A stretch of DNA of 37,620 bases, from assembly GCA_020718065.1 (NCBI GenBank), contig DYDE01000026.1, forward strand, positions 1 through 37,620, in the 5' to 3' direction. Below the pieces are notes generated by a model that saw only the letters and a program-made list of their open reading frames with translations, was not told the DNA's origin and ran no database searches. The DNA comes from Marinifilum sp. GTDB lineage: Bacteria > Bacteroidota > Bacteroidia > Bacteroidales > CG2-30-32-10. The stretch's first letter is position 1, and the number at the start of each line of letters is the position of its first letter. Positions 1 through 37,620 of the stretch are shown here, piece after piece. The position numbers and the translations under genes are program-made.

Positions 1-23
1 TTGAAAAATCTATTTTTTGTTAG

Positions 24-326
24 AAGGTATATAAACAAAAAAAAGAACAAGCCCCCGTTTATTTTGAGTTTATAGATCAGGAAACTCATCCTTCAGGACG
101 TCAGATTGGATTTATTGCCCAGGAAATTCAACCACTTTTCCCGGAACTGGTTAAAGAAGACTCAAATGGATATTTGTCAGTTGATTATTCAAGAATGTCT
201 GTAGTGTTATGGCAGGTGTTTAAAGAACAACAACAAATTATCAACAATCAGGAACAGGAAAACCTCAAACTCAAAGTACAGATAGAAGAAATATTGAAGC
301 GACTTGATAAACTTGAAAATAATTAA
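24..326 (+). pseudogene. C-terminal remnant of a tail-fibre protein with a peptidase S74 (intramolecular chaperone) domain
   Basis: The open frame reads GFIAQEIQPLFPELV, then SVDYSRMSVVL, then a Gln/Lys-rich coiled-coil end. This is the typical C-terminal half of the S74/endosialidase chaperone domain, which trimerises fibre or adhesin proteins and cleaves itself off. The frame is closed by TAG at 21-23 and has no usable start before an internal ATG near 196, so it cannot be expressed as an intact protein from here. The first 20 bases do not restore the upstream part of the domain in any frame I tried. It is either a decayed remnant or a gene with a frame break at the window edge; sequence left of the window is needed to decide. 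The domain call is fairly sure, the pseudogene status less so. Confidence 0.6.
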
Positions 327-613
327 GGATATTGTTTTTTACCTATAATCCTCTCTCCTTTTGGCTTAAGCTGTGCCTCATAGTCGCACATCTATCTTTC
401 CATGCTTTTTCTGTTTTAAAAAAATATTGTCTTGCAAAAAAGGTATATTTCTGCAATCTTCGAAACAAGATACTTGCTCCTATTCATTTGACTTCAACTT
501 GTTTGACTTCTGAATAAAATTGAATTACTAAATTACTTGATTATACTAAGGGTTGGGGGGGCACAAGAAATATTCTTAATTTTTTTTTAAATTATTATAC
601 TAAATAAAATTAT
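327..613. other. Non-coding spacer upstream of the MarR operon
   Basis: This is an AT-rich spacer with no gene I can support. The 61-residue ORF inside it has no recognisable features. The only notable piece is a run of seven G at 555-561, unusual in this AT-rich context. No clear terminator follows the S74 remnant. Confidence 0.5.
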
Positions 614-646
614 TGTTGTATTTTGCAACTGTTTTAAAATACAACA
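614..646 (+). promoter_or_regulatory. Perfect 11-bp inverted repeat, probable MarR operator
   Basis: TGTTGTATTTT at 614-624 and AAAATACAACA at 636-646 are exact reverse complements separated by 11 bases. The right arm ends 4 bases before the ATG of the MarR gene. MarR dimers bind palindromes in their own promoters, so autoregulation of the operon is the simplest reading. TATTTTG in the left arm also resembles the Bacteroidota -7 element with one base missing from the spacer. An RNA hairpin masking the start is the alternative. Confidence 0.6.
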
Positions 647-650
647 GTAT

Positions 651-1124
651 ATGACAAATAAAGTTGATGATCAGACAATTAAAAAATTCAGGGAAATTCT
701 GCGGCGTTTCGAAAGGGAAATTTTCGTACAGAGCAATGATTGTTGCTGCAATGGAGTAACGCTTGCCCAATGCCATACGCTATTAGAAATAGAAAACAAA
801 GGCAATATCAGCATTACTGAATTATCAAAAATACTTGGTCTTGATAAAAGTACAATTAGCAGGACTATAGATGGACTGGTTAATATTGGACTGGTTGATC
901 GTAGCATTCCTGAAGAAAACAGACGTATGACAATGCTGCAACTCACAAAGGCAGGGAAAAAAATTTGTCAATCTATCAATGCTAAAAACGACGAATACTT
1001 TGCTGCCATTTTGTCGTCGCTTACCGGTCCTGAAAAAAGTGAGTTTCTTAAAATATTTGAAAAGATCACCGGCCAAATGGTTCAGTTAAGGTCGGTATGT
1101 ACGCAAACTATATGCAAGGATTAA
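651..1124 (+). CDS. MarR-family winged-helix regulator with a Cys triad
   Basis: A 157-residue protein of usual MarR size. The winged helix spans about residues 35-100, with the recognition helix around LGLDKSTISRTIDGL and the wing around PEENRRMTMLQLT. A run of three cysteines (residues 31-33) lies just before it, Cys41 follows, and two more cysteines sit near the C-terminus (CTQTIC). These are plausible thiol or metalloid sensing residues. From memory, MarR proteins with this CC-x-GVTLxQCH stretch occur near arsenic genes; that is not tested here. It is the first gene of a tight + strand operon with an ArsN2-like acetyltransferase (12-base gap), a MATE exporter and GshF. A perfect inverted repeat directly upstream suggests autoregulation. 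The family is sure; the effector is inference. Confidence 0.88.
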   Translation: MTNKVDDQTIKKFREILRRFEREIFVQSNDCCCNGVTLAQCHTLLEIENKGNISITELSKILGLDKSTISRTIDGLVNIGLVDRSIPEENRRMTMLQLTKAGKKICQSINAKNDEYFAAILSSLTGPEKSEFLKIFEKITGQMVQLRSVCTQTICKD

Positions 1125-1136
1125 AAAAAAAAGTAC

Positions 1137-1598
1137 ATGATTACCTATTTATTTGCAGATAAAAACGATCTCAGCAACATATCCCTTTTGTTGAAAGAAA
1201 GTAATTTACCTTTTGAGGATATAGAGGAAAGTGGTGTTCACTTTATCATGGCAAAAGAAAACGAACAAATTGTAGGTTGCATTGGATTGGAAAAATATGA
1301 AACAGATGGATTGCTTCGTTCATTTGCAGTGGATCGTCATTTTCAGGGAAAAGGGTACGGCTATGAGTTATTTAACAGACTTTTAGTTTATGCTGTGCAA
1401 AATGGGATTCAAACCTTACACTTGCTCACTAATACTGCAACCGATTATTTTATTAAAACCGGGTTTCGCATGGAAAGAAGAAGCAAAGCCCCAGAAGTTA
1501 TTCAAAACAGCAGAGAATTCAAAAGCATTTGTCCTTCCTCCTCAAATTATATGGTACTAGAGGAAATTTCAAAATATGTAACTAATCATGTTGAATAA
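1137..1598 (+). CDS. GNAT N-acetyltransferase, ArsN2-like
   Basis: A 153-residue single-domain GNAT enzyme that would transfer acetyl from acetyl-CoA to an amine. The acetyl-CoA binding motif A is RSFAVDRHFQGKGYGYELF (about residues 61-79), with Q-G-K-G-Y-G matching Q/R-x-x-G-x-G/A. The next strand, LLTNTATDYFIKTGF, and the tail with SREFKSICPSSS resemble ArsN2, the acetyltransferase found in arsenic-resistance operons. It follows the MarR gene by 12 bases and overlaps the start of the MATE gene by 11 bases, so it is co-transcribed. The GNAT fold is certain. ArsN2 membership rests on recalled sequence pattern, and the true substrate is unknown. Confidence 0.8.
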   Translation: MITYLFADKNDLSNISLLLKESNLPFEDIEESGVHFIMAKENEQIVGCIGLEKYETDGLLRSFAVDRHFQGKGYGYELFNRLLVYAVQNGIQTLHLLTNTATDYFIKTGFRMERRSKAPEVIQNSREFKSICPSSSNYMVLEEISKYVTNHVE

Positions 1599-3012
1599 AT
1601 TTAATAACAATATGAAATTTCCCCTAAAAAAACATGCAGTTATTGAAGAAAGCATAAAAGCTGAATCAAATATTAAGCAATTAATACAGTTGGCACTACC
1701 CGTAATTGCCATTTCCTTCATGTCGATGGCATACAGTTTTATCAATATCCTATTTGTGGGTAAACTGGGTAGCAATGCTGTTGCAGCTGTCGGATCTGCA
1801 AGCTTTTTCATGAACTTGAGCTGGGGGATTTCGGCTTTGCTCACTGTGGGTATTGGAATTAAAGTATCCCATTCCATGGGAGAGAAAAATATACTATTAT
1901 CAAAGAGCTATGTAAGAAGCGGAATACTGGCCATCATCTTTCTTGCCATTGTTTACTATTTATTAATAGCAATCTTTAGAACTTCCCTGATTGGCTTTAT
2001 CAGTTTAAACAATCCTGAAATTGAACAATCGGCAGCCAACTATTTGTTTTTGGTTGGAATGAGTATCCCATTTTCGTTCCTGAACCTGTTTTTCTCGAAT
2101 ATATTCATAGGTTATGGAGATAGCAGGTTACCATTTAAGATTACCGGTATCGCATTTGGCCTTAACATGCTGTTGGATCCTTTGCTTATTTTTGTTGCAG
2201 GTATGGGCATAAATGGAGCAGCCTTTGCCACTATTATTTCACAAGCTCTGGCAAGCATATTGTTTTACAGAAAATTAAATCACAGCGAAGCTTTACGACC
2301 TAGCGGTGTTACTTTTCGCAGGGCTCATCTTAAAAATTTATTAGGATTAGGGTTAAGTCCGGCTATTCAGCGAATTTCATTTACCATTATTGCCATAATC
2401 ATGGCTCGGATTATAAGTAATTGGGGGGCAACTGCCATTGCCGTGCAAAAAGTAGGAATTCAGATTGAGGCAATAACTTATATGACAGCAGGTGGGTTTA
2501 TGTCTGCCCTGTCGTCCATTTCAGGAAAAGCCTTTGGAGCAAAAGACTATAACAAACAATGGGCCACTTTTCGATCAGGAACGTTCCTTGCCTTCATTAT
2601 CGGCATAATAACTTCGTCTCTCTTTATTGCTTTTCCTGAAAGTCTGTTCTCAATCTTTCTCAAAGAAAAAAAAAGTATTGAGATGGGGAGTGAATACCTG
2701 ACCATACTTGGATATTCTCAATTATTTATGTGTATGGAATCGATGGCTACTGGAGCCTTTTTTGGCTGGGGAAGAACCAGTATACCAGCAATCACAGGAA
2801 TATCACTTACTGTCATTCGAATACCGATGACCCTCTTATTCATCCACTTCTGGCAAAATTCCCTGATATCAGTTTGGTGGAGCATAAGTATAAGTAGCAT
2901 TGCAAAAGGCATCATTCTTGTATTGCTATATATTATTCTTTTTAAACTATTTATAAAAAAACAAAAACCATTATTATATGAATCAGGCAGTTTGTTATTT
3001 AAATACGAATAA
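1588..3012 (+). CDS. MATE-family multidrug/toxin exporter
   Basis: A 474-residue polytopic inner-membrane protein with about twelve hydrophobic segments, the normal size for MATE antiporters, which expel cationic drugs or metabolites using Na+ or H+ gradients. Family-like stretches include LALPVIAISFMSMAYSFI followed by FVGKLGSNAVAAVG near the N-terminus, and the half-repeat GLGLSPAIQRISF with SALSSISGKAFGAKD in the second half. The start shown overlaps the acetyltransferase by 11 bases; an ATG at 1612 is an equally good start outside the overlap. Its place between an ArsN2-like enzyme and GshF suggests it exports a modified or thiol-linked toxic compound, which is inference. Confidence 0.88.
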   Translation: MLNKFNNNMKFPLKKHAVIEESIKAESNIKQLIQLALPVIAISFMSMAYSFINILFVGKLGSNAVAAVGSASFFMNLSWGISALLTVGIGIKVSHSMGEKNILLSKSYVRSGILAIIFLAIVYYLLIAIFRTSLIGFISLNNPEIEQSAANYLFLVGMSIPFSFLNLFFSNIFIGYGDSRLPFKITGIAFGLNMLLDPLLIFVAGMGINGAAFATIISQALASILFYRKLNHSEALRPSGVTFRRAHLKNLLGLGLSPAIQRISFTIIAIIMARIISNWGATAIAVQKVGIQIEAITYMTAGGFMSALSSISGKAFGAKDYNKQWATFRSGTFLAFIIGIITSSLFIAFPESLFSIFLKEKKSIEMGSEYLTILGYSQLFMCMESMATGAFFGWGRTSIPAITGISLTVIRIPMTLLFIHFWQNSLISVWWSISISSIAKGIILVLLYIILFKLFIKKQKPLLYESGSLLFKYE

Positions 3013-3088
3013 AAAAAATTATTTAAGTAAATCACAGAATTTCATGAAATGTTGTCCAGGGACTTATGTTAAGAAAAAATCAATACCT

Positions 3089-5395
3089 ATGAACGAGAAT
3101 ATGTTTAAATCAGTATCTGCTCAAATAAAAGGAGATTTATGGCTGGATGCTTTGTTTGGAATCGAAAAGGAAAACATTCGAGTGGATGAGGCTGGCAATT
3201 TAGCACAAACACCACATCCGAAGGTATTTGGAAACAAAAGGAAACATCCCTATATAACTACAGATTTCTCAGAAAGCCAGGTAGAAATGATTACTCCCCC
3301 CCTACCCGACATAAAGCAAACACTGGGCTTTCTTGAGACCCTGCATGATTTGATTAGCCTTGAGTTATCTAATGAATATCTCTGGCCGCAAAGTATTCCG
3401 CCTATTTTACCAGATGATAAACAAATACCCATTGCTCAATTTGATGAAGATGGAAAAGAATCACAGCAATACCGCGAGTTTCTTGCCCAGAAATATGGTC
3501 CTAAAAACCAGTTATTTTCAGGAATCCACTTTAATCTTTCTTTTGGCGAAAAACTACTGAAAATGCTTTATAATAAAAGTGAGACATCCTTATCTTACGA
3601 AGATTTCAAGGATGAGGTTTATTTAAAAACTACCAGGCAGCTACTCCGGTTGAGATGGTTGTATGTATTACTTTTTGGAAATAGTCCTGTAGCTGACTCA
3701 TCGATGGAACTCAAATGCAAACAATCGCCTTTTAGCATTGATAAACATGTACTTGGACTTTCAATACGGAATAGCTGTTATGGTTACCAGAATATAAATG
3801 AATTATTTCCAGATTACAGTTCGGTAAAGAACTTTAAGCAAAGTATAGACAAAATGGTGGAGGAAGGAAAACTGGCATCTTCAAAGGAATTGTATTCTCC
3901 TGTACGACCTAAGTTTACGAAAGACCCTGAACATATTTCTTACATAGAAATCCGCTTTATTGATATAGATCCATTAGCAAAAGCCGGAATAACCGAAGAA
4001 GCATTATATATTCTGCATACGCTGGCTATTTATGGCCTGCTTACGGATGAACCTGATAATTTTGAAGCCGGAGCCCAATCGCAGGCAAACAAATATCATG
4101 GATATGTTGCCTTATTCGGATTGAATCCATTACCCTTTGTACACAATCAGTCAGGAGAATATATTGATATTTGGTCCAAAGCTGGTAATCTTATGCAAGC
4201 AATAACTGAATTATTTCAACGACTTTCGGTGAATAACGCAGCCTATAGAAAAGCATGGGAAATGGCAACATCTTTAATCAATAATCCCAAACAGCGCAGG
4301 GTTTATGAGGTATTGGATGGAATTCTAAAAATGGGATATGTCCCTTTTCATATGGAAAAAGCGCGTCAATATTTTAGTGAAAGCAATCAAAGAAATTATA
4401 ATTTTATTGGATTGGAAGATATGGAGTTATCTACCCAATTATTACTGCGTGAGGCGCTGAAAAGAGGAATTTCTTTTGAAATTCTCGACAGGAAAGAAAA
4501 TTTTATCCGTCTGCAACAAAATGGAAATATACAATATGTGAAGCAGGCGACAAAAACCTCCCTCGACAATTATGCCAGCATATTGGCAATGGAAAACAAA
4601 CTGCTTACAAAAAAAATTCTCCATGAAGCTGGTCTTCGGGTTCCAAAAGGACTGGAATATACCCAGGCAGAAACAGCAAAAAACGACTTTTTTTTGTTTA
4701 AAGAAAAACCCATTGTAGTAAAACCAAACCAAACCAATTTTGGTATTGGTATTACCATTTTAAAAGAAAATACAGATGAATCTATATTTCAAAGAGCCAT
4801 AGACATTGCTTTTGAGCATGATACAACCATCTTGATTGAAGAATTTATTGCTGGCAAAGAATTCCGTTTTTTTATCATTGGCAATGAGGTAGTGGGAATA
4901 TTGCATCGGGTACCTGCAAATGTTACCGGTAACGGTAAACTATCGATTCATGAATTAGTACAAATTAAAAATCAGGATCCATTAAGAGGAAAAGGATATC
5001 ACACCCCATTGGAAAAGATTCAGTTGGGTGAGGCAGAGGCTATGTTTTTAAAGTCACAGCAAAAGGATTTCCAATATACACCTGCCCCCGGTGAAATTGT
5101 TTTTTTACGGGAAAATTCAAACATCAGCACTGGTGGCGACAGTATAGATTTTACAGATGATATACCCGATAGCTATAAACAAATTGCTGTAAAAGCAGCA
5201 CAAGCACTTCAAGTAAAAATTACAGGACTGGACATGATTATTCTGGATTATACGCAAGAACCAACAGCAGCAAATCATGCCATTATTGAATTAAATTTTA
5301 ATCCGGCTATACATATTCATTGCCATCCATATAAAGGTAAAAACCGTAAATTGAATGAAATATTAATGGATATATTGGGGTTTCAGGTTGTATAA
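3089..5395 (+). CDS. gshF: Bifunctional glutamate-cysteine ligase / glutathione synthetase
   Basis: This enzyme makes glutathione in one polypeptide: gamma-glutamylcysteine formation, then addition of glycine, both using ATP. The N-terminal ligase part shows LFGIEKENIRVD, SESQVEMITPP, FSGIHFNLSFG, LLFGNSPV, SIRNSCYGY and YIEIRFIDIDP. The C-terminal ATP-grasp part shows VVKPNQTNFGIGI, LIEEFIAGKEFRFF, LRGKGYHTPLEK and ELNFNPAIHIHCHP. The ORF opens at 2978, overlapping the MATE gene by 35 bases. I place the start at ATG 3089, close to where the conserved region begins, giving 768 residues, near the usual 750-760; ATG 3044 is also possible. It is the last gene of the stress operon. Glutathione synthesis is patchy in Bacteroidota, so acquisition with the operon is plausible. 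Confidence 0.93.
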   Translation: MNENMFKSVSAQIKGDLWLDALFGIEKENIRVDEAGNLAQTPHPKVFGNKRKHPYITTDFSESQVEMITPPLPDIKQTLGFLETLHDLISLELSNEYLWPQSIPPILPDDKQIPIAQFDEDGKESQQYREFLAQKYGPKNQLFSGIHFNLSFGEKLLKMLYNKSETSLSYEDFKDEVYLKTTRQLLRLRWLYVLLFGNSPVADSSMELKCKQSPFSIDKHVLGLSIRNSCYGYQNINELFPDYSSVKNFKQSIDKMVEEGKLASSKELYSPVRPKFTKDPEHISYIEIRFIDIDPLAKAGITEEALYILHTLAIYGLLTDEPDNFEAGAQSQANKYHGYVALFGLNPLPFVHNQSGEYIDIWSKAGNLMQAITELFQRLSVNNAAYRKAWEMATSLINNPKQRRVYEVLDGILKMGYVPFHMEKARQYFSESNQRNYNFIGLEDMELSTQLLLREALKRGISFEILDRKENFIRLQQNGNIQYVKQATKTSLDNYASILAMENKLLTKKILHEAGLRVPKGLEYTQAETAKNDFFLFKEKPIVVKPNQTNFGIGITILKENTDESIFQRAIDIAFEHDTTILIEEFIAGKEFRFFIIGNEVVGILHRVPANVTGNGKLSIHELVQIKNQDPLRGKGYHTPLEKIQLGEAEAMFLKSQQKDFQYTPAPGEIVFLRENSNISTGGDSIDFTDDIPDSYKQIAVKAAQALQVKITGLDMIILDYTQEPTAANHAIIELNFNPAIHIHCHPYKGKNRKLNEILMDILGFQVV

Positions 5396-5493
5396 AGATA
5401 TGATTATTTTTTCATTGAAAACAAAAGTTAGAATTGTCAATTTCTTTAACTTATCAGTTTAATTATGCTTGACATTTTAAATTTCAAAAAAAA

Positions 5494-5845
5494 GTGATTA
5501 CAACTTTATACAGGCCAGTTGGTCCGAAAGAACTTGAGTTGATTGAGCAGTCTGGTTGGAAAAAGTTCCACCCCGATTACCCGAACAACCAATTTTTTTA
5601 TCCCGTTATGAATGAGGAATATGCGATACAAATTGCAAGAGAATGGAATGTTCCTGCATCCGGTTCTGGCTTCGTTACAAAGTTTGCAATTAAAACAGAT
5701 TATTTAAGAAAAGTTTGACATACAAAATGTTGGTGGACAAATTCACAACGAACTATGGGTTCCTGCAGAAGAACTTGAAGAATTTAATAATAACATCATA
5801 GATCAAATTGAAATAACTAAGTCATTTTATCTAACAGATGAATGA
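5494..5845 (+). pseudogene. Frameshifted small conserved protein of unknown function
   Basis: The first frame (GTG start at 5494, TGA at 5716) encodes LYRPVGPKELELIEQSGW and FFYPVMNEEYAIQIAREWNV, then stops. The continuation, FDIQNVGGQIHNELWVPAEE and so on, lies in the next frame and ends at TGA 5843-5845. Removing one A from AAAAG at about 5709-5713 joins both into about 117 residues. The joined protein matches a small family I know only from database entries loosely labelled ADP-ribosylation/crystallin J1; I know of no proven function. It is either a real inactivating frameshift or a sequencing error. The gene sits alone between gshF and a delta-60 repeat protein. The frame break is read directly from the sequence. 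Confidence 0.7.
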
Positions 5846-5866
5846 GAAACTCTGGCTATAACAAGT

Positions 5867-5936
5867 AATTACTTTCAATGACAAGATATAAGATTGTTTT
5901 GAAAAACAGAATTAATTTTAAAATATTTGGCACATT
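5867..5936 (+). repeat. 70-bp intergenic direct repeat, copy 1
   Basis: This matches copy 2 at 7546-7615 at 61 of 70 positions without gaps; the last 20 bases, including ATATTTGGCACATT, are identical. It begins 21 bases after the frameshifted gene and precedes the delta-60 gene. The two copies bracket that gene. It is outside any coding frame I accept, so shared protein coding does not explain the similarity. Confidence 0.75.
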
Positions 5937-6032
5937 GTTAATATTTATAGTAAATTTCGTTATTGAAAAACAATTATCAAAATATTACTTAAAATGCGAT
6001 GTTTAGCTACAAAATTGAAAATAACAATGTAT

Positions 6033-7490
6033 ATGAAAAACAACATTATTTACCAGCTTAATTCTTTTTTATTAAAAAAGGCATTTTATAATGCAGTCTT
6101 ATTAACTGTTTTTTGCTTTAGCACAAATGCCCAGCCAGGTGCCAACGACCCTACATTTAACCCCGGTACGGGAGCAAACAGTTGGGTCTGGACAACCGCC
6201 CTACAAAGCGATGGTAAAATTATTATAGGAGGCGATTTCACTTCCTATAATGGAATTACAAGAAACTATATTGCCCGCCTTAATACCGACGGAACGTTGG
6301 ATGATACATATAACACTAGTATGGGTGCAAATAATCATGTTTTTACAACTGCCTTACAAAACGATGGTAGAATTATTATAGGAGGCGATTTTACTTCTTA
6401 TAATGGAACTTCAAGAAACTATATTGCCCGCCTCAATGTCGATGGAACGCTTGACGCAACTTTTAACCCAGGTACAGGTGCAAACAATACTGTCGGCACT
6501 ACAACCATGCAAAGCGATGGTAAAATTATTATCTGCGGTAGTTTCACTTCCTATAATGGAACCATAATACACCGTATTGCTCGCCTCAATGTCGATGGAA
6601 CGCTTGATGCTAATTTTAACCCCGGGACGGGAGCAAATAATGCAGGATTAAATTGTGGGGTATACACAACATCCATACAAAGCGACGGGAAAATTATTAT
6701 AGGTGGTGATTACACTTCATATAATGAAACTCCAATAAACGGTATTGCCCGCCTCAATACAGATGGAACGCTTGACGCAACTTTTAACCTCGGTATGGGT
6801 GCAGGCGGTTATGTCTATTCTACTTCTATACAAAGTGATGGGAAAATTATCATTGGTGGCGCATTCAATTCCTATAATGGAACTACAAGAAACAGTATTG
6901 CTCGCCTCAATGCCGATGGAATGCTTGATGCTAATTTTAACCCTGGTTCGGGCTTGGGAGGAGTATACCCCTATGTATCTACAACTGCAGTACAAAGCGA
7001 TGGTAAAATTATTATCGGAGGCACATTCACTTCCTATAATGGAACCATAAGAAAATTTATTCTCTGTCTCAAAGCCGATGGAACATTGGACACTACTTTT
7101 AACCCCAGTATTGGAGCAAACGATTGTGTCAATACAACCGCCATACAAAGTGATGGTAAAATTATTATCGGTGGTAATTTTACATCCTATAATGGAACGG
7201 GTAGAAATAGAATTGCAAGAATTTTAGGCGGTAATGCAGGAATAAGCTCTATGCAGTCAAAAACAATATACATTTATCCCAATCCTGTTTCTGAAGAATT
7301 GAATATTGAAGCAAAAGGAAATAATGAACAACTATACTATGAGATTATGAATTTATACGGAAAAGTGCTTTTTACAGGTAATTTCTATGAAAAAACTATT
7401 GTTCAATTAGCTGATCTTGTTCCGGGAGTTTATTTAGTTAAACTTGTAACTAACAAAGGCTTTGAAATTAAAAAAATTATAAAGGAATAG
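6033..7490 (+). CDS. Secreted delta-60 repeat (seven-bladed propeller) protein with T9SS sorting domain
   Basis: Seven copies of a repeat of about 57 residues, each with a core like QSDGKIIIGGDFTSYNG followed by IARLN-x-DGTLD. This is the delta-60 repeat family, predicted to fold as a beta-propeller; seven copies would make one complete ring. The start is set at ATG 6033 because it places a clear signal peptide (MKNNIIYQ to TNAQ) at the N-terminus; the ORF itself opens at 5994. The C-terminal 75 residues begin IYIYPNPVSEELNIEA and end FEIKKIIKE, a type A T9SS sorting domain, so the product should cross the outer membrane and be surface-attached or released. Ligand unknown. It is bracketed by two copies of a 70-bp repeat. 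Confidence 0.85.
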   Translation: MKNNIIYQLNSFLLKKAFYNAVLLTVFCFSTNAQPGANDPTFNPGTGANSWVWTTALQSDGKIIIGGDFTSYNGITRNYIARLNTDGTLDDTYNTSMGANNHVFTTALQNDGRIIIGGDFTSYNGTSRNYIARLNVDGTLDATFNPGTGANNTVGTTTMQSDGKIIICGSFTSYNGTIIHRIARLNVDGTLDANFNPGTGANNAGLNCGVYTTSIQSDGKIIIGGDYTSYNETPINGIARLNTDGTLDATFNLGMGAGGYVYSTSIQSDGKIIIGGAFNSYNGTTRNSIARLNADGMLDANFNPGSGLGGVYPYVSTTAVQSDGKIIIGGTFTSYNGTIRKFILCLKADGTLDTTFNPSIGANDCVNTTAIQSDGKIIIGGNFTSYNGTGRNRIARILGGNAGISSMQSKTIYIYPNPVSEELNIEAKGNNEQLYYEIMNLYGKVLFTGNFYEKTIVQLADLVPGVYLVKLVTNKGFEIKKIIKE

Positions 7491-7545
7491 AAATCAAAAG
7501 GACAGACTATTGACAGAGAAGAATAACAACCCATTCAAAATACAC

Positions 7546-7615
7546 AATAACTTTCAATGGCGGGTCATAAGAATGTTTAGAAAAACAAAATTAATTTTAA
7601 AATATTTGGCACATT
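7546..7615 (+). repeat. 70-bp intergenic direct repeat, copy 2
   Basis: Ungapped match to 5867-5936 (61/70). It begins 55 bases after the delta-60 gene and ends 113 bases before the amidohydrolase start. Both copies start near CTTTCAATG and end in TTTGGCACATT. Purpose unknown: a duplicated 3' flank, a regulatory leader or a cassette-like boundary would all fit. Confidence 0.75.
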
Positions 7616-7675
7616 AAAACAATTGCCAAAAAATTATTAATAATGCAATTAAAAAAGTATTGATATTTAAAACCT

Positions 7676-7683
7676 TAAATTTG
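7676..7683 (+). promoter_or_regulatory. Bacteroidota -7 element, TAAATTTG
   Basis: Exact match to TAnnTTTG, 45 bases before the amidohydrolase ATG. No convincing -33 TTTG partner was found, so this is a moderate call. Confidence 0.4.
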
Positions 7684-7728
7684 ACAATAAATTTAATTAA
7701 ACTTTTTTAAAAACTAAAAAAACACCCC

Positions 7729-9096
7729 ATGATTGCTAACTTTTCTAAAAGAATTAAATCAGGTTTCCTCATTCTATTACTCATTATGCCATTAATATCA
7801 TTTTGTCGTATAGATAAACATGATATTGTAATTACCAATGTTAACATTGTTGATGTAAAAACAGGGAAAATATTAAAAAATAAAACAATAGCTATTGACA
7901 ATAATCGAATCACTGCCATTTATGATAAGGAAATTATAAGCTCAGATTCAACTATTGTAATTAACGGAAAAGGTAAATATCTCATCCCCGGACTTTGGGA
8001 TATGCATGCTCACTATAAATGGAGCCATGTAGATCTGGATCCCTTACTAATTGCCAATGGTATAACAGGAGTTAGAGAAATGTGGGGTAATATGCCAGCC
8101 TTTGTATATATACCAATAAGAACACAACAGCAAAAGTTATTATCTCCGGATGTTTATCTTTCAGGTGATCTTCTTGATGGAAATCCGCCGTCTTTTCCTG
8201 CAGGCTGTTTAGTAATTACAACACCAAATGAAGCTATTGATGCAGTACAAAGTCAAATTGACAAAAAAGTTGATTTTATTAAAGTTTACAGTAGCTTATC
8301 TGAAGATTGTTTTATGGCTATTGCTAAAGAAGCCAAGAAAAAGAACATCACATTCGCCGGTCATATACCCAATGGAGTTTCAATCTACAAGGCAATTGAA
8401 GCAGGAATGGTCAGCTCGGAACATTTATATGGGTTTCTGAATGCATGCTCATCTGTTGACACATCAAATCAAGCACTTATTAGTACATTTTCCGAAAAAA
8501 GGTTTGATTCTCTATGCTCTGTGTTAGCTAAGAGTGGTATGTGGTTATGCCCAACCTTAACAGTTAACAGGGCAATGGAATATTTAAACGATACGACATT
8601 TACAAATGATAATAGAATGGCGTATCTTCCCGGATATGTTATTGACATATGGAATCAAAAAATAAACCCTTATACAAAAACCGAAATAGATAATTTTGCT
8701 ATAAGTGCAAAAACAAGGTATCTTTTTGAGCTAAACTTAATAGGCAAAATGAATAAGAATGGTGTAAAATTTCTTGCAGGAACCGATTTTCCAAATCCTT
8801 ATGTTTTCCCTGGATTTTCTCTGCACGATGAATTGTCGCTTATGGTTAAGGGAGGTATGCAGACACTTGATGCTTTAAAGACTGCAACAATCAATCCTGC
8901 AATATTTATGAACAAAGAAAATGATTTTGGTTCTGTAGAGGTTGGAAAAATAGCAAGTTTATTACTTTTAAACATGAACCCACTGGAGAATATTGAAAAT
9001 ACAAAAACTATTGAAACTGTTATCATACGAGGAAAGGTGTATAATAGGAAAGCGCTGGATTTAATGTTAGTACAATCAAAATCCAACGGCAGATAA
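7729..9096 (+). CDS. Exported amidohydrolase-superfamily metalloenzyme
   Basis: A 455-residue protein with an N-terminal hydrophobic export segment (about residues 11-26, ending LISFC, a poor lipobox). It then has the amidohydrolase layout: a small beta domain (ITNVNIVDVKTGKIL), PGLWDMHAH with metal-binding H93 and H95, the lysine in VDFIKVY likely to be carboxylated, histidines in FAGHIPNG and SSEHLYG, and the catalytic Asp in LAGTDFPNP. The tail (GSVEVGKIASLLLLN plus VIIRGKVYN) closes the beta domain. It belongs with the imidazolonepropionase-like/Xaa-Pro dipeptidase-type hydrolases, so it probably cleaves a C-N bond in a peptide or cyclic amide in the periplasm. Substrate not predictable. 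It stands alone with its own promoter candidate. Confidence 0.85.
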   Translation: MIANFSKRIKSGFLILLLIMPLISFCRIDKHDIVITNVNIVDVKTGKILKNKTIAIDNNRITAIYDKEIISSDSTIVINGKGKYLIPGLWDMHAHYKWSHVDLDPLLIANGITGVREMWGNMPAFVYIPIRTQQQKLLSPDVYLSGDLLDGNPPSFPAGCLVITTPNEAIDAVQSQIDKKVDFIKVYSSLSEDCFMAIAKEAKKKNITFAGHIPNGVSIYKAIEAGMVSSEHLYGFLNACSSVDTSNQALISTFSEKRFDSLCSVLAKSGMWLCPTLTVNRAMEYLNDTTFTNDNRMAYLPGYVIDIWNQKINPYTKTEIDNFAISAKTRYLFELNLIGKMNKNGVKFLAGTDFPNPYVFPGFSLHDELSLMVKGGMQTLDALKTATINPAIFMNKENDFGSVEVGKIASLLLLNMNPLENIENTKTIETVIIRGKVYNRKALDLMLVQSKSNGR

Positions 9097-9150
9097 ATTG
9101 TTCTATAGATCAGAAACCAAGACAAAACTAAAGTAAGCAGTAAATTATAG

Positions 9151-9615
9151 ATGGAAAACATAACACTACAAGGAGAAGAAAACTTTTTATCTATAACTTT
9201 TGACGATGTTTATGGATTTCCAAACTCAACTTGCCATTGGGGCGGATACGAAGTTCGCACAAATTTAAAAATCAAATCAGGAAACTTTCAAGTTAACTCC
9301 ATACTTTGGACATCGACCGGAGAATTGCATGAATTCTTTCAACAACTAAAAGAATGTAATCGCAACTTGAAAGGAATTGCCAATTATATGTCCTATGAGG
9401 GGAATTTAATATTCACTGCTACTTACGATACAATGGGTCATGTAACTATTAAAGGTGAATTTTCAGAACAAAATCAATTTAATAACAATTTAAGATTTGA
9501 ATTTTTATCAGACCAGACATTTATTTCCAATACAATTCAAGACCTTGAACGAATTTCTGAAAAATATGGAAACATGTTTGGTGTGAAAAAACAAAATAAA
9601 CATACAGTAAATTGA
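9151..9615 (+). CDS. Small cytoplasmic protein, possibly WapI-like immunity family
   Basis: A 154-residue soluble protein without signal peptide or membrane segments. The stretches STCHWGGYEVRTNLKIKSG and SILWTSTGELHEFFQQLKEC recall small proteins annotated as WapI-type immunity proteins, which would neutralise a contact-dependent toxin. That link is from memory of the pattern only, and no toxin gene is next to it; orphan immunity genes are common in such accessory regions. It lies 54 bases after the amidohydrolase, with no separate promoter recognised, and is followed by repeat-rich spacer. Confidence 0.55.
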   Translation: MENITLQGEENFLSITFDDVYGFPNSTCHWGGYEVRTNLKIKSGNFQVNSILWTSTGELHEFFQQLKECNRNLKGIANYMSYEGNLIFTATYDTMGHVTIKGEFSEQNQFNNNLRFEFLSDQTFISNTIQDLERISEKYGNMFGVKKQNKHTVN

Positions 9616-9653
9616 TTTCAGCAGTAGAGAATGTGCAATTATATATCGTAAAT

Positions 9654-9700
9654 CCCTTTGTATGCCTTCGAGCAAACCCTTTGTACACCTTCGTGGTAAA
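9654..9700. repeat. Two tandem copies of a CCCTTTGTA..CCTTCG motif
   Basis: Two adjacent units of 23-24 bases, both starting CCCTTTGTA and containing CCTTCG. Related pieces (CCTTCGTGCAAATCCTTCGTG) recur at about 10374-10395. This type of short CTTTGTG/CTTCGTG intergenic iteration is seen in many Bacteroidota spacers. No coding role visible. The surrounding 9616-9869 spacer holds nothing else except the promoter candidate at 9823. Confidence 0.6.
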
Positions 9701-9822
9701 AATAACTGCAAATCAAAAATTTCTACTAATGTAATCGTAAGTAACTTTACTATCCCCGTAATACATCATTTATTTTTTTAATTGAAACATGCTAAATTTT
9801 ACAAACAAAAAAAACATTTAAC

Positions 9823-9830
9823 TAAATTTG
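9823..9830 (+). promoter_or_regulatory. Bacteroidota -7 element, TAAATTTG
   Basis: Exact TAnnTTTG match 39 bases before the ATG of the frameshifted membrane-protein gene at 9870. It is the same octamer as the candidate before the amidohydrolase. Confidence 0.35.
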
Positions 9831-9869
9831 TAATTAATTGCGTTATATATCTCAAACAATTCAATTAAA

Positions 9870-10254
9870 ATGGAAATAAAAGAAAATTCTTTAAAAGCAG
9901 GAGAAAAAATAGCAACATCAGTCTGGTGGCGAAAAAAGAGGATAAAATATAATATTGGCCTTATTATTAGTGGTATTATTGCATTTATCATTTACCGCAA
10001 TTATTGTAGAAAAACTTGTTAAACCCAATAATCCCGATGCAGAAATGAATTTGATTTTTATATTTATTCAGGGGCTCTTTTATCTAATATGCATGCTAAT
10101 CGCTAATATTTTCTATTTTTTAGGACCAATAGCAGAAAAGCTAATAAAACCAAAAAATATAAACATATACCGAAAAATAACCTTTGGATTGGGTTTTTGG
10201 TTTTCTTTCGCTTTGCCTTTTTCAATTCCAGTGGTTCTCCTTATAAATATTTAA
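9870..10254 (+). pseudogene. Frameshifted small membrane protein
   Basis: ATG 9870 opens MEIKENSLKAGEKIATSVWW, then a hydrophobic helix, and then a TAA at about 10020. The next frame, listed as an ORF from 9955, carries VEKLVKPNNPDAEMN and two further hydrophobic helices, and ends at 10254. Dropping one T from ATTTACC at about 9990 joins the two frames as IIAFIITAIIVEKLVKP, giving about 127 residues with three membrane segments. I do not recognise a named family. The original ORF call (9955 start) would lack the charged N-terminus and begin inside the first helix, which supports a frame break. It may be a true lesion or a sequencing error. Confidence 0.6.
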
Positions 10255-10312
10255 TGAAATATGAAACAATCTCCTCTTGTGCGAAGATTGTAGGCATCAT
10301 CAAATCGCAAAC

Positions 10313-10451
10313 CCCAAACTTCCAGCAAGTGCAATCGTAAATCAAAAATCGTAAATCGTAAATAACGTTGTGTGCCTTCGTGCAAATCCTTCGTGTTTGT
10401 GGTTAAGAAAAATCGTAAATCCCAAAACTTTCAGCAAGTGCAATCGTAAAT
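10313..10451. repeat. 108-base spaced direct repeat with iterated ATCGTAAAT
   Basis: CCCAAACTTCCAGCAAGTGC at 10313 recurs nearly unchanged at 10421 (CCCAAAACTTTCAGCAAGTG), and both copies run on into AATCGTAAAT. Between them are tandem ATCGTAAAT units and CCTTCGTG motifs. The same ATCGTAAAT unit is iterated again at about 11195-11225 and near 11325. No gene is visible. Confidence 0.65.
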
Positions 10452-10510
10452 AAAAAAGACTTTTTCAAATTTTTTTCCTCTTTAAAAAATTCTACGAATC
10501 AATTCCCTGC

Positions 10511-10993
10511 CATTCTGTCACATCCCGAGGCTCCGCGACGACGTCCGCTGACATTCTGTCACGTTCGGAGACTCCGCAACAACATCCGACGACTCCTTGA
10601 CCTCGTCCAAACTCTCTGCGACATCATCCCAAGACTCCGAAAACACATCCAAACAGTCAGAGACCTCGTTCAGACAGTCCGAGATCTCGTCCAACGTCTC
10701 AGCGATGACGGCCAGATAGTCCGAGACAACATCCCAAAACTCCGAAAACACATCCAGACAGTCCGCAAACTAGTCCAACAACTCTTCGACAACATCCAGA
10801 AACGCCGCTATCTCATCCAAACAATCCGCAACAACGTCCAACAACTCCGAGGCCACATCCAGATAATCCGAGGCCTCGTCCAGATAATCCGAGGCCTCGT
10901 CCAAACAATCTGCGACGATGTCCAGATACTATGCAATGACTTCCAACGATTCCGAGATATCATCCAAACAATCCACGACCTCGTCCTACTAAT
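10511..10993. repeat. Degenerate 21-bp tandem repeat array, about 23 units
   Basis: Consensus close to TCCGAGGCCTCGTCCAGATAA; this 21-mer occurs twice in immediate succession near 10865-10905, and diverged copies fill the rest. The array is much more GC-rich than its surroundings. Because 21 is divisible by three, each strand shows a heptapeptide pattern: an LDEVSDC-like acidic heptad on the - strand and a PRPRPDN-like heptad on the + strand. The - frame is broken by two TAG codons and the + frame by at least three TGA codons, so neither encodes a whole protein. The flanking gene-free stretch (10255-11395) holds only ATCGTAAAT repeats, a promoter candidate and doubtful short ORFs. Confidence 0.8.
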
Positions 10994-11368
10994 CCTCTCT
11001 CAAGTCCACCCCTCCCCTATCAATGTTAAATATTTATAAGTTCACGTCCAAAAACATGCTGACTAATTGAAACAATTCCTCCTACCCGCAAATTCTCAAA
11101 ACATATTACAAAAAAGACATTCGTACATACCAAAAGCCAATTCCACAAATTACCAATCCTATAATACCAACTTCTCTGTAATTTCCACCTCCTTAATCGT
11201 AAATCGTAAATCCAAAATCGTAAATTTCTCTAGGGTTCTCTGCGTATTCTTTGCGAATTCTATATTAAAAAATTCACAAATCTTAAATCCAAAACTTGCA
11301 GCATAGTCGAACTATCGCAAATCGTAAATTATAAAATTATTTTTTTATAATAAAATTAGATATATCTT

Positions 11369-11376
11369 TACTTTTG
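11369..11376 (+). promoter_or_regulatory. Bacteroidota -7 element, TACTTTTG
   Basis: Exact TAnnTTTG match ending 19 bases before ATG 11396. The identical octamer precedes the transketolase operon and the murL gene, which supports it as a genuine sigma-ABfr type element. Confidence 0.45.
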
Positions 11377-11395
11377 TTTTTTAAAGTAACATCTT

Positions 11396-12079
11396 ATGGG
11401 TTTAGATTTCAAAAAAATAAAAAACTTATTTGTAGTTGAAAGCGACATAGATCAATCTCAAGCAAATTTAAAAAAAGAAGAAACTTCTACTCCAAATCAA
11501 AACAATATACAAAAAAATAATACCAATCCACCTCCAGTTTCAAATTTAAACCAAACAAACACAGGTGGAAACTACGATCAAAAAATCTTCGATTCGCTCA
11601 TTAAAGTATTAGAAGACAAAAATCTTCCTGGAGAAGATTATATGGAGTTTATGGAAGCACTCCAGAACATGAAGAACATTCAGCTCGACGAATCGGTTAA
11701 AATGCAAACAGTATTAGCAACCCTTTCTACCAAAGGACTCTCAAAACAAAAAATCCTCGAAAGTGCCGATTTCTATATAAAAGTTTTAGAAGATGAAAAA
11801 AACAAATTTAATGAAGCCCTAAAACAGGAAACAGCAAAGCAAGTCGAATCTAAACAAAAAGAAATAAAGGATCTTGAGGAGCAAAACAAAGCAAAAGCTG
11901 ATCAAATAGCACAACTAACTTCAGAAATAAATCAAAATCAACAACAAATAACCAAAGTAAAAACATTGCTCGACGAAGCATCATTAAAAATAAAAGCGAC
12001 AGAAAACAATTTCATATTTACCTTTGAAGCAGTTATTTCTCAAATTAAAAACAATTCAAATAAAATCAATTCAATATAA
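11396..12079 (+). CDS. Coiled-coil protein of unknown function
   Basis: A 227-residue cytoplasmic protein with no signal peptide. It has a short basic start (MGLDFKKIKNLFVVES), a disordered Asn/Pro/Thr/Gln-rich linker (about residues 25-60), a compact helical region (about 62-120, with IFDSLIKVLEDKNLPGEDY), and a long coiled coil (about 130-215) with heptads such as EIKDLEEQNKAKADQIAQLT. It is the first of a two-gene operon, 26 bases before a membrane-anchored coiled-coil protein. The layout suggests a partner or cytoplasmic adaptor of that protein. I recognise no named family and assign no function. Confidence 0.7.
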   Translation: MGLDFKKIKNLFVVESDIDQSQANLKKEETSTPNQNNIQKNNTNPPPVSNLNQTNTGGNYDQKIFDSLIKVLEDKNLPGEDYMEFMEALQNMKNIQLDESVKMQTVLATLSTKGLSKQKILESADFYIKVLEDEKNKFNEALKQETAKQVESKQKEIKDLEEQNKAKADQIAQLTSEINQNQQQITKVKTLLDEASLKIKATENNFIFTFEAVISQIKNNSNKINSI

Positions 12080-12090
12080 TTTAAACAAAT

Positions 12091-12096
12091 AGGAGG
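12091..12096 (+). promoter_or_regulatory. Canonical Shine-Dalgarno AGGAGG
   Basis: AGGAGG lies 9 bases before ATG 12106. Full Shine-Dalgarno sequences are rare in Bacteroidota and I saw no other this strong in the window, so it fixes the start of the downstream gene and suggests high or independent translation. Confidence 0.75.
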
Positions 12097-12105
12097 TTCA
12101 TTATT

Positions 12106-13146
12106 ATGTTAGATATGTCATCATCAGGCTCAGGCAATAAAACACCAAAAAGTTTCTGGAAACGACCTGAAGGTATCACAGGGGGTCTTTTTTTGGGAGG
12201 TATTATTTTAGGAGCAGGGTATCTTTTATATACTTTCTTGCCTTTTATCGTTTCAATATTACAGAATACGCTCAAAGCTACCATCTTTTTTGTTCTATTA
12301 GCTGCTTTGATATATGTTATTCTCGATAAAAAATTCAGAACACTAATTTGGTACATGTATAAAAGCATAATGCGTGCTGTTACTTCTTGGTTCGTTCAAA
12401 TAGATCCCATCGGAATATTAGAAACTTATGTTGAAGACCTATACAAAAACCTCCGTGAAATGGATGGACATATTGCTAAATTAAAAGGTCAGGTAGCAAA
12501 ACTTCAAAGAGTTATCGACGACAATTCCCGCGAAATGGAAGAAAGCATGCGCATGGCCGAACAGGCTAAAAAAGCAGGCAACAAAGATATTCTTATTATT
12601 AATACCCGCCAATATGGGAGACTAGAAGAATCTAACAAACGATATAAAGAACTTCTGAGTAAAATGGAGATTTTATATCGCATTCTTTCCAAAATGTATA
12701 AGAACTCTGGTTATCTTATCAAAGATATAGAAAACGAAGTTCGTATGCGCAAACAAGAACGTGCAGCAATTCAGGCTGGATATTCAGCAATGAAAAGAGC
12801 AATGTCAATTATCAATGGTGATCCCGATAAAAAAATGATGTTCGATATGGCTATGGAAGCTATTGTTGACGATGTCAGCAACAAAGTTGGAGAAATGGAA
12901 CGATTTATGGAAGTATCATCCACCTTTATTGACAGTATTGATCTGCAAAATGGCATTTACGAACAAAAAGGGCTGGAATTGTTAGAAAAAATGGAAAACG
13001 ATGGCATTTCATTCTTAATGGCAAGCAACAAAACAAAAGAAATTCCAACAGCCGAAGAAGCAAAAATTATTCCGAATAGCGAAACAGATAAAAATACAGT
13101 TGACGATAAGGCTACAGATAATAACTACAAGAGTTTCTTTAATTAA
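12106..13146 (+). CDS. Membrane-anchored long helical protein, PspA-like in outline
   Basis: 346 residues. Two hydrophobic helices lie near the N-terminus (about residues 26-48 and 52-72), followed by a long charged helical region (about 95-300) with coiled-coil stretches such as EMDGHIAKLKGQVAKLQRV and RQYGRLEESNKRYKELLSKM, and an acidic, disordered tail. The helical part resembles PspA/IM30 proteins in composition and layout, but PspA has no such transmembrane pair, so I treat this only as a resemblance. The start is set by an AGGAGG. It pairs with the coiled-coil gene 26 bases upstream and ends in a strong terminator. A role in membrane maintenance is possible but unproven. Confidence 0.7.
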   Translation: MLDMSSSGSGNKTPKSFWKRPEGITGGLFLGGIILGAGYLLYTFLPFIVSILQNTLKATIFFVLLAALIYVILDKKFRTLIWYMYKSIMRAVTSWFVQIDPIGILETYVEDLYKNLREMDGHIAKLKGQVAKLQRVIDDNSREMEESMRMAEQAKKAGNKDILIINTRQYGRLEESNKRYKELLSKMEILYRILSKMYKNSGYLIKDIENEVRMRKQERAAIQAGYSAMKRAMSIINGDPDKKMMFDMAMEAIVDDVSNKVGEMERFMEVSSTFIDSIDLQNGIYEQKGLELLEKMENDGISFLMASNKTKEIPTAEEAKIIPNSETDKNTVDDKATDNNYKSFFN

Positions 13147-13168
13147 AATCTGACTTTAATATATTATT

Positions 13169-13231
13169 AGCCAACATTTCATAGAATTATTAATACAACT
13201 TTTAATAATCTGTGAATTGTTGGCTTTTTTT
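13169..13231 (+). terminator. Long rho-independent terminator of the coiled-coil operon
   Basis: The outer stem AGCCAACA (13169-13176) pairs with TGTTGGCT (13218-13225). An inner stem ATTATTAA/TTAATAAT pairs perfectly within it, joined by partly paired flanks. Seven T (13225-13231) follow on the + strand. The convergent murD gene ends 13 bases further on; its strand has no T-run after the hairpin. Confidence 0.8.
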
Positions 13232-13243
13232 ATTGCTTTTTCC

Positions 13244-14623
13244 TTAGCCTTTCACCAATTCTTTAAACAATCTACCCCGTTCTTCAAAATTTTTAAACAT
13301 CCCATAACTAGCTGCAGCAGGAGATAACAAACAAATTGTATTTGTTCGGGTTTTGTTTTTAGCAACGTCCACAGCCTCTTCAAAAGTCTTTACAGTAAAG
13401 TATTGCTGCGAATTAATATTTTCATATTTATTTAATTCAAATAATATTCTTAAACCTGCTTTTTCTATAAAAATAAAATGTTCAATTTTTGTATTAATTA
13501 AAAATGCAGCCAAATCGCAATAATTAATACCCCTGTCAAAACCTCCCAGGATTATCGTATTGACATTTTTTAAAGTTTTAATAGCTTCTATCGTCGCTTC
13601 AGGAATTGTTGCAATAGAATCGTTATAATAAATTATATCATTATATTTTCCAACATATTCAATTCGGTGTTCCAATCCTTTGAATTCAGTAATTCCTTTT
13701 TTAATATATTCATCAGGTATCACTTTTGCTTTACAAGCAATAGTCGCAGCTATGATGTTCAACAAATTATGATCTCCTTTCAAAAAAAGATCTTTGCTTA
13801 TTTCAAACTCAAAAACAAGCTGATTATTCGGTTTTAATATTATAGAATTATTGCTCACAAATACATCGTTTTCTGAATTTTCTGTAAGCGAATAAGGTAG
13901 TACTTTACTTTTTATTTTGTTTTCATTTAACAATGATTTTATAAGCTCATCTTCTTTATGAAAAATAAAAAAATCTCTTTCCTTCTGATACTTGGCAATA
14001 TTAAACTTTGAAAGTTGATAATCTTTATAATTATTGTAATGATCAAGGTGCTCCTGAAATAAATTAAGTAATATGGAAATATGGGGTGATACAGATACGT
14101 ATTCTAACTGATGAGAAGATAATTCACAAACAATAATAGTGTTATCGTCAATATTATCAATCATATCAAAAGGAGGAACACCAATATTTCCAACTAAAAT
14201 GGAATTATTATTAAAAGAATGAACAATATTAAATATCAGACTTGATGTTGTGCTTTTTCCTTTGGTTCCAGTAATACCTATTATTTGATTTCTGTATTGA
14301 CTCAAAAACATATTGGTTTGCGAAGTAATATTTTCCTTATTTACTTTCGTTTGCAAATTGTTTAATGAAATTCCTGGTGTTTTTATTATTAGATCAAATT
14401 CATCAATAAAATTTAAATATTCCCTTCCCAAAATAAAATGCACGAATTTGTCTTTTTTCAATGCATCCGATTTATTCAAAATGTTTTCATCTAAATCTGC
14501 AATAGTAATAATAAGTTCTGGAAAATACTTTCTAAATGTTTTATAAGTTGATTCCCCCTCGCGACCATAACCAAGAATCAATATGTTTTTATTTTGAATT
14601 AACTGATATAGATATTCCTTCAT
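13244..14623 (-). CDS. murD: UDP-N-acetylmuramoyl-L-alanine glutamate ligase (MurD type, probably MurD2)
   Basis: A 459-residue Mur ligase that adds glutamate to UDP-MurNAc-L-Ala with ATP in the cytoplasm. Seen: N-terminal Rossmann motif ILILGYGREG, ATP loop GTKGKSTT (about 119-126), VGNIGVPPFD, CELSSHQLEYV, FQEHLDHY with a following lysine in KFNIAKYQ as the carbamylation candidate, GDHNLLNIIAA, GLEHRIEYV, YYNDSIATIP and the C-terminal LLSPAAASYGMFKNFEERG. It starts immediately after the stop of a MurL-type gene, with no base between. In Xanthomonas a MurD2-MurL pair first adds L-Glu and then epimerises it, so this ligase may use L-Glu. The ligase family is certain; L-Glu specificity is inference from the neighbour. 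Confidence 0.93.
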   Translation of the reverse strand: MKEYLYQLIQNKNILILGYGREGESTYKTFRKYFPELIITIADLDENILNKSDALKKDKFVHFILGREYLNFIDEFDLIIKTPGISLNNLQTKVNKENITSQTNMFLSQYRNQIIGITGTKGKSTTSSLIFNIVHSFNNNSILVGNIGVPPFDMIDNIDDNTIIVCELSSHQLEYVSVSPHISILLNLFQEHLDHYNNYKDYQLSKFNIAKYQKERDFFIFHKEDELIKSLLNENKIKSKVLPYSLTENSENDVFVSNNSIILKPNNQLVFEFEISKDLFLKGDHNLLNIIAATIACKAKVIPDEYIKKGITEFKGLEHRIEYVGKYNDIIYYNDSIATIPEATIEAIKTLKNVNTIILGGFDRGINYCDLAAFLINTKIEHFIFIEKAGLRILFELNKYENINSQQYFTVKTFEEAVDVAKNKTRTNTICLLSPAAASYGMFKNFEERGRLFKELVKG

Positions 14624-16003
14624 TTACATATATTTCTTTAAAGTATTTTCAAAATCAACATTTAAAAAATGTTCCTCATTAAATTGTTTCAAAAGTTTAA
14701 CTTCATCAATTCCTTTAAAACGCTCATAATTCTTTAGGGTTTTATAATAATTCAATAAATATGGTAAATCTTCATTTGATGAATAATGCTTTTTTAAAGT
14801 TAAACAAAGCGCAATATTCACTTCATCAACAGTTCCAACGCATTCAAAAGGCTTAACATTCTCATTTCCTATCAGTTGATTAAAGTAATGCATCATTTCA
14901 GAATCATTTAGAATATTTTCACCATAAATTCTAATCAACTCATTTGATGATATGAATGGAGAAAGAATAATAAAAGTAAATAAACATTTTGGGCATTTAC
15001 AGCACCATTCATCAACTTTGCTTCCAACATTACAACTTCTGAAAGACTTGAATTGTTTTTTGCAATCAGAAAATAACTTCGCTATCTGCAATTCACTTAA
15101 AGGTCTTAAAAAACTAAAATAATTAAAATCCTCCGAAACAAACTCTTTCACATACAATCTAAAATCTCTTTCAAATTCATATGACTTAGAATACTGATGA
15201 TTAATATTGCTGCCATCTACCGTTGCTTCATTAGCACTTGATTCGTTAGATAATGCAATGTTTTTTCTCTTCACTATTGCTGCTATTAATATTGAAACAA
15301 AAGCCAATAATGCCGAAAAAGGCGTATGTCCATTTAAAAACCCTTTATTGTTTAAATCAATAAGATTTGGGTCAATCGTTCTATATATTTTTATAATGCT
15401 ATCATCATTAAACCCAGCATTTTTTGCAGTATCAATACTTGCTTTTCTCGGATTTAAAATTAAACATAAATTATCTTTGTATTCTCTGTTCAATAATTCC
15501 ATTGTTACTATTGAATCTTTTCCACCACCAACTGGAATTATATTAGAATCAATAAGTTCATATTTTTCTTTCTCAGACTTAATTGTTGCATTACATTCAA
15601 TTTCCATAAAAGAATCTTCATTTATATCAATAGAATTGATGTAAAAAAACTCTCCCAGTCCATTGTAATATATTTTTTTCCAAAAAGATATTTGTTTTTC
15701 CTCAAGCAAAAATGGTTTAATAATAACCTTTTTTGAACAAGTCGCTTTCCAGTAACTTATTAATTCAACCATTCCAATATGAAAAACCAGATTATTCAAT
15801 TTCTTTTTTGACAATATTTCATATTTTAACGAATTTGTTATTGGAATTCTAATAGTTGGTTTAAAATAAAACCTCTCAGAAATATTAAAGAAATAAGTTA
15901 TTAACAATTCATTTTCTTTAAGTTGTACTTTAAAATCATCAAAAGAAAAAAGAGGATAAGAATTTCTCAGGTCAATAAATTTGTTATGATTTGAAGTTCT
16001 CAC
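14624..16003 (-). CDS. murL: MurL-type epimerase of UDP-MurNAc-L-Ala-L-Glu
   Basis: 459 residues. A P-loop-like PVGGGKDS (157-164), LNPRKASIDTA, NGHTPFSALLAF (224-235), ALSNESSANE (250-259) and a cysteine cluster EWCCKCPKC (332-340) match what I recall of MurL. This epimerase converts the terminal L-Glu of UDP-MurNAc-L-Ala-L-Glu to D-Glu in an ATP-dependent way and replaces the MurI plus classical MurD route. Its stop codon directly abuts the ATG of the MurD-type ligase, so the two are translationally linked. The start is GTG 16003; there is no ATG before residue 78. A TACTTTTG promoter lies 53 bases upstream. Other PP-loop ATPases could share the GGGKDS motif, but the pairing with murD makes MurL by far the best reading. 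Confidence 0.8.
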   Translation of the reverse strand: MRTSNHNKFIDLRNSYPLFSFDDFKVQLKENELLITYFFNISERFYFKPTIRIPITNSLKYEILSKKKLNNLVFHIGMVELISYWKATCSKKVIIKPFLLEEKQISFWKKIYYNGLGEFFYINSIDINEDSFMEIECNATIKSEKEKYELIDSNIIPVGGGKDSIVTMELLNREYKDNLCLILNPRKASIDTAKNAGFNDDSIIKIYRTIDPNLIDLNNKGFLNGHTPFSALLAFVSILIAAIVKRKNIALSNESSANEATVDGSNINHQYSKSYEFERDFRLYVKEFVSEDFNYFSFLRPLSELQIAKLFSDCKKQFKSFRSCNVGSKVDEWCCKCPKCLFTFIILSPFISSNELIRIYGENILNDSEMMHYFNQLIGNENVKPFECVGTVDEVNIALCLTLKKHYSSNEDLPYLLNYYKTLKNYERFKGIDEVKLLKQFNEEHFLNVDFENTLKKYM

Positions 16004-16056
16004 TATTGATTTTATATATGGTATTATTTTTGATAAAATATTATTAGTTCACAATT

Positions 16057-16064
16057 CAAAAGTA
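16057..16064 (-). promoter_or_regulatory. Bacteroidota -7 element (TACTTTTG on - strand) for murL-murD
   Basis: On the - strand this reads TACTTTTG, an exact TAnnTTTG match, 53 bases before the GTG of murL. It lies in the 92-base divergent spacer shared with the YqgE gene, for which I see no equally good element. Confidence 0.4.
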
Positions 16065-16095
16065 TAAAATTGCGTTAATAATTTAGGAACGAATT

Positions 16096-16692
16096 ATGAA
16101 AAATATTACTTTTATAAAGAATTTTCAAATGAAACCTAATCAAATCAAACCGGCGCAAGGGAAATTATTAATTTCCGAACCTTTTTTAACTGATTTTTAT
16201 TTTAAGAAATCAGTTGTTTTACTTGCAGAACATAATGAAGAAGGCTCTTTTGGGTTTATAATTAATAAACCTTTAGAAATAAAAGCATACGACTTACTAA
16301 AAGATTTTGCAGATTTTGAACCCAAAATCTATTTGGGAGGTCCTGTAAAAACAGACACCATTTATGCTATTCATTCACTTGGCGATACAATTCCAGAAAG
16401 TAAGCAAATAACAAATGGATTATATTGGGGAGGCAATGTCGAAATTATTTTTGAATTAATAGCTAGTAAAAAAATAAGTACCAATGATATATGTTTTTAT
16501 ATTGGTTATTCTGGCTGGAGTGCAAATCAATTAAACAATGAGCTCAAAGAAAAATCCTGGATAGTTATGAATCCAACAAATGAGCATATACACAGCGCAA
16601 AACCCGAAAACTTATGGAGTGAAATATTAAAAAGTATGGGTAACGAATATGCCATTTGGGCAAATCCTCCACTTAATCCCTCTCTAAACTAA
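16096..16692 (+). CDS. YqgE/AlgH family protein
   Basis: A 198-residue DUF179 protein. Typical stretches are QGKLLISEPFLTDFYFKKSVVLLAEHNEEGSFGFIINKPL near the N-terminus, IYLGGPVKTDTIYAIHSL in the middle and YIGYSGWSANQLNNELKEKSW further on. The family is widespread; AlgH affects alginate regulation in Pseudomonas, but no reaction is known. The alternative start is ATG 16129, which removes 11 residues; the longer form fits the N-terminal extension seen in Bacteroidales relatives. It is a single gene divergent from murL and convergent with the HIT gene, 14 bases apart. Confidence 0.9.
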   Translation: MKNITFIKNFQMKPNQIKPAQGKLLISEPFLTDFYFKKSVVLLAEHNEEGSFGFIINKPLEIKAYDLLKDFADFEPKIYLGGPVKTDTIYAIHSLGDTIPESKQITNGLYWGGNVEIIFELIASKKISTNDICFYIGYSGWSANQLNNELKEKSWIVMNPTNEHIHSAKPENLWSEILKSMGNEYAIWANPPLNPSLN

Positions 16693-16706
16693 AACAAACA
16701 GATAGT

Positions 16707-17102
16707 TTATTGAATAGCCTGTTTTATTTTATTTGCAATTTCTAAAAACTGAATTTCTGATAATTTAAGTTTGGTTTTCTTAAAATCAATATCATAAATA
16801 GTGTTAATAGGCACAAGATGTATATGAGCATGTGGTACTTCCAATCCTATTACAACAATTCCTACTTTTTTACAAGGAATAACCTTTTCAATTGCTTTGG
16901 CGATTTTCTTAGCAAACAAGAACAAACCCTTATAATTTTCGTCTTCAATATCAAAAATGTTGTCAGTTTCTTTTTTAGGTATAACAAGAGTATGACCTTC
17001 AGCTAATGGATTAATATCTAAAAAAGCAAAATAGTTATCATCTTCTGCTATTTTATAAGAAGGTATTTCATTGTTTATAATTTTAACAAATATAGAAGTC
17101 AT
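16707..17102 (-). CDS. HIT-family nucleotide hydrolase/transferase
   Basis: A 131-residue protein with the histidine triad HAHIHLVP near residue 90 and the usual N-terminal stretch IFVKIINNEIPSYKIAEDD, followed by FLDINPLAEGHTLVIPKK. Proteins of this Hint/HinT type hydrolyse AMP-linked substrates such as adenosine phosphoramidates in the cytoplasm. Size and motif spacing are normal. It lies 12 bases after greA on the same strand, an arrangement common in Bacteroidota, and is likely co-transcribed with it. Confidence 0.93.
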   Translation of the reverse strand: MTSIFVKIINNEIPSYKIAEDDNYFAFLDINPLAEGHTLVIPKKETDNIFDIEDENYKGLFLFAKKIAKAIEKVIPCKKVGIVVIGLEVPHAHIHLVPINTIYDIDFKKTKLKLSEIQFLEIANKIKQAIQ

Positions 17103-17114
17103 AAATATAACATT

Positions 17115-17588
17115 TTATCTTATTATTTCAACAATTTGAAACATTAAAATACCTGAAGGTACTTGTATTTGCACTTTTTCTCCAACAGATTTCCCCAAAA
17201 GCCCTTTTGCTATTGGTGAGTTTATAGATAATTTACCAACTTTTATGTCTGCTTCATTTTCTGGAACCAAAGTGTAGGTCATTAAAGCATTTGTTTTAGT
17301 ATTTTTAATTTTAACAGTTGATAAAATTAAAACTTTAGAAGAATCAAGCTTTGTTTCATCAATAATACGAGCATTAGTTATAATATCCTCTAATTTAGCT
17401 ATTCTCATTTCTAACATACCTTGTGCATTTTTTGCTGCATCGTATTCAGCATTTTCAGATAAATCTCCTTTATCTCTGGCTTCAGCGATTTGTCTTGAAA
17501 TTGAAGGTCTTTCAAAATTTACCAATTGATGTATTTCATCTTTTAGTTTTTGAAGGCCTTCTTTTGTATAATATTTTATTTCTCCCAT
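17115..17588 (-). CDS. greA: Transcript cleavage factor GreA
   Basis: 157 residues from ATG 17588 (MGEIKYYTKEGLQKLKDEIH). It has the N-terminal coiled coil that enters the RNA polymerase secondary channel, with tip residues in KGDLSENAEYDAAKNAQ (Asp and Glu for Mg2+-assisted cleavage), and a C-terminal FKBP-like domain with SINSPIAKGLLGKSVGEKVQI. It rescues backtracked polymerase by stimulating transcript cleavage. The ORF track start at 17639 adds 17 residues not found in the family, so I use the internal ATG. It is the first gene of the greA-HIT pair, behind a hairpin that separates it from the PorV-like gene. Confidence 0.96.
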   Translation of the reverse strand: MGEIKYYTKEGLQKLKDEIHQLVNFERPSISRQIAEARDKGDLSENAEYDAAKNAQGMLEMRIAKLEDIITNARIIDETKLDSSKVLILSTVKIKNTKTNALMTYTLVPENEADIKVGKLSINSPIAKGLLGKSVGEKVQIQVPSGILMFQIVEIIR

Positions 17589-17626
17589 AGCTAAATGATT
17601 TGAAAAAGTAATTTTCTTATAAACCA

Positions 17627-17654
17627 CAAGAAGACCCAAATAAGGGTCCTCTTG
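17627..17654 (-). terminator. Hairpin between the PorV-like gene and greA
   Basis: CAAGAAGACCC and GGGTCCTCTTG pair over 10 of 11 positions around a 6-base loop (A.C mismatch on +, G.T wobble on -, so the - strand forms the better stem). The T-tract after it on the - strand is weak (TGGTTT). It lies 39 bases after the PorV-like gene and upstream of the true greA start, fitting an attenuating or partial terminator. Confidence 0.5.
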
Positions 17655-17693
17655 CTAATTATAAGAAATAAAATTTAAGTTAAATTAAAAATT

Positions 17694-18794
17694 TTATAAG
17701 TTTATTCTAACACCAAAACTATGTGTTCCTTGAAAAGGATTTGTAGCTCTATAAGAATAATCTATTCCTAAAGTAGTAGATTTGTCTTTATTCAATGGCA
17801 ATTCAATAGTCATACCAGCACAAGGACCTGTTAAAACATTTGTGTTATCAGTAATATAACTATCTGATTCTTTATCTGATTTTTTTTCAAATACATACCC
17901 ACCTCTAAGCATTAAAATTGACTTCAAACTATACTCTAAACCAAATGAAAACTGATCTTTTGTAAATGCATTAGAAGTGAAATTAGCTGCTAAAGTAACT
18001 CTATGGTTAACTTGAGTTGTATCTTCACCCGAGAAAATCAGAAAATCATATGAAGCACCAATATTAATTAAAGAAGGTAATTCGTAATCAGCAGATTTTT
18101 GTTGAACTGTTATTTGGTTAGGGCTATTAACATCAAATAGTGCTCTTTTATCAAGTCCATCACCCCCAAATCGTAATTTTGTTCCGACATTTTTCATAGA
18201 AACACCAAATTTTATTTGTTCTTGTTCGCCAGTAATATATTGAATACCAGCATCAATTGCAACGCCCGTAGCTTTTGCATTTGATATTGCTTCATTAATG
18301 ATCTTTAAATTGAACCCTCCAAATATACTATTGGAAAATGCTTTTGAATATGCAATTCCAATATTAGATAATGAAGGTTTAAACTTACCTATTCCTCCAT
18401 CAGGTAATTCTGTTTTAGTAATTTCTATCTCTCCAAAACTCATCGTCATTAATGAAAGACCTAAAACTCCACTTTCCCCTACACGTTGAGAAATACCAAA
18501 ACTACTAATATTAACACCAGATCCTTTCAACCATTCGGTTCTTGCAAAAATCACTTCGGTTTTAGGAGTAAATGCTAAACCTGCTATATTCAAATAAGTA
18601 GCTTCAATACCACGTATTGATGAAGAATTTGCTAATCCCCAACCAGAACTTCTACCCCAAGGGTTTATTAGTAATTCTCCACCTCCAGCTTGTCCCGATC
18701 TATCCTCATTTCCTGCATTGCTATTTTTTACTAGTAATAAAGTAAATACAGTCAACAGAATTATAACAGTGAAATTATTATAAATATTTTTCAT
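17694..18794 (-). CDS. PorV/PorQ-family outer-membrane beta-barrel protein
   Basis: 366 residues with a signal peptide (MKNIYNN to SNAG), followed by the PorV/PorQ pattern: INPWGRSSGWGLANSSSIRGIEATYLNIAGLAF, then alternating beta strands to a C-terminal FGVRINL typical of outer-membrane barrels. In T9SS, PorV shuttles cargo with C-terminal sorting domains from the translocon to the attachment complex; family paralogues act with specific cargo. It is the third gene after a TonB receptor and a giant secreted protein (50-base gap), so it may serve that secreted protein. The family is likely; I cannot tell whether it is the core PorV or a paralogue, though operon position favours a paralogue. Confidence 0.8.
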   Translation of the reverse strand: MKNIYNNFTVIILLTVFTLLLVKNSNAGNEDRSGQAGGGELLINPWGRSSGWGLANSSSIRGIEATYLNIAGLAFTPKTEVIFARTEWLKGSGVNISSFGISQRVGESGVLGLSLMTMSFGEIEITKTELPDGGIGKFKPSLSNIGIAYSKAFSNSIFGGFNLKIINEAISNAKATGVAIDAGIQYITGEQEQIKFGVSMKNVGTKLRFGGDGLDKRALFDVNSPNQITVQQKSADYELPSLINIGASYDFLIFSGEDTTQVNHRVTLAANFTSNAFTKDQFSFGLEYSLKSILMLRGGYVFEKKSDKESDSYITDNTNVLTGPCAGMTIELPLNKDKSTTLGIDYSYRATNPFQGTHSFGVRINL

Positions 18795-18844
18795 AGTAAT
18801 TCAAATTTGTCTTATTAATAATTCCTTTTAAATATATATTTTAA

Positions 18845-21800
18845 TTAAAATGCATTTAAGTCTACTGGTCGCATTATTCCAAACCATTTAATAACCTTTT
18901 CACCCACATCATCAACTTTTACATGTATTAAATAAACTCCTCCAGCTACAGGAATTCCTGCGGAATTTTTCAAATCCCAATCAAAAAAAGTAACTTGAGA
19001 ATCTTTTGTAAATTGGCGAATAAGTGTACCATTGACTGAAAAAATTGAAATAGTACATTTATTTGGCAGGTTAACAAATTTAATTGTATTCTCTAATTGG
19101 CTTGTTTCATATGAAGAATAAGCATAATATGGATTTGGAATAACATTTATTAAATCCAATGCATTTTTTGCAGTAGTATTATCATTATATATTGTTTGCA
19201 AATCTATAGTACTAAAGGAGTACATTGGTGCATTATTATTTGGATGTGTTGTTGTAATGTCAACTTTATTACCAAATAAAAACTTCTTATACGGTCTATC
19301 TACCCTTAATCTTATTTTTGCATCACAACTCATCCAATCAAAGTTTTTATTTGCCATAGGCATACCTACCCACATTATAGACTTAAAAGCATTTCTATAT
19401 GATGTTATAGTAGTAGAAGCTAATCTTTGAGCTAACCAAGCGCCTTCATCATATGCTGGACAATCGTCAACACCATCTCCAGCATGACCAACAATATAAA
19501 CATAATGTTGTCCACCCCAAATTACCTGTTCCGTTGATGTCATAAAATTAGTAGTTGGATTAAATTTCATATCTCTGCCATTATCACCAACTAACCATGA
19601 GTTTTCAGAGAATATAATATTTAACCTTTCACCTGTTTCAATATTAATAGCATATCCAGGAAACCATCCCATACCTGTACCAGTAGTTTCTGGATTTCCC
19701 TCTTTATCGACAGATTTTCCTTTTCTTAAATAAAACTTCTTAGCATTTCCCTCTGATAATTGATAATCTTCACATATTTCCATTACTGGACACCTTGTCC
19801 ATTTGCTTTTATCATTTGTAAATACCAAATCTACACTTTGAAGATATCCATATGAAGCTAAAGATAAATAGTTTGCTGGACCATATTTTGAATCAGAAGC
19901 TAAAATATAAGGTGCCCATGTTCCATTACCATTTATATTTGGATCAGTACTATTTGAGGCAATAGATAAAATTTTTCCAAAAAACCCTTTATTGTCAAAA
20001 CCATATGAATCATTTCCGGATTTTATCCAATTCATATTTGAAGTATAATCCACATCTCCTACTCCATTAAGCCAAGGTTTAAAAACATCAGCGTAGGTAA
20101 CACTTGAAAGTAATAAACCATTATTTACATCATTACTATCACGACCAGAGTAATAAGGTTGTCCAATTGAAATTGACAAACCTAAATCAAGTAAAATTTG
20201 CTCATTTTGAATTTTAATAGATTTTTCGGAACTAATAGTATATCCTCCTCCTATATCTGTTATTAAATCCCAATTAGCATCAACAATTTTTGTTGAATCA
20301 TTTGCTTCAAAGGTAATACCTGTAACTGCTCTTTTATAAATAACATCTTTAAACTTTAATGTAAAGTTACCACCTTTTACTCCCAATGGATCAATTACTT
20401 TAACATTAATTGGACCAAATGTATTTTCATATTCTGGATCTTCTATTCTATAAGGAGGTTGGGTTATTGCCATTATTCTATCAATACTTTCCTGAGTTAA
20501 TTCAAGAATGTTTCCTCCATTACCTTGTCCATCAAGTCTTTTTATTTTTGGGCCATATCCATAATAAGCATTAATTATTGTACCACCTCCTTCAACGGTT
20601 GGATTGTGAGGAATACCTGTAGTTACTCTAATGTTTTTTCTACCAGCCAAATATGGTTTTTTTTGTCCAAACAAACCATTTTGAATATTAGGATCCTGAG
20701 AATATTTCATATATTCATTATAACCATAAGTTATCGCCATATAATAATATTGCTTATGGTTAATAAGTCTGTCATCACCTGTTGCAAACTTGTCTTTCAA
20801 TACTCTATATGAATGAACAATTCCTTTATTATTTGCTATAACTTTTTTATAAGAGCTTAAAAATCCAGTATTTGCATCAGATTCAAAGTTTACAAGGTCA
20901 GTTACATCATCTCTAATATCACATTGAAGAACCAAACGAGCTTTATCAACATCTGTTAAATCATTTGCGGTTACACTCGCATCTCTAAGCTGATATATCT
21001 GATATCCTTGAAAATTATAAGTAGAATCCCATCTTAAACCATGAGATATATTTGTATCTTCTGGTGTTATAATAGAAGGATCATATTCCTCATAATCTTC
21101 TGGAACATTAACATAATTATTAGATCCTTTTCTATTGGTAATATATATAATAAGCTCTTTGTCTAATTCCTGAATAGCTAAATCTGGCGCTGTAGGACCA
21201 TCAATAACTTTAAAACAATTATCAAATAAAGTTTGACATTTATCATCTGCTTGTTTAAGTAATTCAACTGATGCCCATGCACCACCGGAACTTGCTCTTG
21301 CCCATGGCATTCCAACTGTAATATAATTAACAGCACCTGATTTTAGGACAAATGGACCTGCTGAATGCATAAAACGTCTATCCCCTTTTGCATTACCAGC
21401 AGTAAGTTCACTCCATTCTGGCATTTGAACACCACCAGTTCCCCAATTGCAAGGATCTGTTTTACCAGGAAACATAAAATCAGCTGGAATATTTGTACCA
21501 CCGTTTCCACCATGACCATCTCCACCATAAGTCATTCTGGCTCCATCTTTCCATATTCCTCTTAAATAATTATAATAATCAATTGCAATCTCTGGATCAT
21601 TTTGATAATCAGGTCCGGTTCTATTGTGATATACGAATCTTCTCATCCCAAAACGTTCATTATCAACAATACCATCACCAAAATTAACACCATTTACTGC
21701 TTCATTACAATTTTCGAGCGTTACTTTGTTAAATTTAGAATTATCTATTCCATCTGGATCCATATATGGTCCTTGAAAAAAGTCTATTCCTATAGCAGGT

Positions 21801-22885
21801 GGTTGTGGACCATATTCGTTTGGCTTACCACTTCCATCAATGTCATCTCCATTATAGCAATATCCTAATCCTCTAATAACATCGCAGCCACAATAATCAT
21901 CATTAGAATCACCTAAATCTGTATCTGCCCATTGACTAAAATAAGTTCCTGTTAATTCATATGTTGACCGATTAATAATTTCATATGAAAAGAAAGACAT
22001 ATTATTAATTTCGTCATTTGTTGAAAAAGCAAACGCCTGTGCTCTAATTTCAAATCCAATTGGTTGTCCTTTTGATTCGGAATGTGTATTTCCTTTATCA
22101 TTAAATACCCACCATACTGTTTGGTCACCTTTTAAGACTTGATCAGAAAGAATACCTATTCCTTCTGCAGGAATTGCAGGAGGTTTGCCTATATTTTCTG
22201 GGTTTCGAGGACAAAGTTCATTGGTAATATCATAATAAGGGTAATCACCATCAGCAGGATCGTATTCTCCATCACCATTAACATCTTTAAATGGTGCTAA
22301 ATAATGACTCATTTTATCGGATAAGGGAACTGTAGTTATAGGATGAGCTGGGTATTGATCAGGTTTAAAATAATCTGGCATTATATATTCTGGAAATCTA
22401 GCTGGTTCACTTCTCCATGCAAGGAAATCATCTACATCTTTTCTATAAATTGTAAAATGTTTATCATATGTAACACAGGTTACAGGATCTACTTGAGCAG
22501 TACCATCAACTGTAAGAGGACCAGGCCAATAATCATTGCCGCTAGACCTATACATAAGTGCAGCAACTTTTAATTGTCCATTAATATCAATTCCTCCAAT
22601 CCATAATGAACCAGAAAACATTGAAGTTTTTTTACTGTTACCAGGTATAAAATATTTTGGATTAGAAAAATCCCAGAACATATCTCCACCTGTGTTAATA
22701 CGACAGTTTACATTATTTATATTTAAGTAAGTAGATCCACGAGCTGGTACACATCCAGCAGCAAGATTCTTAATTGTTTTACCGCCACCAGAAGGTTCTA
22801 TAGGACGAACATTTTCTGCTTGAATACTATTAACAAAACTTATAATAATAAATAAGCCTAAAACAACTTTAATAGTATTTTTCAT
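18845..22885 (-). CDS. Large secreted protein with C-terminal T9SS/FlgD-like domain
   Basis: About 1346 residues from ATG 22885, chosen because it gives a clean signal peptide (MKNTIKVVLGLFIIISFVNS to IQA); the ORF opens 24 bases earlier. The mature protein is long, Asn/Gly/Asp/Tyr-rich and probably mostly beta, with aspartate-rich Ca2+-like loops such as DVNGDGEYDPADGDYPYYD. The C-terminal about 90 residues (VIPNPYYAYSSYE, CTISIFSVNGTLIRQFTKD, WDLKNSAGIPVAGGVYLIHV) form an Ig-like FlgD/T9SS-type domain, here with an extra tail IMRPVDLNAF. Catalytic motifs were not seen. It lies between a TonB receptor (30-base gap) and a PorV-like protein (50-base gap). Likely a surface-exposed or released protein delivered by T9SS; what it binds is unknown. 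Confidence 0.75.
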   Translation of the reverse strand: MKNTIKVVLGLFIIISFVNSIQAENVRPIEPSGGGKTIKNLAAGCVPARGSTYLNINNVNCRINTGGDMFWDFSNPKYFIPGNSKKTSMFSGSLWIGGIDINGQLKVAALMYRSSGNDYWPGPLTVDGTAQVDPVTCVTYDKHFTIYRKDVDDFLAWRSEPARFPEYIMPDYFKPDQYPAHPITTVPLSDKMSHYLAPFKDVNGDGEYDPADGDYPYYDITNELCPRNPENIGKPPAIPAEGIGILSDQVLKGDQTVWWVFNDKGNTHSESKGQPIGFEIRAQAFAFSTNDEINNMSFFSYEIINRSTYELTGTYFSQWADTDLGDSNDDYCGCDVIRGLGYCYNGDDIDGSGKPNEYGPQPPAIGIDFFQGPYMDPDGIDNSKFNKVTLENCNEAVNGVNFGDGIVDNERFGMRRFVYHNRTGPDYQNDPEIAIDYYNYLRGIWKDGARMTYGGDGHGGNGGTNIPADFMFPGKTDPCNWGTGGVQMPEWSELTAGNAKGDRRFMHSAGPFVLKSGAVNYITVGMPWARASSGGAWASVELLKQADDKCQTLFDNCFKVIDGPTAPDLAIQELDKELIIYITNRKGSNNYVNVPEDYEEYDPSIITPEDTNISHGLRWDSTYNFQGYQIYQLRDASVTANDLTDVDKARLVLQCDIRDDVTDLVNFESDANTGFLSSYKKVIANNKGIVHSYRVLKDKFATGDDRLINHKQYYYMAITYGYNEYMKYSQDPNIQNGLFGQKKPYLAGRKNIRVTTGIPHNPTVEGGGTIINAYYGYGPKIKRLDGQGNGGNILELTQESIDRIMAITQPPYRIEDPEYENTFGPINVKVIDPLGVKGGNFTLKFKDVIYKRAVTGITFEANDSTKIVDANWDLITDIGGGYTISSEKSIKIQNEQILLDLGLSISIGQPYYSGRDSNDVNNGLLLSSVTYADVFKPWLNGVGDVDYTSNMNWIKSGNDSYGFDNKGFFGKILSIASNSTDPNINGNGTWAPYILASDSKYGPANYLSLASYGYLQSVDLVFTNDKSKWTRCPVMEICEDYQLSEGNAKKFYLRKGKSVDKEGNPETTGTGMGWFPGYAINIETGERLNIIFSENSWLVGDNGRDMKFNPTTNFMTSTEQVIWGGQHYVYIVGHAGDGVDDCPAYDEGAWLAQRLASTTITSYRNAFKSIMWVGMPMANKNFDWMSCDAKIRLRVDRPYKKFLFGNKVDITTTHPNNNAPMYSFSTIDLQTIYNDNTTAKNALDLINVIPNPYYAYSSYETSQLENTIKFVNLPNKCTISIFSVNGTLIRQFTKDSQVTFFDWDLKNSAGIPVAGGVYLIHVKVDDVGEKVIKWFGIMRPVDLNAF

Positions 22886-22939
22886 ATATTTAATTGATAT
22901 TAATTTCATCTTTATATATGTTTTATAAATTTAACTTCA

Positions 22940-25900
22940 TTAAAAATTAATAGAAACACCTAATCTTATCCTTCTAGGTAAACTATAATTGAATGGACTA
23001 TTTGTACGAATACTATATTGATCTTTGTATGCAACAACATCTCTTTGAGAATTTATTTGAGACTGAAATTCTGCAGCTGCAAGAAAACCATCATCATCTG
23101 CATTTCCTGTATAAGGATATACATTTACAATATTTTTAGTATTAAGAACATTTAAAATTAGAATATATACATTTACAAATGTTTGTTTTTTTCCAATTTT
23201 TAATTCAATATCCCTGTCAATTTTTGCATCAATTCTGTAAGACCAAGGCATTCTAGAGCCATATCTTGTTCCTTCTAACTGAGAATTAGGGCCTGGTTTA
23301 TTAACTCTACTATAAGGAGTGCCTGATCCGGCTCCTAAAATAAAATTCACACCAGTATTTTCGAGCCATTTTATTTGCTTAGTACTGTCTCTTTGAGTTA
23401 TAGGTCCATTGTAGTCATTACCTCCTCCAAAACGAAAATCTATAATGGTTTGAATTGCATGCCTTCTATCAGATTCCAAAGGAAATAATGTTCTAAGATT
23501 TGGTTGTCCTGCTGCTACCAAAGCCTGACTTGATGTAGCATCAGATCCTGTTCCATCAGCAAATTGAAGTGTATATGAGGCTTTAATCCATATGTTTTTG
23601 GTTCTTCTCAGGTCATAAGATAATATTAATCCTTTTACTGTGGAAAAATCGACATTACCGTAAGTAATGTATGTTCTTGGATAAGCATCAAAATATTGAA
23701 TATTCTGAATTTGGTTTCTGGATTCTTTATAATATGCTTCTATTTTAAGAGAAGAACTATTATTTAATTTTTGTTGAAAACCCAACGAATAATCGACTGT
23801 TTTTTCAGGTTGTAAATTTGGATTATCTATAATATTATTAACCTCATTGATAAATAAATAATCAATAGGATTTAATTGATTGTTTGATTTTGGTCTTTGA
23901 TTTAATACATCATAGTGAAATTGGAAATTAGCGACATCGGAAATAGGAAAAGAAAAAGCAATACGTGGAGATAAAGTTGTTTGAGGTTCATAATCTTTAA
24001 ATGCTCCTGAATTAACCTCATCTTGATCTGGATTCTTTAAATAAGGAGCTATAGTTCCAGAAGAACCATGAATTGTAATTGGGTCAGTAATTTCTGTTCC
24101 GCTAGCATTATACCATTTATTCCCATTTCTATAACCTCTAATTGAAGTAGGGTTTTTTATATCATTCACATATACCACATAATCAGAGCCTATATTCGAA
24201 GGATGATCTTTTAAAGCATCAGGAATCCCAGTTAAACCATTTGTTTCTGAAACAGTATATGCTTCGTACATTAAAAATGGATCTTTTAAAACTTTTTGAT
24301 TTGCATCAAAACGGTCAACACGCAATCCTAATTTAACAATTAAGTCATTTAATGTAAATTTGTCTTGAATCCAACCTGCTATATAAATTGGTTCAAAAGG
24401 AGCAATTTCACGTTTAAAGTTATTATTTTCATCTTTTGCAGTAAAGAAATCATCAAAACTTGGTTTGTTCGTTAATAGTTTTCCCGTATAATCATAACCA
24501 TAATAGTTTACAATTCCTCTACCACTTCTTAATAATTCGTCTGCACTAAACATATCTATGGATAAAATGCTTGGATCTAAATTGTCTGTATCAATCCATT
24601 CTGTACTATTAGGAGCCATGTTTAGTTTTTTTCTTAAACTCCTTGAAAATTGATACTCTGTACTTTCATTATAAAGTCTATTATAATAAATAGTATCTTG
24701 AAAAATACCATTTTGATCAAAAATTTGTATTGGATTACTTTTATCTAACTCAGAAATATGGAAGTTGGTATTTTGTCTCATGATAGTCCATAATTCAGCA
24801 GGTTGAATATTGTATAAACTTGATTTATTTTGTTCATAAATAAAACCAACTTCAATTGAATGTTTTTTTATATCCGCTGAAAAACTAAATACACCACCAA
24901 ACTGACTTCTATCAAACTTTTGATATTGATTCCAAGTAGTACCAGGAAGGCTCCATAAACCATAAGAAGCACCTGGTAAAGATCCATTTAACAAAGCATT
25001 ACCAAGTTGAAGAGTAGTTAGACTATTAATTGCATTAGGATACTTACCATAAAGGTCATAATACTCTTGGGTATATGCAGCTAAATCTGGATTTAAATCT
25101 GATCTTTCAAAAGTTACAAGCGTATCTACCATTCCTCTATAAAGCATCCCATATAACCCAGTAATAGAATCTTGTCCAAGTGTATAGTTTGGCTCCCTGA
25201 ATGTATTAAATTTACCTAAATAACCATAATCAAAATATCGATCTCCAAATTGTTCACTACCATATCTTAGTTGTCTTTTAGTATAATTAACTTGCAATTG
25301 ATAATAAACATTCTTTAAAATTGAATTTGAATTGGCATCAGTATTAAATTTTTGAGATAATCTACCCCATATGTTCCATGTTTGGTCGATACGTAATGGA
25401 TTATTTTTATAATTAAACATCGAATAAGCATAAACATAATCGTTTCCTCTATCATAATTAAATTTTCCCCCTACAGTAAAATTCGTATTTTTATTTAGTT
25501 TAAAATCTAATTTACCATTAAGATTAATATTTTTAGAAGCTGCATTTTGCTTAGTTCTTATTTGTTTCATATCATTTTTTGAAAGATATTCACTTTTAGG
25601 ATATGCCACAATATTTGTAATATTCAAAACAGATGGTATATATGGTAATTTTTCCAAATCTGTTAATACTTCATCCTTTGCTGTCCACATTTTGATAGCT
25701 GATGGATTATCATCTTTGATGTAAGATCCTTCAACTGACAACCAGAATCCTGCAAGAGAATTGTTGGTTTTTTTTCCTAATGAATCCTTTTGAAAAAATA
25801 ATGGTCCATATAAATTAATTCCAATCAAATTATATCCATATTTATCAAGAACCTGAGATGTTACACCTTCTGCTCCAAATCCCCAAACACTTGAAGGTCC

Positions 25901-26578
25901 TTTAGTAACAATGTTAATAACACCACCAGTAGCATCACCATAAGATGCAGGTAAACCTCCTGTCATAACATCCACCTGATCTATAGCTGATTTTGGTATA
26001 TTTGTAGAACCCATTACTTTAACACCATCAATATAAGTAACAACACCTTCTGTTCTAGAGCCTTTTATACTTATGTCACCTACTTTTTCTGAAGTAGAAA
26101 AAGTACCACCAGTTGTTATTGCAATAGAACCAGCATCTCTACCAGGCATTTTATTAATTTCTTCAGCTGTTATTGTTTGACCTGTTTTTGTTTGATCTTT
26201 ATCTATAAGGGGAACTTTGTAAGAAACAACTTCTACAATAGTAAGTGTAGTAGTTTTTGGATCAAGACTCAAGTCCTGAAAAGTTATTTTATCTGAACCT
26301 ATTACAATGTTTGTAATCAATACTGTATTGAAACCAACATTTGTCGCCCTTAAGTCATAGGTGCCAGGAGGTATTGGCTTAATAGTAAATTCACCATTAA
26401 TATCAGCAGCAGTTCCGCCAATTTGTTTACCACCTTTCTCTATCACAACACTTGCAAAAGGGATGGGTTCTTTTGTGCTTTTATCAACGACAGTTCCTTT
26501 TAAGGAACCCGATTGTGCCATTACTAACACATTGGTCGCCAGCACAACACCAACTAAAATGAGTAATTTTCGTAGCAT
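22940..26578 (-). CDS. TonB-dependent outer-membrane receptor with carboxypeptidase-like N-terminal domain
   Basis: 1212 residues: a signal peptide (MLRKLLILVG to LVMAQ), a carboxypeptidase-regulatory-like beta domain (about 24-110, GSLKGTVVDKSTKEPIPFAS), a plug (about 130-235, with VVTYIDGVKV and GGLPASYGDATGGVINIVTKG), then a 22-strand-size barrel ending in RRIRLGVSINF with the expected terminal Phe. It would import a ligand too large for porins using TonB-ExbBD energy. No SusD-type lipoprotein follows; instead a giant secreted protein and a PorV-like protein are in the operon. It is thus not a classical polysaccharide locus. A LytTR-type direct repeat about 250 bases upstream may control it. 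Confidence 0.92.
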   Translation of the reverse strand: MLRKLLILVGVVLATNVLVMAQSGSLKGTVVDKSTKEPIPFASVVIEKGGKQIGGTAADINGEFTIKPIPPGTYDLRATNVGFNTVLITNIVIGSDKITFQDLSLDPKTTTLTIVEVVSYKVPLIDKDQTKTGQTITAEEINKMPGRDAGSIAITTGGTFSTSEKVGDISIKGSRTEGVVTYIDGVKVMGSTNIPKSAIDQVDVMTGGLPASYGDATGGVINIVTKGPSSVWGFGAEGVTSQVLDKYGYNLIGINLYGPLFFQKDSLGKKTNNSLAGFWLSVEGSYIKDDNPSAIKMWTAKDEVLTDLEKLPYIPSVLNITNIVAYPKSEYLSKNDMKQIRTKQNAASKNINLNGKLDFKLNKNTNFTVGGKFNYDRGNDYVYAYSMFNYKNNPLRIDQTWNIWGRLSQKFNTDANSNSILKNVYYQLQVNYTKRQLRYGSEQFGDRYFDYGYLGKFNTFREPNYTLGQDSITGLYGMLYRGMVDTLVTFERSDLNPDLAAYTQEYYDLYGKYPNAINSLTTLQLGNALLNGSLPGASYGLWSLPGTTWNQYQKFDRSQFGGVFSFSADIKKHSIEVGFIYEQNKSSLYNIQPAELWTIMRQNTNFHISELDKSNPIQIFDQNGIFQDTIYYNRLYNESTEYQFSRSLRKKLNMAPNSTEWIDTDNLDPSILSIDMFSADELLRSGRGIVNYYGYDYTGKLLTNKPSFDDFFTAKDENNNFKREIAPFEPIYIAGWIQDKFTLNDLIVKLGLRVDRFDANQKVLKDPFLMYEAYTVSETNGLTGIPDALKDHPSNIGSDYVVYVNDIKNPTSIRGYRNGNKWYNASGTEITDPITIHGSSGTIAPYLKNPDQDEVNSGAFKDYEPQTTLSPRIAFSFPISDVANFQFHYDVLNQRPKSNNQLNPIDYLFINEVNNIIDNPNLQPEKTVDYSLGFQQKLNNSSSLKIEAYYKESRNQIQNIQYFDAYPRTYITYGNVDFSTVKGLILSYDLRRTKNIWIKASYTLQFADGTGSDATSSQALVAAGQPNLRTLFPLESDRRHAIQTIIDFRFGGGNDYNGPITQRDSTKQIKWLENTGVNFILGAGSGTPYSRVNKPGPNSQLEGTRYGSRMPWSYRIDAKIDRDIELKIGKKQTFVNVYILILNVLNTKNIVNVYPYTGNADDDGFLAAAEFQSQINSQRDVVAYKDQYSIRTNSPFNYSLPRRIRLGVSINF

Positions 26579-26879
26579 ATTTATAAATTTATGTATGGAT
26601 TAATGTTTATTATGCTTTTTTAAGGTCGGTAAAGATAAAAAGATTTAAATTACAATTACAAAAAAATCTGTCTTTACCTATAATTTTTTTTTACTTATTT
26701 CATAATCAATTATTTTAAGTTAATTTTACTAATTATTTTAATACATTATATATATAATATAAAATCTTGTTAATTAATTATAATGTAAAAATAATATAAA
26801 AACAATTATAAAATTAAGAAATTTATTAACGGTAGTGATTTTTAATTTAACGGTAAAAAAAATTGAAAATTGAAAAATT
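26579..26879. other. 301-base spacer between TonB receptor operon and LytTR gene
   Basis: Very AT-rich and gene-free. Contents: a LytTR-type direct repeat at 26825-26854, and an inverted repeat TACATTATA (26742-26750)/TATAATGTA (26779-26787) with a 28-base spacer, which could arise by chance in such AT-rich DNA. I found no exact TAnnTTTG on the - strand and no strong terminator for the regulator gene. Confidence 0.5.
26825..26854 (-). promoter_or_regulatory. Predicted LytTR binding site, 9-bp direct repeat with 12-bp spacer
   Basis: On the - strand the site reads ACCGTTAAA, 12 bases, then ACCGTTAAT. The LytTR consensus [TA][AC][CA]GTTN[AG][TG] is met at 9 of 9 positions in the second and 8 of 9 in the first; the 21-base start-to-start spacing is the known LytTR spacing. 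It faces the TonB receptor operon and lies next to the gene for the only LytTR regulator in the window. Confidence 0.6.
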
Positions 26880-27623
26880 TTATTTGCTTAAAAGCTGATT
26901 TATGTAGTCTCTCTTTCTCCTTGCTACCGGAACTTCCATTTTATTAGATAAAACCAAGATTCCACCATCTGTTCTTATGTAATTTTTAATGTGTTTCTTA
27001 TTAACTAAATATGATTTGTGATTTCTGATAAAGTTTGTATCATCAATTAACTCTTCTAAATCTTTAAGAGAACGTGTTATATAAAATTTTTTATCATCAG
27101 TTGCATATATACAAGAGTAGCAGCCATCGGCTTCGCAACAAATAATCTCGTTTAGCTTAAAAATATAAATCCCCTGCATTGTAGATAAAGCTAATTGCCT
27201 TTCTTCGCTATCTGTTGCATCAAGATTCTTAAATAAAATTTTTAAATTATTTACATTTCCTGTGTTTTTTTTTAATTCTGCTTTTTCAATAGCATTTTTT
27301 AAATCATCAGGCACTATAGGCTTAAGTAAATAATCCAATGCACTATATTTTATTGCCTTAATAGCATATTGGTCATATGCAGTAGTAAATATTACTTCAA
27401 AATTAATATCTTTGATGGTATCTAGCAATTTAAAACCACTTCCATCTGCCATCTGGATATCTAAAAAAACCAAATCAGGTTTATAGAGATGTATTGATTC
27501 AACACCACTAATAAAACCATCAGCTTTATCAACTACATCAACATTAATACAATATCGGGCTAACATATTTATTAAGGTGTCTCTAGAAGTTTTTTCGTCA
27601 TCAATAACAATTGCACGCAACAT
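26880..27623 (-). CDS. LytTR-family response regulator
   Basis: 247 residues. Receiver domain: acidic pair D8-D9, phosphoacceptor D55 in LVFLDIQMADGSG, Thr in FTTAYDQYA and K101 in LLKPIVPDD. The C-terminal LytTR DNA-binding domain (about 145-247) has GIYIFKLNEIICCEADGCYS, FIRNHKSYLVNKKHI and PVARRKRDYINQLL. It is phosphorylated by the histidine kinase encoded 37 bases upstream and binds tandem 9-bp repeats; one such repeat lies just beyond its own stop. It is the last gene of a four-gene - strand operon. Both domains are intact. Confidence 0.95.
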   Translation of the reverse strand: MLRAIVIDDEKTSRDTLINMLARYCINVDVVDKADGFISGVESIHLYKPDLVFLDIQMADGSGFKLLDTIKDINFEVIFTTAYDQYAIKAIKYSALDYLLKPIVPDDLKNAIEKAELKKNTGNVNNLKILFKNLDATDSEERQLALSTMQGIYIFKLNEIICCEADGCYSCIYATDDKKFYITRSLKDLEELIDDTNFIRNHKSYLVNKKHIKNYIRTDGGILVLSNKMEVPVARRKRDYINQLLSK

Positions 27624-27660
27624 ATTATTTAAAATTTTGTTTTATTAATAATAGCATATC

Positions 27661-30600
27661 TTATATATCCTTCAAAGGTAATATTATTTCGATTTTGGTT
27701 CCTGACGATACTCCATCATTGTTCTTTAGATCAATTATTTTTACATTTATTTTTTCAGAATTCTGACGGTTGATCAAATCTATTCTTTCTTTAATAATCA
27801 TCATTCCTCTTGGTTTATGAGTTAATCCTGATGTTTTTTCAATTTCTGCAGCTTTTTCTCTTCCAACTCCATTATCTTCAATATTACAAATAATGTAATT
27901 GTCATTTAAAGCAAAAGTAATTATTAATTTCCCTTTATCTTTTCTATGATTTATACCATGTAATATGGCATTTTCAACATATGGCTGTATAATCATTGGA
28001 GGAATAGCAATAAATTCAGCATCTATACTTTTGTCTAAAGAAATATAATAATCGAACTTATTATCAAATCTGAGCTTTTCTAAATCCAAATAATAAGTTA
28101 GTGATTTTATTTCATCTTGTATTGATATTTCTTGTTCTCTCGAATTAGCTAATATCGTTCTCATTAATTGCGAAAATTTCGAGAGGTACATTACGGCTTT
28201 ATCAACATTGTTATTAAGTATAAAAGATTGAATGGAATTAAGGGAATTAAAAATAAAATGAGGATTCATTTGCAATTGCAATGCTTTTTGCTCTAATTCA
28301 AAGAAATGCTTTTCTATTGATAGCATTTTCTTTTCCAAAGCATTTCTTTTTCTTATTTGTCTTACTCTTCTGAAAATTATAAACCATAAAATGCTTGTAA
28401 TCAAAATACCAAAAAAGATTCTAAAAGTCCAAGTGTTCCACCAAGCAGGTCTTATTATTATAACTATTGAAATCCCCTTTTCATTCCATAAGCCTTCGTT
28501 ATTAGTTCCTTTTATTATTAATTTATAAGTTCCAGGAACAACCTTTGTATATTCGGCAAAACGCTTGTCTGCATTACAATAGTTCCAATATTTATCGAAA
28601 TTTTCGAGTTTATACGCATACTTATTCTTATATGGATTTCTATAATCAAGAGCAGCAAACTCAAATGAAAAGAAATTTTGATTGTATGAAAGTTTTATAG
28701 TGTCTCCATCTGAAATTGTTTTTTTTTGTACTTCATTAAGTATTTTAAAAGAAGAAATAACTATAGGTGGGATATAGTCATTGTGAACTACCTCTTCGGG
28801 TATAAAAGAATTAAATCCATTCATCCCACCAAAAAACAATTCTCCATTTGAGCTTTTATAAGCAGCACCAAAATTAAACTCATGACTTTGCAAACCATCA
28901 TTTACATCAAAATTTACAAAACTATGATCCTTTTTATCAAATCTAGATAATCCGTTATTTGTGCTTAACCATAAATGATTGTGATTATCTTCTAAAATAG
29001 CATAAACCATATTATTGGATAAGCCATCTTTCTCTGTATATGAATGGATCTCCCCTGTTTTTGGGTCTAATTGATTTAATCCACCATTAAAGGTACCAAT
29101 CCATATTATTCCCTTATCGTCTTCATAAATAGTAAAAATACTATTATCACTCAAACTATTCAGATTATCCAGATCTCGCTTATAAATTATATATTTATTA
29201 TTTTTAATATCAATTCTATTTAATCCATCATAGGTACATGCCCAAAGATAACCTGCTTTATCAAAATAAAGTGTAAATACAAGATTATGACTTAAAGAAT
29301 TCTTGTTCTCAGTATCATGAATGTAATTATAGAATGTATTAGTTTTGTTATCATATTTACTTATTCCTTTTCCTGTTGCAATCCATATATTTCCATTATT
29401 ATCTTCACATACATTATAAATAAAATCATTTAAAATAGTGTTTTTTTCTTTATCATTGCTTAAATACCTTGTAAACTTATTTGTTTGAGGATTGTACTTA
29501 TTTAAACCATAACCATATGTACCTATCCAGAAAATACCAGTTTTATCTTGATATATATTTCGGACATTGTTATTACTTAAGCTATTAATATTGTTATTTT
29601 CATGAACAATATATGAATACTTACCCGTATTTCTATTTAGCTTATTAATCCCTTTATCTGTTGCAATCCAAAGAATGTTTTCTTTATCTTCATAAAAGCA
29701 CCAAATAATATTATTATTTAAGCTGTTGCTTGTATTGGAAACATATTGGTATAAATTAAATCTATTCGAATTTTTAATAATTTTATTAACACCTTTAGCT
29801 GTACACACCCAAATAATTCCTGATTTATCTTCAAAAATTGAATAAACAACATTGTGCGTTAAACTATTTTCAACATTAGGTTCATTGTAATAATGAATGA
29901 ATTTATCAGTTTTTTTATTATAAAAATTCAAACCCCCACCAAATGTACCAATCCAAATCAAATCATTTTTGTCAATATATACCGAAAATACTTTGTTTTC
30001 ACTTAAACTGTTAATATTACTTGTTTTATTTTGGTAATGTATAATTGTTCGTTTTGGTATATCAAGTTTATCAAGTCCATTTTCTGTTCCTATCCATACA
30101 AAGCCTTCTTTATCTTCACACAATGAATGAATAGTATCACTCGAAAGACCTGTTTTATCTGATGATTTATAATAATATGTAATTACTAATCCTTTAATGG
30201 TATTAAAAGTGTTTAATCCTTTTTCGGTAGCTACCCATAAAATATGATTCTTATCAAAATACAAATAATTTATTTTGTTGTTACTTAAACTCCGTTTATC
30301 ATTAGGAAGATTTTTAAATTGATAAAATTTATTGTTTTTTTTATCAAATTTATTTAATCCGTTTTTTGTACCAAACCAAATAAAACCATTTTCGTCTTCT
30401 ACAATTGAATTAATTGTATCATTACTGATACTGTTTACATCATTTGGATTATTCTTATATTGTGTAAAAATTAATGTATTTTTATCCAGACGATTTAATC
30501 CATTTTCAGTGCCAACCCATATATCACCTTTGCTATCTTCAAAAATAGCATGAATAGTTGGGTTACTTAAATCCTGATTTTTATTAAAAGAATTAGGCTC

Positions 30601-30840
30601 AAATATTGTAAAATTATACCCATCAAATTTGTTTAATCCATCCCAAGTGCCAAACCATAAAAATCCTTTACTGTCTTGCATCATACAAAAAACTGTATTT
30701 TGTGAAAGACCTTTTACAATTTTAATATTTTCAGAAGATATATGTTCAAAACGAATATTATTTAATTGACCCACAACAAATAAAGGAAACATTAAAAAGA
30801 AGAACAGTAAATATCTATTAATATATAATAATGTATTCAT
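27661..30840 (-). CDS. Two-component sensor histidine kinase with periplasmic Reg_prop propellers
   Basis: 1059 residues. Signal or anchor helix at the N-terminus, then about 14 two-component propeller repeats (such as DSKGFLWFGTWDGLNKFDGYN and GDIWVGTENGLNRL) over about residues 30-670, forming two beta-propellers. A Y_Y_Y domain follows (FAALDYRNPYKNKYAYKLEN), then a transmembrane helix around 800-820. The cytoplasmic LytS-type kinase has phospho-His861 in MNPHFIFNSL and an ATP-binding region with PMIIQPYVENAILHGI and IEDNGVGREKA. Unlike hybrid PUL sensors it has no fused receiver or AraC domain; its partner is the LytTR gene downstream. The ligand is unknown, possibly a glycan or an envelope state. 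It abuts the lysine-rich gene with one base between. Confidence 0.93.
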   Translation of the reverse strand: MNTLLYINRYLLFFFLMFPLFVVGQLNNIRFEHISSENIKIVKGLSQNTVFCMMQDSKGFLWFGTWDGLNKFDGYNFTIFEPNSFNKNQDLSNPTIHAIFEDSKGDIWVGTENGLNRLDKNTLIFTQYKNNPNDVNSISNDTINSIVEDENGFIWFGTKNGLNKFDKKNNKFYQFKNLPNDKRSLSNNKINYLYFDKNHILWVATEKGLNTFNTIKGLVITYYYKSSDKTGLSSDTIHSLCEDKEGFVWIGTENGLDKLDIPKRTIIHYQNKTSNINSLSENKVFSVYIDKNDLIWIGTFGGGLNFYNKKTDKFIHYYNEPNVENSLTHNVVYSIFEDKSGIIWVCTAKGVNKIIKNSNRFNLYQYVSNTSNSLNNNIIWCFYEDKENILWIATDKGINKLNRNTGKYSYIVHENNNINSLSNNNVRNIYQDKTGIFWIGTYGYGLNKYNPQTNKFTRYLSNDKEKNTILNDFIYNVCEDNNGNIWIATGKGISKYDNKTNTFYNYIHDTENKNSLSHNLVFTLYFDKAGYLWACTYDGLNRIDIKNNKYIIYKRDLDNLNSLSDNSIFTIYEDDKGIIWIGTFNGGLNQLDPKTGEIHSYTEKDGLSNNMVYAILEDNHNHLWLSTNNGLSRFDKKDHSFVNFDVNDGLQSHEFNFGAAYKSSNGELFFGGMNGFNSFIPEEVVHNDYIPPIVISSFKILNEVQKKTISDGDTIKLSYNQNFFSFEFAALDYRNPYKNKYAYKLENFDKYWNYCNADKRFAEYTKVVPGTYKLIIKGTNNEGLWNEKGISIVIIIRPAWWNTWTFRIFFGILITSILWFIIFRRVRQIRKRNALEKKMLSIEKHFFELEQKALQLQMNPHFIFNSLNSIQSFILNNNVDKAVMYLSKFSQLMRTILANSREQEISIQDEIKSLTYYLDLEKLRFDNKFDYYISLDKSIDAEFIAIPPMIIQPYVENAILHGINHRKDKGKLIITFALNDNYIICNIEDNGVGREKAAEIEKTSGLTHKPRGMMIIKERIDLINRQNSEKINVKIIDLKNNDGVSSGTKIEIILPLKDI

Positions 30841-30841
30841 T

Positions 30842-31195
30842 TTAAAAAAACAATTTGTATTTCAATTTCTTTTCCTGTTTCTTATAGTGTTTTTTCATTC
30901 TTTTTTTGGTAGGTTTAGATTGTATTTTCTTATGGTATTTATAGTGGTTATCGTATTCACCTTGTTTATCGTGGTTTTTCTTATATTCCTTTTTGCGTTT
31001 TCTAAACTCTTTTCTGCCAATTTGTTTTTTTAATTTTCGTTTTCCCTTTCTAAATTCCTTTTTTGATTTTTTTTCATCTTTTTTGATTTTTTTCTTTTCT
31101 TGTTTATTGATGGTTTTTATATTTGAGATTTGAGATTTAACAACTATTGGACTGAAAAGAAATAACACAATAAGTATTTTTAAAAAGAATTTCAT
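30842..31195 (-). CDS. Lysine-rich small exported protein
   Basis: 117 residues: a signal peptide (MKFFLKILIVLFLFSPIVVKSQ), then a mature part with about 37 lysines in 95 residues plus many Arg, His and Glu, for example KKKIKKDEKKSKKEFRKGKR. It is extremely basic and probably extended or helical. No known family recognised. It lies 24 bases after the GT-C/TPR gene and 1 base before the histidine kinase start, so it is part of that operon. Possible roles are binding acidic envelope polymers or acting as a signal for the kinase; both are speculation. The low-complexity composition makes homology searches unreliable, but the intact signal peptide and tight operon position argue for a real gene. 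Confidence 0.75.
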   Translation of the reverse strand: MKFFLKILIVLFLFSPIVVKSQISNIKTINKQEKKKIKKDEKKSKKEFRKGKRKLKKQIGRKEFRKRKKEYKKNHDKQGEYDNHYKYHKKIQSKPTKKRMKKHYKKQEKKLKYKLFF

Positions 31196-31219
31196 AGCAT
31201 ATTTATTTCGTTTCCTATA

Positions 31220-33130
31220 TTATGAGTTTAACATAATTTTATTACAATATTTAACTATTTCGCTTTTAGCTTCAAAGATACCTAAATTTAATGCATTTTT
31301 AAAATCATTACAAGCATTTGTTTTTTTATTAAGTTTTATATAAGTCAATCCTCGATAATAATAAGCACTGGCTAAATTATGATTCAATGAAATAGCTTTT
31401 GTAAAATCAGATATTGCTTCATTTAACCTGTTTAGATTTAATTCAGCATTTCCTTTATTAACCATTGCTTCTGCATAATCAGGTTTAAGAGTAATTGCTT
31501 GAGTAAAATCATTAAATGCCAGAAGATATTCTTTTGTTATTCCATAAAAAATACCCCTTTGATTGAACAAAACTGCGTCTTTAGGATTTAAGATGATTGC
31601 TTGATTCATATCACTTATAGCTCCATCGAAATCATTATAAAAACTCCTTATTAATCCTCTGGAAACATAGGTATTATAATCAACTTTGCCAATTTTTATA
31701 GCATTATTATAATCAGAAAGAGCTTCATTGTATTGTTCTAATTTCGAATATATCATAGCTCTGTTGATATATGCATCGCCAGCATTTGGTTCTAGTTTAA
31801 TTGCTTCAGAATAATCTTTTATTGCTTCTATAAAACTACCTTGTATTGAAAAAGCATTGCCCCTATTTATAAATGCGGCAGATATTTTTGGGTTATTTTT
31901 TATAACATCATTCCATAGAGTAAAACTATTCTCCCATTTTTTTACTCTATCAAATGTTACAAAAGTAAAACCTAAAACCAAAGCAATGAAAACAACCTTC
32001 TTAATTAAATAAATTAATTTTCTTTCTCTACAAAAGAATATCAAACTTATCCCAAAACAATAATAGATACCAATTGATGAAATATAGGTATATCTTTCTT
32101 TTGTAACCTGCAATCCAACTGGTATTATTTCCATCATCACTGATATTGTGATACCAAAAAATAGTAGTCCCCAAATTATATCCTTTCTGTTTTTCCATAC
32201 TTTATAAACTAAAAAAGCCAAAAATAAAAGTATAATTGAAGAAATGTAATAAAAAACAGGTAATAAGTCTGCTGATTTATCTGGATATGGATGAAATGCA
32301 GATAATTTAACAGGTACAATCAACTTAAATATATATATAAATAATGAATGTAAAATAATAAAAAACCTGTCAAACAGATTAAATCTACTGGAAATATTGA
32401 TTATATGTTCTGCTTCTTTTCGGGCAATAATTGTAATTATTCCAAATATGATTGCTAGAATAAAAAAAGGGATTTTCTCAAAAAATACTTTCTTATCTGC
32501 TTTTCTTTGAAAATAATAGTCGAATAAAAAAAAGAGAACAGGTAATGTTACTGCTGCAGATTTTGATAAAAGTGAAAAAACAAAAAACAAAAAAGACAAA
32601 AATAGAAAAGATTTTTTTTGATTTGATTTAATATACAATATATAATATAGTAATGACAACAAATAAAAACAACTGAATGTTAAAGTACTAAATGCAGAAA
32701 CCCAAGCAACTGCTTCTACATTTAATGGTGTAATTGCAAACAAAGTTGATACAATAATTGGTAGTTTTTTATGCTGTGTGATTTTCATTATCAGAACATA
32801 AACCAAAATTATATTTACACAATGAATAAGCAAACTAAGTGAGTGAAAATAAAGGGGATTTAATTTGAATAAAGAAAAAACCAAAGCAAAAATCAATGTT
32901 GGTAGAGGTTGGTACATTCCAACATAAAAAGAAGAGAATATTTTTTTTATATTTTGAAAAGATAGTGACTTAATGTCATTGTTATTGGTGACTTGTTGAA
33001 TATCGTCCCAATTTGTAAAGCCGTTAGCAAATATCGATATATAAGTAATAATTGTAACTACAATAATACCAGTAATCCAAAACCAGTTTTTTGTTTTAAT
33101 ATCTTTTAGATTATATACTATTTGCTTCAC
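31220..33130 (-). CDS. Polytopic GT-C-like membrane protein with C-terminal TPRs (TMTC-like)
   Basis: 636 residues. About 10-11 membrane segments fill residues 15-390, and five to six TPR units follow (AAFINRGNAFSIQGSFIEAI, AYINRAMIYSKLEQYNEALSDY and others) to the C-terminus. The acidic pair in FTNWDDIQQV within the first external loop is the typical GT-C catalytic motif, and the overall layout resembles TMTC/DUF1736 proteins, which O-mannosylate proteins from a lipid-linked sugar in eukaryotes. A protein glycosyltransferase role in the periplasm is plausible but not shown. It is first in the operon with the lysine-rich protein, sensor kinase and LytTR regulator. Confidence 0.82.
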   Translation of the reverse strand: MKQIVYNLKDIKTKNWFWITGIIVVTIITYISIFANGFTNWDDIQQVTNNNDIKSLSFQNIKKIFSSFYVGMYQPLPTLIFALVFSLFKLNPLYFHSLSLLIHCVNIILVYVLIMKITQHKKLPIIVSTLFAITPLNVEAVAWVSAFSTLTFSCFYLLSLLYYILYIKSNQKKSFLFLSFLFFVFSLLSKSAAVTLPVLFFLFDYYFQRKADKKVFFEKIPFFILAIIFGIITIIARKEAEHIINISSRFNLFDRFFIILHSLFIYIFKLIVPVKLSAFHPYPDKSADLLPVFYYISSIILLFLAFLVYKVWKNRKDIIWGLLFFGITISVMMEIIPVGLQVTKERYTYISSIGIYYCFGISLIFFCRERKLIYLIKKVVFIALVLGFTFVTFDRVKKWENSFTLWNDVIKNNPKISAAFINRGNAFSIQGSFIEAIKDYSEAIKLEPNAGDAYINRAMIYSKLEQYNEALSDYNNAIKIGKVDYNTYVSRGLIRSFYNDFDGAISDMNQAIILNPKDAVLFNQRGIFYGITKEYLLAFNDFTQAITLKPDYAEAMVNKGNAELNLNRLNEAISDFTKAISLNHNLASAYYYRGLTYIKLNKKTNACNDFKNALNLGIFEAKSEIVKYCNKIMLNS

Positions 33131-33449
33131 TAATATTTATTAAAAAATTTTAATTAATTGAATTGCTAAAATTAATTAAAAAATAAACCATGGAGTATAA
33201 TATTAAAAATCATAAAATATTTTTTTAATATAATTTTACTTTACCTCATTCTAAATTAAATATTCGTCCATTTGATTAGAAAAAAAATTTTTAAGCAAAT
33301 CTCATTAATATAAAAATAAAATTTTGCTTTAAATTTTGGTATTTAACAAATTGTTAATCTAATATTTAACAATTATATCTTATAAAAAAAGATTATCAAA
33401 AGCAAAAATTAATTTGTACTTTTGATTTTTTATAAAGAGCAAATAATAT
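33131..33449. other. Divergent spacer between the TPR operon and the transketolase operon
   Basis: 319 bases, very AT-rich, with no ORF or RNA structure that I can support. It holds the promoter candidate TACTTTTG at 33417 for the transketolase genes. No matching element was seen for the divergent TPR gene. Confidence 0.5.
33417..33424 (+). promoter_or_regulatory. Bacteroidota -7 element, TACTTTTG
   Basis: Exact TAnnTTTG match 25 bases before the ATG of the transketolase N-terminal subunit gene, identical to the octamers before the coiled-coil operon and murL. Confidence 0.45.
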
Positions 33450-34295
33450 ATGGCTAACATATCAGAATTAGAAAATATCTCCACACAAGTAAGGAGAGAT
33501 GTATTACGTATGATTCATGCAGTAAAGTCGGGTCATCCGGGAGGAGCATTGGGTTGTGCTGATTTTTTTACTGTTTTGTATAATGAAGTGCTTACCCATC
33601 AACCCAATAAGTTTATGATGGATGGGGTAAATGAAGATATTTTCTTTTTATCAAACGGACATCTTTCGGCTGTTTGGTATAGCACATTGGCTCGTTACGG
33701 CTATTTCAACATCAAAGAATTATCAACATTTCGCAAATTACACAGTCGTTTGCAAGGTCATCCAACAACTGCTGAAGGATTAGAAGGAATAAGAATTGCA
33801 TCAGGTTCTTTGGGTCAGGGGTTATCTGTTGCTTTGGGAGCGGCATTATCTAAGAAATTAAATAATGACGATTCGTTGATTTATGTTTTACTTGGAGATG
33901 GGGAATTACAAGAAGGACAGAACTGGGAAGCTATTATGTTTGCAGGTGCAAAAAATGTTGATAACATTATAGCTACTGTTGATTGTAATGGGAAACAAAT
34001 TGATGGTCCTATTGAAAATGTTGTTTCACTAGGAAATCTAAGAGCAAAATGGGAGGCTTTTGATTGGACTGTATTGGAAATGAATGGTAATAATATAAGT
34101 GAAATAAAAGAAACTCTTCAAGTTGCAAAAAATCAAACTCATAAAGGAAAACCAATTGTAATTCTTATGAAAACAGAAATGGGATATGGAGTTGATTTTA
34201 TGATGGGCACACACAAATGGCACGGGCAGGCACCTAATGATGAACAACTAGCTAATGCACTTTCTCAATTGAAAGAAACTTTGGGGGATTATTAA
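33450..34295 (+). CDS. Transketolase, N-terminal subunit
   Basis: 281 residues carrying only the pyrophosphate-binding half of transketolase: RMIHAVKSGHPGGALGCADFF, FFLSNGHLSAVWYS, GSLGQGLSVALGAAL and the thiamine diphosphate motif GDGELQEGQNWEA. Together with the C-terminal subunit it moves two-carbon ketol units between sugar phosphates in the non-oxidative pentose phosphate pathway. Split transketolases are common in Bacteria and Archaea, usually with the two genes adjacent. Here a VWA protein gene (20 bases downstream) sits between them. The protein is intact and of normal length for the split form. Confidence 0.95.
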   Translation: MANISELENISTQVRRDVLRMIHAVKSGHPGGALGCADFFTVLYNEVLTHQPNKFMMDGVNEDIFFLSNGHLSAVWYSTLARYGYFNIKELSTFRKLHSRLQGHPTTAEGLEGIRIASGSLGQGLSVALGAALSKKLNNDDSLIYVLLGDGELQEGQNWEAIMFAGAKNVDNIIATVDCNGKQIDGPIENVVSLGNLRAKWEAFDWTVLEMNGNNISEIKETLQVAKNQTHKGKPIVILMKTEMGYGVDFMMGTHKWHGQAPNDEQLANALSQLKETLGDY

Positions 34296-34315
34296 TAAAA
34301 TACTGCTTTTATTAT

Positions 34316-35689
34316 ATGTTTAGATTATTAAAGATATTCTTAGCTATATTATTTCTGTCTATAATAAATAATAGTTATTGTCAAGATAAGAAAACAAAGC
34401 AACAAACACGTATCTTATTTGTTTTTGATGCATCGCAGAGTATGTATGGTAGGTGGCAAAGTGATATGAAGATCAATATTGCTCAAAAAATATTATCAGA
34501 AATTCTCGATAGCCTTAAATCAGAAGAAAATGTAGAACTTGGACTCAGGGTTTATGGGCATCAAAAAAACTATCCGCCACAGGACTGTGATGACACCAAG
34601 CTTGAAGTGCCTATTGGGAAAAATAATGTAGAAAAAATTCAACAAAAACTAAAGACGCTTATTCCAAAAGGGACTACTCCCATAGCAGCCACATTAGCAG
34701 AATGTGGAAATGATTTTACTCCTTGCGATAATTGCAGGAATATTATAATACTGATAACTGATGGGCTTGAAGAATGCAATGGAGACCCTTGTGCTGTTTC
34801 TCAAGCGCTTCAAAAAGAAGGAATAATATTAAAACCTTTCATTATTGGTATTGGGAAGAATTTTAAAACTTCTTTCGATTGTGTGGGTAATTATTATGAC
34901 GCTTCCAGTGAAGAATTTTATAAAATTGCGCTTAAAACCGTAATTGCTCAGGCATTAAATTCTACTACAGCTCAGGTTAATCTATTTGACACTTATGGAA
35001 AACCAACCGAAACAAATGTTGATATGACTTTTTATGATAATTTTTCGGGGCTTGTTCAGTATAATTTAATCCATACTATTAATAAATTTGGATTTCCAGA
35101 CACACTCGTTCTTGATCCATTGATGAAATACAACTTAGTTGTCCACACTTTGCCTCCTTTATATGCAAATAATATTGCAATAGAACCAGGCAAACACACC
35201 ATAATAAATTTAAATGCCCCACAGGGCTTTCTAATGCTTAAAGTTGGAGGAACAAAAGGGATACAGAAAAATCCAAAATGTATTGTCCGCCAAACAGGGA
35301 AATCTGAAATAGTTAATGTTCAAAACTTCGACGATTTAGAAAAATATATAAAAGGGAAATATGATCTTGAGATTTTAACATTGCCAAGATTATATATCTC
35401 AAATGTAGATATCCCACAAACATTAACTACAACAGTAGAAATTCCAGAACCTGGAGTTGTTACTATAGATAAGCCTGCTATTGGGGTGGGATGTATATTG
35501 GTTGAAGAAAAAAACAAACTCAATTGGGTTTGCAATCTTGACGAGTTTGGTATGAAAGATATTTTCAATTTACAACCCGGCAATTATAGGGTTATATACC
35601 GTTCAAAAAACTTATATAGTTCGGTATTTAGTATTGAAAAGAAATTTAAAGTTGAATCTAGCAAATATATTACAGTTAAGCTTTATTAA
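34316..35689 (+). CDS. Exported von Willebrand factor A domain protein
   Basis: 457 residues with a signal peptide (MFRLLKIFLAIL to SYCQ) and then a VWA domain (about 30-215). The metal-ion-dependent adhesion site is DASQSM (DxSxS), the Thr in PKGTTPIAATL and the Asp in ILITDGLEE. The cysteine-rich parts (CGNDFTPCDNCRN, CNGDPCAV) suggest disulfides and an extracytoplasmic location. The C-terminal half is beta-rich with repeated carboxypeptidase-like modules and has no sorting domain. It lies 20 bases after the transketolase N gene and 15 bases before the C gene, so it is co-transcribed with a cytoplasmic enzyme it cannot meet. Function unknown. Confidence 0.85.
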   Translation: MFRLLKIFLAILFLSIINNSYCQDKKTKQQTRILFVFDASQSMYGRWQSDMKINIAQKILSEILDSLKSEENVELGLRVYGHQKNYPPQDCDDTKLEVPIGKNNVEKIQQKLKTLIPKGTTPIAATLAECGNDFTPCDNCRNIIILITDGLEECNGDPCAVSQALQKEGIILKPFIIGIGKNFKTSFDCVGNYYDASSEEFYKIALKTVIAQALNSTTAQVNLFDTYGKPTETNVDMTFYDNFSGLVQYNLIHTINKFGFPDTLVLDPLMKYNLVVHTLPPLYANNIAIEPGKHTIINLNAPQGFLMLKVGGTKGIQKNPKCIVRQTGKSEIVNVQNFDDLEKYIKGKYDLEILTLPRLYISNVDIPQTLTTTVEIPEPGVVTIDKPAIGVGCILVEEKNKLNWVCNLDEFGMKDIFNLQPGNYRVIYRSKNLYSSVFSIEKKFKVESSKYITVKLY

Positions 35690-35704
35690 AAAAATACATA
35701 ATTT

Positions 35705-36664
35705 TTGTTTATGAAGAAATACAACTATACAGAAAAGCAAGAAACCCGTGGTGGATTTGGAGAAGGATTGCTTGAAGCAGGAAAAACGAATCAAAATGTG
35801 ATAGCATTAACTGCAGATTTGCTAACTTCTATGAAAATGGATGCTTTTGTAAAAGAATTTCCTGACAGATTTGTTCAGGTAGGTATTGCTGAAGCAAATA
35901 TGATAGGTATTGCTGCGGGATTGACCATTGGTGGAAAGATTCCTTTTGCAGGAACCTTTGCTAATTTTGCTACAGCCAGGGTTTACGATCAAATAAGGCA
36001 ATGTGTAGCTTATTCAAATAAAAATGTAAAGATTTGTGCTTCTCATGCGGGATTAACTCTTGGAGAAGATGGTGCAACTCACCAGATTTTAGAAGATATT
36101 GGATTGATAAAAATGTTACCCAATATGACAGTGATTGTTCCTTGCGATTTCAATCAGACAAAAGCTGCAACCATTGCGATTGCTAACTATAATGGACCTG
36201 TTTATCTTAGGTTTGGAAGACCAAAAGTACCAAACTTTACATCTTTAAATGAAAAATTTGAAATAGGAAAAGCTATTGTATTGAACAAAGGTAAAGATGT
36301 TACCATATTTGCATGTGGTCACCTGGTATGGAAAGCAATAGAAGCCGGAGAAATTCTTGCTCAAAAGGGAATTGATGCGGAAATAATAAATATACACACC
36401 ATTAAACCTTTAGATACGTTGGCAGTATTAAATTCTGTTAAAAAAACCAAATGTGTGGTTACAGCAGAAGAACACATGATCAATGGAGGATTAGGAGACA
36501 GCATTGCGCAATTATTAGGGAGAAATTTTCCTTTACCAATAGAAATGGTTGGCGTTATGGATAAATTTGGTGAAAGTGGAACCCCAGAAGAACTAATGGT
36601 TGCATACGGTTTAGACACTATTAATATTGTTGATGCTGCATTAAAAGCTATTTCGAGAAAGTAA
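35705..36664 (+). CDS. Transketolase, C-terminal subunit
   Basis: 319 residues with the pyrimidine-binding and C-terminal domains: ETRGGFGEGLLEAGKTN, VQVGIAEANMIGIAAGL with the catalytic Glu, PFAGTFANFATARVYDQIRQ, SHAGLTLGEDGATHQILEDI and the C-terminal VTAEEHMINGGLGDSIAQLL. It pairs with the N-terminal subunit encoded 1.4 kb upstream on the same transcript. The start at ATG 35705 lies 15 bases after the VWA stop; ATG 35711 (MKKYNYTEK) is an equally likely start. Sequence intact. Confidence 0.95.
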   Translation: MFMKKYNYTEKQETRGGFGEGLLEAGKTNQNVIALTADLLTSMKMDAFVKEFPDRFVQVGIAEANMIGIAAGLTIGGKIPFAGTFANFATARVYDQIRQCVAYSNKNVKICASHAGLTLGEDGATHQILEDIGLIKMLPNMTVIVPCDFNQTKAATIAIANYNGPVYLRFGRPKVPNFTSLNEKFEIGKAIVLNKGKDVTIFACGHLVWKAIEAGEILAQKGIDAEIINIHTIKPLDTLAVLNSVKKTKCVVTAEEHMINGGLGDSIAQLLGRNFPLPIEMVGVMDKFGESGTPEELMVAYGLDTINIVDAALKAISRK

Positions 36665-36775
36665 GCATTCTTATTATTTGTAATGTTTGATTGTAGATTT
36701 ACAAATTTTTAAAATTTGGAATACTACGTTTTTTCAAGGGTTTTCTTTATAACCTTAAAATAAACCGACTGGATT

Positions 36776-36807
36776 AAAAAAAGCCCCATCCCTTTCGGAA
36801 CGAGGCT
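36776..36807 (-). terminator. Rho-independent terminator of the fibronectin III-like gene
   Basis: On the - strand AGCCTCGTTCC and GGGATGGGGCT pair over 11 positions around a GAAA tetraloop once G.U pairs are counted, followed by seven T. On the + strand the same positions give A.C mismatches, so the hairpin is tuned for the - strand gene ending 25 bases upstream. Confidence 0.85.
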
Positions 36808-36832
36808 AAACTATCAATCCATTTTTTTATTA

Positions 36833-37447
36833 TTATGGAACCACTTTCATGATTGGTTCGCACCATGGCAACACTCCTTGTGGAACAACTGCCGCTACCC
36901 TAAACCAATACTTACCAGCACTGTCTAAATTCTGGATTACACACTTTGCCTGTGTGCTAATACCGGCATATATCCAAAGTTTATCATCATCCGGCAAAGG
37001 ACTTAGAACGTACTGCCATGCGTATGCACCTGCTCCTTTAACAGCTTTTCTTATTAATACTATACTGCCTTCTTCTGCACCAACCATTACTCTAAATTCT
37101 GGCCTGTTTGCAGGTGAAGGTTGCTTGCTTGCATGATAACCCGAACTGGCTATAATGGCTTCGTTGCCTTTTGCTATCCGGTTTACGTACAAAGCATTTA
37201 TTTTCAACAATTCTTCGAGTTCTTCCCGAAGAATTATCACTTCCTCTTTGGCCTCCTTGTCGCCTTTGAGAGCTTTTATATGTGTAACCTTAATATTATT
37301 TATCAATGTTTCTATATCTGATATGGATACATCAGGTGTAGGAAACTTTGGGTTTGTTTTCATACTGTCTATTATGCTTAAACAGAAGTCGATGAACATA
37401 ACCAACGACATTGGAATAAAATCCAATAAAACCTGTGTTTTTTTCAT
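36833..37447 (-). CDS. Fibronectin type III-like domain protein
   Basis: 204 residues. The N-terminal part (residues 1-30) is moderately hydrophobic but not a standard signal peptide. A helical region follows (about 40-95, DIETLINNIKVTHIKALKGDKEAKEEVIILREELEELL), then a beta domain (about 110-204) with YAWQYVLSPLPDDDKLWIYAG and AGKYWFRVAAVVPQGVLPWCEP, the strand pattern of a fibronectin III module. Similar short proteins occur singly in Bacteroidota genomes; no function known to me. It is followed by a perfect terminator, and about 90 bases upstream of its start lies a 21-bp repeat array. The domain call is moderate. Confidence 0.7.
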   Translation of the reverse strand: MKKTQVLLDFIPMSLVMFIDFCLSIIDSMKTNPKFPTPDVSISDIETLINNIKVTHIKALKGDKEAKEEVIILREELEELLKINALYVNRIAKGNEAIIASSGYHASKQPSPANRPEFRVMVGAEEGSIVLIRKAVKGAGAYAWQYVLSPLPDDDKLWIYAGISTQAKCVIQNLDSAGKYWFRVAAVVPQGVLPWCEPIMKVVP

Positions 37448-37546
37448 TTTATGATTTATTTAAGTTAATAATTTTGATTTATTAAATGGAATTGATAGTA
37501 TATCTTAACTAATTGTTTTACAAGCATTATTTGTTAAAAAAAAGAG

Positions 37547-37620
37547 AATCGGGTTGGTTTTTTCCAAAATCGGGGTGATTTTACCTCAAATCGGGTTGAT
37601 TTGATGTTAAATCGGGTTGA
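37547..37620. repeat. 21-bp-period iterons with core AAATCGGGTTGATTT, running off the window
   Basis: Four units are seen; their CGGG cores start at 37550, 37571, 37592 and 37613, an exact 21-base step. The 15-base core is conserved and the six bases between are variable. The core is an AAATC/GATTT dyad around GGGTT. On the - strand one frame reads STRFxxK-like heptads and ends at TAA 37534-37536; a + frame is also open, so coding cannot be decided from four units. The array continues past the window end. Confidence 0.75.

Follow-up and report, generated by a model that had tools for sequence, protein, structure and literature searches.

A linked MurL and MurD2 pair as the apparent route to cell-wall D-glutamate in part of the Bacteroidales

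The supply of D-glutamate is a near-universal step of cell wall synthesis and a drug target. An alternative pathway employing the proteins MurD2 and MurL is known from Xanthomonas oryzae (XOO_1320 and XOO_1319), and also from Micromonospora and Salinispora. Two reviews place this pathway in Gammaproteobacteria, Alphaproteobacteria and actinobacteria, with Bacteroidota not named, and the Xanthomonas alternative has been described as confined to relatively few genera. In X. oryzae MurD2, specificity for L-glutamate is set by E197 and R358, the E197D/R358K exchange turning the enzyme to D-glutamate, and E. coli MurD carrying K319T accepts L-glutamate (PMC8788868). Xanthomonas MurL uses ATP and forms AMP, and its authors, who state that the protein has no known domain, proposed adenylation of the alpha-carboxylate (PMC8788868, PMC5808125).

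Here we examine a pair of this kind in a Marinifilum sp. assembly of the order Bacteroidales (GCA_020718065.1, contig DYDE01000026.1); by the window we mean the whole stretch of DNA analysed, positions 1 to 37,620 of that contig. The original prediction was that a MurD-type ligase starts at the very next base after the stop codon of a MurL-like protein, and the coordinates, together with both 459-residue reading frames on the minus strand, were confirmed (Table 1). At the sequence level, murL and murD2 thus constitute one reading frame parted by a single stop codon, while in some relatives both are fused in one open reading frame. The three motifs from which MurL had been recognised, PVGGGKDS, ALSNESSANE and EWCCKCPKC, are all present in the murL product. 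A relative of the divergent yqgE/algH-like neighbour occurs at 76 of 96 MurL loci, and the gene is, as far as known, outside the pathway.

Table 1. Features of the murL-murD2 locus in window coordinates and, in the last three rows, examples of the short dcw murD gene taken from contigs L229-L239
Feature	Position (strand)	Basis or remark
murL, 459 aa	16003 to 14624 (-)	GTG start, TAA stop at 14626-14624; open reading frame and NF041275 match
murD2, 459 aa, assigned as UDP-MurNAc-L-Ala L-glutamate ligase	13244-14623 (-)	TIGR01087, MurD2 residues, tree
TAA-ATG junction	14621-14626 (-)	murD2 ATG at 14623 abuts murL stop, same frame
MurL PVGGGKDS, residues 157-164, predicted PP-loop type ATP-binding motif	15512-15535 (-)	aligned with QueC SGGQDS
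MurL C324, C334, C337, C340 (Cx9CxxCxxC), like the QueC zinc site	14984-15034 (-)	conserved without exception in 99 MurL sequences; matched to QueC cysteines by profile alignment
MurL C388 in KPFECVG, candidate catalytic residue	14840-14842 (-)	99 of 99 sequences
MurD2 E191	14051-14053 (-)	corresponds to E. coli D182 and X. oryzae E197
MurD2 R364	13532-13534 (-)	corresponds to E. coli K348 and X. oryzae R358
MurD2 I337	13613-13615 (-)	position of E. coli K319
yqgE/algH-like gene, divergent from murL	16096-16692 (+)	PF02622, E 6.8e-45
Short dcw murD	L230: 4411-4977 (-)	
Short dcw murD	L237: 2033-2572 (+)	
Short dcw murD	L239: 7570-8112 (-)	

In a profile search, residues 19-405 of the 459-residue protein matched the NCBIfam model NF041275 (E 2.1e-76, 257 bits), which bears out its identification as MurL. 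The score is below the curated cut-off of 700 bits, a value set for Xanthomonadales, after which the model is also named, and automatic annotation would for this reason leave the window murL unnamed. All non-Xanthomonas MurL proteins tested score about 250-265 bits against the same model; judged by these sequences, the cut-off is the mark of a subgroup, not of the MurL family. From end to end, the window protein is approximately 26% identical to MurL of X. sacchari, and it is 44-55% identical to the MurL proteins on ten Bacteroidales contigs.

What can be said of the ligase? It passes the murD model TIGR01087 (319 bits, cut-off 212) and is 31-34% identical to Bacteroidales MurD proteins from the dcw (division and cell wall) cluster, against 25% to X. 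sacchari MurD2, as might be expected were it an ordinary D-glutamate-adding MurD beside an unrelated MurL-like protein. However, X. sacchari MurD2 passes this model too. We aligned 85 MurL-linked MurD sequences with E. coli MurD and with full-length dcw MurDs, 25 of them from genomes with MurL and 20 from genomes with MurI (residue numbers for E. coli MurD follow the literature, with the first methionine omitted). The MurL-linked sequences have glutamate at the D182 position (83 of the 84 that have a residue in this column), arginine at the K348 position (82 of 82) and isoleucine at the K319 position (83 of 83), whereas all 45 dcw sequences have D, K and K at D182, K348 and K319. The window protein carries glutamate and arginine (E191 and R364) at the D182 and K348 positions, and E206, I339 and R367 of X. 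sacchari MurD2 fall in the columns of window E191, I337 and R364. A maximum-likelihood tree places the window protein and all Bacteroidales MurD2 sequences together with Xanthomonas MurD2, separated with 100/99 support from E. coli MurD and the dcw MurDs; the X. sacchari and E. coli sequences form long branches, yet fall on opposite sides. Specificity residues and tree both place the ligase with MurD2 and, together with its linkage and fusion with MurL, make an ordinary MurD very improbable. One point needs correction: the murD beside murL is a separate MurD2 paralogue, and not a dcw murD that has changed its place.

Among the 96 MurL loci read, murD2 is directly downstream of murL on the same strand in 81, and four encode MurL and MurD2 in a single open reading frame of 885-949 residues; ten have no nearby MurD, and in one a MurD fragment lies at the end of the contig, approximately 3 kb off. 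The fusion is also found in five of ten separately found named contigs (L007, L012, L013, L014 and L016), of which L007 is identical with the contig of genome G402. X. sacchari has the same gene order, with the genes overlapping. On one contig (L015, 6001-12330) another gene lies between the two, and murD2 continues in frame into an M20-peptidase-like domain (908-residue open reading frame). MurL was not found in viral contigs. The sole match in the phage collection, a murL and murD2 in a 'Bacteriophage sp.' record from human faeces (L191, MT836755.1, 3878-6539), has bacterial-looking neighbours (elongation-factor-G-like and lipoprotein); the record appears to be a bacterial contig filed in error, perhaps from Bacillota.

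Plasmid pPaSha1 of Pseudonocardia alni carries a murL relative, annotated as a hypothetical protein (L192, 3764-5164), with no adjoining murD. Some MurL homologues thus stand without a neighbouring murD, and this could indicate that the pair acts on some other peptide or polymer and not on the peptidoglycan stem. That MurI is replaced, and that several MurL lineages have lost the full-length canonical MurD, points instead to the essential stem peptide, and we regard action on another substrate as extremely improbable.

Modelling offers a view of how MurL itself may work. An AlphaFold2 model, generated with an alignment of 11 sequences, reached a pLDDT of 89 and a pTM of 0.89, and a Foldseek search of the PDB returned QatC (9y01) as the best match (425 alignment columns, probability 1.00, E 7e-4), with QueC (3bl5) also at probability 1.00. 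The TM score is 0.66 by target (QueC) but only 0.31-0.43 by query, so a core is common to MurL and QueC/QatC and the rest is not. A profile alignment (local probability 32%, E 5e-4) sets GGGKDS of MurL on SGGQDS of QueC and pairs C324, C334, C337 and C340 with the zinc cysteines of QueC; MurL has GGGKDS in place of SGGxDS, and C(x)9CxxCxxC in place of C(x)8CxxCxxC. These four cysteines and C388 are invariant in 99 MurL sequences, Xanthomonas and Pseudonocardia included. PF06508 had no match in MurL at E 0.01; MurL resembles QueC and is not filed as QueC. We predict a QueC-like PP-loop fold for MurL, with a putative zinc site and, in C388, a residue that may be catalytic. QueC, a zinc enzyme, acts on a carboxylate substrate in two steps that depend on ATP (PMC13329287), and the modelled fold fits both the adenylation proposal and the ATP-to-AMP chemistry of Xanthomonas MurL. 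Among the open-access papers searched, none treats MurL together with QueC.

If MurL and MurD2 make D-glutamate, then MurI may be dispensable, as originally predicted. A phylum-wide sample (297 genomes at least 90% complete) has MurL in the window's genome alone; as it contains only two other genomes of the same order, an order-level sample of 295 genomes, all from the order of the window's genome, was used. MurL is present in 98 of these and MurI in 179, while 18 have neither and none has both (Fisher p 4e-60, phylogeny ignored). Of 120 families sampled, 45 have MurL, 73 have MurI and no family has both. The presence of MurL or MurI follows families, so that independent switches are fewer than these counts. 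The window's assembly (90% complete) has no MurI over the cut-off. The strict exclusion and this search both support dispensability of MurI. D-amino-acid transaminase was considered as a D-glutamate source and dropped, there being no match in the same 90% complete assembly. The search for PF01177 in the window's genome yielded a single protein, a RacX-like member of the aspartate/glutamate racemase family on contig C197 (L006: 1249-1965), which scores 37 bits against MurI.

The fate of the canonical MurD is less uniform. The window's assembly has no mraY over the cut-off; the dcw cluster is therefore missing from it and its single murD proves nothing, and we dropped the lack of a second murD as evidence. 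The search for a second murD that had been proposed to check the prediction found none in the window's genome. A canonical MurD of full length (E at most 1e-110) persists in 53 of the 98 MurL genomes, among them two of the three sampled members of the window's family (G308 and G521). All 25 such proteins examined have D-Glu-type residues. A canonical MurD kept in a MurL genome calls for a D-glutamate source or for another role. One possibility is that the pair is an accessory route only, the main precursor being made by canonical dcw MurD with D-glutamate of an unrecognised source (uptake, RacX-like racemase or bifunctional DapF). The intact residues of the retained MurDs and the RacX-like protein in the window's genome are in keeping with this, as are two genomes of one genus (G370 and G473, family f124, 99% complete) that have canonical MurD and neither MurI nor MurL over threshold; G565, the third genome of that genus, has MurL. 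Three observations, however, make a merely accessory role improbable: MurL and MurI never occur together; PF01177 racemases, which we discarded as a general D-glutamate source, are absent from most MurL genomes tested and present only in a minority; and a full-length canonical MurD is missing altogether from several nearly complete MurL genomes, so that MurD2 must do the ligation there.

We read the dcw cluster in 11 MurL genomes that have no complete canonical MurD (G494, G389, G457, G350, G469, G495, G396, G580, G417, G374 and G567). Between mraY and ftsW, all 11 have a gene of some 176-182 codons, free of interruptions, which corresponds to MurD from approximately residue 270 to the end, that is, the C-terminal domain alone; the N-terminal domain and the central ATP-binding domain are absent. 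It is recognised by Pfam Mur_ligase_C, although the most diverged copies fall below the cut-off. Decaying pseudogenes were considered as an explanation, which we reject for now: the genes are free of stops, start and length match between several families, and Nei-Gojobori dN/dS in two close pairs is 0.06 (G396/G580) and 0.15 (G374/G567). We take the short MurD, which shows signs of purifying selection, for a retained, probably non-catalytic protein whose role is presumably structural or regulatory. In one further dcw cluster (G346; L241, 5647-8118) murG and murC are seemingly fused in an 823-residue open reading frame.

Taken together, the MurL profile match, the MurD2 residues, the tree, linkage and fusion, the exclusion of MurI, and the fold and motifs of MurL are best explained by a pair that makes cell-wall D-glutamate through ligation of L-glutamate followed by inversion, with MurI dispensable, and we put the probability of this at roughly 0.9. 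Weighed against it are the low identity to Xanthomonas MurL and the score below the curated cut-off, the canonical MurD kept in over half of the MurL genomes, and the incompleteness of the window's assembly with its missing dcw cluster. Both catalytic activities would be present in the window's organism. MurD2 would attach L-glutamate to UDP-MurNAc-L-Ala, and MurL, with ATP, would activate the free alpha-carboxylate of the attached glutamate, a step which the predicted QueC-like PP-loop fold would suit; inversion of the alpha carbon would follow, and the D-glutamate form would be released for MurE. The order of events in the original prediction, L-glutamate added and then epimerised, is thus supported, on sequence evidence, by MurL identity, specificity residues, the Xanthomonas MurD2 branch, the fusions and MurI exclusion.

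In one Bacteroidota order, 45 of the 120 families sampled apparently obtain D-glutamate through MurL-MurD2. Judged against the open-access papers searched, this spread and the fusion form are apparently new, as are the strict exclusion of MurI, the predicted likeness of MurL to the QueC fold, and a dcw MurD that is either kept or cut short. We lean towards regarding as an undescribed layout of early peptidoglycan synthesis the combination of a QueC-fold peptide epimerase, MurL, with an old MurD that, after the switch to MurL-MurD2, is kept either intact without a recognised D-glutamate source or as a C-terminal domain of approximately 180 residues under purifying selection. For many uncultured Bacteroidales, cell wall synthesis without free D-glutamate, and insensitivity to MurI inhibitors, are predicted. 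The predicted fold gives MurL, reported as having no known conserved domains, a testable mechanism, and the shortened dcw MurD prompts one to ask what role a Mur ligase has once ligation is lost.

How does the Bacteroidales pair compare with known systems? In the canonical MurI and MurD route, free D-glutamate is made first, and MurI is never found with MurL in the 295 genomes. With the Xanthomonas MurD2-MurL pathway the pair shares both gene families, the L-glutamate specificity residues, the replacement of MurI and, as in X. sacchari, gene order. It differs in that some Bacteroidales have single MurL-MurD2 fusion proteins, in the identity of MurL, which is only about 26%, and in that a canonical MurD, or a stub of its C-terminal part, remains in the dcw cluster of many. 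With the QueC family (QueC, QatC and Cap9), MurL shares the predicted core fold and, in variant form, may share the ATP loop of the SGGxDS type and the cysteine pattern of the zinc site, but is set apart by an extra N-terminal region, by GGGKDS and the lack of a PF06508 match, and by a UDP-linked peptide as substrate, with no ammonia involved.
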